Below are positions 1-64,000 of a DNA stretch of 64,000 nt, piece after piece (within the stretch, counting starts at the first letter, position 1; each line of letters starts with the position of its first letter). Below the pieces are notes generated by a model. The model did no database searches. It saw nothing but the letters and a program-made list of their open reading frames with translations, and was not told where the DNA came from. The stretch covers positions 1 through 64,000 of the forward strand of contig NZ_JAFMPP010000001.1 in NCBI RefSeq assembly GCF_017349315.1. The letters are read 5' to 3'. Made by a program: the position numbers and the translations under genes. The DNA comes from Jiella flava. Its GTDB lineage: Bacteria > Pseudomonadota > Alphaproteobacteria > Rhizobiales > Rhizobiaceae.

Positions 1-108
1 GCGGTAGCCGGTCGAGATGCGGGCCTGGGTGTCTTCCAACGAGGAGTTGATCATCTGCAGGCTCTGCAGCGCCGTCATCGCGGAAGTATTGGTGTTGATG
101 CTGGTCAT
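1..108 (-). CDS. Flagellin, N-terminal fragment cut by the window edge
   Basis: The first 36 codons of a flagellin, reading leftward from an ATG at 108-106 and leaving the window at base 1. The translation begins MTSINTNTSAMTAL and continues through ISTGYR. This is the conserved D0/D1 start of flagellins and closely parallels the complete flagellin just to the right. A GGGACG ribosome-binding-like stretch lies about 8 bases before the ATG. It is the filament subunit exported by the flagellar type III apparatus. Only the helical N-terminus can be judged, so its length and C-terminus are unknown. Confidence 0.85.
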   Translation of the reverse strand, partial: MTSINTNTSAMTALQSLQMINSSLEDTQARISTGYR

Positions 109-373
109 AATCTGCGTCCCATACGCAATTACAAGAATTGGGACACTCCGGATCGGCCGGTATAGCGACGCGGCATCATGCCTGCAGTCTGTTCACCGTC
201 GACTGCCTCGCTATGAATAGAGCATGGGGCACGCATCCCTTCCGATCCCTTAATTGAACCAATCCACTAACTTATTTATTCAAATAGGATTTTCTATAGT
301 TAACTCCACCGGAAGAGACATAGTTAATCAAATCTGGCGCGATAAAAGAAAAGGCGGCGAGCGCGCAAATGAA

Positions 374-401
374 AAGGGCCACCCCGATCGGAGCGGCCCT
401 T
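374..401 (-). terminator. Probable intrinsic terminator of the complete flagellin gene
   Basis: Read on the minus strand, AAGGGCC (401-395) pairs with GGCCCTT (380-374) around a 14-base loop that itself holds CCGATCGG. The second arm runs into a T-rich stretch (TTTTC). It sits about 30 bases after the flagellin stop codon, where a terminator is expected. Confidence 0.6.
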
Positions 402-432
402 GCCACCAAAACCAGTCGCCGTGTCGTGGAGA

Positions 433-1734
433 TCAGCCCTTGAAGAGCTGCATGATCGCCTGGCTGGAGGTGTTGGCGATCGACAGCGCCTGCACGCCCA
501 GCTGCTGCTGCGTCTGCAGCGCCTTCAAGCGGGTCGACTCTTCCGTCATGTCGGCGTCCACCAGCGTCCCCACGCCCTTGTCGATGGTATCCATCAGCTT
601 CGAAACGAAGTCCTTCTGCATATCGACGCGGTTCTGGATGGCGCCCAGCGTCGAAGCGGCCGAGGTCACCTGGGACAGCGCCGCATCGACGACGCGGATG
701 TAGTTGTTGATGTCGGTGGAGGTCGCCGAGGAAATGTCGATATCGACCACCGAGGTGGCGCCGGCCGAGGCTGAACTGGTGGCGACGTTGGTGGTGGCGA
801 GACCGAGCGCGGCCGCGGTCGTGCCTGCCGTGCCGCCGGATGCGGAGGTGTCGGAGGCCGGGCTGATGGTGAAGTCGCTGGTCGAGGTGAAGACGACGTT
901 GCCAGTCGAATTGACGTTGACGGCGATGCCCTGGATGTCGGCATCCTTCAGCGCCTGGGTCAGGACCGAGGCGAGATCGGCGTTCGACCGGATAGACTGA
1001 CCGTTGAGCCCGGCTTCGTCGAGGGTCTTCGCGGTGATTTCGACCGTGCGCGCGGCAGCGCCATTCTGCTTCACCGAGAAGCTGACCTTATCGGCCGTAC
1101 CAAAGTTGACATTGGTCGTTTCGACCGTCGAGGCGACACCCGAATTGTGGGTGAACTGGGTCAGATCGATCGTCTTGTTCAAGATGCCGGTGTTGGTGCC
1201 GGCGCCGTCGTCCGAAAACAGCCGCACATTGGTGATGTCGACGGTGATCGTGCCGACCGTGAGCGCACCACTGGTGTCACGCGACAGCGACGAGATGATC
1301 TGCTTGCTGAGCGCCGAGGACGAGCCGGTCGACAGCCAGTTCTGACCGGAGAAGGACGAGGAGTCGGCGATCGTCTTGAGCTGTTGCTGCAGGGCGGTAA
1401 TTTCGTCCTGCACCTTCGACTTGTCGACGCCGTCGGCGGCGCCGGCGGTCAGCTTGGCCTTGATCTCGTCGAGAACGTCCTTGGCCGAAGACAGGCCCGT
1501 ATAAGCCGAGTCGACCGTCGCCTCGCCGATGCCAAGCGAGTCGTAGACCGCCGACATGGCCGAATTGTCCGAGCGCATGCCGGTCGCGATCGACCAGTAG
1601 GCGGCGTTGTCCTTGGCCTCGGCGACGCGATAGCCCGTCGAGATCTTGTTCTGCGTTTCCTCCAGCATCTTGTTGGTATGCTGAAGCGTCTGCAGAGCCG
1701 TCATCGCGGCGACGTTGGTGATGATACTCGTCAT
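433..1734 (-). CDS. Flagellin, complete
   Basis: Filament subunit of 433 residues. Residues 1 to about 160 hold the conserved N-terminal helical region (MTSIITNVAAMTAL, then ISTGYRV). A Ser/Thr/Ala-rich variable middle follows. The C-terminus ends LGVQALSIANTSSQAI, the canonical D0 helix that pairs with the N-terminal one. The ATG at 1734 is preferred over an in-frame TTG three codons upstream because its protein starts exactly like the neighbouring flagellin, with AAAGG about 9 bases before it. Both flagellins are transcribed away from fliP, and each probably has its own promoter, as is usual for multiple flagellins in this order. Confidence 0.93.
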   Translation of the reverse strand: MTSIITNVAAMTALQTLQHTNKMLEETQNKISTGYRVAEAKDNAAYWSIATGMRSDNSAMSAVYDSLGIGEATVDSAYTGLSSAKDVLDEIKAKLTAGAADGVDKSKVQDEITALQQQLKTIADSSSFSGQNWLSTGSSSALSKQIISSLSRDTSGALTVGTITVDITNVRLFSDDGAGTNTGILNKTIDLTQFTHNSGVASTVETTNVNFGTADKVSFSVKQNGAAARTVEITAKTLDEAGLNGQSIRSNADLASVLTQALKDADIQGIAVNVNSTGNVVFTSTSDFTISPASDTSASGGTAGTTAAALGLATTNVATSSASAGATSVVDIDISSATSTDINNYIRVVDAALSQVTSAASTLGAIQNRVDMQKDFVSKLMDTIDKGVGTLVDADMTEESTRLKALQTQQQLGVQALSIANTSSQAIMQLFKG

Positions 1735-1880
1735 ACTAATCAACCTTTATTGGCGAGCCGCCCCCGTCATTGGGGTCCGCCATCTCTAAAGGCCCTCGCA
1801 TCATGCCGGCGCCGATGGGCATTAACCTAGTTTTTTAACGTTAAATGGCGGTTAAAGCCGGGCTGCACGATTCCGTATCG
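1735..1880 (-). promoter_or_regulatory. Leader/promoter region of the complete flagellin gene
   Basis: A 146-base gap between the fliP stop and the flagellin start on the same strand. It holds an AT-rich stretch around 1830-1855, including a six-T run, in otherwise GC-rich DNA. A flagellin promoter is expected here, but I could not match a specific sigma-factor consensus. Confidence 0.3.
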
Positions 1881-2666
1881 TCAGAAAAAAGATCTGACCA
1901 GCGAGCCGACAAGCATGTTCCAGCCATCGATCAACACAAAGAACAAAATCTTGAACGGCAGAGAGATGATTGTCGGCGGCAACATCATCATCCCCATCGA
2001 CATCGTCAGCGTTGCCACGATCATGTCGATCACCAGGAAGGGAAGGACGATGAGAAAGCCGATTTCGAAGCCGCGGCGCAGCTCGGAAATCATAAAAGCG
2101 GGGATCAAGATCCGTAGATCGACATCGCGCTCGTCGGCCGCCCCCTGCTCCGGCGCCTCGACCCGGCTGCGGCTGTTCGCAGTGGCCAGATTGTCGAACA
2201 GCGCCAAATCCTCGGGCCGCACCTGGGTCAGCATGAAGTCCTTGAAGGGATCGGAAATCCGATAGAACGCCTCTTCTTCGGTGATCTGATTGTTGAGCAA
2301 TGGCTGCAGGCCGTCACGCCAGGCCTTGTCGAAGGTTGGCGCCATGACGAAGAAGGTCATGAACAACGCCAGCGAGATCAGGATCAGATTGGCCGGCGTC
2401 GTCTGCAAGCCGAGCCCCGAGCGCAGGATCGACAAGGCGATGACGATCCGGGTGAAGGAGGTGACCATCACCAACAGACCCGGCGCGATCGACAGCACCG
2501 TGACGATGCCGAAGAGTTGGACGATCCGGCCAGACACCGAGCCTTCGCCGGCCGGCAGAAGCTGCGACAGGGTCTGCGCGACGGTGGAGGTCTGCGCATG
2601 CGAGGGATGCGCCGCGGCGAACAGGACGAGCGTCGAGAGCGCGGCGGTCAGAAGCCCGCGTCTCAT
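1881..2666 (-). CDS. fliP: Flagellar export gate protein FliP
   Basis: Inner-membrane core subunit of the flagellar type III export gate, forming a ring with FliQ and FliR. The 261-residue protein has a cleavable signal (residues 1-24, ending SHA). The FliP signature APGLLVMVTSFTRIVIALS follows near residues 61-79, then ISELRRGFEIGFLIVLPFLVID and a C-terminal membrane segment. Length is close to the family norm of about 245-260. Its start overlaps the fliL stop by 4 bases, so translation is probably coupled. fliQ and fliR are not in this window. Confidence 0.96.
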   Translation of the reverse strand: MRRGLLTAALSTLVLFAAAHPSHAQTSTVAQTLSQLLPAGEGSVSGRIVQLFGIVTVLSIAPGLLVMVTSFTRIVIALSILRSGLGLQTTPANLILISLALFMTFFVMAPTFDKAWRDGLQPLLNNQITEEEAFYRISDPFKDFMLTQVRPEDLALFDNLATANSRSRVEAPEQGAADERDVDLRILIPAFMISELRRGFEIGFLIVLPFLVIDMIVATLTMSMGMMMLPPTIISLPFKILFFVLIDGWNMLVGSLVRSFF

Positions 2667-3199
2667 TCCGCCACCATCGTGCGAATGAGGTAGTCGACGA
2701 CGTCCGGGGAGCGGAGCTTGGCGCGCTCACGCAGATCATCCCGCAGATGCAAAAGGCCGCGCGAGCCCTCGATCTGAGAAAGCTGAACCGAGCGCAGAAA
2801 CGCCAGCGTGTCGGCCTCGATCTCCGCGGCCAAGACGTCGGCATTCACCTTGTCGTCCTTCTTCAGGACAATCGAGGCTTCAATGCGAAGCCAGGCATCG
2901 TCTGGCGCGTAGATATTGGTCAGCACCGGCTTGAGCTCGATCAGCTGGAGCGGCGTCTTGCCCTTCTCCGCGTCAGCGATATCGGACTTATCGGCGGCTT
3001 CGGCCGCGTGATCGCCGGCTTTCGGGTCAGCGGCCGGCTCGGCTGCCGCCGGCGGCGGCGTGGAGGACGCCAGCATCATCCCGAGCCCTGCCCCGCCACC
3101 GGCAGCGACGAGCGTGACCACGACGACGGCGAGGATGGTCGGCATCATGCCGCCCTTCTTGTTGCCGTCTTCGAGTTCCGGGAGGTCGATCTCGGACAT
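2663..3199 (-). CDS. fliL: Flagellar basal body-associated protein FliL
   Basis: FliL surrounds the stator units and supports torque generation. The 178-residue protein has a short cytoplasmic N-terminus, one transmembrane helix (about residues 20-44) and an Ala/Pro-rich linker. The periplasmic domain (about 80-178) contains LKPVLTNIYAPDDAWLRIE, then AFLRSVQLSQIEGSRGL and LRDDLRERA, the conserved FliL core. It overlaps fliP by 4 bases and is separated from flgH by a 200-base gap that contains a strong hairpin. Confidence 0.93.
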   Translation of the reverse strand: MSEIDLPELEDGNKKGGMMPTILAVVVVTLVAAGGGAGLGMMLASSTPPPAAAEPAADPKAGDHAAEAADKSDIADAEKGKTPLQLIELKPVLTNIYAPDDAWLRIEASIVLKKDDKVNADVLAAEIEADTLAFLRSVQLSQIEGSRGLLHLRDDLRERAKLRSPDVVDYLIRTMVAE

Positions 3200-3335
3200 G
3201 CGAGCAAAGCCTTTCCGCTACCAGGCCGGCGTCGCGGGTCGTCATGACCCTCACGAAATTGCCGATTGGCCTGCGATACCCCGCCTTGCTATCGCGAGAC
3301 TTGCGTCCTTCTCCAATCTTGCTTGCAACCGACAA

Positions 3336-3363
3336 CCGCCGGCCGGGAAAACCCGACCGGCGG
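3336..3363 (-). promoter_or_regulatory. Strong hairpin between flgH and fliL
   Basis: Two 12-base arms (3336-3347 and 3352-3363) flank a 4-base loop. On the minus strand the transcript would form a continuous 12-bp stem, GC-rich with one G-U pair, closed by UUUU. It lies in the 200-base gap between the flgH stop (3401) and the fliL start (3199). No T-tract follows on the minus strand, so it may be an RNA-processing or attenuation element instead of a simple terminator. Confidence 0.55.
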
Positions 3364-3400
3364 CCGATGATAGAATTCTGGCTGAAACAACCGTCTCGCC

Positions 3401-4114
3401 TCAGTAAGGCGCGACGATATCGTAAATCTGCTGCCCCCAGCCCGGCTGCTGCACCTCGGTCAGACGGCCACGACCGCCATAGGAGATGCGGGCCTCGGCG
3501 ATCTTGTCGTAATCGATCGTGTTGTTGGGCAAAATGTCGCGCGGCCGGATAATGCCGGCGATCGACAGAACCCGAACCTCGAAATTCACCCGAACTTCCT
3601 GCTGGCCGGAGATGAAAAGATTGCCGTTCGGCAGCTTCTGCGTGACGACGGCGGCGATCGACAGCTTGATCTTTTCCGACCGCGCAACCTTGCCCTTGCC
3701 CTCGCTCTCTGATTTGCCGTCGGCCGACAGGGTGGTGTCGACGGTCGGCAGCACCCATTTGCCGAGCGCGCCGCTGAGGCCCAGCGTCGAGCCGATGCCG
3801 GATGTGCGCGAGCGCTCGGAGTTGTTGTCGAGCGAGGCCTGGTCGCTGATCTCGATCTTGACGGTGACGATGTCGCCGACGTTCAGCGCCCGCGGATCCT
3901 GATAGAAATCCGCGCGGGTGTCGGTCCACAGCGAATGCCGCGAACTCGGCCCCGACGACGGAAAGGCCGCCGGCTCGACATTGACGGCCGGGTATTGGGC
4001 CAGGCCTGAACCGACCGGCGACAGATGCGGCTGACGCAGCGCATCCTCTTTTGTCGTCGAACACCCCGCAAGCGCCGCCAGTGCGACGACGGACAGGACA
4101 CCAGCGTGATTCAC
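3401..4114 (-). CDS. flgH: Flagellar L-ring lipoprotein FlgH
   Basis: Outer-membrane L-ring subunit acting as bushing for the distal rod. The 237-residue protein has a lipoprotein signal with lipobox LAGC (lipidated Cys18). The core includes DPRALNVGDIVTVKIEISDQ and ISGQQEVRVNFEVRVLSIAG. The C-terminus has ARISYGGRG and ends DIVAPY, as FlgH does. Length matches the family (about 230). Its start overlaps the stop of the motE-like gene by 4 bases, so flgI, motE-like and flgH form a tightly coupled run. Confidence 0.95.
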   Translation of the reverse strand: MNHAGVLSVVALAALAGCSTTKEDALRQPHLSPVGSGLAQYPAVNVEPAAFPSSGPSSRHSLWTDTRADFYQDPRALNVGDIVTVKIEISDQASLDNNSERSRTSGIGSTLGLSGALGKWVLPTVDTTLSADGKSESEGKGKVARSEKIKLSIAAVVTQKLPNGNLFISGQQEVRVNFEVRVLSIAGIIRPRDILPNNTIDYDKIAEARISYGGRGRLTEVQQPGWGQQIYDIVAPY

Positions 4115-4722
4115 GTCTGTTTCTCCTTGCCGGAGGAGCCACTGTCGCCGCCGGCGGCCGTCTTCTTGACAATCCGGCCGGCGATTTCCGCCGCGGTGCT
4201 GACGTCCATTTCGGAAAGGATCGAGCTGGCCTGGCGCGGCTTCAGCTTGACGAGGATCGACGCAGCCTCGTCACGATCGAGCTTGGCGAGCTGCCCTGCG
4301 GCCGCTTCGGCGCTCATCTTGGAATAGATGTTGACGACGATGACCGAGGCGCTGTCGAGGAACTTTTTGCGCTCGGCCAGCCAAGTCTTGTAATCGGCCT
4401 GACGCTTTTCGAGTTCGTTGATCTGGGTGACGATCTTTCCTTCGAGATCCTTCAGCTTCGCCTGCTGCAGCGCATATCGCTTATCCTGGGCGCGATCGGC
4501 GATGTTAAGACAATATTTTTCGACTTCCGTCGTCGGCTTGGGGCCTGGCACCGGATTGCCGTTCTCATCGAGAACGCGCACCTCCTGCGGCGGGATCACG
4601 GGCTTGACCTTGGCATTTGAGCCGGCACCTGCGGCGCCGGCTTCGGTGACGGAGAGCGGCAGCGCGATCGCCGCGGCCAGAACCGAGAGGGCGAGGATTG
4701 GTTTTTGAACGGTTGTCATCAT
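4111..4722 (-). CDS. MotE-like periplasmic motility protein between flgI and flgH
   Basis: A 203-residue exported protein with a signal peptide (about 1-31, ending AGAAG). A long charged helical region follows (about 75-135, RAQDKRYALQQAKLKDLEGK onward), likely a coiled coil. The C-terminal part (about 140-195) has the MgtE-N-like pattern MSAEAAAGQLAKLDRDEAAS. In rhizobia the gene at this place is MotE, a chaperone of the periplasmic motor protein MotC; that role is inferred here from position and architecture. It overlaps both flgI and flgH by 4 bases. Confidence 0.75.
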   Translation of the reverse strand: MMTTVQKPILALSVLAAAIALPLSVTEAGAAGAGSNAKVKPVIPPQEVRVLDENGNPVPGPKPTTEVEKYCLNIADRAQDKRYALQQAKLKDLEGKIVTQINELEKRQADYKTWLAERKKFLDSASVIVVNIYSKMSAEAAAGQLAKLDRDEAASILVKLKPRQASSILSEMDVSTAAEIAGRIVKKTAAGGDSGSSGKEKQT

Positions 4723-5918
4723 TGCACCACCAATTCTGCTTGCAGAGCGCCGGCCGTTTTGATCGCCTGGAGGATCGCGATGATTCCGGTCGGTTTCAGG
4801 CCAATCCGGTTGAGGCCGCGCACCACCGTTTCGAGATCGGCTCCTCCGACGAAGGCGAAGTTGCCGCCGTCCTGTTGCGCCTGCACGAGCGTTTCGGAGG
4901 TCACCACCGTCTGACCGTCGGACAGCGGTGGCGGCTGGGAGACAGACGGCAGCTCACTGACCCGGACCGTCAGATTGCCCTGGGTGAGGGCCACCGTCGA
5001 AATCTGAACGTCCTTGCCGATCACCACCGTGCCGGTGCGCTCGTCGATGACGACGCGGGCGGGCTGATCCGGGGCGATCCGCAATTCACCGATTTCGGCC
5101 AAGAAGCGGACAGGCGAGACCTTCTTCGGACGATGCAGATGAATCGTCCGCAAGTCTTCTTCCTGAGCGACGGCGATGCCCCAGCGTTTGACGGCAAAGT
5201 CGTTGATGACATCGACGACGCGGATCGCGGTCTTGAAGTCCGGGTTGAAGAGCTCGAGGGAGAGCCGGCCGCTATCGTTGAAGGAGCCGGGCACCTCGCG
5301 TTCGACAAGGGCACCGTTGGCGATCCGCCCGCTCGTCGGCACACCTTGGGTCAGCTTCTCGCTGTCGCCTTCCGACGTGAAGCCGGAGACCGCGACGGAG
5401 CCCTGGGCGACGGCATAGATCTCGCCATCGGCGCCATAGAGCGGCGTCATCACCAACGTCCCGCCCATCAGCGACGCGGCATCGCCCAACGAGGAAACTG
5501 TCACATCGATCTTCTCGCCAGTGCCGATAAAGGCCGGCAGCTCCGCGGTCACGGTGACGGCCGCGACATTCTTGCCGCGGGAATTCTGGGAGCGTATGTT
5601 GACCCCCATGCGATCGAGCATCGACTGCAGCGATTGTTCGGTAAAGGGCGAGTTGCGCATCGAGTCGCCCGTCCCCTGCAGACCGACCACGAGACCGTAG
5701 CCGACCAGCTGGTTGGATCGCACGCCGCGCACCGAGGTGATGTCCTTGATCCGCACCGTGCCACGGGCCGACGCCGGATCGCCCCGCACCGGATGGAACG
5801 GCTCGTTGAAGCTGCGCTCGGCCCGCACATCGCGGCTGGCAATCATGTCTGCCGCGTTTGCGGTCTGCACCAGAAACAGCAGCGCGCAGACGGCCCGTGC
5901 GATCTTCAGAACGCTCAT
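4719..5918 (-). CDS. flgI: Flagellar P-ring protein FlgI
   Basis: Periplasmic P-ring subunit. The 399-residue protein has a signal peptide (about 1-22). The N-terminal FlgI core has RIKDITSVRGVRSNQLVGYG and LVVGLQGTGDS, followed by SLGDAASLMGGTLVMTPLYG. The C-terminus has NRIGLKPTGIIAILQAIKTA. All are highly conserved FlgI blocks, and the length is within a few dozen residues of the usual 365-375. It starts 4 bases inside flgA's stop, so the two are coupled; FlgA is its assembly chaperone. Confidence 0.96.
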   Translation of the reverse strand: MSVLKIARAVCALLFLVQTANAADMIASRDVRAERSFNEPFHPVRGDPASARGTVRIKDITSVRGVRSNQLVGYGLVVGLQGTGDSMRNSPFTEQSLQSMLDRMGVNIRSQNSRGKNVAAVTVTAELPAFIGTGEKIDVTVSSLGDAASLMGGTLVMTPLYGADGEIYAVAQGSVAVSGFTSEGDSEKLTQGVPTSGRIANGALVEREVPGSFNDSGRLSLELFNPDFKTAIRVVDVINDFAVKRWGIAVAQEEDLRTIHLHRPKKVSPVRFLAEIGELRIAPDQPARVVIDERTGTVVIGKDVQISTVALTQGNLTVRVSELPSVSQPPPLSDGQTVVTSETLVQAQQDGGNFAFVGGADLETVVRGLNRIGLKPTGIIAILQAIKTAGALQAELVVQ

Positions 5919-6412
5919 CCCTGGATCCTGATGGTTCCGTCGGCCTCGACCACGCCTGAAACGACGAGACCGCTGTCGAGATTGCGCACTTTGACCTGGT
6001 CACCCACGGCCCCGGAGCGAAGCGCGGTGCCAAGGCCGGTAATGACGAGGCCGGCTGTCTGATAGATCATCTTCACCTGCGAGCCGGCCTTCACGAGATT
6101 CGGCAAGGCGATGTCGCTGAGGCGGATGGCATTGCCCGGCAGCAGCGTGCGCTTGGCGACCATGCCCTCCAAAGTCTTCGGATCGAGAACGAAGAGATCG
6201 ACCTTATCGTCCTTGACGATGAATGGGGCCGTGGACAGCCCGTGATCGATGATGCTCTCACCGGGATAGATGACCGTTGACGGAACCGGCAGCTCCAGTT
6301 CGGCAGCCGCGGCCGGGCTGAGGCCGGCCGATGCCGAGGCGAGAATCGCAAAAGCCAACAGACGACCGAAAAGACCGCGAAGGCGACCGGGCTGAGGCGA
6401 GCTGCGGCGCAT
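5915..6412 (-). CDS. flgA: P-ring assembly chaperone FlgA
   Basis: Periplasmic chaperone for FlgI assembly. The 165-residue protein has a basic N-terminus and a signal ending about residue 37 (SPAAAAELELP). A SAF-type domain follows: LPGNAIRLSDIALPNLVKAG, then GSQVKMIYQTAGLVITGLG, GAVGDQVKVRNLDSG and VVEADGTIRI at the end. It is shorter than the enterobacterial protein (about 219), as usual in alphaproteobacteria. It lies 5 bases after flgG and overlaps flgI by 4. Confidence 0.92.
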   Translation of the reverse strand: MRRSSPQPGRLRGLFGRLLAFAILASASAGLSPAAAAELELPVPSTVIYPGESIIDHGLSTAPFIVKDDKVDLFVLDPKTLEGMVAKRTLLPGNAIRLSDIALPNLVKAGSQVKMIYQTAGLVITGLGTALRSGAVGDQVKVRNLDSGLVVSGVVEADGTIRIQG

Positions 6413-6417
6413 GATGT

Positions 6418-7206
6418 TTACCTCATGCCTTTGGAAATGACGCTGGACATTTCGTCGGCGGCGGTGATCACCTTCGAATTCATCTCGTAAGCGCGCTGGG
6501 CCGAGATCAGCTCGGAGATTTCCTTGACCGGGTCGACGTTGGAATCTTCCAGATAGCCCTGTTCGATACTGCCAACACCATTCTGACCGGCAACGCCGGC
6601 GACAGGCGCACCGGACGCCGTCGTCTCGCGAAACAGATTGCCGCCCTGGGCCGAGAGGCCAGCGTCGTTCGGGAAAGTTGAGATGGTCAACTGGCCAAGC
6701 AACTGGGGCGCCGTCTGCCCGGCGATCGTCGCATAGACCTCGCCGCTGCCGTTGATGACCACCTGGGTCGTGTTCGCCGGTACGGTGATACCGGGATCGA
6801 CCGTCAGGCCGTCGAGGGTGACGAGTTGGCCGTTGGCGTTGGTGTTGAAGGCGCCGTCACGGGTGTAGAGCGTATCACCGTTCGGCCCCTGGACCTGGAA
6901 CCAGCCATTGCCGTTGATGGCGACGTCAAACTTATTGCCGGTCTGGTTCAGCGTGCCCTGAAGATGCACGGTGCGGATCGCGGCGAGCCGCACGCCGAGG
7001 CCAAGCTGCGCGCCCTCCGGCACCACGCCGGCGCCGCCGCGATTGGGCACGCCTTGCGCCCGCTCGACCTGATAGAGCAGATCGGTGAATTCCGCCCGTG
7101 AGCGTTTGAAGCCCGTGGTGTTGATGTTCGAGATGTTGTTCGCGATCACCTCGACATTGGTCTGCTGGGCATTCATGCCGGTGGCGGCGATGGCCAATGC
7201 GCGCAT
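6418..7206 (-). CDS. flgG: Flagellar distal rod protein FlgG
   Basis: Distal rod subunit of 262 residues, the standard FlgG length. The N-terminus has [15 protein letters not shown] and the rod motif [18 protein letters not shown]. The middle has [20 protein letters not shown]. The C-terminus has [20 protein letters not shown], the conserved C-terminal helix of rod and hook proteins. It is the first gene after the fliE block, with about 140 bases before it, and leads the flgG-flgA-flgI run. Confidence 0.96.
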
Positions 7207-7345
7207 AAGAAACTCCGTGAGTGGTTCGTCGCGAAACGGCCTTTGGGCGCGGCCCGTCGGACGGGAAGAACGCGGCCCCTAAAGCGGAGCCTGAAAGCGT
7301 CCGGCGGGGCGCGGCAAAGCGCCGTCATCCGCCGAGCGCGCCAAG

Positions 7346-7663
7346 TCAGATCGCCATGCGCGAGAGTTCGAGATAGGCCGAGACCGCCTTATCGCGAATG
7401 GCGATCGCGGTTTGCAGGGTGCGCTCGGCATCCATCACCGCCTCGACGACGGCCTGGGTGGAGGCCTGGCCGTTGACGCCCTTGATCGAGGTCGCTTCGG
7501 CCGTCTTGACGGTCGACACCGCGTCGCTGGCGAGTTTGGTCAGCATGGCGCCGAAGCTCTGGCCGCCGGCGATGTCGCTGGAACCGCCCGTGGCGCCGGT
7601 GGCGATGGCGCTGGTCGGCGCCAGACCGACGGTCGGCAAGCTCGATCCGATGGCTGGAATCAT
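7346..7663 (-). CDS. fliE: Flagellar hook-basal body protein FliE
   Basis: FliE links the MS ring to the proximal rod. The 105-residue protein matches the family length. It has a flexible Gly/Ser-rich N-terminus, SFGAMLTKLASDAVSTVKTA in the middle and a C-terminal helix with VMDAERTLQTAIAIRDKAVS and AYLELSRMAI, the FliE signature. It starts 2 bases after the flgC stop, giving the usual flgB-flgC-fliE order. Confidence 0.94.
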   Translation of the reverse strand: MIPAIGSSLPTVGLAPTSAIATGATGGSSDIAGGQSFGAMLTKLASDAVSTVKTAEATSIKGVNGQASTQAVVEAVMDAERTLQTAIAIRDKAVSAYLELSRMAI

Positions 7664-7665
7664 GA

Positions 7666-8082
7666 TCAGCTCCTGAGAAGATCGATGGTCATGTTGATGA
7701 GTTCGCGAGCCTGCTTCACCACTTGGAGGTTGGCCTCATAGGAGCGGTTGGCCTCGCGCATGTCGGCCATTTCGACCAACATGTTGACGTTCGGCATTTT
7801 GACGTAGCCGTCGGCATTGGCAGCCGGATTGCCCGGATCGCGCTCGACGATGAACGGGCTTTGGTCGCGTCCCACATCGGCGACCTTGACGAGATCTGCG
7901 CCGGTCAGGCGATCGAGTTCCGACTGGAACGTCACAATTTTGCGGCGATAGGGATCGCTGCCGGCAGTGTCGCCCGTCGTGTTGGCGTTCGCGATATTTT
8001 CCGAGACGACCTGCAGGCGGGTCGACTGCGCGGAGAGACCGCTGGAGGCGATCTTCAGCGACGAGATCATCGGGTCCATCAT
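7666..8082 (-). CDS. flgC: Proximal rod protein FlgC
   Basis: Proximal rod subunit of 138 residues. The N-terminus has [20 protein letters not shown] with an ANANTT motif. [16 protein letters not shown] follows, as in FlgC. The C-terminus has [20 protein letters not shown] and [10 protein letters not shown], the conserved terminal helix. It lies 6 bases after flgB and 2 before fliE. The second ATG (8076, MISSLKIAS) is an alternative start only two codons on. Confidence 0.95.
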
Positions 8083-8088
8083 TGCGGA

Positions 8089-8469
8089 TCAGCCCTTCAC
8101 GGTCTCGATGATCATGCGATGAAAGGCCCGCATGATCTGCGAATTGAGCGAATAATCGCGGGAGATCTCGCCCCCCTTCAGCATCTCTTTTTCAAGGGTG
8201 ACGCTCTTGTCGGACGTCTTGACGCTCCAATCCTCCTGGCCGGTGCGCGCAATGCCCTCGCTCAGGCCAGTGCCGAAAGACAGCGCGGAATCGGTGCTGG
8301 CTGTCATCCGCAGGCCGACGTCCTTCATGACGTCCTCGAACGGGGCGATTTCCTTGGTTTTGTAGCCGGGCGTGTTGGCATTGGCGACGTTTTCGGCCAC
8401 CACGGTCTGGCGCGCCGTCAACCATGCGTTTCGCTGCGAAGCGATCCCGAAGAGATAGGCGTTGTCCAT
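8089..8469 (-). CDS. flgB: Proximal rod protein FlgB
   Basis: Rod subunit of 126 residues. It begins MDNAYLFGIASQRNAWLTAR, has the rod motif ENVANANTPGYKTKEIAPFE near residues 28-47 and ends with NSQIMRAFHRMIIETVKG. The ATG at 8469 is chosen over one 16 codons upstream because the extra residues are not FlgB-like and GGAAG lies 8 bases before this ATG. It is the first gene of the flgB-flgC-fliE block. A hairpin abuts the start codon and may affect initiation. Confidence 0.95.
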   Translation of the reverse strand: MDNAYLFGIASQRNAWLTARQTVVAENVANANTPGYKTKEIAPFEDVMKDVGLRMTASTDSALSFGTGLSEGIARTGQEDWSVKTSDKSVTLEKEMLKGGEISRDYSLNSQIMRAFHRMIIETVKG

Positions 8470-8997
8470 GGCAAGACTTCCGTTTGCTGGTCTCTTGCCG
8501 CTTCTATGCGGACGCACTTGTCCGAAACTTGTAGACGAGCCCCGCCGCGATCGATGAAATCCCTCACGAAAGCTTCAGCGCCAAACGCTTCTGGAGGTGA
8601 TTTTCAGAATGACTTGCATGGGTCGCAGACATTCAGTGTCCACCGGCAGATCGACCAATGGCCGAGGGCGGACAGCCGACCCGAAGTCAGCCCGTGGCGC
8701 AAATTGCAAAGGGTTCGAAGGCTACCCGCCCCGGAAGTTCGGCAAAGCCCCGCCCCGCGGCGACCCGGCCGCCGAGTTCAAGCGTCGAACGGACTATTGC
8801 CCTCGATGAGCGATCCAGCATGCGGATGGAGATGATGGACCCGGAGCGCTCGTCCGGAATATCTTGACGCGCGCGAAGCTCTGGACGAGCGATGCGGCGT
8901 CCGGTCCATCGGACGCGCGAACGCCGTTAAATTGACGCGCCGTCCGGATCGAAAACCGACCCGGACTTTTTTGCCGCGTGCGGCGCAAGCCGACAGG
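8470..8997 (-). promoter_or_regulatory. 528-base gap before flgB, with a start-proximal hairpin
   Basis: No convincing gene is seen here on either strand. The part next to flgB (8470-8499) can fold so that GGCAA and GAC of the leader pair with GTC and TTGCC directly before the ATG, leaving a GGAA ribosome-binding stretch in the loop side. The rest is GC-rich, with scattered palindromic pieces (for example gcgtccgg and ccggacgc near 8895-8925). The promoter of the flgB operon should lie here, but no consensus was recognised. Confidence 0.35.
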
Positions 8998-9426
8998 TCA
9001 GGCCGCCGGTTTCAGATGCGCGTCGGCGATTGCGTTCTTCAACAGAACGAGTTCTTCGTCCTGAGAGACCGGCCGCTCGTCATAGCTGACATGGACGATA
9101 TCAACGGCCGCGGTGGTGGCGCCGAGCTCCAGATGCAGATGCGCCGTGACGCCCGCATGGCGAAATTCCAGCGCCAGGATGATCACTGGAACCTCGCCCC
9201 ATTTCAGCCGCACCTCCCCGCCGTCGGCGAAGCGCAAGACCCCCGGTTTGAGGTACAGTTCGGAGGACGAAGAGACGATATCAGCCAAATTGCCGTAATG
9301 TTCGAGCCGAAGAAACGCCACATAGTCGACAACGTCGACCAGACGAAGCTCGGCAGCCACTTCTTTGATACCGTCGGCGAGCGCACGCTCGCGCGACATG
9401 GTCGATCTTTTTCTGATGTCGAGCAT
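8998..9426 (-). CDS. Conserved-looking protein of unknown function downstream of flhB
   Basis: A 142-residue soluble protein with no signal or membrane segment. It reads ALADGIKEVAAELRLVDVVD, then YVAFLRLEHYGNLADIVSSS, a beta-rich middle (RLKWGEVPVIILALEFRHAG) and HLHLELGATTAAVDIVHVSY. I recognise no family. It starts 2 bases after the flhB stop; an alternative start is MSRERAL at 9399. Its place at the end of the motA-to-flhB operon suggests a motility-linked role, but that is inference from position only. Confidence 0.7.
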   Translation of the reverse strand: MLDIRKRSTMSRERALADGIKEVAAELRLVDVVDYVAFLRLEHYGNLADIVSSSSELYLKPGVLRFADGGEVRLKWGEVPVIILALEFRHAGVTAHLHLELGATTAAVDIVHVSYDERPVSQDEELVLLKNAIADAHLKPAA

Positions 9427-9428
9427 GG

Positions 9429-10514
9429 CTAAGCCGTGGCAACTCCCATTTTGGTTCCCGACCGAGTATACAGATAATAGATGATTTCAGCGACGGCCTT
9501 GAAAAACTGTGGCGGGATCATCTGGTCGATTTCGACATGATCATACATCGACCTTGCCAAGAGCTTGTCTTCGATCACGGGGACGTCATTGCTTTCGGCA
9601 ATCTCGCGAATCTTCAGCGCGACAAGGTCGGTGCCCTTGGCAACGACGACCGGTGCGCCCCCGTCTTCGCGCACGTAGCGCAGCGCGATGGCGTAGTGGG
9701 TCGGGTTGGCAATCACCAGAGTCGCCTTCGGCACGTCGCTCATCATCCGGCGCTTGGCGCGCTCGCGCGCGACCTGCCGCTGGCGGGCTTTGACCATCGG
9801 GTCGCCCTCCATTTGCTTGGCCTCTTCCTTGATCTCCTGCTTGGTCATCATCAGATCACGGCGCCAATGCATGCGCGACAGACCGATATCGGCGGCGACC
9901 AAGAGGATGGTCGCGATCGAAACGCCCGACAGCAGCTTCATCGCCATGTGCAGGATCAGTTCCGGCAACAGGACCGGATCGGCCTGCATGGCCTCCATCA
10001 TCGTTGGGAAACCTGAAACGAGGATCGTCGCGACGACCACGCCAATGGCAATGAACTTGAACATGGCCTTGCCGAACTCCGTTACCCCCTTGAAGCCGAA
10101 GATTCGGCGAAAGCCGGACGCCATCGAAACGTTCGAGGCCTTGGGACGGATCCGCTCAAAATTGATTTGAGGCGGATTTTGCAAAAGCGAGGCCAAAACG
10201 CCGCCGACCATGAGGAACAAGGTCGCGGGGAGAATGAACTGTCCCATCTGGACGGCAAACATCTCAAGAACATGCAGCGCATCGGCACCCGTACCCAGCT
10301 GCCATTGGAGCGGGTTCTCCATCGTCGATTCGAGAGCGAGGAGCAGATGCGCCGCGCCGTCCTTCAGTTGAAAGACGAAGAAGGCCATCGTGGCCAGAAG
10401 AGACGCCAAGATCGGAGCTTCGCGTGAGACCGGAAGGTTCCCCTTCTCGACGGTGTCACGGATTTTCTTTTCCGTCGGCTCTTCTGTCTTTGAGGATCGA
10501 TCCTCGTCCGCCAA
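9429..10514 (-). CDS. flhB: Flagellar export switch protein FlhB
   Basis: Membrane protein of the type III export apparatus that switches substrate class from rod/hook to filament. The 361-residue protein has a charged N-terminus (SKTEEPTEKKIRD), four membrane segments between about 33 and 210 and a cytoplasmic domain. The autocleavage motif NPTH is at residues 270-273, followed by YAIALRY. The C-terminus carries KAVAEIIYYLYTRSG. All key elements are intact. A 106-base gap separates it from fliG. Confidence 0.97.
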   Translation of the reverse strand: MADEDRSSKTEEPTEKKIRDTVEKGNLPVSREAPILASLLATMAFFVFQLKDGAAHLLLALESTMENPLQWQLGTGADALHVLEMFAVQMGQFILPATLFLMVGGVLASLLQNPPQINFERIRPKASNVSMASGFRRIFGFKGVTEFGKAMFKFIAIGVVVATILVSGFPTMMEAMQADPVLLPELILHMAMKLLSGVSIATILLVAADIGLSRMHWRRDLMMTKQEIKEEAKQMEGDPMVKARQRQVARERAKRRMMSDVPKATLVIANPTHYAIALRYVREDGGAPVVVAKGTDLVALKIREIAESNDVPVIEDKLLARSMYDHVEIDQMIPPQFFKAVAEIIYYLYTRSGTKMGVATA

Positions 10515-10620
10515 CGATTTACTCCCTCAAGCCGTTGACGTTGGATGAATTGTAAGGCCGGCGCGTTGGATTAGGGTTGCGCAACAGTTACGATCGCGCC
10601 GACGAGGGCGCGGTGCAGCC

Positions 10621-11673
10621 TCAATCCTCATCGTCCGGCTGCTCACGCAAGGCGAGCTTGCCTTCGCCGGCCAGACGCAAGGCGGTTTTGGCGATGTCGC
10701 GCTTGGCCGCCTCGATCTCGGCCTTCTGGACGGTGGCCTCCTGCTTGAGCTCGGCCTCGGCCATGCGCCGGGCGCGAGCGCCAAGCGAGGACAGAACGAG
10801 TTCGATGATATCGCCGGTGGCACCGCGCAGCGCCCGGATCAAAACGTCCGGCGCCACGGCATCGAACAATGTCAGGCGCGACTTGAGCGGCAGCGACGGC
10901 AGATCGTCGAAGGCAAAGAGCAACTTCTCCAGCGCTTCGGCGTCCTTCGGGCGGTTGGCCCGCAGCGACTCCAGCACCGCGTCGGAGGAATCCTTATCGA
11001 GCCGGTTGACGATCTCGGCAAGGAAGGCGTGGCTGCCGCCCTCTTCCGCGTCACCGGACCCAACCAGGAAATGCCGCCGAATCTGTGTCTCGAGGACCGA
11101 CTGCACGGTCTGGGGCAGCGGCTTCAAGGTCAAGATGCGGGTCATGATGTCGTTGCGCATCGCCGGCTCGAACACACGCACGATCTGCGAGGCCGTCTCC
11201 GGCTGAACACGGGCGAGGATGATCGCCACCATCTGCGGGTGCTCCGGCAGGAGCTTTTCCGCCAGCTTGGTCGGTTCAACCCCGGCGACCGCTTCCCAAA
11301 CGTTGCCATCGCCATTGATCTCGACGAGATCGGCAAGCGCCGTGTCCTGGCTGTCGGGATCGAAGATCGAGATGTACTGCTCGCGCGACAATGCGCTTTC
11401 GAGCAGTTCGGCCATCTCTTTACCGGGCCCGGTCAGTGCCGCGCCGCGCTTGAAGTAGCTTTGAAATTCATCGACGACCTCGTCGATCTGCTCCGGCCCG
11501 ACTGTCGACAAGGCGGCCGCGCTGGCCCGCAGCACCCGAATTTCTTCGGGCGACAGGTGCTTTAAAAGCCGCCCCGCCCCCTCCGCGCCGAGCGCGAGCA
11601 GCAGGATGGCCGCACGCGCGCTGCCGCTTTCGGGCAGGCTCGATTCGTCGGAGAATGAAGCAACGATCGACAT
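10621..11673 (-). CDS. fliG: Flagellar motor switch protein FliG
   Basis: Rotor protein of the C-ring that contacts the stator and the MS ring. The 350-residue protein has the three FliG domains: the N-terminal ARAAILLLALGAEGAGRLLK, the middle EHPQ motif within LLPEHPQMVAIILARV (about residue 145) and a C-terminal domain with FAFDDLPSLPLKSRLTLFDA and LSSLGARARRMAEAEL. The family is about 330-350 long. It is 6 bases downstream of fliN and belongs to the motA-fliM-fliN-fliG-flhB run. Confidence 0.96.
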   Translation of the reverse strand: MSIVASFSDESSLPESGSARAAILLLALGAEGAGRLLKHLSPEEIRVLRASAAALSTVGPEQIDEVVDEFQSYFKRGAALTGPGKEMAELLESALSREQYISIFDPDSQDTALADLVEINGDGNVWEAVAGVEPTKLAEKLLPEHPQMVAIILARVQPETASQIVRVFEPAMRNDIMTRILTLKPLPQTVQSVLETQIRRHFLVGSGDAEEGGSHAFLAEIVNRLDKDSSDAVLESLRANRPKDAEALEKLLFAFDDLPSLPLKSRLTLFDAVAPDVLIRALRGATGDIIELVLSSLGARARRMAEAELKQEATVQKAEIEAAKRDIAKTALRLAGEGKLALREQPDDED

Positions 11674-11679
11674 GATGGC

Positions 11680-12138
11680 CTATGCGGCTCTCGACTTGTG
11701 GGCCTGGAGCTTGGAGCCAGGCTTGGCGACATCGGTGAGGGTGATGCCGAAACGCTGCTCTTCCTTATCGATCACCACGATCTCGCCGCGGGCGACGATG
11801 CGGCCGTTGACGACGACGTCGACGGGATCACCAACCTTGGTGTCGAGCTTGACGACGGCGCCGCGGCCGAGCTTCAGGATGTTCGCGACCGGCATCGTCG
11901 CGGAGCCGAGAACCACCTGCATGGTCACGGGAACGTCCATGACGAGGTCAAGGTCGATATGCTCCGAAGCAGGTTCTGCAGCGACGTGCTCGTCCTCGTC
12001 TTCCTCATCGGCATCCCCGCCCAGACCGGCCATTGCAGCCGACGGATCAAAGCCCGACGGCGTCTGGAAATCGCCGAGTTCGGAATCCTCGTCCTCGTCG
12101 GACTCTTCAAGATCAAGGTCGAGTTCGGAGTCAATCAT
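11680..12138 (-). CDS. fliN: Flagellar motor switch protein FliN
   Basis: C-ring protein of 152 residues. The first 65 or so are very acidic and low-complexity (LDLDLEESDEDEDSELGDF). The SpoA domain fills about 66-145: VMDVPVTMQVVLGSATMPV, ILKLGRGAVVKLDTKVGDPV, NGRIVARGEIVVIDKE and GITLTDV. It lies between the unknown membrane gene and fliG. The long acidic N-terminus is longer than in enterobacteria and typical of the alphaproteobacterial form. Confidence 0.96.
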   Translation of the reverse strand: MIDSELDLDLEESDEDEDSELGDFQTPSGFDPSAAMAGLGGDADEEDEDEHVAAEPASEHIDLDLVMDVPVTMQVVLGSATMPVANILKLGRGAVVKLDTKVGDPVDVVVNGRIVARGEIVVIDKEEQRFGITLTDVAKPGSKLQAHKSRAA

Positions 12139-12205
12139 GGCTCACTCTTTTCAAGGTCATAGGGCCGACGACCGAACTGGCCGCATCATGCCGCACGGGT
12201 TTGGA

Positions 12206-12589
12206 TTAGCGGGCCAGACTGGCGTGAAGCCTGTCATGAACCTCGGCGAAAATGTCGCGATACGGATCATGCACGGCCGTTGCGCCCGTATTGGCCGCGA
12301 CGTGGACCTGCGGCTCAACCCGGGCGTCGGCGACAAGACCGGAAAGTTCGTCGGCCAAGCCACGGGCCTCGACCACCCGGCACTCCAAATCGCGGGCGGT
12401 TTCGATGCCCTCGTGCCGCATCGCCACCAGCGCTTCGGCGGCGCGATTGAGCGACAATTCGGCATTGGCGATCGCCTCGGCAAGGCCGGTGTCGCGCAAC
12501 GCGCGCAGCTCCTTGTGCAGCCGCCCGCAACGCATCGCCGTGACGACCAGCGCGATCACCAGCAGGAAATCAATCAGATAGGATGTCAT
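12206..12589 (-). CDS. Small membrane-anchored protein of unknown function between fliM and fliN
   Basis: A 127-residue protein with an N-terminal transmembrane helix (about residues 3-20, YLIDFLLVIALVVTAM). A long charged helical region follows (HKELRALRDTGLAEAIANAE onward), probably a coiled coil, with a C-terminal tail PYRDIFAEVHDRLHASLAR. Its start lies inside fliM (20-base overlap), so expression is tied to the switch genes. I do not recognise the family. Position and topology fit a membrane-associated factor of C-ring or motor assembly, which is inference. Confidence 0.75.
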   Translation of the reverse strand: MTSYLIDFLLVIALVVTAMRCGRLHKELRALRDTGLAEAIANAELSLNRAAEALVAMRHEGIETARDLECRVVEARGLADELSGLVADARVEPQVHVAANTGATAVHDPYRDIFAEVHDRLHASLAR

Positions 12590-13508
12590 CGATGAACTCC
12601 TGTTCGGGATCGATTCGCTCTTCCACCCGCACGACGTAATTGTCGCGGGAGCGGCCGACCTGGGCGCGGAACAGCGGCCGGTCCTCGCATTCGAGCGGAA
12701 TGAGGCTGGTCAGTCCGACATCGAGCTCGACCGTCGCCCCAACCGTGAAACGGGCGACCGCCGACAAGGGGATCTTCTTCTTGCACAGCACCGCCTCAAC
12801 CCTGAGATCGCTTTGGGCAAAGCTGGCTTCGATCCCCTTGCGCCAGGCGTCGTCGATGTCGATTGCCGGCTTCTTCGGCACGTCGGTGAGGAAGCGGCGA
12901 TGAGGGGTGAAGAACGACAGCGGCATGGCGACCGCAATCGGCGCGGCGAATGCCCCCATGGCGATCTCGAAGCGGAAGACGAAATAGCGCTCTGGCTCGT
13001 CGCCGATCGTCTGCGCAAGATCGGCGGCCGAGCCAAAATCGCCGAGCGACAATTCGAAGTCGGCCATCGCCTTGAAGACCCGCACGCCCGTCTCCATCAC
13101 CCGGGCAAAACACAGGCGCATGAAATGCTTGTCGAGGGCCGTCGGCTCACGCGACTTGGCGAGATCCTCCGAAGGCTCGCAGCCGAGGAAGCTCGCAATA
13201 ATCACTTCGATCGTCTTGCGGTCGGCGATGACGTAGCCCGGGCGGATGAAGCGGTTGGACAGAAGCGGTGCGATCAGCGCGTCGGCCAGCGCGGCATCAT
13301 CCGCGTCCGGCGGGTTCTCGACCTCGCACTGCTGATAGCTGACCGCGATCGGCCGCGAGGCGAGTTCTCGCAGCCGGCCGTTCAGATCGTCTTCCCAGGC
13401 CTCGCACAGATACGGCAGGCGTGACAGCTTGGCGGGGTTGAGCTCGGTGGCGCTCTTTAGGCGGGCATGAATTTCCGCAGGACCGGATGCGAAGGCGACG
13501 TCGCTCAT
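12570..13508 (-). CDS. fliM: Flagellar motor switch protein FliM
   Basis: C-ring protein that links CheY-P binding to rotation switching. The product is 312 residues from the ATG at 13508 (MSDVAFASG), 4 bases after the motA stop; an upstream in-frame GTG at 13529 would overlap motA. The middle domain has RFIRPGYVIADRKTIEVIIA and VFRFEIAMGAFAAPIAVAMP. The C-terminal SpoA-like domain has LSAVARFTVGATVELDVGL and RPLFRAQVGRSRDNYVVRVE. Similarity to enterobacterial FliM is modest, as expected for this order; the context (motA, fliN, fliG) settles the call. Confidence 0.9.
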   Translation of the reverse strand: MSDVAFASGPAEIHARLKSATELNPAKLSRLPYLCEAWEDDLNGRLRELASRPIAVSYQQCEVENPPDADDAALADALIAPLLSNRFIRPGYVIADRKTIEVIIASFLGCEPSEDLAKSREPTALDKHFMRLCFARVMETGVRVFKAMADFELSLGDFGSAADLAQTIGDEPERYFVFRFEIAMGAFAAPIAVAMPLSFFTPHRRFLTDVPKKPAIDIDDAWRKGIEASFAQSDLRVEAVLCKKKIPLSAVARFTVGATVELDVGLTSLIPLECEDRPLFRAQVGRSRDNYVVRVEERIDPEQEFIDDILSD

Positions 13509-13512
13509 GGCG

Positions 13513-14376
13513 TCAAGCACCCGCGCCACCGCCGATGGTCTCGTTTTCGACCTGGTCGATGCTCGGGCGGTCCGCCGCCGAGATCACCTTGCGGCCGTAT
13601 TCGAGCGCCACCTGAGGCATCGCGCCATTCATGTAGGCGATCAGCGTCGCCTTCACGATGACAAAGACGCGAACCTTCTTTTCGCGGACATATTTGATCT
13701 TTGCGGCAATCGGCGCGAACACCCCGTAGGAGAAGAAGATGCCGGCGAAGGTGCCGACCAGGGCAGCGCCGATCAGATGGCCGAGCACCTCCGGCGACTG
13801 GTCGAGGGCACCCATCGCCTTGATGACGCCGAGAACCGCGGCGACGATGCCGATCGCCGGCAGGCCGTCGGCCACATCCTGCAGCGCGTGCTTGGCCTTG
13901 AGCAGGTCGTGGTGGATGGTCTGGATCTCTTCCTCCATCAGCGCCTCGATCTCGTGGGGCCGGGCGTTGCCGATGATAATCAACCGCGCATAGTCACAGA
14001 TAAAGTGGAGCATCGGCGTATCCTTAATGATGTTCGGATAGGCCTGGAAAATCGTCGATTCCGCTGGGTCGTCGATATGGGCTTCGACCTCGCTGCGCGA
14101 CTTCGAGCGCATCTCGCGCATCAGATTGTGCAGAAGGCCGAGGACCTCGAGATAGTCCTTCTGCTTCGGCACTTTGTTCTTGAAGGCGTCGCCCATCGCC
14201 TTGCCGGTGTCCTTGATGGTCTTGCCCGAGTTGGAAATCACGAAGGTCCCGAGCGAAGTGCCCAGAATGATGATGTATTCGAAGGGCTGGACGAGCACCG
14301 AGAGATGGCCGCCCATCGCGGTGAAGCCGCCGAGAAGGCAGCCCAAAGCCACGACCAGTCCGATGAGAATTCCCAT
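13513..14376 (-). CDS. motA: Flagellar stator protein MotA
   Basis: Proton-channel subunit of the motor stator, paired with MotB. The 287-residue protein starts [20 protein letters not shown] and has four membrane segments (about 2-22, 30-48, 165-188, 198-220). The conserved [20 protein letters not shown] leads into segment three, and the cytoplasmic loop has [17 protein letters not shown]. motB is not in the window; in rhizobia it lies in a separate operon. This is the first gene of the minus-strand switch operon and is divergent from flgF. Confidence 0.96.
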
Positions 14377-14599
14377 TTCGCCCTCGAAAACGCGTTGTTC
14401 TGGACACTGGCCTAAGACACAAGCGCTTGTGCGAGCCTTATCCGAAGCGCCGATACGTCACATCCGAAGTCATCGGACTCTCAACGGGCCAGTCTGAGAC
14501 AAGGCTGGGCAGGCAGGTTGCCATCGTCCGGAAGGGAATACGCCCTTTTCACTCCGGCGTTTTCCGCGGCAATCGATTTCCACTGCGAAGAGGATGACA
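14377..14599. promoter_or_regulatory. Divergent promoter region between motA and flgF
   Basis: A 223-base region between two outward-reading flagellar transcription units, so it must hold both promoters. An AAGAGG ribosome-binding site for flgF is seen at 14588-14593. No gene and no recognisable sigma-factor consensus were found. Confidence 0.4.
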
Positions 14600-15337
14600 A
14601 TGCAGTCTTCGCTCCCAGTCGCGCTCTCGGCCCAGATGGCGATCGAGCGCCGGCTCGACACCCTGGCCAACAACCTCGCGAACATTCGGACTGTCGGCTT
14701 CCGTGCCGAAGAGGTGAAGTTTGACGAGATGCTGAAACCAGGCGACGGCTTCGGCGCCCCTTCGGTCAGCATGGCCTCCGAGGGCAAGAGCTTTATCTCG
14801 ACGCGCAACGGCGAGTTGACCCAGACCGGCAATCCGCTCGACATGGCAGTATCGGGCGACGCCTATTTCGCTTTTCAGGGGGCAAACGGCGCCACCGTCT
14901 ACACCCGCGACGGGCGCATGCGCATCAATCAAGGCGGTACGATCGAAACCCTCACCGGCCATCCGCTACTCGATGCCGGCGGCGCACAGCTGCAGGTCGA
15001 TCCGAATGGCGGGGCGGTCACGATTGCCCGCGATGGCATGATCACCCAGAACGGCCGCCAGCTCGGCGCCGTCGGTCTGTTTTCGATCCCGGCAACCGCC
15101 AAGCTGACACGCTCCGATACGTCTGGCGTCATCCCCGATCAGCCGGCGCAGCCGGCGCTCGACTTTTCCCGCGTCGGCGTCATGCAGGGCTTTGTCGAGG
15201 GCTCGAACGTCAATCCGATCATGGAGATGACCCGGTTGATCGCCTTGCAGCGCGCTTTCGAAAACGCCGCCAACCTCACCCAAACCAATGAGCACAGCCT
15301 CGGCGAAGCCATCCAGACACTGGGGAATCCGAAGTGA
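14600..15337 (+). CDS. flgF: Flagellar proximal rod protein FlgF
   Basis: Rod subunit of 245 residues. The N-terminus has LPVALSAQMAIERRLDTLAN and the rod motif NNLANIRTVGFRAEEVKF. The middle has SGDAYFAFQGANGATVYTRD. The C-terminus has EGSNVNPIMEMTRLIALQRA, as in FlgF/FlgG. The ATG at 14600 is chosen because AAGAGG lies 6 bases before it; the ATG two codons upstream touches that site. The stop overlaps the fliI start by 4 bases. Confidence 0.93.
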   Translation: MQSSLPVALSAQMAIERRLDTLANNLANIRTVGFRAEEVKFDEMLKPGDGFGAPSVSMASEGKSFISTRNGELTQTGNPLDMAVSGDAYFAFQGANGATVYTRDGRMRINQGGTIETLTGHPLLDAGGAQLQVDPNGGAVTIARDGMITQNGRQLGAVGLFSIPATAKLTRSDTSGVIPDQPAQPALDFSRVGVMQGFVEGSNVNPIMEMTRLIALQRAFENAANLTQTNEHSLGEAIQTLGNPK

Positions 15338-16677
15338 GCCTGACCAGCGAGAAGACCCCCGATCTCGCCGCCCGGCTCGATGCACCGCGCCTCGCCGTGT
15401 CTGGCCGAATCGTCGATGTCGGCTCGCAGGCGTTCCGGGTCGCGGGGCTGTCGCCCTTCGTCCGGCTCGGCGATTGCATCGCCTGCCCCGGCAGCGGCGG
15501 TGAGGAGATCGGCGAGGTCGTTCGCATCGAATCCGACAGCCTGACGGTCAAGCCCTTTGGCATTCGCTCGACGCTCGGCGTGAAAAGCCCGGCCCGGCGC
15601 ATCGGCCCCTACACGGTCGCCCCGACCAACGACTGGAAGGGCCGCGTAGTCAACGCTTTCGGGCAACCGGTCGACGGCCGCGGCCCACTGGAGAAGGGCG
15701 AAGAGGAGCGGATCGCCGACGGCTCACCGCCCCCAGCCTTGAAGCGCGGACGGGTTGGCCAGGCGGTGCAGACCGGTATTCGCACCATCGATATCTTCAC
15801 CCCGCTGGTGAAGGGGCAGCGGATCGGCATTTTCGCCGGCTCGGGCGTCGGCAAGTCGACCCTGATGGGCATGCTGTCGCGGGCCGAGGGCTTCGACACG
15901 GCGGTCGTCGCGCTGGTCGGCGAGCGCGGCCGCGAAGTGCGCGAATTCCTCGAAGAAACCATGGCCGGCGGCCTCGACAAGCTGGTCACGGTGGTCGCGA
16001 CCGGCGACGAGAGCCCGATGATGCGGCGCCTCGCCCCGAAAACCGCGACCGCCATCGCCGAATACTATCGCGACCGAGGCGAAAACGTCCTTCTGATCAT
16101 CGACAGCGTCACGCGCCTTGCCCACGCGGCGCGCGACGTCGCGCTGGCGGCCGGCGAGCCGCCGGTGGCGCGCGGCTACCCGCCCAGCGTCTTTTCCGAA
16201 CTGCCGCAGCTTTTGGAACGGGCGGGGCCCGGTCTGGAGGGCTCGGGCACGATCACCGGCGTGTTCTCGGTGCTGGTCGACGGCGACGACCACAACGACC
16301 CGATCGCCGATGCGATCCGCGGCACGCTCGACGGCCATATCGTGCTCGACCGGGCGATCGCCGAACAGGGCCGCTTTCCGGCCGTCGACGTGCTGAAGTC
16401 GATCTCACGTCTCGCCGATCGCGCCTGGAACGCCCAGGAGCGCGAACTGGTAACGCGGCTGCGGGCGATGGTCGCTCGCTTCGAGGACACCCGCGATCTG
16501 CGCCTTCTCGGCGGCTACACCCGCGGGTCTGACGCCACCCTCGACCAGGCGGTGGATCTGGTGCCGCACATCTACGACTTTCTGATCCAGGCCCCCGGCT
16601 CCCAGGCCTCACCCAATCCCTTCAAGGATCTGTCGAAGAAGCTCAAGGAAACGTTTGCGCCGCCACCGGCGGCGTGA
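15334..16677 (+). CDS. fliI: Flagellum-specific ATPase FliI
   Basis: ATPase of the flagellar export apparatus, delivering substrates to the gate. The 447-residue protein starts at a GTG overlapping the flgF stop. The P-loop AGSGVGKST is at residues 168-176, VLLIIDSVTRLAHAARDVAL is the Walker B region and GYPPSVFSELPQLLERAG a hallmark of the F1/FliI family. The C-terminus has ATLDQAVDLVPHIYDFL. Length matches FliI (about 440-460). fliH and fliJ are not adjacent. Confidence 0.97.
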   Translation: MSLTSEKTPDLAARLDAPRLAVSGRIVDVGSQAFRVAGLSPFVRLGDCIACPGSGGEEIGEVVRIESDSLTVKPFGIRSTLGVKSPARRIGPYTVAPTNDWKGRVVNAFGQPVDGRGPLEKGEEERIADGSPPPALKRGRVGQAVQTGIRTIDIFTPLVKGQRIGIFAGSGVGKSTLMGMLSRAEGFDTAVVALVGERGREVREFLEETMAGGLDKLVTVVATGDESPMMRRLAPKTATAIAEYYRDRGENVLLIIDSVTRLAHAARDVALAAGEPPVARGYPPSVFSELPQLLERAGPGLEGSGTITGVFSVLVDGDDHNDPIADAIRGTLDGHIVLDRAIAEQGRFPAVDVLKSISRLADRAWNAQERELVTRLRAMVARFEDTRDLRLLGGYTRGSDATLDQAVDLVPHIYDFLIQAPGSQASPNPFKDLSKKLKETFAPPPAA

Positions 16678-16719
16678 CACGACCGGCCAAAGGGCCGAGG
16701 CCGTCGCCGCCTTTCCAAA

Positions 16720-16745
16720 GCCCGGCCCTCACGCCGGGCCTTTTT
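16720..16745 (+). terminator. Intrinsic terminator after fliI
   Basis: GCCCGGC (16720-16726) and GCCGGGC (16733-16739) form a perfect 7-bp stem with a 6-base loop, followed by CTTTTTC. It lies about 40 bases after the fliI stop and closes the flgF-fliI unit. Confidence 0.85.
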
Positions 16746-17045
16746 CTGTTCGCCCCGATCAGGACAACCCGCGCACCAGAAGCCGGCCAAACTGAAACCT
16801 TCCCGCAACGCAACGGCACGATGAGACGCCGGTCGTGCTGTTCGACCGTTGCCCAAATTGCGATCAGCAGGTCTGTCGAAAACCTGACTTTTTTGATGGC
16901 TTTTATTACTCAGTTTTTCGAGTCGGCATGGCCCTCGGCTTGGCTTGCTATTTCCCACCTTGGCGCCTTGGCGCATTAGATCGGCGCTCCACTTGGCCCC
17001 GTTGACGGCTGCCCCATCGCAATCACACTCTCAAGGCAGGACACG
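16746..17045 (+). promoter_or_regulatory. Leader region of the MetE-like gene
   Basis: A 300-base gene-free region. An AT-rich patch at 16875-16922 has inverted arms TCGAAAAC and GTTTTTCGA flanking T-rich sequence, then a GC-rich leader with a doubled TTGGCGCC/TTGGCGCA. A promoter or control site for the methyltransferase gene is likely. I looked for SAM-II-type riboswitch features and did not see them. Confidence 0.3.
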
Positions 17046-18161
17046 ATGACCCCACCTCCGTTCAAGGCCGATCATGTCGGCAGCTTCCTGCGGCCCGAGC
17101 GCCTGCAAGCGGCCCGCGCCGCTTTCGCCGATGGCAAGCTTGCCGCAGAAGAGCTGCGCGCCCTCGAGGACGACTGCATTCGCACGGTGGTCAAGCGCCA
17201 GCAGGATGTCGGCCTCAAAGGGATCACCGACGGTGAATTCCGTCGCACCTTCTTCCATGTGGATTTTCTGGAAAAGCTCGATGGCGTCGACGTCACCTAT
17301 GGCGAATTCAAGACCCATTTCCGCAAGGATGACGGCACCGAGGTCGGCTTCGCGCCGCCGACCATGCACATCAACGAGAAGATCACCCACGCGCAGCCGA
17401 TCCAGGGCGCCGATTTCGACTTTCTGAAATCGGTGGTCACCGAAACGCCGAAGGTCTCGATCCCGGCGCCCTCGATGCTGCATTTCCGCGGTGGGCGCGA
17501 CGCCATCTCGAAGAGCGCCTATCCGGACCTGGAAGCCTTCTATGACGATCTGACCACCGCCTATCGCGCGGAAATCCAGGATCTCGCCGATCGCGGCTGC
17601 CGCTATCTGCAGATGGACGACACCAATCTTGCCTATCTCTGCGACCTGGAAATCCGCGAGCGCACCGCCAAACGCGGCGACGATCCGGACGATCTGACCC
17701 GTCTCTACTGCAAGCTGGTCAATGACGCGATCAAGGATCGCCCGTCCGACATGGTGATCTCGGTGCATCTGTGCCGCGGCAACTTCAAGAGCGCCTGGGT
17801 TGCGAAAGGCGGCTACGAGCCGGTCGCCGAAATCCTGTTCAACGAAATGGCGATCGACGGCTTCTTCCTCGAATATGATGACGAGCGCTCCGGCGATTTC
17901 GCGCCGCTGCGCCACATGCCGAAAGGCAAGACGGTGGTGCTCGGCCTGATGTCGTCGAAGTCGGCGGCCGTCGAGCCGGCCGATCGCGTCAAACGGCGCA
18001 TCGACGAGGCCGCGCAATTCGTCGACCTCGACCAATGCGCCCTGTCGCACCAATGCGGCTTTTCCTCCACCGCACACGGCAACGATCTTTCGGAGGACGA
18101 CCAGTGGCGCAAGCTGGAGCGCTGCGTCGAGGTCGCGAACGCCGTCTGGGGCAAGGTGTAA
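17046..18161 (+). CDS. MetE C-terminal-domain-like cobalamin-independent methyltransferase
   Basis: A 371-residue single-domain protein of the UROD/MetE-like barrel family, about the size of the catalytic C-terminal half of MetE. The zinc-ligand pattern is intact: His241 and Cys243 in HLCRGN, and Cys337 in SHQCGFSS, with an acidic residue near 276. The N-terminus KADHVGSFLRP is typical of YxjG/YxjH-type paralogues. It probably transfers a methyl group to homocysteine or a related thiol from a donor that cannot be fixed from sequence. It stands alone and faces the OYE gene. Confidence 0.85.
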   Translation: MTPPPFKADHVGSFLRPERLQAARAAFADGKLAAEELRALEDDCIRTVVKRQQDVGLKGITDGEFRRTFFHVDFLEKLDGVDVTYGEFKTHFRKDDGTEVGFAPPTMHINEKITHAQPIQGADFDFLKSVVTETPKVSIPAPSMLHFRGGRDAISKSAYPDLEAFYDDLTTAYRAEIQDLADRGCRYLQMDDTNLAYLCDLEIRERTAKRGDDPDDLTRLYCKLVNDAIKDRPSDMVISVHLCRGNFKSAWVAKGGYEPVAEILFNEMAIDGFFLEYDDERSGDFAPLRHMPKGKTVVLGLMSSKSAAVEPADRVKRRIDEAAQFVDLDQCALSHQCGFSSTAHGNDLSEDDQWRKLERCVEVANAVWGKV

Positions 18162-18228
18162 GCCCAACTGCGTCTTAAACGACAAGGCCCATTCCGCTCA
18201 GCTCAGCAGAACCGTGTTGCAACTGGTG

Positions 18229-18268
18229 GACGATCGGCCGGAAAGCCCTGCTCCGCCGGTCGATCGTC
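18229..18268. terminator. Hairpin between convergent genes
   Basis: Arms 18229-18241 and 18256-18268 pair over 13 positions with one G-U type mismatch and a 14-base loop. It lies between the MetE-like gene and the OYE gene, which converge. No T-tract follows on either strand, so it may block read-through only weakly or protect 3' ends. Confidence 0.5.
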
Positions 18269-18281
18269 TGTCGAGATCGGC

Positions 18282-19394
18282 TTACGCCGCGCTGGCGTAA
18301 CGGGCCTTTTCCTCTTCGGTGAGGGCCGGATAGTCGAGATAGCCGGTCTCGTCGCCGCCATAGAAGGTCGCTTCGTCCCATTCGGCGAGCGGCGCTCCCA
18401 GTCGGATCCGCGTCACCAGATCCGGATTGGAAATGAACGGCCGACCGAAGCAGGCCAGATCGATCTCGCCCTTGGCGAGCCGCTCCTCGGCGAGATCCGG
18501 CGTGTAGTTGTTATTGCCCATATAGACGCCGTCGAAATGCTGCCGCAGCGCCCAGGCCTTGAACGCATGCGGATCGCGATCGCCCCGGGTCGCACCTTCG
18601 ACCACATGAAGATAGGCGAGCTTGCGCTTCGACAGCTCCTCGACGAATGCGGTGAACAGCGCCTCGGGGTTGGAATCGGTCAGGTCGTTGGCCGGCGACA
18701 CCGGCGAGATGCGGATGCCGGTGCGTTCCGGCCCGAACACCTTGGTGACCGCGTCAACCACCATCAGCGGAAATCGCATGCGGTTTTCGATCGAGCCGCC
18801 ATAGTCGTCGGTGCGCTTGTTGGCCCCGTCGCGCAGGAACTGGTCAAGCAGGTAGCCGTTGGCCGAATGGATCTCGACGCCGTCAAACCCGGCCCGCTTG
18901 GCGTTCTCGGTGGCCTTCACATAGTCCTCGACGACCCGCGGCAATTCGCTCGCCGCGAGCGCCCGCGGCGCCACCATGTCCTTGAAGCCGTCCTCGGTGA
19001 AGGCCTTCATCTCAGGCTTGATCGCCGATGGCGCCACCGGCAGCGCGCCGCCCGGCTGCAGATCAGGATGCGACACCCGGCCGACATGCCAAAGCTGCAG
19101 CACCATCTTGCCGCCCGCCGCATGGACCGCATCGGTGACTTTTGTCCAGGCCGCCACCTGTTCGTCGGAAAAAATGCCCGGCGTCCAAGCATAGCCGCGC
19201 CCCTCGGGCGAGATGTTGGTGGCCTCGGAGATGATAAGGCCGGCGCCGGCACGCTGGCGGTAATATTCGGCGTGCATGTCTTTCGGTACACCGTCGCTCG
19301 TCGCCCGGCAGCGCGTCAGCGGTGCCATGACGACCCGGTTCGCCAGCGAGACCGGCCCGACATCGAAGGGCTGTAGGAGATGATCATGCTTCAT
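18282..19394 (-). CDS. Old Yellow Enzyme family alkene reductase
   Basis: FMN-dependent NAD(P)H:alkene or xenobiotic reductase of 370 residues, a TIM barrel. The start MKHDHLLQPFDVGPVSLANR is the usual OYE beginning; an in-frame start 13 codons upstream is less likely. Active-site His176 and Asn179 lie in EIHSANGYLLDQFLRD. TDDYGGSIENRMRF and WHVGRVSHPDLQPGG are further hallmarks of the NemA/xenobiotic-reductase branch. The substrate cannot be told from sequence. It is divergent from rlmJ. Confidence 0.93.
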   Translation of the reverse strand: MKHDHLLQPFDVGPVSLANRVVMAPLTRCRATSDGVPKDMHAEYYRQRAGAGLIISEATNISPEGRGYAWTPGIFSDEQVAAWTKVTDAVHAAGGKMVLQLWHVGRVSHPDLQPGGALPVAPSAIKPEMKAFTEDGFKDMVAPRALAASELPRVVEDYVKATENAKRAGFDGVEIHSANGYLLDQFLRDGANKRTDDYGGSIENRMRFPLMVVDAVTKVFGPERTGIRISPVSPANDLTDSNPEALFTAFVEELSKRKLAYLHVVEGATRGDRDPHAFKAWALRQHFDGVYMGNNNYTPDLAEERLAKGEIDLACFGRPFISNPDLVTRIRLGAPLAEWDEATFYGGDETGYLDYPALTEEEKARYASAA

Positions 19395-19569
19395 GATAGC
19401 GCAAGTCCCTGATTGCAGCGGCGCGGAACGCACCGCCTTTGACGAAAACAGTTGTTCGCCAATGTGGTGCGCTGCAGCGGTGCGAAAAGCGCAATGAACG
19501 TTGTGTTCGCCATCGGTGACCCGACAAGGGTGCCGCGCACCGGCTCGTGTTGAGAGGGAATGAGGCCCG

Positions 19570-20415
19570 TTGAACTATCGCCACGCCTTTCATGCCGGCA
19601 ACTTCGCCGATGTCGTCAAACACGCCCTGCTTTGCCGTCTGGTCCGCTATCTCCAGAAGAAAGAGGGCGCGATCCGGATTTTCGACACCCATGCCGGGCC
19701 CGGCCTCTACGACCTCGCCGCAGAGGCGGCCGAGCGCACGCGGGAATATCAAAGTGGAATCGCGGCGCTTGCCGCCGCCGCCCCGGCAATCCGGGCCGAC
19801 CCGTTTCTGGCGGATTACTGGCAGATCGTCGCGCCCGCGTTCCAGGCCAGCCGCTATCCCGGCTCGCCGCTGATCGCTCGGCGTCTCCTGCGCGAGCAGG
19901 ACCGGCTCTCGGCCTATGAGCTACACCCGGAGGACGGCGCCGCGCTGAAGCGCCTCTTTGCCGGCGATATCGCGGTCAAAGCGATCGCCCTCGACGGGTT
20001 CTTGGCCCTCGGCGCCCATCTGCCGCCGAAGGAAAAGCGCGGTCTGGTGCTGATCGATCCGCCCTTCGAAAAGACCAGCGAGATCGACGATATCGTTGCA
20101 GGGCTCACCAAGGCGCTTGGCCGCTGGCGCGGCGGCACCTATGCGGTCTGGTATCCGATCAAGAAGCCCGCGATGGTCGAACGGCTGCGCACGGCGCTGA
20201 CGGCGCTTTCACCCGGCGAAGCGGTCGACGTCGCCTTCCTCCGCGAACCGCTCAGCCCCGACGAACGCTTCGTCGGCACCGGCCTGTTCGTCATCAATCC
20301 CCCCTTCGTCTTCGCTGACGAGGCGGCGGCCATCCTGTCGACGCTTGCGCCGGTGCTCGGGCGCGGCAACGCGGCAACATTCGCGATTAAAGTGTCGACA
20401 TCGCGACCCGCTTGA
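19570..20415 (+). CDS. rlmJ: 23S rRNA (adenine-2030-N6)-methyltransferase RlmJ
   Basis: Methylates A2030 of 23S rRNA. The 281-residue protein starts at a TTG (MNYRHAFHAGNFADVVKHAL), matching the conserved family N-terminus; GAGGGAATGAGG precedes it. The SAM-binding region has FDTHAGPGLYDL (about 38-49) and the catalytic DPPFEK-type motif is at residues 163-168. Length matches E. coli RlmJ (280). It lies alone, divergent from the OYE gene. Confidence 0.93.
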   Translation: MNYRHAFHAGNFADVVKHALLCRLVRYLQKKEGAIRIFDTHAGPGLYDLAAEAAERTREYQSGIAALAAAAPAIRADPFLADYWQIVAPAFQASRYPGSPLIARRLLREQDRLSAYELHPEDGAALKRLFAGDIAVKAIALDGFLALGAHLPPKEKRGLVLIDPPFEKTSEIDDIVAGLTKALGRWRGGTYAVWYPIKKPAMVERLRTALTALSPGEAVDVAFLREPLSPDERFVGTGLFVINPPFVFADEAAAILSTLAPVLGRGNAATFAIKVSTSRPA

Positions 20416-20479
20416 CGCAGAGGTCGTTGAAACGATGCTAGGTTCGGCGAAACAATCACAAAGGATGCGGGAGTTGGCG

Positions 20480-21034
20480 ATGATGAAGCGGCTCAAAGCT
20501 CTCGGTTCGGCGATCGGCGCCGCTTCGGTCGTCGGCCTCACCCTGCCGGCCGCCGCCGCCGATCTCGGCACCTTGCGCCCGCCGGCCGTCTTCAATGCCA
20601 AGGTGCCCGCCTGCGACAGCCCGGCGGTGCTGGGTGAGGTGGAGAGCCAGTTCGAATATGGCGCGCCGCGCATGCTGCAGGCCAAACTGACCATTCAGGA
20701 ATTTTCCGGGATGTTCGAAAAGGCCTATCAGCCAGAGGTCACCGCCGATCCCTACCCCGCCCCCAATCCGATCGAGCGCCGCTACTGCCAGGCCAAGGCG
20801 CTGATCTCCGACGGCCAATGGCGGACCGTCTATTACGTCATCGAATATCCGATGGGCTTTGCCGCGGCCGCCGACACCCTCGGCGCGTTCTCGCCGGTGC
20901 GCGGATGGCGGGCCGAGGGCTGCGTGCTCGGCCTCGACACCTGGCATGTCTATGGCGCAAACTGCCAGTCGCTGCGTCGCTATCCGCCGGATGCGGCGAG
21001 CGACGCCTATCCGGGCTACGTTTCAAAAGGCTGA
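20480..21034 (+). CDS. Secreted protein of unknown function
   Basis: A 184-residue protein with a clear signal peptide (MMKRLKALGSAIGAASVVGL, cleaved near AAAADLG). The mature part holds several cysteines (VPACDSP, RRYCQAK, EGCVLGL, GANCQSL), suggesting disulfides in the periplasm. GGGAG lies 6 bases before the chosen ATG; an in-frame ATG at 20465 is an alternative. No family is recognised. It is 13 bases upstream of the glutathione transferase gene and may be co-transcribed with it. Confidence 0.7.
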   Translation: MMKRLKALGSAIGAASVVGLTLPAAAADLGTLRPPAVFNAKVPACDSPAVLGEVESQFEYGAPRMLQAKLTIQEFSGMFEKAYQPEVTADPYPAPNPIERRYCQAKALISDGQWRTVYYVIEYPMGFAAAADTLGAFSPVRGWRAEGCVLGLDTWHVYGANCQSLRRYPPDAASDAYPGYVSKG

Positions 21035-21047
21035 CCGAAGGGTCTGA

Positions 21048-21656
21048 ATGTCCGTCATGCGCGTCTATTATTCGTCGCCCTCGCCCTTTGCCGCCAAGGT
21101 TCGCATGGCGGCTCACCATTGCGATCTGCCGATCGAGAGCGTCCTCGCCGACACCTCGGCCGAGCCGGCCGACCTCATCACCGCCAATCCGCTCGGCAAA
21201 ATCCCGGCGCTGGTTCTCGACGACGGCACGGCGCTCTACGACAGCGGGGTGATCTGCGACTATTTCGACAAGCTGACCGGCGGCCAACTGGTGCCTCAGA
21301 CGCTGGAAAGCTGGACGGTGGTCAAGCGGATCGAAGCGACGGCCGACGGCATCGGCGACGCGCTGATTCTCGCCGTCTACGAGGAGCGCTACCGGCCCGA
21401 GGACAAGCGCCATCAGCCTTGGGTCGACAAGCAGATGCGTAAGGCCGATCGCGGTCTGGACGCATTGGAGGCGATGCTCGCCGATCTGCCCGAGGGGCTG
21501 ACCACGGCGCATTTCGCCGTCGCCGCTTTGCTCGGCTGGATGGAGCTGCGCTTCAAGGGCATGCTCGCCGCCGAGCGCCCGGAGCTCGCCCGCTGGCTCG
21601 CGGCCTTTCCCGCGCACTTCCCGGCCTATGTCGAGCTCGGCCCCCGCCCGGCCTGA
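21048..21656 (+). CDS. Glutathione S-transferase family protein
   Basis: A 202-residue cytosolic protein with the two-domain GST layout. The N-terminal thioredoxin-like half (MRVYYSSPSPFAAKVRMAAH) has ANPLGKIPALVLDDG with the cis-proline and DSGVICDYFDKL for glutathione contact. The C-terminal helical half has RGLDALEAMLADLPEGLTTA. Detoxification or thiol transfer is likely, but the substrate is unknown. A second start, MRVYYSS, lies three codons on. Confidence 0.9.
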   Translation: MSVMRVYYSSPSPFAAKVRMAAHHCDLPIESVLADTSAEPADLITANPLGKIPALVLDDGTALYDSGVICDYFDKLTGGQLVPQTLESWTVVKRIEATADGIGDALILAVYEERYRPEDKRHQPWVDKQMRKADRGLDALEAMLADLPEGLTTAHFAVAALLGWMELRFKGMLAAERPELARWLAAFPAHFPAYVELGPRPA

Positions 21657-21726
21657 ACCGATCGCAAGACGGATTGCATCCCACCGGCCGAGCCGTTAAG
21701 ACACCGGCCCACGACCATTGGTTCAT

Positions 21727-21801
21727 TGGGGCGTCGCCAAGCGGTAAGGCAGCGGCTTTTGGTGCCGCCATTCGCAGGTTCGAATCCTGCCGCCCCAGCC
21801 A
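21727..21801 (+). tRNA. tRNA-Gln (anticodon TTG)
   Basis: A 75-base cloverleaf. Acceptor arms are TGGGGCG (21727-21733) and CGCCCCA (21791-21797), with discriminator G and encoded CCA at 21799-21801. The anticodon stem GCGGC/GCCGC encloses TTTTGGT with TTG at 21759-21761, and the T-loop is GGTTCGAATCC. It is read on the plus strand. Confidence 0.97.
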
Positions 21802-22560
21802 AATCCCGTCAAATCGTTGAAATCACTGCCGAACCGTTCCAGATGGGGAGCCATTCCACCAAGCCGGACGCAACGAACGGGACATAGCCCGAGTGACACG
21901 GATTGTGAAATGGGCATCGCGACAGGTCTCGAACCACACGCGGCGCCGGCGACGACTGCCGCAAGCTCCTGCTGGTCACGCTCGCTGCACGAATCGGTTT
22001 GACACATGTTCAACTCAGTCTTCGAACCCGCGCGTCTCGGGCGACGCACTACAGCGCCCTGCGTCCCTTTGGATGCAGAAAGCATGCTCTAACTCTTTGA
22101 TTCTACGCATCGTGCTTTGCCGAAAATCGATTCCGATGTTCGGGCCGACGCACTATCCGGGCGCTGGCCTAAACGGGATGTCATAGAAGCTCGTAGCGTC
22201 CGAGCCCCAGCGCCACACCGCCCGTCCGGCAAGGGAGACGACGACGTCGCCCCAACGCATGCCGAGCACATGCCAGTCGCGCCAACCGGCCTCGCCGCGA
22301 GCACGGTTGCGTTTTTTGGCCCGAACCAGAGGAATTCTGATATATCTACAAAATATGTAGACATTATGCATTTTCCGTCTTAGGCTGTCGATCGATGGAC
22401 GAGCTTTTGGCTCATTCGGAGCGGCAGCGGCCTGGATGACGGGCGCATGGGAGGACGCGGCATGGTCAATAATCGGCCTTCGCAGTGCTCCCGAGCGGGT
22501 CGACGTCTCGGCGATCGACATCTCAGAGGCGTGCCGTCATCCCGGAGAGGAGAACGATCC
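21802..22560. other. Gene-poor stretch after tRNA-Gln
   Basis: No convincing gene is seen; short open frames here have unusual composition and no family resemblance. It holds a palindromic repeat (22085-22150) and a short AT-rich patch near 22335-22372. In that patch CTACA and TGTAG flank AAATA (22347-22361), a possible promoter or operator for the sulfur operon downstream. Its position behind a tRNA would suit an old integration site, but no second copy of the tRNA end was found in the window. Confidence 0.4.
22085..22150. repeat. Hyphomicrobiales-type intergenic palindromic repeat
   Basis: It begins GCATGCTCTAACTCTTTGAT and contains a hairpin: CCGAA (22120-22124) and ATCG pair with CGAT and TTCGG (22139-22143) around ATTC. 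From memory, repeats of this pattern (a GCATGCTCTAA start followed by a CCGAAAA...TTCGG hairpin) are scattered through genomes of this order. Boundaries are approximate. Confidence 0.5.
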
Positions 22561-23205
22561 GTGCACCGATCCCAAGCTGTTTTGCAGACATCGAGCAATG
22601 TGGTGAGCGACATCGAAGACCACCGATTGCGCCAGAGCGCCATAGCCGGCCCTGTCTTCGTCGGCTTTGCCGGCTCCTGGAGCCAGCCGTCCAAAACCCG
22701 CACACTTGTCGAGGAGGCGGCGAGCCGGGCGGTCAAGCGCTTTGCAGGATCGTCCCATGTCTTCGACATCGGCGACCTCGGCGACACCTTCGGCGTCGCG
22801 AGCCGGCCGCAGCAGTCACCGGCGCTCGACCGGCAGCTCAAGGCCTTTTTGGCCGCCGACGCGCTGATCGTCGCGAGCCCCGTCTTCAAGGGCAGCTACA
22901 CGGGCCTGTTCAAACATTTCATCGATCTGATCGATCCAGACCGGCTGCGGAACAAACCAGTCCTTCTCGCCGCGACCGGCGGCGGCCATCGCCATAGTCT
23001 CGTCGTCGAACATCAGCTGCGTCCGCTGTTCGGCTTCTTCGAATGCCGAACGCTGGCGACCGGCATTTATGCCGGCCCCGAAGACTTCGCGGACGGGCGG
23101 CTCGTCGGGGCCGAGACGAGCGAGCGGCTGGACCGGGCCGTCGAACAATTCGCCGACCACCTCGCCGCCGCCGCCACGGGTTCGGCGCATCGCATCGGCC
23201 GTTGA
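22561..23205 (+). CDS. NADPH-dependent FMN reductase (SsuE/MsuE type)
   Basis: Flavodoxin-fold reductase of 214 residues that would supply FMNH2 to the two monooxygenases downstream. The FMN-binding start GFAGSWSQPSKTRTLVEEA is followed by DALIVASPVFKGSYTGLFKH and KPVLLAATGGGHRHSLV, typical of the SsuE/MsuE branch. The GTG at 22561 is chosen because GGAGAGGAG lies 8 bases before it. It is the first gene of the sulfur-scavenging type operon, 21 bases before the NtaA-like gene. Confidence 0.88.
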   Translation: MHRSQAVLQTSSNVVSDIEDHRLRQSAIAGPVFVGFAGSWSQPSKTRTLVEEAASRAVKRFAGSSHVFDIGDLGDTFGVASRPQQSPALDRQLKAFLAADALIVASPVFKGSYTGLFKHFIDLIDPDRLRNKPVLLAATGGGHRHSLVVEHQLRPLFGFFECRTLATGIYAGPEDFADGRLVGAETSERLDRAVEQFADHLAAAATGSAHRIGR

Positions 23206-23226
23206 CAAAATTGCAAGGAGCCCCCG

Positions 23227-24681
23227 ATGTCGCCATCGAAGAATCGGATCATCCTCAACGCCTTCGATATGAGCTGTGTCGGCCACCAGGCCGCCGGAAC
23301 ATGGCGTCACCCCGCGAGCCAGGCTTCGCGCTACAACGATCTCGACTACTGGACCAATCTGGCCATCGAACTTGAGCGCGGATGCTTCGACGCCCTGTTC
23401 ATCGCCGATGTGGTCGGCGTCTACGACGTCTATCGCGGGTCGGCCGAGGCAGCGCTGCATGACGCGGCGCAGGTGCCGGTGAACGATCCGTTCGCGGCGA
23501 TCTCGGCGATGGCCGCCGTGACGCAAAATGTCGGCTTCGGCATCACCGCCGCCGTGACCTTCGAGCACCCCTATCTCTTGGCGCGCCGGCTCTCGACGCT
23601 CGATCACCTGACCAAGGGGCGGATCGCCTGGAACGTCGTCTCCTCCTATCTCGACAGCGCGGCCCGCAATATCGGCATGGACCGCCAGATCGCCCATGAC
23701 GCCCGCTACGATCTGGCGGAGGAATATATGGAGGTCGTCTACAAACTCTGGGAAGGCAGCTGGGAAGACGGCGCGGTTCGGCGCGACCGGGCGAGCGGCG
23801 TCTTCACCGATGCCTCGAAGGTGCATCCGATCCGGCATGCCGGCGAATATTTCAAGGTTCCGGGGTTCCATTTGTGCGAGCCGTCGCCGCAGCGCTCACC
23901 GGTGATCTTCCAGGCCGGCGCCTCGGCGCGCGGACGCAGGTTCGCCGCGAAACATTCCGAGGCGATGTTCGTCCTTGCCACCAATCCGCAAACCGCGCGC
24001 ACCCTGACCGACGCCATCCGCCAAGAAGTGGCGGAGGCCGGGCGCGAGCCGGACAGCCTGAAGATCTTCGCGCTGTTGACGGTGGTGACCGGCGCGACGG
24101 ACGCCGCCGCAAACGCCAAATACGAAGAGTATCTCGACTATGCCAGCGCCGAGGGGGCCCTGGCGCTCTATGGCGGCTGGACCGGTCTCGACTTCTCCGA
24201 CCTCGATCCGGATGCTCCGCTGACGGCCGTCGAGAACGACAGCCTGCGCACCACGCTGGAATCGCTGGCCGCCGATGGTGAGGCGTGGACGGTGCGCGAC
24301 GTCATCCGCAAGCGCTCGATCGGCGGCCTCGGTCCGGTGCTCGTCGGCGGGCCCGAGACGATCGCCGATCAGCTGGAGGCCTGGGTGGACGACGGCGGCG
24401 TTGACGGGTTCAATCTGGCCTATGCGGTGACGCCGGCCTCGACGACGGACTTTATCGATTTCGTCGTGCCGGAACTGCGCCGCCGCGGCCGCGCTCAGAG
24501 CGCGTACAAGCCCGGAACGCTGCGCGAAAAGCTTCTCGGCGATGCCGGCGGGCGGGTGCGGGACAGCCATCCAGCCGCCCAGTGGCGCAGCCACTACAAG
24601 GGCCGCGAGAGCGTTGCCGACGCGTCGCGCCCCTCGCCCTTCGAGACGGGCACCAAAAATCATACGGAGGCCGCAGAATGA
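23227..24681 (+). CDS. NtaA/SnaA/DszA-family FMNH2-dependent monooxygenase
   Basis: Luciferase-like monooxygenase of 484 residues, the usual size for the NtaA/SnaA/DszA family, which uses FMNH2 from a partner reductase. Diagnostic features are [20 protein letters not shown] at the N-terminus, then [40 protein letters not shown] and a late [20 protein letters not shown]. Substrates in the family range from aminopolycarboxylates to sulfones and cannot be fixed here. AAGGAG precedes the ATG, and its stop overlaps the ssuD-like gene by 4 bases. Confidence 0.92.
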
Positions 24682-25805
24682 AAACGCCCGACATCTTCTG
24701 GTTCCTGCCCACCTCCGGCGATACGCGCTATCTCGGCACCTCCAATTTCGGCCGCGCGCCGAGCAGCGACTATCTGCGCGACATCGGCGTGACCGCCGAT
24801 CGGCTCGGCTATGACGGGATGCTGATCCCTACCGGCTCAAGCTGCCTCGATCCGTGGATCGTGGCAGCGGCGCTCGCCCCCGTCACCAAACGGTTGAAGC
24901 TGCTCGTGGCCTTGCGCACCTCCGTCCAGGGACCGACCGTGTCCGCCCGTCAGGCCGCAGCGCTCGACGAAGCGCTCGGCGGGCGCCTCTTGCTGAATGT
25001 CGTGCCGGGCGGCGATCCGCGGGAACTTGCGGCCGACGGCGCCTTTTTCGATCACGACGGGCGCTACGAGAATGCCGACGAGTTCCTGCAGGTCTGGAAA
25101 CGCCTGATGCGCGGCGAGACCGTCGACTTTCACGGCAAGCACATTCATGTCGAGGGGGCCCGAAACGTCCATTCCGGTCCTCAGAGCCCGTGGCCGCCGC
25201 TCTATTTCGGCGGATCCTCGCCCGCCGCCCACAAACTCGCGGGCGAGCATGTCGACGTCTATCTGACCTGGGGTGAGCCGCCCGAGGCGGTGGCTGCCAA
25301 GATCGAAGACGTGCGGGCCAAGGCCGCGGAGCATGGGCGCACGCTGCGCTTCGGGATCCGCCTGCATGCGATCGTGCGCGAGAGCGAAGCCGAAGCGTGG
25401 CAGGAAGCCGAGCGCCTGATCAGCCGGTTGAGCGACGACGACATCGCCCGGGCTCAGGCCAATTATGCCAAGATGGATTCGGTCGGCCAGAGCCGCATGG
25501 CGGCGCTGCACGGCGGACGACGCGACAAGCTCGAAGTCTCACCGAATCTTTGGGCCGGGGTCGGCCTCGTGCGCGGCGGCGCCGGCACGGCGCTGGTCGG
25601 CGATCCGGCGATCGTCGCCGCACGCATGCGCGAATATCAGGACGTCGGCATCGAGACCTTCGTGATGTCCGGCTATCCCCATCTGGAAGAGGCGATCCGC
25701 TTCGCCGAGCTGGTCTTCCCGCTCGTCGGCAAGGATCCGGTGACGCTTTCCGGCGTCTCCCAGACCGGCGGCGCCTTCGACATTCGCGCCCGGGCCACGA
25801 GCTGA
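24678..25805 (+). CDS. SsuD-like FMNH2-dependent alkanesulfonate monooxygenase
   Basis: Luciferase-like enzyme of 375 residues, close to SsuD's 380. It begins [20 protein letters not shown], has [20 protein letters not shown], then [20 protein letters not shown] and a C-terminal [20 protein letters not shown], matching SsuD blocks. It would cleave C-S bonds of sulfonates, releasing sulfite. The ATG overlaps the preceding stop (ATGA). Unlike a classical ssu operon, no ssuABC transporter is next to it. Confidence 0.9.
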
Positions 25806-25813
25806 GGCCGGCG

Positions 25814-26707
25814 ATGTCCAGACAAATCATCGATATGCGTTGCCGCCCAGCCTATCTTCACGACTTCTTCGGGAAAACGCCGGGCTCGCCGGACTTCGAG
25901 ACCGTCCGCTGGCTGAACCGCCGAGTCGGCACGCGCGGCGACGACCGCCATTTCACACGGTCCGCAACGCCAGAAGGCTTTTTGGGCGAGATCGCCGAAG
26001 CCAGACTTGCCCGTGCGGTGGTCGTCGCCCGTCACACGCCGTCGCAGCATCTGCCGAATGACGACATTGCCGAGATCGTCGCCCTCGATCCCGATCGGAT
26101 CGTCGGAATCGGCGCGGTCGATCCCATCCTCCAGGGCGAGGCGGCGGCGCTCGCCGAAATCACCCGAGCGGTTCGTGTCCTGAACCTCAAGGGAATCGAC
26201 CTCGAGCCGGGCTTTGGCAACCCGCCGCGTCATCCGGACGATCAGGCCTATTTCCCGATTTATGAACTCGCCGAAAGCCTCGACGTCCCGATCTTCCTGA
26301 TGAGCGGTCCGACCACGCCCAATCCGCGCTACAATGATCCGTCGGGGATCGCGGCGATCGCGCAATCCTTCCCGCGATTGAAGATCGGCGTCTTCCACGG
26401 CTCTTGGCCGAATGTCCACGCAATCCTCGGCCTTGCCTTTCGCTACGAGACGATCAACCTAATTCCTGACATGTATCTGTTTCAGCCCGGATCGGACCTC
26501 TATGTGGAGGCTGCCAATGGCTGGCTGGCAGACCAGCTGCTCTTCGGCTCGTCCTATCCCTTCCGCCCGATCAAGCAATCGATCGACGACGCCCTTGCTC
26601 TCGGATTGCGGGAGGACGTGCTCGACCGCTTCTTCCACGACAATGCCGCCCGCCTTCTCGGCTTTCCGAAAGCCGGCGGGACGCACCAAGCCGGAGATGC
26701 GCGATGA
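25814..26707 (+). CDS. Amidohydrolase-2 family metal-dependent hydrolase
   Basis: A 297-residue TIM-barrel hydrolase. The N-terminus reads IIDMRCRPAYLHDFFG, where the usual metal-binding HxH of the family is replaced by RCRP. GVFHGSWPNVHAILGLAFR is the second metal-site region, and LLFGSSYPFRPIKQ replaces the common GSDYP, so Asp is absent. The missing metal ligands suggest an unusual or metal-poor site. It lies 8 bases after the SsuD-like gene, so it probably processes a product of the monooxygenases. Confidence 0.8.
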   Translation: MSRQIIDMRCRPAYLHDFFGKTPGSPDFETVRWLNRRVGTRGDDRHFTRSATPEGFLGEIAEARLARAVVVARHTPSQHLPNDDIAEIVALDPDRIVGIGAVDPILQGEAAALAEITRAVRVLNLKGIDLEPGFGNPPRHPDDQAYFPIYELAESLDVPIFLMSGPTTPNPRYNDPSGIAAIAQSFPRLKIGVFHGSWPNVHAILGLAFRYETINLIPDMYLFQPGSDLYVEAANGWLADQLLFGSSYPFRPIKQSIDDALALGLREDVLDRFFHDNAARLLGFPKAGGTHQAGDAR

Positions 26708-26963
26708 CTGAAATCGACCTGCGCTCCATCGAGCCAACCCCGATCGAAGAGACCCTGGCGAGCCCTCATCGGCATTTTGGCGATCCGCGTCGGCGACCAT
26801 CACCGGTCGCCACTGCCGCGCCGGATCGATTCAAGGCAGCCCCGAAAACAAGGCCGGACCGCTCGCCCGTGGCACGATCGGCAAAGTCATAGGCATTCTC
26901 GAGGTCACCGCCTATGCCGAGTTGGTGGCAGAAGGTCTTGCCGAGGACGTTCGCGCGCATTGA
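26704..26963 (+). pseudogene. Probable broken small gene after the amidohydrolase
   Basis: An ATG at 26704 overlaps the amidohydrolase stop (ATGA), the pattern of a coupled downstream gene. Its frame runs only to 26892 with an odd Arg/Pro/Ser-rich translation. Another frame, open from 26712 to the TGA at 26961-26963, gives a protein-like tail (GTIGKVIGILEVTAYAELVA). This looks like one gene whose frame was broken, though a spurious overlap cannot be excluded. The family was not recognised. Confidence 0.4.
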
Positions 26964-27061
26964 ACCGGACGGCGTTGATCGCGGCCGCATCGGCCGGAGA
27001 TCAACGATGAACCGTCCCTTGTGATTGTCCAATGATACTCTGCAGCTCAGGAGGCATCCCC

Positions 27062-28309
27062 ATGGTCGTCACATCAAAGAAGATCGATCCGAGAGCCAAG
27101 GCCGTTTCAGGCCTTCCCCGTCCCAAGACGCCGGCCCATGTTATCCAGAATGACGCCGAAGCCATCGCGGTTGCCGCAACGATTGCCGCACGGATCCGGC
27201 CCGGCGCGGCACAACGCGACGCTGAGAGGATCTGGCCGGTCGATGAACTTGAAGCCTATTCGCAGTCGGGTCTATGGTCGATCAACGTTCCGAGGTCCTA
27301 TGGCGGACCTGAGGTTTCCTACGCGACGCTCGCTAAGGTGATCGAGATCGTTTCGGCGGCGGATCCGTCGATCGGCCAGATCACCCAAAACCATCTCGGC
27401 ATCGTCGCCGCCATTCGCACCGTCGCGGCAGAGGATCAAAAAGAGATCCTGTTCCGCGAGGTGTTGCACGGTACCCGGTTCGGCAACGCTTTCTCCGAAT
27501 TCGGCTCCAAGCGCGCTGCTGACTTTGAGACCACCTTCGAAGACGCCGGCGATCATGTCGTCGTCACGGGCCGCAAGTTCTATTCGACCGGCGCACTGCT
27601 CGCCCATCTCGTGCCAATCGTTGCCGTCGATGGCGAAGGTCGGGCCTGGTATGCAATCGCGGACCGCAACGCCGACGGGCTCACCGTCATCGACGACTGG
27701 TCGGGGTTCGGTCAGCGCACCACCCTTTCGGGCACCGTCATCCTCGATCGCGTGAGGGTGCCGAAAACCCATCTCATACCCGGTTGGAAGGGCTATGCCG
27801 AACCGAGCGCGGACGGCGCAATCTTCCAGCTCATCCAGGTCGCGGTCGACACCGGGATCGCCCGGGCGGCGATCGAGGACACGGTCGCATTCGTCCAGAC
27901 AAAGTCGCGTGCCTGGATCGACTCCGGCCGCGATCGGGCGTCCGACGACCCTTACACGATTCAGGCCGTCGGCGGACTCACCGTACGCCTGCACGCCGCA
28001 CAAGCTCTCCAGGATCTCGCCGGCCACGCCGTGGATCGCGCCGTCGACGCGCCAAATGCAGACACGGTCGCCGCTGCCCAGATCGCAACCGCCGAGGCAA
28101 AAATCCTGTCGACAGAAATCGCCATCGAGGCGACCAATAAGCTCTTCGAGCTCGCGGGCACGCGCGCGACGCTCGCCGAGCACAATCTCGACCGGCATTG
28201 GCGCAACGCCCGAACCCACACGCTGCATGATCCGGTTCGCTGGAAATATGCCATCGTCGGCAACCATGCCTTGAACGGTGTCAACCCGCCCTTCCACGCA
28301 TGGAGCTGA
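27062..28309 (+). CDS. SfnB/DszC-like acyl-CoA dehydrogenase-fold monooxygenase
   Basis: A 415-residue flavoprotein of the acyl-CoA dehydrogenase fold, the branch used in sulfur acquisition (SfnB, DszC). It has SGLWSINVPRSYGGPEVSYA, then ADPSIGQITQNHLGIVAAIR, RKFYSTGALLAHLVPIVAVD and GTRATLAEHNLDRHWRNART near the end. AGGAGG (27049-27054) lies 7 bases before the chosen ATG. It closes the sulfur-type operon and also needs reduced flavin, so the reductase at 22561 could serve three oxygenases. Confidence 0.88.
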   Translation: MVVTSKKIDPRAKAVSGLPRPKTPAHVIQNDAEAIAVAATIAARIRPGAAQRDAERIWPVDELEAYSQSGLWSINVPRSYGGPEVSYATLAKVIEIVSAADPSIGQITQNHLGIVAAIRTVAAEDQKEILFREVLHGTRFGNAFSEFGSKRAADFETTFEDAGDHVVVTGRKFYSTGALLAHLVPIVAVDGEGRAWYAIADRNADGLTVIDDWSGFGQRTTLSGTVILDRVRVPKTHLIPGWKGYAEPSADGAIFQLIQVAVDTGIARAAIEDTVAFVQTKSRAWIDSGRDRASDDPYTIQAVGGLTVRLHAAQALQDLAGHAVDRAVDAPNADTVAAAQIATAEAKILSTEIAIEATNKLFELAGTRATLAEHNLDRHWRNARTHTLHDPVRWKYAIVGNHALNGVNPPFHAWS

Positions 28310-28387
28310 CGTAAGACCCCGGATCCGAATGGAACGGACCTGGCGGTCATGTTCCTCTCGGCCTTGGTTCAAATACCAAGCGGGCTT

Positions 28388-28407
28388 GCTGGCGCAAACA
28401 TGCCAGC
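28388..28407. terminator. Small hairpin between convergent operons
   Basis: GCTGGC and GCCAGC (28388-28393, 28402-28407) form a 6-bp stem with an 8-base loop between the SfnB-like gene and the ATPase gene, which converge. No T-tract follows, so this is a weak candidate. Confidence 0.3.
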
Positions 28408-28443
28408 CATGCTGAGATGTCGTCGCCGGTCTGAACCCCGGCC

Positions 28444-29451
<1,008 letters not shown>

Positions 29452-29485
29452 GGCCGGTTTCTCCTCTCTGGCGCGGCGAAGGCCT

Positions 29486-30241
29486 TTAGCCTTCAGACCC
29501 CGCGGCGGCCTCGTCCTCAGCCCGGCGCCAGGCTTCGTATTCCGGCCGAACCTCTTGGCTCAGCGGATAATATTTGCGCAGGTCACCCCCCTCGGAGAGC
29601 CGCAGGCGGGAGAAATCCTCCCATTCGGCGTGCTGGCTCGCCCGTTCCAGCGTCGCCTCGGCGAGCGAGACCGGAACGACCACCGCGCCATCGTCGTCGG
29701 CGACGATGATATCGCCCGGCATGACCAGCGTGCCGCCGCACGCAATCGCCACATTGACGGCATAGGGGAAGATCCCGGTCTGGGTGTGATAGTTCGGCGT
29801 CGTGCCGCGAACCCACATCGGGAAGTCGAGAGCCTTGGCCTTGCGGGAGTCGCGGATGCAGCCGTCGACGATGACGCCGGCCCCACCGCGGCCCTTCAGA
29901 TAGGTCAGCATCATCTCGCCGAAGACACCGCTGGCCATATCAGCGCGAGCATCAACGACGACGACGTCGCCCTCTTCGACCTGATAGAGCACCTGGCGGT
30001 GCATCTGGGCTTCCGGGTTCTCGTATTCGTCGATGTCGTAAACGTCTTCGCGCTTCGGCATGAACTGCAAGGTCAGCGCCGGACCGGCAATGGTCTTGCC
30101 GGTGATGAAGGGCGACAGACCGTGCAAATGCGGATCGCGAATGCCGAGCTTGCTCATCTCGCCGCTGATCGTCGCCGAGCCGAGATCGGCAAGCGCTCGG
30201 ACGAGATCCCGCGAAGGACGCTGGATGGTGGGAATGTGCAT
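29486..30241 (-). CDS. RraA-like family protein (possible aldolase/decarboxylase)
   Basis: A 251-residue protein of the RraA/dimethylmenaquinone-methyltransferase-like fold, which includes 4-hydroxy-4-methyl-2-oxoglutarate aldolases and oxaloacetate decarboxylases. Diagnostic blocks are [20 protein letters not shown], then [20 protein letters not shown] and [20 protein letters not shown]. These hold the Gly-rich and Arg-Asp metal/substrate site. Its place inside a sugar-acid operon favours a catabolic lyase over an RNase E inhibitor. The exact reaction is unknown. Confidence 0.85.
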
Positions 30242-30271
30242 GGGAGGGGTCCTCGCGCAAAATGCGTTAGA

Positions 30272-30369
30272 GCATGATGCCGAAACGTTGCATGACGTTT
30301 CGGATCACATCATGCGGCAAAACAACGGCCGGGAGCGGAATGGCGATCCCGGTTCATTACATTCCGCTC
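30272..30369. repeat. Pair of intergenic palindromes
   Basis: Two hairpins lie in the 223-base gap between the binding-protein gene and the RraA-like gene. In the first, GCATGATG-CCGAAACG (30272-30287) pairs with CGTTTCGG and CATCATGC (30296-30303, 30308-30315), with an 8-base loop and a 4-base bulge. In the second, GAGCGGAATG (30333-30342) pairs with CATTCCGCTC (30360-30369). From memory, such GAGCATGATG and GAGCGGAAT palindromes recur in Hyphomicrobiales genomes. Here they sit inside an operon and could lower expression of the two distal genes. Confidence 0.6.
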
Positions 30370-30464
30370 TAGCATCGAAGGTCAGATGCCGGTCGAACGG
30401 TCACAGCGCCCAGACGGCAGCGAACTTGCCGCCACCGCCCGGGCCCCTGTGCGGTCGGTCAAGC

Positions 30465-31745
30465 TTATTTCTGCTTGGCCTTGAGGTCTTCGATCTGCTT
30501 TTGCGCCCAGGCCACGGCGTCCTTCGGGCTGTCGCCGTCGACGAGCATGCGCTGCACCGAATTCGACAGAATTTTCGACGTGTAGACCTGTGAGGCGAGC
30601 GGCGTCGGCGCACCCTTGTAACCAATGGTCAGGCCGTTGCGGGCGAGCGCGTCGAAATTGGCATAGGCCGGATTGTTGGCGAAGAGCGGCATCGTCTTCG
30701 TCATCTGCGGGAAGATCGGCACCCAGCGGCCGCCGGTCACTTCGATCAGCTTCTTGTAGTGGTCCGGCTGATAGAAATACTCGAGCCACTGCTTGGCGAG
30801 ATCGGCCTGGTCGCTCTTCTTGCTGACCAGCCAGGAGAACGAACCGAGCAGCGTCGCGCCCAGCCCATCCTTGCCGGGACCGCGCGGAATGTTGATGAGC
30901 GCGGTGTTCGACAGCAGATCCTTGTCGTTCTCTTCCATCCAGGAATAAACGCTCGGCGGATTCATGATGAAGGCCGCGCGGCCGGTCTGATAGGCGGTGT
31001 TGTTGCCACCATCGTCCCAAGTCAGGACGCTGCGCGGGATCGTCCCCTCGTCGACCATGTCCTTGATGAAGGTGTAGGCGGCGACTGTGTCGGGCGAGTT
31101 CCAGGTGATCGCACTGCCGTCCTTGGAGAACATCGCACCACCGAACGACCAGACCAGCATCCGAAGATCGGTCTCGGCATCGTTGGCATTGCTGAGCGGC
31201 ACGCCGAGGCCGATATATTGCGGGTGCTGCTTGACGATCGCCTTGGCGGCCTCGCGCAGCTCTTCCCAGGTCTTCGGGACGTCCTTGCCGACCTCCTTCA
31301 GGAGATCCTTGCGGGCATACATCGGAACGACGTCGACCTCGATCGGCACCGAATAGGGATGACCCTTGTACATCGCCTGCGGCACCAGGCTCTCGTAGAT
31401 GCCGCCCTCGGCGGCGCGCAGCTTGGTCAGCACGCCGTCGAGCGGTTGGATAAGGCCGCTCTCGGCATAATATTGCGAATTCTGGCCGAGCTGCATGAAG
31501 ACGTCGGGCGCCGAATTGCCCTCGAAGGCCGCCGCCAGGCGCTCGGTCAAGACGTTGGCGGGCACGACGACATACTGTACGTCGACACCGTGCTGTTTGC
31601 CGAAGTCCTTGGCCATGTCGCCGATCAGCGCGTCGGCCTGCTTGTTGAAGGCCTGCAGCCCCCAGATCGTCAGTTGCTTGGCCTGCACCGCCGACGTCGA
31701 CATGACGACCGCCGAGGCGAGAAGCGCAGTCTTGAACCAATTCAT
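30465..31745 (-). CDS. Extracellular solute-binding protein, family 1
   Basis: Periplasmic receptor of the CUT1-type importer, 426 residues. A signal peptide (about 1-22, ending AVQA) is followed by KQLTIWGLQAFNKQADALIG. AAFEGNSAPDVFMQLGQNSQ, NPPSVYSWMEENDKDLLSNT and WLVSKKSDQADLAKQWLEYF are typical of family 1. The ligand is probably an oligosaccharide, uronate or aldonate given the uxuA-like neighbour, which is inference. It is transcribed after the two permeases, 33 bases downstream. Confidence 0.93.
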   Translation of the reverse strand: MNWFKTALLASAVVMSTSAVQAKQLTIWGLQAFNKQADALIGDMAKDFGKQHGVDVQYVVVPANVLTERLAAAFEGNSAPDVFMQLGQNSQYYAESGLIQPLDGVLTKLRAAEGGIYESLVPQAMYKGHPYSVPIEVDVVPMYARKDLLKEVGKDVPKTWEELREAAKAIVKQHPQYIGLGVPLSNANDAETDLRMLVWSFGGAMFSKDGSAITWNSPDTVAAYTFIKDMVDEGTIPRSVLTWDDGGNNTAYQTGRAAFIMNPPSVYSWMEENDKDLLSNTALINIPRGPGKDGLGATLLGSFSWLVSKKSDQADLAKQWLEYFYQPDHYKKLIEVTGGRWVPIFPQMTKTMPLFANNPAYANFDALARNGLTIGYKGAPTPLASQVYTSKILSNSVQRMLVDGDSPKDAVAWAQKQIEDLKAKQK

Positions 31746-31778
31746 TTTAAGTCCTCCTCTTATGAATGGTCGGGTGTG

Positions 31779-32621
31779 TCATCCCTTGACGCTCCCCACA
31801 GCCAGACCCTCGACGATGTAGCGTTGGGCGGCGATGTAGATGACAAGGATGGGAAGAATGGCGATCACCGAGCTGGCCATCAGTTGGCCCCAGATGAAGG
31901 TGTCGCCCATGACCAGCCCCGCGAGGCCGGCCGTGAAGGTCTTGCTGTCGTTCGAATAGACGTAGACCAGCGCGTATAAGAACTCGTTCCAGGCGTGGGT
32001 GAAGGCGAACAGCGCAACCACCGCGATTCCGGGGCTGGCGATCGGCAACACCACGCTGCGCAGCGTCTGCAGCCGGCTCGCGCCGTCCATCCGCGCCGCC
32101 TCGTCGAGCTCGTGCGGAATGGTGCGGAAATAGCCGATCAGCATCCAGGTGCAGAACGGCACCGTGAAGGTGAGATAGGCGAGGATCAGCCCCAGCTTGG
32201 TGTCGACCAGACCGAGCTTCTGCAGGACGATGAACAGCGGAATGAACAACAGCGACGGCGGCAACAGATAGGCCGCCACGATCAGCCGCGCCGTTGCCGA
32301 GCGGCCGTGGAATTGCATCCGGGCGATCGGATAGGCGGCCAGCGCGCCGATCACCGCCGAAATCACCGTCACCCCGACCGCGACGACGAAGCTGTTGAGA
32401 ACGAAATGCGGGAAGTTCGATTCAAACAGCACCGCCCGATAGTTCTCAAGCGTCGGGATATGCGGGATCAGCGTCGGCGGCAGGGCATAGATCTCACGCG
32501 GAATCTTCAGCGACGTGACCACCACCCAATAGACCGGGGCGAGCGACCAGACGAGCGCGACGAGGATCCCAAGCGCGGTGATCGTGCGCCGGATCACCTT
32601 GGTTCTTTGACGTTCGACCAT
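31779..32621 (-). CDS. Sugar ABC transporter permease (MalG type)
   Basis: Inner-membrane permease of 280 residues with six predicted helices. The EAA loop is EAARMDGASRLQTLRSVVLP, the contact point with the ATPase. The N-terminal segment ALGILVALVWSLAPVYWVV and the periplasmic opening with YALPPTLIPHIPTLENY are typical of MalG-like proteins. It lies 10 bases after the MalF-type partner. Confidence 0.94.
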   Translation of the reverse strand: MVERQRTKVIRRTITALGILVALVWSLAPVYWVVVTSLKIPREIYALPPTLIPHIPTLENYRAVLFESNFPHFVLNSFVVAVGVTVISAVIGALAAYPIARMQFHGRSATARLIVAAYLLPPSLLFIPLFIVLQKLGLVDTKLGLILAYLTFTVPFCTWMLIGYFRTIPHELDEAARMDGASRLQTLRSVVLPIASPGIAVVALFAFTHAWNEFLYALVYVYSNDSKTFTAGLAGLVMGDTFIWGQLMASSVIAILPILVIYIAAQRYIVEGLAVGSVKG

Positions 32622-32631
32622 GGTTGTCTCT

Positions 32632-33564
32632 TCAGGCCTCGTCCCGGCGCAGCATGCGGCCGGTGAGCAGAACGATGAGGATGATGAAGACCGGTATGAC
32701 GGAGACGATGACGGCCGAGCCGAGCCCCAGATGGCTCTCGCCGATACCGTATTGATAGGCGAGCGTCGGCAGGATGTGGGTGCGGTTGGCAGGCCCGCCG
32801 CCGGTCAGCACGAACACCATCTCGAAGGAATTGAAGGTCCAGATCGCCGACAGCATCACCGTCACCGCGATGACGCCCCGCATCTGCGGCAGGGTGATCG
32901 CGAAGAAACGCCGCACCATGCCGGCACCGTCGATCGCCGCGGCCTCGTGCAGGTCGGACGGGATCGAGGCGAGCGCCGCGAGAAACATCATGGTGAAGAA
33001 GGGCAGCCCCTGCCAGATCATCGCCACGGCGACGGAGACCATCGCAATGTTCGGATCGGAGAGCCAGTAGATCGGGTGATCGGACAGGCCGAGCTGCAGA
33101 ACGAGATACTGCAACACACCGCTCTGCTCGTCGAAGATCCACTTCCACGACAAGGCGGCGATCATCCCCGGCACCGCCCAGGGCAGGAAGGCCAGCGCCC
33201 GGATCAGACCGCGCATCGGCATCTTCTGCGACAACAGCACCGCAAAGGTGAGGCCAAGGACCAACTTCACCGCCACCGTGCTGACGGTCAAAAGCAGCGA
33301 ATTCCAAGCGGCATGCAGGAAGATCTGATCGGAAAACAGCGCCGCAAAATTGGCCAATCCGACCCAATGGCCGCTCTGCGCCACCGCCCGGTCGGTGAAG
33401 GCGGTCGAAATGCCGTCGGCCAGCGGATAGGCGATCAGCGCCGCGAACACGGCGGCGGCCGGCGCCAGGAATGCGTAGGCGACCAGCCAATCCGGCTTGT
33501 GACGACGGCGGCGAACCGGTGCCGGCGGACTTGAAAAGCCCGCCGGAAGCGCATTGGCAGCCAT
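32632..33564 (-). CDS. Sugar ABC transporter permease (MalF/UgpA type)
   Basis: Inner-membrane permease of 310 residues. Helices run from about 30 (WLVAYAFLAPAAAVFAALIA), and the EAA loop is EAAAIDGAGMVRRFFAITLP. FNSFEMVFVLTGGGPANRTH is the family's conserved periplasmic loop. The ATG at 33564 overlaps the preceding mannonate dehydratase stop by one base (TGATG). The longer upstream extension would read back into that gene and is rejected. Confidence 0.94.
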   Translation of the reverse strand: MAANALPAGFSSPPAPVRRRRHKPDWLVAYAFLAPAAAVFAALIAYPLADGISTAFTDRAVAQSGHWVGLANFAALFSDQIFLHAAWNSLLLTVSTVAVKLVLGLTFAVLLSQKMPMRGLIRALAFLPWAVPGMIAALSWKWIFDEQSGVLQYLVLQLGLSDHPIYWLSDPNIAMVSVAVAMIWQGLPFFTMMFLAALASIPSDLHEAAAIDGAGMVRRFFAITLPQMRGVIAVTVMLSAIWTFNSFEMVFVLTGGGPANRTHILPTLAYQYGIGESHLGLGSAVIVSVIPVFIILIVLLTGRMLRRDEA

Positions 33565-34541
33565 CAGGAGCGCTCCGCCGCCTCGGCGCGGGCCGCCTCG
33601 ACCAGACCGCGCATATAACCGACCGCGAAGATTCGACCGAGCGCCTCGTAACCCGGCTTCGAGTTCGGCTCCCCCCACATGACCGGGGCATGGTCCGGGC
33701 GCATCAGACCGGTAAAGCCGATGTCGCGATAGGCCTTGATACTCGCATACATGTCGGTCTTGCCGGCGTCGTGGAAGGTCTCCGACATCTTGTGGGCATC
33801 GCCCTCAATGTCCCGGAAATGCACGAAATGCATCCGCCCATCGGCACCAAAGCGACGAATGGTGGCCGGCACATCGGCATTCATCGCCGCAAAATTCGCC
33901 TGGCAGAAGGTGATGCCGTTCGCCGGACTGTCCGACAACTTCAACAGCCGCTCGAAATTCTCCACGCTGCTCATGATCCGTCCAACGCCGAGAAACGGCG
34001 ACAGCGGCGGATCGTCGGGATGCATCGCGAGCTTGACGCCGGCGCGCTCGGCCACCGGCAGCACCCGCTCCAGAAACGCCGCGAGCGTCTCCCACAAATG
34101 CTCTTCGCTGACGATGACAGGCCCATGCGAGCGTGGATCCTTCGCCACCACCGCATTGTCGAAGGTGGTAGTCAGCGCGCCGCCCCGCGTTCGGGTGGTG
34201 GTCGAGGTTCGGGTCCAGCTGTTGATCGCCATCCAGCTGTAGCAGAACACCTCGATGCCGAGCGCACCCATGTGCTCGATCACCGCGATCAGCCGCTCCA
34301 GCTCCGCTTCGCCTTCCGGGCGACCGAGGCGGATGTTGTCCATCGGGACCCAGCCCTCGATCACCCCGATCTTGAAGCCGAAGTCTTCGTAGAACTTCTG
34401 CACCCGCGCAAAGGTCAGATAGTCCCAAATCGGAACCTCAGGCCCGGCGTCACGGATCGCGACGACCTCCTCGATCCCCATTTCACGGGCGTAATGCCAT
34501 TTGGGGCCGATCTCCGGCTCCAGGCTCATCGAAATTTTCAT
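33564..34541 (-). CDS. Mannonate dehydratase family protein (UxuA-like)
   Basis: Predicted to dehydrate D-mannonate to 2-keto-3-deoxy-D-gluconate in hexuronate catabolism. The product is 325 residues, shorter than enterobacterial UxuA (394). Family motifs include KLAMHPDDPPLSPFLG and ANGITFCQANFAAM, plus FVHFRDIEGD and GLMRPDHAPVMWGE with metal-binding His/Cys/Asp residues. The ATG at 34541 is chosen since GGGAGG lies 5-6 bases before it. It is the first gene of the transporter operon, so the importer probably brings in a related sugar acid. Confidence 0.87.
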   Translation of the reverse strand: MKISMSLEPEIGPKWHYAREMGIEEVVAIRDAGPEVPIWDYLTFARVQKFYEDFGFKIGVIEGWVPMDNIRLGRPEGEAELERLIAVIEHMGALGIEVFCYSWMAINSWTRTSTTTRTRGGALTTTFDNAVVAKDPRSHGPVIVSEEHLWETLAAFLERVLPVAERAGVKLAMHPDDPPLSPFLGVGRIMSSVENFERLLKLSDSPANGITFCQANFAAMNADVPATIRRFGADGRMHFVHFRDIEGDAHKMSETFHDAGKTDMYASIKAYRDIGFTGLMRPDHAPVMWGEPNSKPGYEALGRIFAVGYMRGLVEAARAEAAERS

Positions 34542-34580
34542 CTTGCCTCCCGGCGGCTCCAACTCCCGGAGCCTGAATAA

Positions 34581-34600
34581 CAAGTTCATATTTGAACTTG
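34581..34600. promoter_or_regulatory. Perfect palindrome, likely IclR operator
   Basis: CAAGTTCA (34581-34588) and TGAACTTG (34593-34600) form a perfect 8-bp inverted repeat with a 4-base spacer. It sits in the 97-base gap between the divergent uxuA-like and IclR genes, 40 bases before the uxuA-like start. A second, shorter dyad (TGTC...GACA, 34605-34620) lies beside it. This fits autoregulation and control of the operon by the IclR protein. Confidence 0.65.
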
Positions 34601-34638
34601 CTGATGTCATATGTTAGACAATACGGATCTGAATTGAG

Positions 34639-35436
34639 ATGGTCAAGAGCATGCGCAAACCCGACGACGACGCCAATGGCAATCCAACGATCGATCGGAT
34701 GATGATGATTTTGCGGGAATTGGAGCGCGCGCCGGAGGGGCTGCGGCTGGGCGCGCTGGTCCAACGCACCCGGCTCGCCCGCTCGACGGTCTATCGGCTG
34801 CTGAATGCGCTGGAGGCCCACGGCATGCTGCGGCAATTGCCGCTCGGCGCCTATGTCCTCGGTGCTCGGCTGCTGGAGCTCGCGGATAAAGTCACTGCGA
34901 CGTCGCGCCTGTTTCCGCTGGTTCCCTTCGTCCAGCCGCTCCTGGACGGGCTCGCCAATCGTGTCGGCGAAACCTGCAAGATTGCCGTCGTCGAACGCGG
35001 CGCCATCATGCCGATCGCCGGGGCGATGGCGAAAACGCCGCATGCGCTGAGCTACACCGTCGGCGAGTATCTCCCCGCCCATGCCGGCGCCGCCAGCAAG
35101 ATGCTCATGGCGCATTGTCCGGCTGACGAGAGGGACGCCATGCTCGCCGGCACATTGGACGCGCTCACCCCGCTGACCCTCACCGACCGCTCTTCTCTGG
35201 AGCGCGAATATGCCGCCATTCGCAATCAGGGCTGGAGCCATGACCCGGGCGAATATAGCCTGAGCGTACGCGCCTTCGCCGCACCGATCCAAGCCCCCGA
35301 CACCACCCTGCTCGGCGCCCTCAGCATCACTTTCATGGCCGGATCCGACGCCGCCTTCGAAGCCCGCATCCGCGAATCCGCCATCACCGGCGCCGCGGAA
35401 ATTTCTCAAGCCATCGCCGAACGCCGATTGGCGTGA
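34639..35436 (+). CDS. IclR family transcriptional regulator
   Basis: A 265-residue regulator. The N-terminal winged helix (about 16-75) contains RLGALVQRTRLARSTVYRLL and NALEAHGMLRQLPLGAYVLG. The effector domain (about 80-260) has ANRVGETCKIAVVERGAIMP and GWSHDPGEYSLSVRAFAAPI. It is divergent from the sugar-acid operon and most likely controls it in response to a sugar-acid ligand. A second in-frame ATG at 34651 with AAGAG before it is an alternative start. Confidence 0.93.
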   Translation: MVKSMRKPDDDANGNPTIDRMMMILRELERAPEGLRLGALVQRTRLARSTVYRLLNALEAHGMLRQLPLGAYVLGARLLELADKVTATSRLFPLVPFVQPLLDGLANRVGETCKIAVVERGAIMPIAGAMAKTPHALSYTVGEYLPAHAGAASKMLMAHCPADERDAMLAGTLDALTPLTLTDRSSLEREYAAIRNQGWSHDPGEYSLSVRAFAAPIQAPDTTLLGALSITFMAGSDAAFEARIRESAITGAAEISQAIAERRLA

Positions 35437-35451
35437 GGAATTGAGGAGAGA

Positions 35452-36138
35452 CTAGCTCCTCGCACCACCGATTGTTGAGCCCACAGACTCGGGGGCGACG
35501 TCGTCGACGGCTTTGCGGACGATCAGGATGTGCTTGCGCATGGCGGCTGCAGCGCGTTCAGCGTCGCCTTCGATAATGGCGTCGACGATGACGGCGTGTT
35601 CGGCATGGGAAGCCTTGGGCCGGTGGGATCCTTCAAATTGCAGATTGCGGAAGGGCGCGAGGCGCCGGCGCACGGCCAGTGTCGTGCGTTCGAGAAATTC
35701 GTTCTGCGATCCGGCGTAGATCGCCGTGTGAAAGCGCTCGTTGTGGATGCGATAGGCCATGATATCGTTCTCGGCAGCGGCGCTTGCGCCACGATGGTGG
35801 AGCGCCATCAGATCCTGCAGCGCCGCGCCGGAGAGGTGTTGGGCGCACAGTTTCGCACATAGGGCCTCAAGCTCGGCCATGACGACGAAGGTCTCGTCGA
35901 GCTCGGCCTCCGACAAGGTGGTGACGACGGCGCCGCGATGCGGCCGCGACAGCGCCAGGCCATTCGCCTCCAACTGCCGCAGCGCCTCGCGCACCGGTGT
36001 GCGCGACACCCCGAATTCGGCCGCGAGCGTGGTCTCGTCGAGGGCCTCGCCGGGCCGCAAAAACCCGTGGACGATCCGGTCGGCCAAGGCTTCGCGGATC
36101 ATGTCGGCCTGAGTGCGCTTGGTCACGCCATCGCCCAT
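35452..36138 (-). CDS. GntR family regulator with FCD domain
   Basis: A 228-residue regulator. The winged helix (about 8-75) has LRPGEALDETTLAAEFGVSR and TPVREALRQLEANGLALSRP. The all-helical FCD ligand domain (about 80-215) has FVVMAELEALCAKLCAQHLS and HNERFHTAIYAGSQNEFLER, with metal-binding His/Asp positions. It is the last gene of the cyanuric acid type operon, 22 bases after atzF, so it probably senses a pathway compound and controls the operon promoter more than 10 kb away. Confidence 0.93.
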   Translation of the reverse strand: MGDGVTKRTQADMIREALADRIVHGFLRPGEALDETTLAAEFGVSRTPVREALRQLEANGLALSRPHRGAVVTTLSEAELDETFVVMAELEALCAKLCAQHLSGAALQDLMALHHRGASAAAENDIMAYRIHNERFHTAIYAGSQNEFLERTTLAVRRRLAPFRNLQFEGSHRPKASHAEHAVIVDAIIEGDAERAAAAMRKHILIVRKAVDDVAPESVGSTIGGARS

Positions 36139-36160
36139 CTCGCAATGTCTCCTTCAGGCG

Positions 36161-37960
36161 TCAGGAATCTGCCCGCTCCGATTGCAGATACGCCCTCCAA
36201 CCTTCGAAGTGGGTGATTTCGCACGCCCCCGTCAAGCCCGCCGGCTCACAAAGGAAACCGCAGACGCAATCGTTGCCGGCCAACGTGACTTGGCCGATGC
36301 TGAGCGGCTGCGGAATGGCCGCGACGAAAGCGGCGAAGGCGGCCGGCTCCAGCGACCAGATCTCGACCGCAATACCCGGCCCGGCAAAGCCCGGCTCGCG
36401 CGCAAGGCCCGGCTTCGGAGGCACGGTGTCGAGCGCGTAGAAGCGATAGTGAGGCGCGGTGCGGTCGGCTTTGACGAAGATCCCGCCGCGATCGGTGAGT
36501 TCGTGGTTGAGCGGCATGCCGGCCAAATGCGCGCCGACGACGGCGATCGCGATTCGCCCCGGCGCCTCGATCTGCGGCATGGTCGGCAAGGCGATGTCCC
36601 GGGCCTTGCCGGCGCCGCAACCGGCCGCCGCATGCAACTTTTCTGCGAATTCCGCCAGCGCGTCGTCGCTGTCGCGCGGGGCGACGAGCTGCACGCCGAA
36701 GGGCAGCCCGGTGGCGGTGAAGCCCGCCGGAACGGCGATTGCGGCACAGCCGAACAGATTGGCGAAATTGGTGAAGCGGCCGAAGCGGGCATTGAGCGCG
36801 ATCGGGTCGGCCTGCATCGCCTCGACCGTCTGGATGTCTGGCGAGGTCGGGAGCAACAGCGCGTCGACCTTGGCCCATTCGGCCTCCGCCTCCCGGCGCA
36901 GGGCTTCCAGCCGATAGGCACCGCGGAAGGTTTCGACAGCGCTCATACCGCGCGCGCCCTCGATGATCCGGCGCACCGTCGGTTCGATACTGCCTGGCTT
37001 TTCATCCAGAAAGGTCTCGATGGCGGCGAGCCGCTCGGCCACCCAGGGTCCCTCGTAAAGCAATGCGGCTGCCTCTCTAAACGGGCGGTAGTCGAAGGGC
37101 ACGATCGTCGCGCCCAGCGCCGCCGCCCGGACGATCGCCGCCTCATAGAGCGCGGCATAGGCGTCGTTGCCGTAAAACTCCCGCTCGTCCTCGCCCGGCA
37201 CGCCGAGCCGCAAAGCGCCCGGCAGCGCCGCCGCGCTGAAGCGGCGCGAATAGGCGTCTGTCGGATCGAAGCCCTCCGCGACCTGCCGCGCCGCAACGCC
37301 GTCGGCAACGCTCGCAGCCAAGATCGTGACGACGTCGACCGATCGGCAGGCCGGCACGACGCCCGTGGCCGCGATCCGGCCCGGCGACGGCTTGATGCCG
37401 ACGATATTGTTGAAGGCCGCCGGCACCCGGCCGGAGCCGGCCGTATCGGTGCCGAGGGCGAAGGCGGCGCAGCCGCTCGCCACGGCCACCGCCGAGCCCG
37501 AGCTCGATCCGCCTGAGACATAGGCCGCATCAAACACGCAACGCGGTGCGCCGTAGGGCGAACGCGAGCCGTTGAGGCCGGTGGCGAACTGATCGAGATT
37601 GGTCTTGCCGACGCAGATCGCCCCGGCCGCGATCAGTCGTTCGACCACCGTGGCGTTGGCCGCCGGCTGATAGGCATAGTCCGGGCAACCAGCGGTTGTG
37701 GCCAAACCCGCGACGTCGATATTGTCCTTCACCGCAAAGGGCAGCCCCCAAAGTGGCAGGCTGGCGGGATCGGGCGCGCGCGCCATGAGCGCCTCGGCCG
37801 CCGCGCGCAAGGTTTCAAGCGGCACGCGGGCGATGAAGGCGGCGGGATCGCCGGTCTCCATCCGCGCGGTGACGGCCTCCATCACATCCGCCGGGCTGAT
37901 CCCGGCCGCATAAAGTGCCCGTAGGCTGGCGAAGTCGAGGATGGTCGGAAGTTCTCTCAT
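36161..37960 (-). CDS. atzF: Allophanate hydrolase
   Basis: Hydrolyses allophanate to ammonia and carbon dioxide, the last step of cyanuric acid and urea-amidolyase type pathways. The 599-residue protein has an amidase-signature N-terminal domain with the Lys-Ser-Ser triad: Lys78 (FAVKDN), Ser151 (SGGSSSGS) and Ser175 (DTAGSGR), spaced 24 residues apart as in AtzF. The C-terminal domain (about 470-599) has VGAHLAGMPLNHELTDRGG, as in full-length AtzF. A GGGGGAG site precedes the ATG at 37960. It is 102 bases after the cupin gene. Confidence 0.94.
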   Translation of the reverse strand: MRELPTILDFASLRALYAAGISPADVMEAVTARMETGDPAAFIARVPLETLRAAAEALMARAPDPASLPLWGLPFAVKDNIDVAGLATTAGCPDYAYQPAANATVVERLIAAGAICVGKTNLDQFATGLNGSRSPYGAPRCVFDAAYVSGGSSSGSAVAVASGCAAFALGTDTAGSGRVPAAFNNIVGIKPSPGRIAATGVVPACRSVDVVTILAASVADGVAARQVAEGFDPTDAYSRRFSAAALPGALRLGVPGEDEREFYGNDAYAALYEAAIVRAAALGATIVPFDYRPFREAAALLYEGPWVAERLAAIETFLDEKPGSIEPTVRRIIEGARGMSAVETFRGAYRLEALRREAEAEWAKVDALLLPTSPDIQTVEAMQADPIALNARFGRFTNFANLFGCAAIAVPAGFTATGLPFGVQLVAPRDSDDALAEFAEKLHAAAGCGAGKARDIALPTMPQIEAPGRIAIAVVGAHLAGMPLNHELTDRGGIFVKADRTAPHYRFYALDTVPPKPGLAREPGFAGPGIAVEIWSLEPAAFAAFVAAIPQPLSIGQVTLAGNDCVCGFLCEPAGLTGACEITHFEGWRAYLQSERADS

Positions 37961-38062
37961 GCTCCCCCCTGGGGCTCTGGCTGCGTGTTGGAAAGACTCG
38001 GAAAGGTCAGCGGTGACGACCGCTCGCAAACGGCCGCGGCCGGCCGACCAAATGATGCAGCG

Positions 38063-38413
38063 TCATGTCGGCTCATCGAGGATCCGCACCGGTGCGGCCC
38101 AGGCAATCAGCACCACGCAGCCCGCGTCTGACCACACGCGGTGGCGCGTTCCGGCCTCGTTGACGACCAGCGTGCCCGCCGCATAGGTGCCGGCATCATC
38201 GCTCTGGCTGCCGGAAAGGACGAGAATGGTTTCCAGCCCGGTGTGCTCGTGCCACGGCACCGTCGCGCCCGGCGCGTAACGCAACAACGCGAGCGCTGGC
38301 CCCTCCGGCTCGCTCGGGCGATGCAGATGGGCGATGTCGACGCCGGGCCGAAACGATTCGAAGGTCACCGTGGTCAGATCGAGGGTCAGGAGATCGGGAA
38401 AGACGTTCGGCAT
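38063..38413 (-). CDS. Small cupin-domain protein
   Basis: A 116-residue single cupin barrel: GATVPWHEHTGLETILVLSG carries the metal-binding HxH and Glu, and AGTLVVNEAGTRHRVWSDAG carries the last His. The start overlaps the cysteine hydrolase stop by one base (TGATG); a GTG one codon upstream is possible. Single-domain cupins serve as small isomerases, decarboxylases or sensors, so the role here is open. Its place in the operon makes an accessory catabolic step plausible. Confidence 0.85.
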   Translation of the reverse strand: MPNVFPDLLTLDLTTVTFESFRPGVDIAHLHRPSEPEGPALALLRYAPGATVPWHEHTGLETILVLSGSQSDDAGTYAAGTLVVNEAGTRHRVWSDAGCVVLIAWAAPVRILDEPT

Positions 38414-39111
38414 CACAGGCTCGCCTCCGCGCGCCGTGACGCCTTGGCGGCTTCCAGCCCGGCAAGAATCGTCGCGACCTCCGTGGCCCAGCCGACGATC
38501 GCGCCTTGCGCGGTCATCATGTCGATCGCGGCGTGCTTGAAAGCGGCGAAATAGCTCTCGGTGGCGTCCTCAGCGATGAGGCATTCGTAGCCACGATCGT
38601 TGGCCTCGCGCATTGTCGTCTGCACGCAGACCTCGGTGGTGACGCCAGCAAAAACCAGTTGCGTTATGCCCAGTGCCTCAAGATGGGCGCCAAGATCGGT
38701 GGCGCAGAAGGCGCCCTTACCGGGCTTGTCGACGACAGACTCGCCCGGCGCGGGCTGAAGCTCGGGGACAATCTCCGCCCCCGGCTCACCGGCGATCAGG
38801 ATGCGGCCCATCGGCCCGGCATCGCCGATCCTCAGGCCCGGCGCTCCGCGCAGGCGCTTGGCCGGCGGGCAATCGGCAAGGTCCGGGCGATGGCATTCGC
38901 GAGTGTGGATCACCGGCCGGCCGGCGGCGCGAAAGCCGGCGATTAGCCGCGCCGTCGCCGGCACGATCGCCTGCAAACGGGACACGTCGTTGCCAAGGCT
39001 TGCGCCAAAGCCGCCAGGCTCCAGAAAGTCGCGCTGCATGTCGATGACGATCAGCGCCACGCGGGACGGATCGAACGCAAAGGCGAAGGGACGGGCGGCG
39101 ATCGTCTCCAT
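38413..39111 (-). CDS. Isochorismatase-like cysteine hydrolase, second copy
   Basis: A 232-residue cysteine hydrolase related to the biuret hydrolase in the same operon. Catalytic Asp24 (VIDMQ), Lys129 ([10 protein letters not shown]) and Cys162 ([11 protein letters not shown]) are all present with near-identical spacing. It lacks the N-terminal extension of the first copy. Biuret or ureidoacrylate hydrolysis are possible roles; the real substrate is unknown. One-base TGATG overlaps link it to the ABC ATPase before it and the cupin after it. Confidence 0.88.
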
Positions 39112-40697
39112 CAGCCGTGCCCCGCCATGTGGCCGCCGATCACGGTGGTGTCGGCCTCGGCCCCGCCGGCGCATTCGTAGACGATGCGGCCCTCGAACAT
39201 CACCATGATGCGATCTGACAGGGCGACGATCTCGTCGAGATCCTCGGAAACGAGCAGCACCGCGGTGCCGCGATTGCGCGCCGCGATCAGCTGGGCGCGG
39301 ATGTCGGCCACGGCGCCGAAGTCGAGCCCGAAGCAGGGATTGGCCGCGACCAGGAGATCGGTCTCGCCCTGCAGCTCGCGGGCGAGCACCGCGCGTTGGA
39401 CATTGCCGCCCGACAAGGTGGCGACCGGCGCGGACGGCGACTGGGTCTTGACCGCATAGGCGGCGATCAGCCGCTCGGCCTCGCTGCGCATACGCTGGCG
39501 GTCGAGGAGGCGGATCCGCCGGCCTTCGGCGTCGCGATCAAAGCTGCGAAAGGCGAGATTGTCCGAGACGCTCATCCGCCCGACACAGGCGTTGCGCAGC
39601 GGCTCTTCGGGCAGGCAGCGAACTTTAAGCTTCTGGGCGGCGGCGCGGCTCGCGTCATAGGGCTCGCCCTTGACCAGGAGCGTGCCGGCATCCGGCGCTT
39701 CCTGGCCGGAGAGAAGATCCACCAGCCGCTTCTGGCCGTTGCCGGAAATGCCGGCGATGCCGACAATCTCGCCGGCAAAGACGTCAAGCGCCTCGATGGC
39801 GATCGAGCCGCGCGTCGCTGCATCGCCCGAGCGCACGGCTTCAAGCCGCAGCACCGGCGACGAGCCGGGCGTGGTCGCCTCCCGGTCCGGCACTTCGGCA
39901 AGATCGCGTTCGCCGATCATCATCGCCGCCATATCGGCGATCGAAAGATCGGCTACCGTCCCCTGCCCGGCCTTGATGCCCCGGCGCAACACCGTGACAC
40001 GGTCGCAAAAGGCGGTGACCTCGGCAAATTTGTGGGTGATCAAAAGCACCGCCATGCCGGTTTCGCGTGCGCGCTTTCGCAAAAAGCCGAGCACCTCGCG
40101 CGCCTCGTCAGGCGTCAGCACCGAGGTCGGCTCGTCGAGCACCAAGACCCGCGATCCGAGATAGAGCTGCTTGAGGATCTCGGTCTTCTGCCGCTCGCCC
40201 GCCGACAGCCGATCCACCGGCGTATCGAGCGGCACCTTCAGCGGCATGGTCTCCAGAAAGCGGATCAGCGCGCGGCGTTCGGCCTTCCAGTCGACGACGC
40301 GAGGCACGTCGACCCGCGACATCACCAGGTTTTCCAGAACCGTCATCGCCGGCACCAGGGTGAAGTGCTGATAGACCATGCCGATGCCGAGCCGGCGCGC
40401 GTCACGCGGGTTCTCGATCGTCTGCTCGCGGCCGTCGAGCACCACATCACCGGCATCCGGGCGATAATAGCCGAGAATGCACTTCACCAGCGTCGACTTG
40501 CCGGCGCCGTTTTCGCCGAGCAGCGCGTGGAATTCGCCGGCCTGCAAGGCCAGCGAGACGTTGTTCAGCGCCGTGAAGTTGCCGAAATGCTTGGTGAGGC
40601 CCACCGCTTCGAGCAGCGGACGGGCCTTGCCGCTTTCGTGGTCAGCGGCTGATTCCTCCCGCCTGGCCGGGTCATGCAGCGCGGCAATGGCGGACAT
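39111..40697 (-). CDS. BMP-family ABC transporter ATPase (two ABC domains)
   Basis: A 528-residue tandem ATPase of the sugar/nucleoside class used with BMP-type binding proteins. The first domain is canonical ([51 protein letters not shown]). The second has a degenerate P-loop ([17 protein letters not shown]) but keeps [16 protein letters not shown], as usual for this class. It pairs with the two permeases at 43.6-45.7 kb, so the transporter genes surround the hydrolase genes. Confidence 0.94.
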
Positions 40698-41812
40698 CAG
40701 CGTTCTCCTTGAAACCGTCGGGCGATGATGGCGACCGGGCCGCCGCCATCCGGCCCCTGATGCTCGGCCCCGCCGGACACGAACAGTGCACTCGACCCGG
40801 TCAGCGCGGCGAGAGCTCCACCGACGAAGGCGCGGGCATGGCGGGTGGCGGATAGATCGCTGTCGTCGAGCATGGTGTGACGGGCGCCGCGCAACCGGCC
40901 GCTGCTGCCGGGCTCGGCTTTGGCGAGCACCGCCACCAGCCTCCCGCGCTCGGCCGCCGTCAATTGGCCGTCGGCGGCAAAGCCGAGCCGGCGCAAGGCG
41001 TCGCGCACCGGCAGAATGTCGATCGCATCGTCCATCACCGCATGGTCGATCGCGAGTGGACCGGACCAGCTCCGGCTCATGCCGAGCACGACGATTTCAT
41101 GGTTCAGCAATTCGACACCGGCCGAGGTGCTGGCGCGGCCCGACCAGAGATCGGTGTCGCGCCCGATCGCCGCCTCGCTCAGCGCATCGGCCGCGATTTC
41201 GCCCAAGGCCAGCGCCACGCCAAGCGCCGACGCACCACGGGTAAACCCCATCGATTTCAGCGTATCGCGCGTCACCACCGACGCCCCGCGCGCTTCGGCC
41301 GCCGCGATCCGGTCGACGGTCAAGAGCGGGCATTTGATCTGAACGAAATGAACGTCGGCGGGATCGTCGATCCCGGCGTCGCGCATTGCCGCTGCGACGC
41401 CATTCGCGACCATTTCGACCTCGTCCATCCGGCCGAGTTGCTCGGGCAAAAGGCTATCGGTGTGTGCGACACCGATCGCCAGCGCCGAGCGGCCGACCGC
41501 CGGCGCAGCGGCCGGCTCCCCGCGGCGCTCGAAGACGATGAGATGCGGCGACAGCGCACCTTCGGTCCCGCCCGACATCACCATCGCGATCTGAGCGACC
41601 GCCTCGTCGGGCAGAGACCGGCCGAGCGCCGCCTTCAGTGCCGAAACGGCAAAGGCACGGGTGAAATCGTTGACGCAGCCATTGCCCTCGGTCTTGCCGA
41701 GGATCGCGGCGATCGCGGCCGGCTCGATCTGCCCTGCGGCGATCGCCGCTTCGAGGCCGGACACGTCGTCCGGCGCCCGGGTCGCGATGAGATGGACCTG
41801 CGCCTGCCGCAT
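40697..41812 (-). CDS. Ring-opening amidohydrolase: cyanuric acid amidohydrolase or barbiturase
   Basis: Opens the ring of cyanuric acid (AtzD/TrzD) or barbituric acid. The 371-residue protein has the threefold repeat of this rare fold. The three Lys/Ser pairs are seen: Lys40/Ser80 (LGKTEGNG, MSGGTEG), Lys160/Ser230 (QIKCPLLT, STSAG) and Lys298/Ser346 (AKAEPG, VSGGAEHQGP). Further hallmarks are SMGFTRGASALGVALALGE and RHTMLDDSD. The biuret and allophanate hydrolases in the operon favour cyanuric acid. It is linked to both neighbours by one-base TGATG overlaps. Confidence 0.92.
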   Translation of the reverse strand: MRQAQVHLIATRAPDDVSGLEAAIAAGQIEPAAIAAILGKTEGNGCVNDFTRAFAVSALKAALGRSLPDEAVAQIAMVMSGGTEGALSPHLIVFERRGEPAAAPAVGRSALAIGVAHTDSLLPEQLGRMDEVEMVANGVAAAMRDAGIDDPADVHFVQIKCPLLTVDRIAAAEARGASVVTRDTLKSMGFTRGASALGVALALGEIAADALSEAAIGRDTDLWSGRASTSAGVELLNHEIVVLGMSRSWSGPLAIDHAVMDDAIDILPVRDALRRLGFAADGQLTAAERGRLVAVLAKAEPGSSGRLRGARHTMLDDSDLSATRHARAFVGGALAALTGSSALFVSGGAEHQGPDGGGPVAIIARRFQGER

Positions 41813-42537
41813 CAGCCGATCGCCGCGATCAAGGCGTCGCTCATCGCCACCGCGCCGAAAACGCCGCCTTGCATCTTGACCATATCGAGGGCCGCCAGAT
41901 GATTTTCGAGCTTGGTCGCGCCGGTACAGTCGGACAGCACCAAGCATTCATAGCCGCGATCATTGGCGTCGCGCATGGTGGTGTGCACGCAGACATCGGT
42001 GGTCACGCCCGTCAGCACGAGGTTGCGGATGCCCTTGGTCCGCAGCACCAGTTCGAAGTCGGTGGCGAGAAAGCTTCCCTTGCCCGGCTTGTCGATGATC
42101 GCCTCGCCGGCGACCGGCTGCAGTTCGGGAATGATCTCCCAGCCAGGTTCGCCGCGCACCAGAATGCGCCCGCACGGGCCCTGATCGCCGATGCCCGCGC
42201 CAATCCGCTGCGAGCGCCAGCGCTTGTTGGCCGGAAGATCCGACAAATCCGGCTTGTGCCCTTCGCGGGTATGGATGACGGTGAAGTCCTTGGCGCGGGC
42301 GACCTTCAGCAGGCGGGCGATCGGCTCGATCGGCGCGCGGGTCAGAGACAAGTCGTAGCCCATGGAATCGACGTAGCCGCCAGGGGCGCAGAAATCGACC
42401 TGCATGTCGATCACCACGATCGCCGTGTTGGCGGGGCGCAAATCGCCGTCGAACGGCCAGAGATAAGGATCGGAGGCGACGGTGCGGCCGCCCGGCACAA
42501 AGGCCGCGTCAATCCGTTCATCGAGCGTTGCTGGCAT
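41812..42537 (-). CDS. biuH: Biuret hydrolase (isochorismatase-like)
   Basis: Hydrolyses biuret to allophanate and ammonia. The 241-residue protein reads very much like rhizobial BiuH: the region AIVVIDMQVDFCAPGGYVDS, then REGHKPDLSDLPANKRWRSQ and IGAGIGDQGPCGRILVRGEP. The triad Asp44, Lys150 and Cys183 has the 106 and 33 residue spacing I recall for the characterised enzyme. GAAAGGAG precedes the ATG at 42537, which sets the start. It lies between formamidase and the ring-opening hydrolase. Confidence 0.92.
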   Translation of the reverse strand: MPATLDERIDAAFVPGGRTVASDPYLWPFDGDLRPANTAIVVIDMQVDFCAPGGYVDSMGYDLSLTRAPIEPIARLLKVARAKDFTVIHTREGHKPDLSDLPANKRWRSQRIGAGIGDQGPCGRILVRGEPGWEIIPELQPVAGEAIIDKPGKGSFLATDFELVLRTKGIRNLVLTGVTTDVCVHTTMRDANDRGYECLVLSDCTGATKLENHLAALDMVKMQGGVFGAVAMSDALIAAIG

Positions 42538-42588
42538 CAGCGGGCTCCTTTCAAGGTCCAATTCGAGTCCGATCGGCAAGATGCGGTG

Positions 42589-43605
42589 TCACTCCGCCGC
42601 GTCGTCGAAGCGTTCGCCATAGCGCCGGGTCGGCGCCGGAAAACCGCAGGAGGTGCCGTCGACGACCTTAACCTCGTCCTCCCAGGGCAGCCGGTATGTG
42701 CCGTCGACGAGATCCTGCATGTAGCTGTAGGGGCAGTCCTGCGCCCCGCCCTTGACCGCGACATAGCCGCGATGGCCGAGCTGGTAGATGTTGTTTTCCA
42801 CGCCCCAGCCGAGGCGTGCCTCGCGCACCAGGTCAGGCCGCACCTCGGCGGTGATGATCTCGTCGGCGCGGCCGGTGGTGCCGTGGGCGATCACCGTGCC
42901 GTCGAAGTTGACGATCATCCCCTCGCCCATCGAATCGAAAGAGCCGTCCGAACCGCACATGCAGACATTGGCGGTGATCATCAGGTTCTGGAAGGCGTTG
43001 GCCTGGTTGGTGAAGCGCCATGACTGGCGGATCGGCGCGGTATAGCCAGCCGTGCGCAGCATGATCTCGGCGCCCTGATAGGCGCATTCGCGCGCCATTT
43101 CCGGGAACATCCCGTCATGGCAGATGATCAGCGCCAGCTTGCAGCCCTTCGGCCCGGTGATCACCGGAATGCCGCGATCGCCCGGCTCCCACGGCTCGAC
43201 CGGCACCCAGGGGTGAAGCTTGCGGTAGTTGAGGACGATTTCGCCCTCGTCGTCGATGACGAGACCGGTGTTGTAGGGCATGCCGCCCGGATTCAGCTCC
43301 ATGATCGAGAAGCAGCCCCAGATGGCGTTCTCGATGCACGCCTTGCGGAAGGCCGCGACCTCCGGCCCGTCGATCCGGCACATGATCTGCGGGTTGGTGT
43401 CCATCGACAGGCCATGCAGCGAATATTCAGGGAAGACGACGAGATCCATCGTCGCCATGTTGCGCCGGGCCTTGCCGACCATCGCGACGATCGTCTCGGT
43501 CTGCGCCGCAAGATCGGCCTTGGTCGCCACCGTCGGCAGCTGCAGCTGCACGCAACCGATGACGACGCCGGCCTCAGATTTGTTCAGTCCACCCAGTCCG
43601 TTCAT
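42589..43605 (-). CDS. Formamidase-like nitrilase-superfamily amidase
   Basis: A 338-residue carbon-nitrogen hydrolase closest in motif and length to formamidase AmiF (about 334). The triad is Glu60 (VVFPEYSLHG), Lys129 (NYRKLHPW) and Cys162 (LIICHDGMFPE). Both NGLGGLN at the start and the C-terminal YGERFDD fit AmiF. GGGAGA lies about 8 bases before the ATG. Formamide is not a known intermediate of cyanuric acid breakdown, so the operon may accept further small amides. Confidence 0.88.
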   Translation of the reverse strand: MNGLGGLNKSEAGVVIGCVQLQLPTVATKADLAAQTETIVAMVGKARRNMATMDLVVFPEYSLHGLSMDTNPQIMCRIDGPEVAAFRKACIENAIWGCFSIMELNPGGMPYNTGLVIDDEGEIVLNYRKLHPWVPVEPWEPGDRGIPVITGPKGCKLALIICHDGMFPEMARECAYQGAEIMLRTAGYTAPIRQSWRFTNQANAFQNLMITANVCMCGSDGSFDSMGEGMIVNFDGTVIAHGTTGRADEIITAEVRPDLVREARLGWGVENNIYQLGHRGYVAVKGGAQDCPYSYMQDLVDGTYRLPWEDEVKVVDGTSCGFPAPTRRYGERFDDAAE

Positions 43606-43620
43606 GACGCAGTCTCCCGA

Positions 43621-44544
43621 TTATTTGGTGATCGACAGTTCGCGCGGGGCGCCGTCGAGCGCCCGGTTGCGTGAGGAAGTGAAGAACAAGATGACGAGCG
43701 TGAGGATGTATGGCGCGGCGTAGAAGAGATAGTAGCCGGAGGTCACCCCCACCGACTGCAGCGCCGGCCCGAGCGCGCCGGCCCCGCCAAACAGCAGGGC
43801 CGCGCCGAAACAGGCGATCGGATTCCAGCGGGCAAAGATCACCAGCGCGACGGCGATCAGCCCCTGGCCGGAGGAGATGTGCTCGTTCCACGAGCCGGGA
43901 TAATAGAGCGAGAGATAGGCGCCCGCCACGCCGGCCATGAAACCCCCGAAGGCGGTCGCGCCGATCCTGACCGGCAGGATCGGATAGCCCATCGCCCGGG
44001 CCGCATCGGCGCTGTCGCCGACCATACGAATGATGAGGCCGAGCCGGGTGCGCTTGAACATGAAGGCGAGCAGAACGGCGACGAGAATGCCGATCAGGAA
44101 CAAGGGGCTCACCTCCAAGGCGGCCCTCAGCTGCGGCACGTCAGACCAGCCGCCGAAGGAGATCGCCGGCAGCATCGGCGCCGCCGGCTGGATCAGCGGC
44201 TTGCCGAAGAAGAAGGCGACGCCGGTGCCCAGCAGCATCATCGCGATACCCACAGCAATATCGTTGACCCGCGGCAGCGAGCACACGGCACCGTGCATCA
44301 GGCCGAACAACACCCCGGCAAGCCCGGCGATCAGAACACCGAGCCAGGGCGAGCCGGTCAAGAGCGAGCCGCCATAGCCCGCCATCGCGCCAAATACCAA
44401 GGTGCCCTCGAGACCGAGATTGATGCGCCCGGATTTTTCGGTGACGCATTCGCCGAGACTGACAAAGAGAAACGGCGTGGAAACCCGGAGCGCGCCGCCG
44501 AGAACGGCGAGCGGCACCGCCCAGATGCCGAGATCGGTGGTCAT
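43621..44544 (-). CDS. BMP-type ABC transporter permease 2
   Basis: A 307-residue inner-membrane permease of the nucleoside/basic membrane protein class (RbsC-like fold), with about eight hydrophobic segments. Conserved blocks are FVSLGECVTEKSGRINLGLE and GTLVFGAMAGYGG, then FMFKRTRLGLIIRMVGDSAD with AARAMGYPILPVR. The ATG overlaps the first permease's stop by 4 bases. It lies 15 bases before formamidase. Confidence 0.93.
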   Translation of the reverse strand: MTTDLGIWAVPLAVLGGALRVSTPFLFVSLGECVTEKSGRINLGLEGTLVFGAMAGYGGSLLTGSPWLGVLIAGLAGVLFGLMHGAVCSLPRVNDIAVGIAMMLLGTGVAFFFGKPLIQPAAPMLPAISFGGWSDVPQLRAALEVSPLFLIGILVAVLLAFMFKRTRLGLIIRMVGDSADAARAMGYPILPVRIGATAFGGFMAGVAGAYLSLYYPGSWNEHISSGQGLIAVALVIFARWNPIACFGAALLFGGAGALGPALQSVGVTSGYYLFYAAPYILTLVILFFTSSRNRALDGAPRELSITK

Positions 44545-45662
44545 GGCGCCCCCTTCCGCGTCAGGCCGAGCGCCGGCAGCAGGCGGCCCGACAGGGTTTC
44601 CGATACGAGAATGGCGACGAACAGGATGCCTTGCAGGACGAGCACGGTCGCATCCGGCAGATCCATCCGGCGCTGGACGAGGCCGCCCGCCGCCTCGATC
44701 CCGCCGATCAAAAGCGCCATCGGAATGATCGCCAACGGGTTCTGCCGGGCGAGAAAGGCGATCAGAATGCCGGTATAGCCATAGCCGGCGATCAGCGAGG
44801 CGTTGGCCGAGCCCTGCACGGCGGCGACATCGATCACCCCGGCCAGCCCCGCCGCGGCGCCGGCGGCGGCGGTAAAGGCGAGGATCAGCCGGCCGACCGG
44901 CAGCCCCTGCACCGCCGCCGCCCGGGCGTTGCCGCCGGCGATCCGCGCGGCAAAGCCGAAGGTGGTGCGCGACATCACGAAGCCTGCGACAAGGCAGGCG
45001 ACGACGCCGACGGCAAAGCCCCAGTGAACATCCATGCCGGGGATGTCGCCGATCCTGAAATTGCCCGGCAGCGGCGGCGTCGACGGCTTGTTGAGGCTTG
45101 CCGGGTCGCGCAGCGGCCCCTCGACGAAATGCTGCATCAAGGCGATGGCGATATAGGCCATCAGCAGGCTGGAGATGGTTTCGTTGACGCCGCGATAGTG
45201 CCGCAACGCCCCGACCGCGCCGATCCACAACCCGCCGAGCGCCATGCCGGCGAGCGCCATCGCGGCGATGCCGACGACACCGGGGGCGCCGGCAAGCCAG
45301 GTGCCGGTCGCCGCTGCGGCGAGACCGCCGAGGACGAAAGCGCCCTCACCGCCGATAACGATCAGACCAAGCTGCGCCGGGAGCGCGACGCACAGCGCCG
45401 TCAACAACAGCGGCGCCGTGCGCGTCATGGTGTTCTGGAGCGAGAACCAGGTGCCAAAGCCGCCCCGATAGACCAGATAGTAGAAGGCCTCCGGCGATTT
45501 GCCGACCAGCGCGATGAACACACCGAAAAGCCCCAGCCCAATGATCAACGCCAGAAGCGGGATCAGGATGGCTTCCAGCCGGCGCCGCGCGACCTCGCCG
45601 AGGAACGGCCGGCGCCGCGCCTCTATCGTCGATGTCGGCAAGGTGGACTGCATCTCGCTCAT
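44541..45662 (-). CDS. BMP-type ABC transporter permease 1
   Basis: A 373-residue inner-membrane permease of the same class as its partner. Hydrophobic segments start at about 32 (ILIPLLALIIGLGLFGVFIA). LLLTALCVALPAQLGLIVIG, GEGAFVLGGLAAAATG and SLLMAYIAIALMQHFVEGPL are conserved. The ATG at 45662 has GAGG 5 bases before it and follows the binding-protein stop by 7 bases. Confidence 0.93.
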   Translation of the reverse strand: MSEMQSTLPTSTIEARRRPFLGEVARRRLEAILIPLLALIIGLGLFGVFIALVGKSPEAFYYLVYRGGFGTWFSLQNTMTRTAPLLLTALCVALPAQLGLIVIGGEGAFVLGGLAAAATGTWLAGAPGVVGIAAMALAGMALGGLWIGAVGALRHYRGVNETISSLLMAYIAIALMQHFVEGPLRDPASLNKPSTPPLPGNFRIGDIPGMDVHWGFAVGVVACLVAGFVMSRTTFGFAARIAGGNARAAAVQGLPVGRLILAFTAAAGAAAGLAGVIDVAAVQGSANASLIAGYGYTGILIAFLARQNPLAIIPMALLIGGIEAAGGLVQRRMDLPDATVLVLQGILFVAILVSETLSGRLLPALGLTRKGAP

Positions 45663-45669
45663 GCCGGCC

Positions 45670-46782
45670 TCAGGAGGTCGAACCGATGACGCCCTCGACG
45701 AGGTAGTCCATCGTCTCAAGTTCGATCGCGGTCTCCGGATAGGCCTTGCCCGCCGCGACGACGGTGTTGCCCTTATTGTCCTTCAACGGCCCCTTGATGA
45801 CCGCGTAGCCGCCCTTCATCACCTCGGCCTTGACAGCGTCGGCCTGCTTGCGGGCCGCTTCGGTGACCGCCGGGCCATAGGGACTGATCTTGACGAAGTC
45901 CTCGGCAAGACCGCCGCGCACGAAGTTCGGCAGTGGCTGACCAGCCAGCGCCTTTTCAGCGAACATCTTATAGACCGTCGCCCAGTGCCACTCGGCGCCG
46001 GTGAGATATTTCTGCGGGGCAAGCGGTGCCTGACTGGTGTGATAGCCGGAGACAAAGGCGCCGCGGCCGGTGGCGGTCTGGACGAAGACTTTCGGGCTGT
46101 CGACATGGCAGGTCAGAACATCGGCGCCCTGATCGACCAGAGCGTTGACCGCCTCGGCCTCCTTGACCGGCATCGCCCAGTCGCCGGTGAAAATCACCTG
46201 GGTCTTGATCGAGGGGTCGACCGAGCGCGCGCCGAGCGTATAGGCGTTGATGTTCATCAAGACCTGCGGGATCGGCTTGGCGGCGACGAATCCGAGCCGC
46301 TTGGACTTGGTCATATGGCCCGCGACGATACCGCAAATATACTGGGCGGTGCCGATATAGCCGAAATAGGAGCCGGCGTTCTTCGGGTCCTTCGGCGTCC
46401 ACAAGCCACCGCAATGGCGGAACTCAACGTCCGGATACTGCTTGGCCGTGTCGACGACGAAGGGCTTGTAATAGCCGAAGGAGGTCGGGAACAGGAGCGA
46501 GGCACCGTCGAGCTGGATCATCGATTCCATCGTCTTCACGACCGCATCTGACTCGGCGACGTTTTCCTCCTCGGTGATAGTCAGGCCGGCCATATCCTTG
46601 ATTGCCGCGGCGCCCTCGGCATGGCTCTGATTGTAGCCGAAGTCGTCACGCGGGCCGACATAGATGAAGCCGGCGGTGAGACTTGCGGCGGCAGCAGGCG
46701 ACACCCGCATCAAAAGCGGCGAAGCGCCAAGCGCGGCACCTGCCATCAGGAAGCGGCGGCGATTGAGAGGCAGCATGGTCAT
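45670..46782 (-). CDS. BMP-family substrate-binding protein (Tat signal)
   Basis: Periplasmic receptor of 370 residues of the PnrA/BMP lipoprotein family, but with a twin-arginine signal (LNRRRFLMAGAALGA) and no lipobox Cys. The mature region has YVGPRDDFGYNQSHAEGAAA, FVVDTAKQYPDVEFRHCGGL and VDQGADVLTCHVDSPKVFVQ. BMP proteins bind nucleosides or related nitrogen heterocycles, which suits cyanuric acid or a similar ring. It is the first gene of the operon, with a GntR-like site just upstream. Confidence 0.92.
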   Translation of the reverse strand: MTMLPLNRRRFLMAGAALGASPLLMRVSPAAAASLTAGFIYVGPRDDFGYNQSHAEGAAAIKDMAGLTITEEENVAESDAVVKTMESMIQLDGASLLFPTSFGYYKPFVVDTAKQYPDVEFRHCGGLWTPKDPKNAGSYFGYIGTAQYICGIVAGHMTKSKRLGFVAAKPIPQVLMNINAYTLGARSVDPSIKTQVIFTGDWAMPVKEAEAVNALVDQGADVLTCHVDSPKVFVQTATGRGAFVSGYHTSQAPLAPQKYLTGAEWHWATVYKMFAEKALAGQPLPNFVRGGLAEDFVKISPYGPAVTEAARKQADAVKAEVMKGGYAVIKGPLKDNKGNTVVAAGKAYPETAIELETMDYLVEGVIGSTS

Positions 46783-46824
46783 CGAAGATCTCCGTTGTGC
46801 GACCGATCGGGTTCTCAGATGCAG

Positions 46825-46834
46825 TTGCATACAA
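46825..46834. promoter_or_regulatory. Candidate GntR operator before the cyanuric acid type operon
   Basis: TTGCATACAA, a TTG-N4-CAA dyad of the kind bound by FCD-type GntR proteins, lies 43 bases before the start of the first operon gene. AT-rich DNA (46840-46920) next to it probably holds the promoter. Confidence 0.4.
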
Positions 46835-47649
46835 TTCTCATGCCAATTTCATTTTCTTTTAAAAACAGTATCTTGTGAAAATCGGCACGATCTCATCTGA
46901 ATAAAAATTAATCAGCGTGAGGCATTTTGTGCCGGCAGCCACACCGACTTCGGGCGCCCTTTCGACATCCATGTCGAATCGCGGCCCAGCAACCGATGAC
47001 GGAAGCCGCATTGCGAAGGCACCCTGACATCCCTGGGGAACAGGCATCGGACAGATCCCTGACACGCAGCGGCAAACCGCAAAAAGCGTGGCCGGCGCAC
47101 GCCGCTTCGAGCAGGCCCGCCGAAACGCCCATTCCTTGCCATCATCTCCGGCCATGTTCAGCCAGGATCGGCCATGGACCCGAGCGCAATGGGAACAAAG
47201 CCGACCCAGCTTTTCGCCGTGACTTGCAGATTGATCGCAGGATGACACATCAACCAAGCAGCCAATCTGGATTATCCACTCAATGTCGTCGTAAGGATCG
47301 AATCAACCGAGACCAGAAGAATGCGGCATAGCGCCTTTGAATTCGATTTCGTGCCCGGATAAGCTTCTCACAGGAACGCCACAGAGCCACACATGAACCG
47401 ACACAGATTTTCTTAGCGATTGAATGCCGTGGCCCGCCAAGCAATTTGCGGTTTGCGGCATCTGGAGCAACGGCCCACCCCACCCTTTCGCGTGCGACGC
47501 CACCAAGCCAATCGATGGCGGAACGGACGTGCTTGACGATCCTGTCGAGATTGTGAAATCCGTCATATCACTACGGCAGTTTCCGACCCCACCACGACGA
47601 CAAACACCACGCATCTCCCAATGGAGAAGGCGGCAATGCGGACTTGGAT
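46835..47649. other. Gene-free region between the operon and the polysaccharide genes
   Basis: An 815-base stretch between divergent genes. The left 85 bases are AT-rich and likely carry the promoter for the leftward operon. The rest is moderately GC-rich and has short open frames on both strands with no family resemblance and odd composition. Nothing more could be assigned. Confidence 0.35.
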
Positions 47650-49308
47650 ATGCGGCTAGCCATTTTTTTGTTCTATGATTTGGAAAACCAAGTCAGCGAT
47701 CACGTGCTTTATCTGCTCGGTCGTTTCGCAGACCACGTCGACCGCCTCATGGTCGTGTCGAACGGTCCTCTCAGCGAAGACGGCGAAAGCCGCCTGCTGC
47801 AATATGCCGACGAGATTTTCATCCGCCCCAATACCGGATTCGACGTCGGTGGATACCGCGACGGACTTCGAGAGGTCGGCTTTGAAAATTTGGGCGACTT
47901 CGATGAGGTCGTATTGTTCAATTACACGGTTTTCGGACCGGTCTTTGACCTCGGCGAAATGTTCGATTCGATGTCAAAACTTGATATCGACTTCTGGGGA
48001 TTGACCGAATTTAAAGATAAAAATAAAGAATTTTTACAGTCATATTTCCTTGTGACACGAAAATCATTGCATTCCACGGCCGCCTATCGCGACTATTGGG
48101 AAAGCATGCCTGAAATAAAAACCATTGACGATTCTATTCACTTGCACGAATTTCGATTTACGCCACATTTTGTCGAGCGTGGCTTTCGCAAGCAGGCTTA
48201 TATTCAGAATTCCGCAGACTGGCAGGGAAATACGACGCTCGTCGATCTGCCAGCGCTGCTCGACAAGCGCCTGCCATTGATCAAATACCGAGCTTTCAAC
48301 TTCAACGAGCAGGCGATCGAACGACGCGGTGGCTTGCTGGCGGAGGACAATTTCCGCACGCTAGCGGAAAAAACCGATTATCCCGTCGATTTGGCTTGGG
48401 AATACATTATCTCACAGACGCAGGTCGATGACATAATCTCCAACATCACGCGGGCCGCGATCGTCGACCATCCCCCCATGTCCGGGAAAGCCCAGTCCGC
48501 CTTGGACCGCGCCAAGGTCTTCGTTTCGATTGAAGAGACGGACCACGACGAGCTCGATCGCCTGCTGAACTTCTTTTCCCATCTGAGAACTGAGCAGCTG
48601 TTTGCCGTTTCGTCCAATCGCGCGATCGCGGACAAGATCGCGCAAAAAGGTTGGCGGGCGGAGATGGCTGTGCGCCCGATGACAGGGGCGCCGATTCTCG
48701 CCTATGAAGCGGAAATTGATGCCCTCGTTGGTGAGAACGACATCGTCTTCAACCTCTCCTGCTTCGATCGAGATCGCAAGAACTATCGCCTCCGCGATTT
48801 TATGATCGAAAATTACTGGGCCACTCTGGCATCCGAGCGCGCCATCGCCGCGATCGCGTCGCAGTTCGATCGCGTCGAGCGGGTCGGCTTGATCTTTGCG
48901 CCGACAGAGAGCGTCTTTGGCAGGACAACGCGCGTCGAGCCCCTCTGCCCGCAGGCAAGCAACTGGGACTTCGACGCGTACCCGCCTTATGCCCAACGCG
49001 CGCTTGGTCAGGCCAACTGGCCTTGGCGGGGCAACGCCGCTCTCGCCGGGCGACTGGTCAAGGATGTAAAATTCCTGTGTCGCCTGTCTGAAATGCACAA
49101 GCTCTTCAATCACAGAGCCGCCCCGAAAGTCGCCGGCATCGAAGGCGTCATCGCCGAGATCGCAAGACGCTCCGGCTATGCCGCGAAACTGGCTGTGACC
49201 ACCGAACAGTGCATAAAACTCATTCCGCGATGGAGCCTGAGTGAACGAAAGTTCAGAGACGCCACCGAACAACAGGCCCAGCGCCTGCGCGACGCTGCTC
49301 CGCAGTAA
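47650..49308 (+). CDS. RgpF-family (rhamnan synthesis F) polysaccharide protein
   Basis: A 552-residue soluble protein of the rhamnan synthesis F family, often found in O-antigen and capsule clusters. The N-terminal glycosyltransferase-like half has AIFLFYDLENQVSDHVLYLL, then IRPNTGFDVGGYRDGLREVG and DEVVLFNYTVFGPVF, which are the diagnostic blocks. The middle and end have lower similarity (PTESVFGRTTRVEPLC). The ATG at 47650 is preferred over a TTG two codons upstream. The first third is less GC-rich than the core genes. Confidence 0.82.
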   Translation: MRLAIFLFYDLENQVSDHVLYLLGRFADHVDRLMVVSNGPLSEDGESRLLQYADEIFIRPNTGFDVGGYRDGLREVGFENLGDFDEVVLFNYTVFGPVFDLGEMFDSMSKLDIDFWGLTEFKDKNKEFLQSYFLVTRKSLHSTAAYRDYWESMPEIKTIDDSIHLHEFRFTPHFVERGFRKQAYIQNSADWQGNTTLVDLPALLDKRLPLIKYRAFNFNEQAIERRGGLLAEDNFRTLAEKTDYPVDLAWEYIISQTQVDDIISNITRAAIVDHPPMSGKAQSALDRAKVFVSIEETDHDELDRLLNFFSHLRTEQLFAVSSNRAIADKIAQKGWRAEMAVRPMTGAPILAYEAEIDALVGENDIVFNLSCFDRDRKNYRLRDFMIENYWATLASERAIAAIASQFDRVERVGLIFAPTESVFGRTTRVEPLCPQASNWDFDAYPPYAQRALGQANWPWRGNAALAGRLVKDVKFLCRLSEMHKLFNHRAAPKVAGIEGVIAEIARRSGYAAKLAVTTEQCIKLIPRWSLSERKFRDATEQQAQRLRDAAPQ

Positions 49309-49617
49309 CAGCCATAGCAGCCGAAAATTGATCTGAATGGCGCACGTATATCGACATCGTGCGAAGATAAGATTACGGAATTTCGGACAAGGCCGACATA
49401 ACAAGATGGACCAATACAAAATTACAGTGATGAAAGACGATTTTACTATGACATATACGGAATAATACGTTCAAAAATCCACGTTAATCAATAACATAAT
49501 CGTCAAACGGCGCAATCATCTTTCGACACCGAAAGGCTAAAATCCAACCTGATCGCCAACGCACAGCCCATAGCGATCCCAAGCGACGCACCGAGATCTG
49601 GTATCGAGGACAATAAC
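49309..49617. promoter_or_regulatory. AT-rich intergenic region before the GT-B-like gene
   Basis: A 309-base gene-free stretch. The part at 49405-49510 is strikingly AT-rich for this genome. It probably carries the promoter of the gene at 49618 and may mark transferred DNA. Confidence 0.4.
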
Positions 49618-50799
49618 ATGACGCGAATTTCGGCCCGGCTGACCGGTGACGACAGAAAGCCCCATAAACCTCGCGTCCTCTTCGTGATGCAGGGGCCCCA
49701 TCATCTGATGCTATACGAGAACGTATTCCGTTATTGCACCCAATTTGACTGGTATTGTGTTCTTTCAGAAATTCCGCGAGCGGTAGCAAAAGACGCTGAA
49801 CGTTTTTATGATCGCTATAATGTCAAATTTTTTGCCGATATTGACACTGCACTTGCTCATTTTACGTCATTCAGCGCCGTCGTGACAACCTGGACAGTAC
49901 CACACGTCAATCACCTGCCATATCTGCCATTTATTACGTTGGCGAACGAGGTCGGCATTCCAATTTTCGAAATGCAGCATGGCCTGTTTCAGCTTGGCTT
50001 TAGCTATGACGAACACGCCGCCATCATTGGCTCGTACCGCGGCGCCGTGTCTTCCGTTTGCGCGCCAGACACGTCGAACTTCGTCGACGACATGCTGACT
50101 TGGTTTGGACCGGGCAGCGTTGGATATCCACGCGCGGTCGACAATCGGGATATTGAGCCCAAACCGTCCGCCCCCGTACCGTTCCGCGTGACGATGATCA
50201 CCAATCACCATTGGTCCATCTTGTCGGAGGCAGAAAGAAAAAACTGCTATTCAATGATCCTTCAAGCCGTAAAGACATTTCCGGAAGCTGATTTTGTGCT
50301 GATTCCCCATCATGGCGAATACAAAAACATGCATTTCAAGGAAATGATTGCTTCGATTAAATCAATAAAAAATAACAACTTTCGCATTGAGGAATCGCGC
50401 CACCCCGAAATTTATGACGATCTCATTTCAAATAGCACCATTGTGGCCGCCAGCGTCTCCACGACGCTCTTCGACTGTGAACTTGCGGAGGTTCCGACCG
50501 TCGTCTTTCGCAATGAGTCTCAAAGAAAAGTGCTGGCGCAGTTGCAAAATGTCACGACGATCGACTCGCCAGATCACTTTTGTCAGATCATTCACAAGGT
50601 GTTTTATAAAGGCTACCGACCGTTTTTACGCACGGGCTATATCGAACCATTTCAGCCAGAAGCACTTGAGAGCCGCCTGAGCGAGGCGATCGCACGCCAG
50701 ACGCCAAGGCCCCGAGCTGACATTTTAGCTGCGGTGTCTCGCCACTTGAGCAGCGTGAAAGATCAGGCCCCTCAGCTGCCCGCAGACGCCAAGGCATAG
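49618..50799 (+). CDS. GT-B-like surface polysaccharide protein (function uncertain)
   Basis: A 393-residue soluble protein that looks like a GT-B or CDP-glycerol-transferase-type fold. The N-terminal half has PRVLFVMQGPHHLMLYENVF and GIPIFEMQHGLFQLGFSYDE, with the His-Gly acceptor-type motif. The C-terminal half has VLIPHHGEYKNMHFKEMIAS and TIVAASVSTTLFDCELAEVP, like the late nucleotide-binding region. Lys/Asn/Ile/Tyr content and AT-rich codons differ from the neighbours, suggesting transfer. No exact family is claimed. Confidence 0.75.
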   Translation: MTRISARLTGDDRKPHKPRVLFVMQGPHHLMLYENVFRYCTQFDWYCVLSEIPRAVAKDAERFYDRYNVKFFADIDTALAHFTSFSAVVTTWTVPHVNHLPYLPFITLANEVGIPIFEMQHGLFQLGFSYDEHAAIIGSYRGAVSSVCAPDTSNFVDDMLTWFGPGSVGYPRAVDNRDIEPKPSAPVPFRVTMITNHHWSILSEAERKNCYSMILQAVKTFPEADFVLIPHHGEYKNMHFKEMIASIKSIKNNNFRIEESRHPEIYDDLISNSTIVAASVSTTLFDCELAEVPTVVFRNESQRKVLAQLQNVTTIDSPDHFCQIIHKVFYKGYRPFLRTGYIEPFQPEALESRLSEAIARQTPRPRADILAAVSRHLSSVKDQAPQLPADAKA

Positions 50800-51252
50800 C
50801 TTTTGTGTCGTTACAGCGGCGCAGCGTTTCAGCGGGACAACCGATCTTGTAGCCGAGACCAGCCATCACGCCCCGCGTCGAAGCTCAGTCCGCGCATCGC
50901 TCGCCAATCGTCCGGCGGACGCCCGCCGATGTCAGGCAAAAATCGGCTCCGGTCGCGCTCATGTCGCGCGTTCGCGCTTCAAAAGATCGCTGGCCCCTGG
51001 AAAGCGCGGCAGGTTGCACCGCCGAGGTGCGAAATGTCCGGATGACAGACCGGGCGCGCCGTCGCCGTCCTTGCGGATAGTGAGATCGGTGGACAGAAGG
51101 CAATCGTCGCGCCCGCCCGTCGATCCGCCCGTCGATCCGCCAACGGAAAAATTCGTCAGAATCCCGATGCGCGCACCTCGATATCATGCGGTCTCGAAGA
51201 GATGCTCGGGCACAAGACCGGCCAGCTCCACCGTCCCCTACGGGACCGGCCC
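50800..51252. other. Gene-free stretch with a short tandem repeat
   Basis: A 453-base region between convergent genes. A 12-base unit, CGCCCGTCGATC, is present 2.3 times at 51114-51141. An Arg-rich minus-strand open frame covers much of it but has no protein-like features. No terminator with a T-tract was seen. Confidence 0.35.
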
Positions 51253-53049
51253 TCACGCCTTCTCGCCGAACAACTCGCGCTGGGTCTTTTCGATCTCCTC
51301 AGCATAGCGCTTCCGCACGAAGGTCTCCGACAGCAGCCCCAGCACCTTTCCGTCCGGGGCGATGATCGCGAGTTCGTCGGCGCTTGCCGCGTCGAAGGCC
51401 GTCATCACCTCGGCGATGTCCATCTCCGGTCGCAATGTTACGTCCGACAACACCGCGACCTCGGCGATTTCGCCAGCCGGATCGAGCCCATCGGCATAGG
51501 CCGAGGCAGTGATGACGATGCCGGCGTAACGATCCGCCGCATCGATCAGCACAACGCGCGAGGTCGAGCCGAGTGGGAAGCGCCGGCGAAACTCGGCGAT
51601 CGTCATCGCGGCAGGGGTAGCACGGGTCTCACGGCGCATCATTCGCCCGGCCGTCAGCGTCTTGACCCAGCCGACATCGCGCGCCGAGCGGATCGTTTCG
51701 CCGCGCAAATGCAACCGCCAGGTCGAGAAGGAGTAGCCGAAGAACACGCGGACCAGCGTACTCGCAACCAGCGAGGCGACCACCACCACGCCGGTGAGTG
51801 CGAAATTCTGAGTGGTTTCGAGCACGAGCATCGCCATGGTCAACGGCCCGCCGATGACCGCGACGGCGAGCCCGGCCATGCCGACCAGCGCCGAATGGGC
51901 GGAATCGACCACCACATGGCCGGTGATCAGCATCAAGGTATCGGCATAGAGCTGACCGAACAGCGAGCCGGCGAACAACGAGGCGAAAAACAGACCGCCG
52001 CGAAAGCCGAAGCTCAAGGAGATAATCGAGGCGGCACATTTGGCCAGAATCGCCATCAGCACGAACCGCATCGGCAAACCGCCGGAAATGTCGAGATAGA
52101 GCGCCGTATGGCCCGAGGAGAGCACCTGCGGCGTCACCAAAGCAAGCGGCATCAGCAAAAAGCCGCCGATGGCGGGCTTGGCCCAGCGCGGCAGCTTCAG
52201 CCAATTGGTCAGCGCTTCGACCCCCGAGATCGTCCACATCAGAAGGATGCCGACGCCGGCACAGGCGGCGGCCAAAAGCGCGTAAAGGAGATAATGCGAA
52301 ACGTCGATCGCCCCGGATGCCCCGGAAGCGATCAGATAGGGCGCGTGGCCGAGGCCGCGGGCAGTCAGCACCGCCGCGACGCAGGCCGCCGCGACCGGGG
52401 CGATCGCCGAAGGAGTGTAAGCGCCGACGACAATTTCAAAGGCGTAGAACGCGCCCGCGAGCGGCGTGCCGAAGGCGGCGGCGATGCCGGCCCCCGCGCC
52501 GGCACCGACGAGCGTGCGCAGGTCCGGCCGGCGCACCGCCAACCAGCGCCCGATCATCGAGGCGAATCCCGATCCCATCTGCGCATAGGCCGCTTCCAGC
52601 CCGACCGAGGCACCGAAGCCGTTCGAGATCAGCGTCTGGCCGGACACGATCAGGCTGTCGCGCATCGACATCTGACCGCCATGCAAGGCGTTGGCTTCGA
52701 CCGCGTCGACCAGAGCCCGACGCCGGGCCCGCACCAAGAGCGTGAACAGCGACAGAACCGCGCCGCCCGCCGGCAGAACCAGAAGCTGGAGCGGCGTCAA
52801 AGCGATCTGCACGCTCAACCGCTCGCCCATTTCAAGGCCGTAAAGAAGATCCTGGATCGCATGGGCGGCCTCTTGCAGCCCGACCGTCATCCCCCCTGCC
52901 ACCGCGCCCAGCAGCGCGGCAAGTGCAGTAAACCAGATTTCGCTCGAGCGAAGTCTCGTCCGCAACGCTTCGATCGCGCGGGTTCGGCCCATCGCCTCCG
53001 TGGCGGGATCTTCGCCCGCGGCCAGGTCGAGTTTCTTAGCGGCAGACAT
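51253..53049 (-). CDS. ClC-family chloride channel/antiporter with CBS domains, divergent filter
   Basis: A 598-residue membrane protein. The ClC core spans about 35-440 and a CBS pair about 460-598 (RETRATPAAMTIAEFRRRF, VLSDVTLRPEMDIAEVMTAF). Glu152 in ASVGLEAAYAQ stands where the gating glutamate of GREGP lies, but the prolines are absent. FGFRGGLFFASLFAGSLFG replaces GxFxP. It may move Cl-, F- or another anion. The start at 53049 (MSAAKK) is chosen; a GTG nine codons upstream is possible. Confidence 0.9.
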   Translation of the reverse strand: MSAAKKLDLAAGEDPATEAMGRTRAIEALRTRLRSSEIWFTALAALLGAVAGGMTVGLQEAAHAIQDLLYGLEMGERLSVQIALTPLQLLVLPAGGAVLSLFTLLVRARRRALVDAVEANALHGGQMSMRDSLIVSGQTLISNGFGASVGLEAAYAQMGSGFASMIGRWLAVRRPDLRTLVGAGAGAGIAAAFGTPLAGAFYAFEIVVGAYTPSAIAPVAAACVAAVLTARGLGHAPYLIASGASGAIDVSHYLLYALLAAACAGVGILLMWTISGVEALTNWLKLPRWAKPAIGGFLLMPLALVTPQVLSSGHTALYLDISGGLPMRFVLMAILAKCAASIISLSFGFRGGLFFASLFAGSLFGQLYADTLMLITGHVVVDSAHSALVGMAGLAVAVIGGPLTMAMLVLETTQNFALTGVVVVASLVASTLVRVFFGYSFSTWRLHLRGETIRSARDVGWVKTLTAGRMMRRETRATPAAMTIAEFRRRFPLGSTSRVVLIDAADRYAGIVITASAYADGLDPAGEIAEVAVLSDVTLRPEMDIAEVMTAFDAASADELAIIAPDGKVLGLLSETFVRKRYAEEIEKTQRELFGEKA

Positions 53050-53448
53050 GATGATCGAGAAACACTCACTCGGCACGATCTTTCGTTGCGCCGGCTCTTT
53101 GCCACAGGCGCACGCCCTCGGCTAGCGATCACCGCGAGTGTGCGAACACGCCTGCGCCTAACGCTGCGGGCGCCGCCTTGCGATGGATTGCTCGGCGGTA
53201 GAAGGTTTCACTATAGTGTGTCCACACGATTGCAACTGACGCCGTCAGATCAACGCGTCGTGTCGTTGAGTTTTCAGATAGACCGCGGGTCAGTACGGCA
53301 AGGAGAGGCATTTTTCGAAACCCCGCTCACGGAGGGTTTTCCCCATTGTTTTCAACGCAGGCAAACACATCGACGCCGTTACTATTCCATGCGCAAACTC
53401 CCCTTGCATCAATCGGGGCAGTCTTCGCGCTCGCTCTGCGGATCGGCG
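53050..53448. promoter_or_regulatory. Divergent region between the ClC and LuxR-type genes
   Basis: About 400 bases between outward-reading genes, so it must hold both promoters. A more AT-rich part lies at 53200-53280 and includes ACTATAGTG (53210-53218). An in-frame ATG at 53389 could lengthen the regulator by 20 residues. Confidence 0.3.
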
Positions 53449-54555
53449 ATGAGTGACACAGGGACGCGACTGACCTCCGCCCTGGATGGCATCTACGGCG
53501 CTCTGGAAAATGACGGCGACCTTCAAGAGATTGTCCGCCATGGCGCCGAGGCGACCAGGGCCGAGCGGTTCAACATGATCGTCCTCGGCAAGGATGGCCG
53601 CGTTCGCAGTTTCACCCATCCCTTTGCGCCCGAGGCGGCGCACGAATATGTGACCGACTATCTCAGCCGTGATATCCGACTGCCACGCCTTTTGACCCGG
53701 CCCAGCGGTTTCGTCAGGACGCAGGATCTCATGTCGCCGGAAGAAATTGCCATTTGCCCGGTCCACCAGGAATTCTACCGCCGGCACCCGGAATGCTGGA
53801 CCATGGGGCTGGTGTTCGGCCGCAGCACGGACGGCATGATCACCCTCAGCGCCCATCGCGGGCAGAATCGCCCGGACGGCGGCGAAGAGGAGCGGCGTGC
53901 CCTGATCGTCGTCGCCAATCACATGGCGCGGATTGCCACGTTGAAGGCCATGCTGCCGAGCAACGCCATCGCCCGCAACGGCGCGCTGGCCGCCTTCGAC
54001 GCGCTCGACGAAGCGATTGTCGTGTTCGATGTCAGCGGCATTATCGTCCATATCAACCCGGCCGCCCGTCGGATGATCACGCCACGCGACGGCCTGCACA
54101 TGCTCGGCAAGCGGCTGGTTGGCAGTCAAGCGGAGACGACCACGCAGATCAGACACGCCATTGCGCAGACCGTCGGTTTCATCTGTGGACGCGCGCTGAT
54201 TTTGCCGGCGCCGGTGCTGGTGCCGCGTCGCTCAGCGCCGATGCCGCTTATCCTGCGTTTTTATGCTTCGCCCGCCGGGGACGGCCATACCCAATACGGG
54301 GTGATCAAGCTCGTCGACCCCCTGGCGCATCGCCTGCCTGACATCGCTCTGATCCGCAGCGCCACCGGCCTCAGCAATGGCGAGGCCATGCTCGCCATCG
54401 CCATCTATCGCGGCCTGACGGTCAAGGCCTTCGCCGAAGAGACCGGTCTGTCGGAGCAGACGGTGCGCAAGCGCTTGAAACATGTCGGGGAAAAGCTCGG
54501 CGTCAGTCGGCAGCCGGAAATCGCGACGCGGATCGCAGCGCTCGCTGCGATTTGA
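53449..54555 (+). CDS. LuxR-type transcriptional regulator with PAS-like domain
   Basis: A 368-residue regulator. The C-terminal HTH (about 305-365) has SATGLSNGEAMLAIAIYRGL and TGLSEQTVRKRLKHVGEKLG, as in LuxR/FixJ types. The middle (about 185-250) has EAIVVFDVSGIIVHINPAAR, a PAS-like segment. The N-terminal part (LDGIYGALENDGDLQEIVRH) looks like a GAF/autoinducer-type sensory region. No response-regulator receiver is present, so it probably binds a small ligand. It is divergent from the ClC gene. Confidence 0.87.
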   Translation: MSDTGTRLTSALDGIYGALENDGDLQEIVRHGAEATRAERFNMIVLGKDGRVRSFTHPFAPEAAHEYVTDYLSRDIRLPRLLTRPSGFVRTQDLMSPEEIAICPVHQEFYRRHPECWTMGLVFGRSTDGMITLSAHRGQNRPDGGEEERRALIVVANHMARIATLKAMLPSNAIARNGALAAFDALDEAIVVFDVSGIIVHINPAARRMITPRDGLHMLGKRLVGSQAETTTQIRHAIAQTVGFICGRALILPAPVLVPRRSAPMPLILRFYASPAGDGHTQYGVIKLVDPLAHRLPDIALIRSATGLSNGEAMLAIAIYRGLTVKAFAEETGLSEQTVRKRLKHVGEKLGVSRQPEIATRIAALAAI

Positions 54556-54979
54556 CGTCCACGCCCGGCGTCTCGATACCGCGGGAGGGCGTCGATGTCC
54601 CCTCACACCCGTTTGGCCGCGGCAGCCCCATACCCCCCTCATCTTTTTTTGGGGGGGCTGGGCTGGCAAATGGCGGGAATGGCTTCCTCCTGCGACGGAT
54701 GGCTTTCAACCGGTAAGCTTCTCCGTCTTTGGCGCGCCCAATCGCCCCAGACGCGAGTTGCAAGCGGAAACAGCGCGTCCCACGGGCCCCCTGCTTGATG
54801 TCGGCCCGCCATCGCCGCTCGGTTGCTGCAAGCGGAATTGGCGTTGGACGCGGGAAACACGCGGCCTAGCTTGGTGGAACGAGACGGCTCGGAACGTCTT
54901 GGGCGCCGCGCCGTCTCGCGCGGTCACGCTCCAGGCTCGGCCGTGTTTCGATCCAATCGTAGCGGGAGTTTGCCCCGAC
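54556..54979. other. Intergenic stretch with C/T/G runs
   Basis: A 424-base gene-free region. C6 (54633-54638), T7 (54644-54650) and G7 (54651-54657) runs form the core of a hairpin whose outer arms AGCCC and GGGCT (54624-54628, 54660-54664) also pair. The T-run is in the loop, so this is not a standard terminator. Confidence 0.4.
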
Positions 54980-56059
54980 ATGGTCATCCTCCTCGGCGTT
55001 CTGACGGTGCTTTTGCTGGCCGCGACCGGGATATCGTTTTTGCGCATCTCCCACGGCGCCATCCGGGTCTTTGCCTTTCCCCGCCTGCAAATCCTGACGA
55101 TTGCGGCCATCCTCTTGCTGCTGGCGATCGTCCTCATCGAACAGCCGGCGCGCTATTGGATCGCCGCTGGCCTGGCGCTCGTCATCGCCGTCCAAGCGGT
55201 CTGCATCGCGCAATTTTCGCCGCTGCGATCGGTTCAGTCGAAGCGCTATGCCGGCGAGCCGAACAGTCCGGAGCGGGTCTCCATCCTCTCCTACAACGTC
55301 AAAATGTCGAACCGGCGCTACCAGGATGCGATCGATCTCGTCACCCGCGAAGCGCCGGACATCGCCTTGTTCATGGAGACCGACGAGGGCTGGGCCAAGG
55401 CTTTGGAACCGCTCGGCGAAACCATGCCCTACGTCGTCGCGGAACCGCTCGGCAACACCTATGGCATCATGCTTTATTCGCGGCTGAAACTTGCCGGGGT
55501 ACAGATCACACGGCTGGTGATGGACGACGTACCATCGGTCATCGCGCAGGTGACACTGCGCAGCGGCAAAGATTTCCGCCTCTACGGCGTTCATCCGGAG
55601 CCGCCTGTTCCGTATGCGGACTCAGCCGGCCGCGACGCCGAACTGATAAAGGTCGCCCGGCGGGTGGAGGCCGATCCCCTGCCGGCCGTTGTTTGCGGCG
55701 ATCTCAACGACGTCGCATGGTCGCACACCACCCGACATTTCCAGCGGATTTCCCGTCTGCTCGACCCACGCGTCGGCCGGGGCTTCTACAACACCTTCGA
55801 CGCCCGATATCCACTGCTGCGCTGGCCACTCGACCACCTGTTCCACGACGCGCGCTTCGATCTGATCACCATGCGCCGGCTGGACCATATCGGGTCGGAC
55901 CATTTCCCGATGCTCTTCGCTCTCGCCCTCACCCGCGACGCCGACGCGGCAGCCGGTCCCGACAAGGCCGACGCGGCCGACCAGGCCGAATGCGAGGATA
56001 TTATCGAGGATGCGAGCAAGCTCGACCGCGAGGCAATCGGCAGTGATTGGGAAAAGTAG
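54980..56059 (+). CDS. Membrane-anchored endonuclease/exonuclease/phosphatase family protein
   Basis: A 359-residue protein. Three hydrophobic segments lie in residues 1-80 (ILLGVLTVLLLAATGISFLR, IAAILLLLAIVLIEQ, IAAGLALVIAVQAVCIAQF). An EEP domain (about 95-325) follows: ILSYNVKMSNR, DIALFMETDEGW with the catalytic Glu, VVCGDLNDVAWSH and HIGSDHFPMLF. It resembles YafD-type proteins, which may hydrolyse phosphodiesters on the outside of the membrane. The tail (330-359) is acidic. Its substrate is unknown. Confidence 0.88.
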   Translation: MVILLGVLTVLLLAATGISFLRISHGAIRVFAFPRLQILTIAAILLLLAIVLIEQPARYWIAAGLALVIAVQAVCIAQFSPLRSVQSKRYAGEPNSPERVSILSYNVKMSNRRYQDAIDLVTREAPDIALFMETDEGWAKALEPLGETMPYVVAEPLGNTYGIMLYSRLKLAGVQITRLVMDDVPSVIAQVTLRSGKDFRLYGVHPEPPVPYADSAGRDAELIKVARRVEADPLPAVVCGDLNDVAWSHTTRHFQRISRLLDPRVGRGFYNTFDARYPLLRWPLDHLFHDARFDLITMRRLDHIGSDHFPMLFALALTRDADAAAGPDKADAADQAECEDIIEDASKLDREAIGSDWEK

Positions 56060-56214
56060 CGCTGCGTCACCCCAGCTGGCGGAACGAACATCGCCGATGA
56101 CAGTTTCCGTCAGTGGACACATTGCCCGCGTCAAAGCCCTGATGCGCTGGCGGTATTCGCCTGCGCATCACCGGCTGCTAACGGCGGCGCGGCTCAAAAG
56201 AGGTGAAACAGACT

Positions 56215-56580
56215 ATGACCGACGCACACGGCCGCCGGCCGGAACAGGACCGCACGACCATCATCAACAATGATCGCAGCTCCGGCGGCGGCGGCGGCGG
56301 TGGCTCCGGCTGGCTGATCGCCGGCATCATCATCGTTGTCGTCGTTGTCGGCGGCTATTTCCTGCTGAATGGCAACATGGGCGGCGGCTCGAGCGGTGCC
56401 GGCGATCAGGCGACGACGAGTGCACCGGCGACCGGCGGCGACAGTGGCGCATCCGGTGCCGGTGGCGGCTCGACGGCGGGATCGGACGGCGGCGCGGCGA
56501 CCTCGGGTAGTGCTGGCGACGCGGGCACGGCCGGCGGCTCAGGTGGCGGGGGCACATCGGCCCCGGCGACGGGCAACTAA
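56215..56580 (+). CDS. Glycine-rich small membrane protein
   Basis: A 121-residue protein: a short charged N-terminus with INNDRSSGGGGGGGSG, one transmembrane helix (about 32-52, WLIAGIIIVVVVVGGYFLL), then about 70 residues almost entirely Gly, Ser, Ala, Thr and Asp. AAGAGG lies 9-11 bases before the ATG at 56215; an in-frame GTG lies four codons upstream. No family is recognised. It is likely a membrane-anchored extracytoplasmic low-complexity tail and could be a cell-envelope linker. Confidence 0.75.
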   Translation: MTDAHGRRPEQDRTTIINNDRSSGGGGGGGSGWLIAGIIIVVVVVGGYFLLNGNMGGGSSGAGDQATTSAPATGGDSGASGAGGGSTAGSDGGAATSGSAGDAGTAGGSGGGGTSAPATGN

Positions 56581-57360
56581 GTTCGACGCCGGCGTTCACC
56601 GATGACGGAAAGCGCGACCGCGCTCACCGGTCTCGTCCTTATCGCATCCGCCGCCTCCAAAGAAGCGGCGGATGCTTTCGCGAAAGACGTCGAGATCCGT
56701 GCCTCCAGATCGGCGCAAGCAGTTTGACGACGGTTAAAACCGACGACGACAGAGCAGTCCGCGTGAAATTTCAAGGCCCAACTTCAGCATCAGGCGACCT
56801 TGAAGAGCGCGAATTCTCCGGCGCAGAAGCCGATATAAGCCTCAAGCGCTGGTGTTGGTGCAACATTTCCCGGAACGGGGTCATAAGGGATAATTTAATT
56901 TTTCACGATCGGCCGGTGTGCGGCCTGAGCGCAGCGTCAATGTGCGGCGCGTCCATGCCCGAAACGCCTGTCGCATTGACGCGGATTTCCGTTGAAATCC
57001 ACCGTGCCCAGTTTCACTATGAAAGTGATTTCGGTAACGATTTGTTCTCCGCAGCTCTTCGAGCAAACGTCAGATTTTCCGGAGATGAGCCTGGCAACGA
57101 TGTGGGAGCGCGGCAGAGGCCTCTGCCTATCAAGATCGGAATGAGATGTGCCATTAAAATGATAGAAAAATAAATCTCATTGATGAATCGATGAGCAATA
57201 TCATTTTCCAATGACATTACATCTATATTTCGACCTCCATTAGAAAACTCAACATAATTGTAATTTAAATGCAAATGACATATGATTAGCAAAATAATAT
57301 TATATCTTTTCCGCTAGAGGCCGCACGGCGCACGTTATTTTGAGAATGCGAGACGGACCA
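56581..57360. other. Long AT-rich-ended gap before the SGNH-like gene
   Basis: A 780-base region with no convincing gene. A plus-strand frame at 56724-57173 (149 codons) has no family resemblance. The last 190 bases are strongly AT-rich, with an imperfect 20-base palindrome CTCATTGATGAATCGATGAG (57176-57195). This is likely the promoter region of the next gene and possibly the edge of transferred DNA. Confidence 0.4.
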
Positions 57361-58104
57361 ATGCCAATCAATAAGAGCAGATCGGTGATTCTTTACGGCA
57401 ACAGCCACGTCGAATGTGTCGCCCGCGCCGGTGTAACATGGCCCGATTTTTCAATTGCCCGCATTTGCAGCATCCGAGAGGAGGAAGACGAACTATCAGG
57501 AAAACAAATGACGGGCAGCTTTATTGAGCGCTCCAGAAACTTTTCTCGCAGCGTTAAGATATTCACCTCATATCTTGGTACATATCATAATATTATTGGC
57601 TTATTAAACCATAATATTCCGTTCTCACTCCTTGATGGCTTTGATGATTTGGATCTCAACAACGTTGAAATAGTGCCAGAATCGGTCATGGAGGAAGTCA
57701 TTTCCGATTACTGGAAATCAAAATCATTTCTACCACGCTTACGAGAGTCGACAAACTGCGAGATTTACCATCTGATGTCGCCGCCCCCAAAACAAGATTT
57801 GCAAAGATTCGCTTCGAAAGCGAAACGATATCGTGGTCAAGCGATTGCAGATTACGGCTATGCACCCGCAAAGCACCGCCTCGCCTTGTGGAAGCTGGAA
57901 AAGGCGTTCATCGACCAATATCTCAACAGCCTCGGCGTTACGTCACTCGGGCCGCCAGCTGATGCTGCGACGCCAGAGGGGTATCTCAAACCCGAATTCT
58001 GCGCCTACGATGCCCAGCATGGAAATGAAGCTTATGGAGCATTGGTCGCGAGGCAGATTCATCAAGTCGCCGAAGCTGAAGAGCCCTTGACCGTCAGCCG
58101 ATGA
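57361..58104 (+). CDS. SGNH/GDSL-like hydrolase-type protein, AT-rich
   Basis: A 247-residue soluble protein. VILYGNSHVECVARAG at 9-24 resembles SGNH block I with GNSH in place of GDS. EFCAYDAQHGNEAYGALVAR near the C-terminus has the Asp and His of the last block. This pattern is seen in proteins next to glycan biosynthesis genes. Two upstream in-frame starts (57340 TTG, 57346 ATG) are possible; the ATG at 57361 has GACGGA before it. Codon usage and GC content differ from the core genes, suggesting transfer. Confidence 0.72.
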   Translation: MPINKSRSVILYGNSHVECVARAGVTWPDFSIARICSIREEEDELSGKQMTGSFIERSRNFSRSVKIFTSYLGTYHNIIGLLNHNIPFSLLDGFDDLDLNNVEIVPESVMEEVISDYWKSKSFLPRLRESTNCEIYHLMSPPPKQDLQRFASKAKRYRGQAIADYGYAPAKHRLALWKLEKAFIDQYLNSLGVTSLGPPADAATPEGYLKPEFCAYDAQHGNEAYGALVARQIHQVAEAEEPLTVSR

Positions 58105-58410
58105 GGCGGGCGAAGAGGCGATCTCCGCGCCACCTCGGAGGGACCGTCTGAAATTGGTCTTGAACATCGTGCCAATTCCGCAGTGCGCACGCAGCGTGAA
58201 CGCGCGTGGGTTCCATGGGCGTGAGTTCGTCAGGCGTTTCGGCCGAAAACACACAGACGGGGATGGCCTGGAATAGGCGCCCGTCACGCCGCGCCAAGCC
58301 CATGCAAGCCATGCCGACGACGCGTCGGATGATCGCTCCGCCCCGGTAGCAATCGGGCGGGTTTCTTGCCATATAGGGGCTGATTTGAGCTGCAGATCCG
58401 GTTTCGAGAC
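58105..58410. other. Short gap before dapF
   Basis: A 306-base stretch with a 92-codon minus-strand frame (58094-58372) that has no recognised family and no ribosome-binding site. I treat it as non-coding. The dapF promoter should lie at its right end. Confidence 0.4.
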
Positions 58411-59307
58411 GTGTCAGAGCCTTCCGTCCCCTTTGCCCGCATGAACGGTTGCGGCAACGAGATTCTCGTCGTCGACCTGCGTGAAACGACGGCGCGCGTC
58501 GCCGCGGAGGCGGCGGTGGCGCTGGCGGCGCAGGCGGAGACGCATTTCGATCAGATCATGGCGATCCATGCGCCAAAGACTGTCGGCACCAGCGCCTATA
58601 TCCGCATTCTCAACTGCGACGGTTCCGAGGCCGAAGCCTGTGGCAACGGTACGCGCTGCGTCGTCCAGGCGCTATCCTCCGAGACCGGCGAAACCCGCTT
58701 CACCTTCGAGACCCGCGCCGGACTGCTCCTCGCCGAAGAGCACACCGACGGCTCGATCTCCGTCGACATGGGCAAGCCGCGGTTCTCCTGGCAAGAGATC
58801 CCGCTGGCCGAGGAGTTCCGCGACACGCGCGCGATCGAGCTTCAGGTCGGGCCGATCGACGCGCCGGTGCTGCACTCGCCTTCGGTCGTCTCGATGGGCA
58901 ACCCCCACGCGATCTTCTGGGTGAAGGGCGGTGTCGAGACCTTTGCCCTCGACAAGTTCGGACCGATCCTCGAACATCATCCGCTCTTTCCCGAGCGCGC
59001 CAACATCTCGATCGCCGAGGTCACCTCCCCCTCGGCTCTGACCATGCGCACCTGGGAGCGCGGCGCCGGCTTGACCCGAGCCTGCGGTTCCGCCGCCTGT
59101 GCCGCGGCCGTCTCGGCCGCACGCACACGGCGCACCGGCCGATCGCTCGCCGTCACCCAGCCGGGCGGCACCTTGCAGATCCTCTGGCGCGAGAGCGATG
59201 ACCACGTGATCATGACCGGCCCGGCCGAGTGGGAATGGTCCGGCCGCCTCGATCCCGAGACTGGACGCTTTCGCCGCGACGCGGCCGAGGAGCTTAAGAT
59301 CGGCTGA
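58411..59307 (+). CDS. dapF: Diaminopimelate epimerase
   Basis: Converts LL- to meso-diaminopimelate for lysine and peptidoglycan synthesis. The 298-residue protein has both catalytic cysteines: Cys77 in EACGNGTRC and Cys225 in [28 protein letters not shown] at the N-terminus and [12 protein letters not shown] are further signatures. The second Cys motif normally reads CGTGA, so GSAA is a small variant. It starts at a GTG and is joined to mtaB by a one-base TGATG overlap. Confidence 0.96.
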
Positions 59308-60620
59308 TGGGCGTCGAGGTGATCTCCTTCGGCTGCCGGCTCAACACCTATGAGTCGGCGGTGATGAAACGCGAGGCGGAAGAGGCTGGCCTCGGCGAGG
59401 ATGCGCGCGGCGCGATCGTCTTCAATACCTGCGCGGTCACGGCCGAAGCAGTGCGTCAGGCGCGCCAGCAGATCCGCAAGGCGCGGCGCGAAAACCCCGA
59501 CGCGCGGATCGTCGTCACCGGCTGCGCGGCGCAGACCGAGCCCGGCCGCTTTGCCGACATGGCCGAGGTCGACGCGGTCATCGGCAACATGGAAAAGCTG
59601 ACCGCCGAGAGCTATCGCCGGTTGCCCAATTTCGGCGTTTCGGCCGAAGAAAAGATCCGCGTCAACGACATCATGAGCGTGACCGAGACGGCCGGGCACA
59701 TGATCGACGCGATCGAGGGCCGCTCGCGGGCGATCGTCCAGATCCAGAACGGCTGCGATCACCGCTGCACCTTCTGCATCATTCCCTATGGCCGGGGCAA
59801 TTCGCGCTCGGTGCCGATGGGCGCCGTCGTCGAGCAGATGAAAAAGCTCGTCGCCGGCGGCTATCACGAGGTGGTGCTGTCGGGCGTCGACATGACGAGC
59901 TGGGGCGCCGATCTTCCCGGCACACCGAAGCTCGGCAATCTCGTCCAGTCGATCCTGCGCCACGTGCCGGATCTGAAGCGGCTGCGGCTCTCTTCGATCG
60001 ATTCGATCGAAGCCGATCCGGCGCTGATCGAGGCGGTCGCTTCGGAGCGCCGATTCATGCCGCATCTGCATCTGTCGCTCCAGGCGGGCGACAACATGAT
60101 CTTGAAGCGGATGAAGCGGCGGCACAGCCGCGAGGATTCGATCCGCTTTTGTGCCGATATCCGCGCCAAAAGGCCCGACATCGTCTTCGGCGCGGACATC
60201 ATCGCCGGTTTTCCGACCGAGACCGAGGCGATGTTCGACAATTCGCTGGCGATCGTCGACGAATGCGGTCTGACCTATTTGCACGTGTTCCCGTTCAGCC
60301 CACGCGAAGGAACGCCGGCGGCGCGTATGCCGCAGCTGCCCAAGGCGGTTGTCAAGGAGCGCGCGGCGAGGCTTCGGGCGCGCGGCGAAGCGGCCCATGC
60401 CACGCATCTCGAGCGTCTCGTCGGCAGCCGCCAAAGCATCCTGATCGAACGCGAAGGCCTCGGTCGGGCCGAGAACTTTACCCTCTGCCGCATCGATGCT
60501 GGCCTCCCCGGCGAGATCGTCGACGCTATCATGACCGGGACGACGGGCGACATCTGCATCGCCCGCCCCGCCGCGGCCGCCGACACCGCGACCAAGACGA
60601 CGAAGGACAGGCATGGCTGA
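59307..60620 (+). CDS. mtaB: tRNA (N6-threonylcarbamoyladenosine(37)-C2)-methylthiotransferase MtaB
   Basis: Radical-SAM methylthiotransferase that makes ms2t6A at position 37 of tRNAs. The 437-residue protein has the N-terminal cluster ligands Cys10, Cys42 and Cys73 (SFGCRLN, NTCAVTAEAV, TGCAAQTEP). The radical-SAM CxxxCxxC is at 149, 153 and 156 (NGCDHRCTFC), followed by IIPYGRGNSRSVP. A TRAM-like tail is present. NTCAVT-type motifs and CRLN separate MtaB from MiaB. The start overlaps the dapF stop by one base; its end overlaps ftsY by 8 bases. Confidence 0.95.
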   Translation: MGVEVISFGCRLNTYESAVMKREAEEAGLGEDARGAIVFNTCAVTAEAVRQARQQIRKARRENPDARIVVTGCAAQTEPGRFADMAEVDAVIGNMEKLTAESYRRLPNFGVSAEEKIRVNDIMSVTETAGHMIDAIEGRSRAIVQIQNGCDHRCTFCIIPYGRGNSRSVPMGAVVEQMKKLVAGGYHEVVLSGVDMTSWGADLPGTPKLGNLVQSILRHVPDLKRLRLSSIDSIEADPALIEAVASERRFMPHLHLSLQAGDNMILKRMKRRHSREDSIRFCADIRAKRPDIVFGADIIAGFPTETEAMFDNSLAIVDECGLTYLHVFPFSPREGTPAARMPQLPKAVVKERAARLRARGEAAHATHLERLVGSRQSILIEREGLGRAENFTLCRIDAGLPGEIVDAIMTGTTGDICIARPAAAADTATKTTKDRHG

Positions 60621-62226
60621 AACAAAGAGCTTCTTGCGGAAGATCTTCTCCTTCGGCCCGTCGAGCGAAGCGGAGCGGCCCCCGGAGCACGGCACGACGC
60701 CCCGCCCCGCCGAGATCGAGGGCGGCGGCATCACGCCGCCGAGCGAGCGCGAAGCATCGCCGACAGCGTCTGCCGAACTGCCAGCGGCGGGCGAGGCTCA
60801 AAAAAAAACGCTCTCGTCTCAGGAGCCGCTGGACTTAGATCCGCCTGACGAGCCGCTGGCGCCGCACCATCCAATCGAAGCTGAGGACGAGCCGGACACC
60901 GATTTCTCTTTCCTCGACGATCCGGCGCCGATGGCCGAGAGCGAGGCGGATTTTTCCTTCCTTGACGAACAGGTCGAACCCGTCGAGAGCGCCACGCGCG
61001 AACCCTCCGCAGTCGCCGACGCGGTTTCGCCGTCGGTCGAGCCGGCAGGCGATGACGATCACATCGGCGTCGAGCCGGCGGAGCCCGGCACCGCCGATGA
61101 CCTGGGCGATGGCCTCGGCGATGACAACAACGATGACGGCGCCGACTTCTCCTGGCTCGACGAAGATCTGCCGCCCGAAGAGGACGACACGCCGGCCACG
61201 CGCCCGAGCGACGCCGCGCCGGCCCGGGCGCCTTTGCCGGACGATTCCGGTTTCCGCCTGCGCGAACGCCCGACCGAAACCGTCGCACTCACCGCAGCGC
61301 CGAAGGTCTCCTGGGTTGAACGCCTGCGCCAAGGCCTGTCCCGCTCGTCGACCCAGCTCACCGGCTCGATCACCTCGCTGTTCACCAAGCGCAGGCTCGA
61401 CGAAGACACGCTGCAAGATTTCGAGGACGTGCTGATCCAGGCCGATCTCGGCGTGGAGACCGCGACGCGGATCACCGACCGGCTTTCGGATGGTCGCTTC
61501 GGCCGTGAAATCGCCGGATCGGAAGTCCGCCGCATTCTCGCCGAGGAGATCGAAAAGGCGCTGGATCCGGTCGCCCAGCCGCTGGAACTTGATCTCGAAA
61601 AGAAGCCTCACGTCATTCTCGTCGTCGGCGTCAACGGCACCGGCAAGACCACCACGATCGGCAAGCTCGCCGCGAAGCTGACCCGCGCCGGGCTGAAGGT
61701 CACGCTGTGCGCCGGCGACACTTTCCGCGCCGCCGCCGTCGAACAGCTGAAGATCTGGGGCGAGCGCACTGGCTCCGAGGTCGTCGCCAAGCAGATCGGC
61801 GCCGACGCGGCGGGCCTCGCCTTCGAGGCTTACGACCGGGCGGTGGAGAATGACTCCGACGTCTTGATCATCGACACCGCCGGCCGGCTGCAGAACAAGG
61901 CCGAGCTGATGGCCGAGCTGGAAAAGATCAACCGCGTTTTGGCCAAGCGCGAGCCGGACGCCCCGCACACGGTGCTGCAGACCCTCGACGCCACAACCGG
62001 CCAGAACGCCCTCTCCCAGGTCGAGATTTTCCGCAATGTCTCCGGCGTCAACGGACTGGTGATGACCAAGCTCGACGGCTCGGCCCGTGGCGGCATCCTG
62101 GTCGCCATCGCCGCCAAGCATCGCTTGCCGGTCTATTTCGTCGGCGTCGGCGAAGGGATCGACGATCTCGAACCGTTCAAGGCGAAGGATTTCGCCAGCG
62201 CCATCGCCGGAACGCCGCTGAGCTGA
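60613..62226 (+). CDS. ftsY: Signal recognition particle receptor FtsY
   Basis: GTPase receptor that docks the SRP-ribosome complex at the membrane. The 537-residue protein has a long acidic A-region (about 1-225, repeated DFSFLD motifs) and the NG domain. [20 protein letters not shown] is the P-loop, [19 protein letters not shown] a conserved I-box, [19 protein letters not shown] the switch and [19 protein letters not shown] the nucleotide-specificity motif. The A-region is long, which is common in this order. Confidence 0.96.
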
Positions 62227-62357
62227 TATCGATCGCGGCAACGAGACGCCACCGCCGCACGGCCGGCGGGTTTCGCGCGCCACACGATGTTTTGCTGCGA
62301 AATCCGGCTATCAATCGCTGTCAGCTTCGCCCATATGGGGCGGAGAAAGAGGTGAGC

Positions 62358-63044
62358 ATGACTGATCGCATCATCGAACGCGAACCCAACAAGCCCGGCC
62401 GCAAAGAAATGAGCCCGCTGCTCAAATTCGCGTTGGAGCTGGGGCCGCTTCTGGTCTTCTTCTTCGCCAATTCGCGCGGCGATCAGCTCGCTGACGCCTT
62501 TCCGGTGCTCGGGCAGCTCGGCGGGCCGTTGTTCATCGCGACGGCGCTGTTCATGGCGGCGATGGTCGTCGCTCTCGCCGTCTCCTGGAGCGTGACCCGC
62601 ACCCTGCCGATCATGCCGCTCGTCTCCGGTCTCGTCGTGCTGGTTTTCGGCGGCCTGACCCTCTGGCTCAAGGACGAGACCTTCATCAAGCTGAAGCCGA
62701 CGATCGTCAACGCGCTGTTCGCCGGCGTGCTGCTCGGCGGGCTGTTGTTCGGCAAATCATTTCTCGGCTACGTCTTCGATCAGGCCTTCAAGCTCGACGA
62801 CGAAGGCTGGCGCAAGCTGACCTTCCGCTGGGGGCTGTTCTTCGTCTTCCTTGCCATCGTCAATATCGTCGTCTGGCAGGCCGCGGATGCCTATTACGGG
62901 CCCGGTAAGATCGCCGACGATGTCTGGGTCGACTTCAAGGTCTGGGCGACGATGCCGATCACCATCGTCTTCATGCTGTTTCAGTTTCCGCTGATCAAAC
63001 GCCATTCGCTGGAACCGCTCGGCGGCCAGAAAGACAAGTCATAA
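62358..63044 (+). CDS. Septation protein A (YciB/IspZ family)
   Basis: Inner-membrane protein of 228 residues with about six helices. [20 protein letters not shown] is the conserved N-terminal helix; [20 protein letters not shown] and [20 protein letters not shown] are typical blocks. It supports normal cell division and envelope synthesis. GAAAGAGG lies 7 bases before the ATG at 62358; the 22-residue upstream extension is rejected. It follows ftsY by 131 bases. Confidence 0.94.
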
Positions 63045-63073
63045 GACTGCGCCCATCATCGAAAAGCGAAAAT

Positions 63074-63105
63074 GCCGGGCGCCGTGCAGCCCGTGGATGC
63101 CCGGC
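63074..63105. terminator. Possible convergent-gene hairpin
   Basis: GCCGGGC (63074-63080) and GCCCGGC (63099-63105) form a 7-bp GC stem with an 18-base loop between septation protein A and the copper chaperone, which converge. No T-tract is present. The two arms plus flanks also look like a near-direct repeat. Confidence 0.3.
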
Positions 63106-63172
63106 GCCGAGACCTCTTGATGGCGATCTGACGCCGCTTATTGCATCGTCACGTTCATCCAGGTGTCCGCCT

Positions 63173-63667
63173 TCATCGCGCCACAGCGCTGCCGGCGGAC
63201 GCGCTTGTCGGCCTCATAGCATCGGGCTTTTCGACGGCGAAGTCGACCTTCATGCTGCCGGCTTTCTTGAACATCAGCGTCACGGGCAGCGTCTCGCCTT
63301 CCCTGATGCGCTTGGCCGGCTTCATCAGCATCAGGTGGACGCCGCCGGGCTGCAACGTGACCGTGCCCCCGGCCGGGATTTCCAGGCCATCCTTCAAACG
63401 GCGCATCGTCATGACGCTGCCGTCCATTTTCATCTCGTGGACCTGAACCTCCTTGGCCGCCGAGGTCGTGCCGCCGATCAGACGATCGGAGGTCTTGCCG
63501 GTGTTCTTGATGGTCATGTAGGCGCCGGCGACCGGAGCATTCGGCAGGGTCGCGCGGGCCCAAGCGTTTTCGATGACGAGCGCGCCCACTTTGACGGGCT
63601 GAGCGTCGGCGCTTGCGACGGTGGCGATGAGGGCGGCGATGGCCAAAGCGGTGGTGATGATACGCAT
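63173..63667 (-). CDS. PCu(A)C-type periplasmic copper chaperone
   Basis: A 164-residue exported protein (signal 1-22, ending ASADA) of the PCu(A)C family, which carries Cu(I) to cytochrome oxidase. VIENAWARATLPNAPVAGAY and MTIKNTGKTSDRLIG begin the cupredoxin-like domain. The metal ligands are EVQVHEMKMDGSVM and GGVHLMLMKP, giving the His-Met-His-Met set. After VDFAVEKPDAM the tail reads RPTSASAGSAVAR. The +1 frame would instead end in AMKADTWMNVTMQ at 63138, so a late frameshift is possible. Confidence 0.92.
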   Translation of the reverse strand: MRIITTALAIAALIATVASADAQPVKVGALVIENAWARATLPNAPVAGAYMTIKNTGKTSDRLIGGTTSAAKEVQVHEMKMDGSVMTMRRLKDGLEIPAGGTVTLQPGGVHLMLMKPAKRIREGETLPVTLMFKKAGSMKVDFAVEKPDAMRPTSASAGSAVAR

Positions 63668-64000
63668 GGAGAACTCTCTCGATCAGACGTGACCTTGCCG
63701 CGAGGGCGTGGCCGCTGGCAAGGAAGCGCTGGTTCGGTTCGCAGACCAGCCGGCGGCGGGCAACCTGCGACGGCCAAGGCCGACACGGTCATCCGATCGC
63801 ACTGCAGTCCTCGAAATCCTCCCATCGCCGGCTGTTTTGGCAGGGAAGATATCCGATGTCATCAACGGCTTCGACTTTGCCGATTGCGGCGCGGATATGC
63901 CGCTCCGAAACGCTTGATCCGGCGATCGATCAACGACGACGCCGCGACCTTTGCGCCAAAATTCGCTGAAGCGCTTGAAGCCGAGGGAGCAGGCGCGCTA
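63668..64000. other. End of window, nothing assigned
   Basis: A 333-base stretch after the copper chaperone start. Short open frames show no family resemblance. A gene running off the right end cannot be excluded. Confidence 0.3.

Follow-up and report, generated by a model that had tools for sequence, protein, structure and literature searches.

Gene organization and promoter region

The window analyzed in this study is a stretch of DNA of 64,000 nucleotides from Jiella flava. Eleven ORFs with intact reading frames fill positions 35452–46782 of its minus strand, which bears out the eleven-gene run proposed in the preliminary description. From 5' to 3' on the minus strand, they are predicted to encode a BMP-family substrate-binding protein of 370 amino acid residues with a TAT-like leader (45670–46782), two ABC permeases that both match BPD_transp_2 (permease 1, 44541–45662; permease 2, 43621–44544), an AmiF-type formamidase (42589–43605), biuret hydrolase BiuH (41812–42537), cyanuric acid hydrolase AtzD (40697–41812), an ABC ATPase with two ABC_tran stretches (39111–40697), a TrtA-type cysteine hydrolase (38413–39111), a small cupin (38063–38413), allophanate hydrolase AtzF (36161–37960) and a GntR-family regulator (35452–36138), for which several GntR-type models matched, all under their cut-offs. 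One-base overlaps occur at four gene junctions, which are BiuH/AtzD (41812), AtzD/ATPase (40697), ATPase/TrtA (39111) and TrtA/cupin (38413). Most of the gene list given in the preliminary description also stands. Two entries needed correction: the BMP gene probably starts at 46782, where its product has an RRRFL leader, the ATG at 46830 falling within the promoter region, and the second cysteine hydrolase belongs to the triuret hydrolase type.

The region from 46824 to 46845 on the minus strand contains a sigma54-like promoter (46845–46830), which is overlapped by a palindrome, ATTGTATGCAAC (46835–46824). The sigma54-like site of the window is weak, with 9 of 11 consensus bases (p 0.075), and the whole window showed no excess of such sites (19 matches vs. 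23.5 expected). Among 64 BMP upstream regions, 45 contained a sigma54-like site with 10 or 11 of the 11 bases. Two of the 64 BMP rows, L063 and L082, come from incomplete cassettes; the pocket counts given below are based on the same rows. RpoN and NtrC are encoded in the genome, and the operon may be under NtrC control.

The palindrome was found upstream in 45 of the 64 relatives. Of the 41 regions that hold a GntR gene, counted when at least 40% identical and at any place in the locus, 39 had the palindrome, compared with 6 of the 23 regions that do not (Fisher 1e-8); on the tree, this association comprises only 5 independent pairs (median p 0.25). After removal of the six rows from which the motif was derived, the corresponding numbers were 33 of 35 and 6 of 23. 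The palindrome is a candidate for the GntR operator.

Distribution of the cassette and comparison with known systems

Dozens of genomes share the order BMP-permease-permease-BiuH-ATPase-TrtA, some of them with AtzD and some without it, and the neighborhood is therefore not due to chance. Cassettes with AtzD were identified in 32 of 123 sources and cassettes without AtzD in 20. In 30 of the 32 AtzD-bearing cassettes, AtzD is located between BiuH and the ATPase, a position that fits a ring sharing the importer. The number of AtzD loci scored as being without the cassette, 50, is an overcount, because L045, L063 and L082 hold pieces of the cassette and several contigs are short. TrtA matches were found in 41 genomes, of which 40 regions and the window were read; the cassette was present in 21 of the 40 regions, including L116, where AtzD is found elsewhere in the locus. 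In addition, a phylum-wide search revealed the cassette in 12 of 15 regions. Together, 33 genomes (20 + 1 + 12) possess the BMP-BiuH-ATPase-TrtA cassette without AtzD in its slot, and in 25 of them a search at E ≤ 1e-40 gave no match to AtzD. Three of the 33, G093, G567 and G553, have AtzD within the same locus, and the contig of G288 ends ahead of the BMP gene. Given that the cassette often lacks AtzD, linear ureides may be the primary cargo of the importer. By its gene content, the operon of the window is the AtzD-bearing form of a putative triuret/biuret cassette.

This operon is not new. It is a well-preserved case of a known system, and almost the same set of genes is present in a Rhizobium strain that has been used to study the pathway. 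Plasmid pRL10 of Rhizobium leguminosarum (johnstonii) 3841, which is the source of the solved BiuH, carries nine genes in the same order, from BMP to cupin, with an adjacent GntR gene, at identities of 45–81%. BiuH of strain 3841 was identical to the aligned stretch of 6azo over 232 residues. Different from the window, where AtzF and GntR end the operon, the GntR gene of the pRL10 locus lies divergently at its front, and its cupin gene is not followed by atzF; PMC5806882 also reports no atzF near the 3841 locus. Similar to the window, ammonia oxidizers combine TrtA, BiuH and AtzF with a BMP importer, as their trtA-trtB-biuH-atzF genes are found with bmpA-nupABC (2025; PMC12625717), and Herbaspirillum possesses trtA-biuH-atzF (PMC7948467). 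The nitrifier genomes, however, are without atzD (PMC12625717). The pathway of Pseudomonas sp. ADP differs in that AtzEG and AtzH are used instead of BiuH.

Binding pocket and probable ligands of the BMP importer

The BMP of the window scored 122 bits against PF02608 (gathering score, 24.1). Its best PDB relative is AtzT, to which it is 37% identical and which is encoded by the atzRSTUVW genes of Pseudomonas sp. ADP. A BMP that binds a triazine was regarded as undescribed in the preliminary description, but AtzT had been published as such a protein in 2019, with values of 0.36 μM for ammeline, 2.2 μM for 2-hydroxyatrazine and 340 μM for cyanuric acid (PMC6834077). Because AtzT binds cyanuric acid so weakly, the BMP fold alone is no promise of ring uptake.

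Glu165, Asn218 and Asn220 of AtzT are replaced by Gln, His and Asp, respectively, in the BMP of the window, and the latter two replacements are also found in purine-type BMPs. Glu165, the pocket residue that holds guanine in AtzT and was used here to recognize purine-binding BMPs of the AtzT/3s99 type, is thus absent from the window BMP. The same applies to the other cassette BMPs: none of 63 readable ones (L063 being the unreadable one) has Glu at position 165, and all 63 have Gln, Ser or Thr. In the control, for which all 89 purine-type match places were read, the residue was Glu in 84, Asp in two and Leu in three, and the five without Glu were the five with identities of 38–39%. The cassette BMPs fall into two pocket subtypes. 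The Gln subtype, to which the window belongs, was found in 28 BMPs labeled as without AtzD. The Ser/Thr subtype was found in 14 of 30 readable BMPs labeled with AtzD and in 5 of 33 others, L082 and L116 being counted as without AtzD. This enrichment suggests that the ring may be the preferred ligand of some importers, although the BMP of the window has the Gln pocket, and the two co-varying subtypes may reflect two ligand preferences, one for linear ureides and one for the ring. Pocket subtype and AtzD presence are not independent, and the pocket change is a single clade difference without repeated events.

Triuret and biuret are the most probable ligands of the importer, and cyanuric acid is a possible one. 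Our tentative suggestion, held with slightly less than even confidence, is that the cassette BMPs could form a distinct subfamily for ureide import. In this subfamily, the guanine pocket would be altered by the change of Glu165 to Gln, Ser or Thr with the aromatic sandwich kept, planar triuret, biuret or cyanuric acid would be bound, and expression would be switched by sigma54, with the -12 element covered by a site for the GntR repressor. If true, the cassette BMP would be a dedicated importer for fertilizer and urate-oxidation products. The entry of ureides into the cell is now reducible to a binding question with a named residue, position 165. The literature searched, which covered few subscription papers, contained no tested ligand for a BMP of this cassette.

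An importer dedicated to an s-triazine ring, be it cyanuric acid or a different one, in what would foremost be a triazine operon, could account for the triazines taken by AtzT as the nearest solved BMP, the position of AtzD inside the cassette and the higher frequency of Ser/Thr pockets with AtzD. We consider it unlikely, however, as the Gln pocket of the window is shared with BMPs labeled as without AtzD, most genomes with an empty AtzD slot have no AtzD match and the affinity of AtzT for cyanuric acid is low. The earlier proposal that the BMP of the operon binds a triazine-like ring is weakened by the wide occurrence of this importer cassette in the absence of AtzD.

Less likely still, the BMP would be an ordinary purine or nucleoside importer, and the enzymes of the operon would act on intracellular products of purine oxidation. 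Although the closest solved relatives contain guanine or adenine and such BMP-type transporter genes are named nucleoside transporter in PMC12625717, this explanation is disfavored by the lack of Glu165 from the cassette BMPs and by the presence of a separate purine-type BMP in the host, whose gene adjoins those of guanine deaminase and xanthine dehydrogenase (XdhB/XdhC). The common annotation of such BMPs as importers of nucleosides is thereby called into question.

Catabolic enzymes and the proposed route

The calcium loop SGGAEHQGPDGGG of cyanuric acid hydrolases (PMC6557486) was found in the AtzD translation, but it is not specific for AtzD, because it is common to barbiturase. AtzD scored 570 bits against the NCBIfam equivalog NF052395 (cut-off, 360) and 343–440 bits against five solved cyanuric acid hydrolases, of which 4nq3 was the best PDB match, compared to 256 bits against the solved barbiturase, which supports its assignment as a cyanuric acid hydrolase. 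A barbiturase in an operon that breaks down pyrimidine-derived barbiturate, the case left open in the preliminary description, would belong to the same protein family (PF09663), but it is highly improbable and was rejected on these scores, and BiuH and AtzF carry on from biuret, not from ureidomalonate.

BiuH scored 409 bits against NF050097 (cut-off, 370) and had the BiuH-type residue at all 13 positions tested, which were taken from PMC7948467 and of which six tell BiuH and TrtA apart. Similarly, the second cysteine hydrolase had the TrtA-type residue at 13 of 13 positions. Its catalytic triad and the TrtA-type F35, N41, A134, E160, Y187 and I205 were all present, and its best PDB match was 6xix. 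Among 51 relatives, 9 had Met or Ser at position 134. Its assignment as a triuret hydrolase is thus supported, and triuret, in addition to cyanuric acid, would feed into biuret; the preliminary description had recognized the hydrolase and missed both its TrtA identity and this entry point. AtzF scored 748 bits against TIGR02713 (cut-off, 511) and possesses a C-terminal AH_C domain (PF21986, 152 bits). The earlier view that import and breakdown form one unit, in which AtzD, BiuH and AtzF would convert cyanuric acid to ammonia, is supported.

The operon is probably a nitrogen-scavenging operon for condensed ureides, with its enzymes assigned by sequence comparison. Upon nitrogen limitation, the sigma54-like promoter would be turned on, possibly through NtrC, and an inducer would release the GntR protein. 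The BMP ABC importer would bring small planar ureides into the cell, with triuret and biuret as the likeliest substrates and cyanuric acid as a possible one. Cyanuric acid would be opened by AtzD and triuret deaminated by TrtA, both to carboxybiuret, which would yield biuret and CO2 spontaneously or with the help of the cupin. Biuret would then be converted by BiuH to allophanate, from which AtzF would produce ammonia and CO2. Such an operon would provide a complete route for three nitrogen compounds tied to fertilizers, herbicides and urate oxidation.

The formamidase scored 571 bits against the equivalog PRK13287 (cut-off, 406), and no other match was found across the host genome at E ≤ 1e-20. 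An N-formyl ureide as its substrate is only a guess; the literature searched contained no link between formamidase and biuret, and the sole paper with both terms was unrelated by its title.

The cupin (PF12973) is a candidate carboxybiuret decarboxylase. TrtB, reportedly, was defined in the 2020 paper of Aukema. The search, which reached few subscription journals, found no literature that joins carboxybiuret with a cupin, and the word cupin is absent from the main text of PMC12625717. The cupin is not indispensable, because no cupin match was obtained in L158–L162, which are five cassettes belonging to other classes of the phylum. Among the 35 aligned cupins, including that of the window, the motif of three His residues and one Glu residue was retained in all.

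Gene content and predicted pathway of the operon

All eleven genes of the operon are on the minus strand, as noted in the preliminary description, and span 46782 to 35452. They are ordered as genes for a BMP binding protein, two permeases, formamidase, biuret hydrolase (BiuH), cyanuric acid hydrolase (AtzD), an ATPase, a second cysteine hydrolase, a cupin, allophanate hydrolase (AtzF) and GntR, and form a tightly packed unit, as neighbouring genes overlap by a single base at each of four successive joints. Seemingly unrelated genes flank the operon: at one end they encode an IclR regulator, a mannonate dehydratase-like protein and an ABC permease, and at the other an RgpF-like protein.

The scores of AtzD (570 bits, cut-off 360), BiuH (409, cut-off 370), allophanate hydrolase (748, cut-off 511) and formamidase (571, cut-off 406) all exceeded those required by the curated models. 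A ring opener acting only on barbiturate is argued against by the passing of the AtzD cut-off and by the scores of 343–440 bits against five solved cyanuric acid hydrolases vs. 256 bits against barbiturase; the score against another solved ring-opening amidohydrolase was 222 bits. The proposed AtzD/BiuH/AtzF route stands, but it was incomplete, as it missed entry through a probable triuret hydrolase (TrtA). The second cysteine hydrolase scored below the BiuH cut-off (254 vs. 370 bits), and its top solved relative was 6xix, the triuret hydrolase of Herbaspirillum. At 13 positions taken from PMC7948467, 6 of which differ between the TrtA and BiuH reference enzymes, it possessed the TrtA residue at 13/13, while the gene at 41812 encoded the BiuH residue at 13/13. 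Given that carboxybiuret is described in the same paper as the product of both TrtA and AtzD, biuret would be reached by two routes. The cupin is a plausible candidate for a carboxybiuret decarboxylase, because its three His and one Glu were kept in 35/35 aligned cupins and its gene overlaps trtA, although it was seen in only about half of the cassettes (below).

Known systems and the BMP importer

The operon type is already known, and the one in the window is a further example. For instance, pRL10 of strain 3841 contains nine genes in the same order and an adjacent GntR gene. The identities between the pRL10 and window proteins were 45–81%, and BiuH of pRL10 was identical to the aligned 6azo stretch of 232 residues. 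In ammonia oxidisers, trtA, trtB, biuH and atzF were reported together with bmpA-nupABC; the available part of that paper shows gntR in its synteny legend and no atzD (PMC12625717). Moreover, the BMP protein AtzT binds guanine at 0.11 uM, ammeline at 0.36 uM, 2-hydroxyatrazine at 2.2 uM and cyanuric acid at 340 uM (PMC6834077). In light of AtzT, the suggestion that a triazine-binding BMP protein was undescribed does not hold.

In the cassette BMP proteins, pocket columns 139, 165, 238 and 256 (AtzT positions) strictly co-varied, giving a Gln subtype (Gln165, Tyr238 and Trp256; 44 rows), to which the window's BMP protein belongs, and a Ser/Thr subtype (Ser/Thr165, His139, His238 and Tyr256; 19 rows). 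The latter was commoner beside AtzD (14/30 vs. 5/33). Although this follows clades and the counts ignore kinship, it leaves room for some cassette importers that may be ring-tuned, and so points in the opposite direction to the many cassettes lacking AtzD (below). The host's second BMP transporter (L154, 6672–17728) adjoins genes for guanine deaminase and XdhB/XdhC and is part of a purine import and oxidation cluster.

Distribution of AtzD and the cassette

The 123 sources comprised 80 AtzD loci, 40 TrtA regions, two host paralog regions and the window. The cassette (BMP, two permeases, BiuH, ATPase and TrtA) was found with AtzD in 32 sources, 30 of which had AtzD between BiuH and the ATPase, and without AtzD in 20; 50 had AtzD without the cassette, an over-counted figure, and 21 had neither. 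As the samples came from different queries, these shares are not prevalences. The cupin was present in 16/32 cassettes with AtzD and 11/20 without, cut contigs being scored as absent, and formamidase occupied one slot in 20/32 and 7/20, respectively. The operon formamidase was the sole match in the host genome at E<=1e-20.

Six changes of the AtzD label, all forced by starred branches, were required on a quick tree built from 52 cassettes, and five changes of the cassette label, four of them forced, on a quick tree built from 82 AtzD proteins; gain and loss are indistinguishable in both counts. Among twelve further cassettes (15 regions read), AtzD was in the locus in 2, outside the BiuH-ATPase slot. 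No AtzD match at E<=1e-40 was found in 25/33 genomes whose cassette lacked AtzD in that slot; this share, too, is not a prevalence.

Three AtzD loci without the cassette (L024, L037 and L012) look like a second, different AtzD pathway. ABC transporter genes are near AtzD in all three, including one for an NMT1-type binding protein in L037. Dihydroorotase/allantoinase-like genes accompany them in L024 and L012, as do ATZ/TRZ-type amidohydrolases in L024 and L037, and L024 additionally has an FmdA-type formamidase. In five cassettes without a close AtzF (L010, L011, L018, L026 and L039), TrtA is followed by an amidase 31–35% identical to AtzF.

Upstream sites and plasmid-borne relatives

A TGGCAC-N5-TTGC site was found at 10 or 11 of 11 bases in 45/64 BMP upstream regions; the window's copy matches at 9/11 (p 0.075). 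The host genome encodes RpoN and NtrC. Aligning the window with five relatives revealed a palindrome near ATTGCATGCAAT, which overlaps the -12 element in the window and was present at >=10/12 in 45/64 regions. It occurred in 39/41 regions with a related GntR gene and 6/23 without, suggesting a link to that gene for which the tree-corrected support is thin.

On a conjugative IncF plasmid of Klebsiella pneumoniae (L203, 1802–11425), an AtzD-less cassette contains genes for AtzF, BMP, two permeases, formamidase, a cysteine hydrolase, ATPase, another cysteine hydrolase and GntR, with IS transposase genes on either side. Finally, an E. coli plasmid (L204, 7995–15205) encodes a TrtA-like cysteine hydrolase (56%), which adjoins DUF2877, fdrA and DUF1116 as well as genes for carbamate kinase and cytosine permease. 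A match at E<=1e-60 is present in 77 plasmid records from Escherichia.
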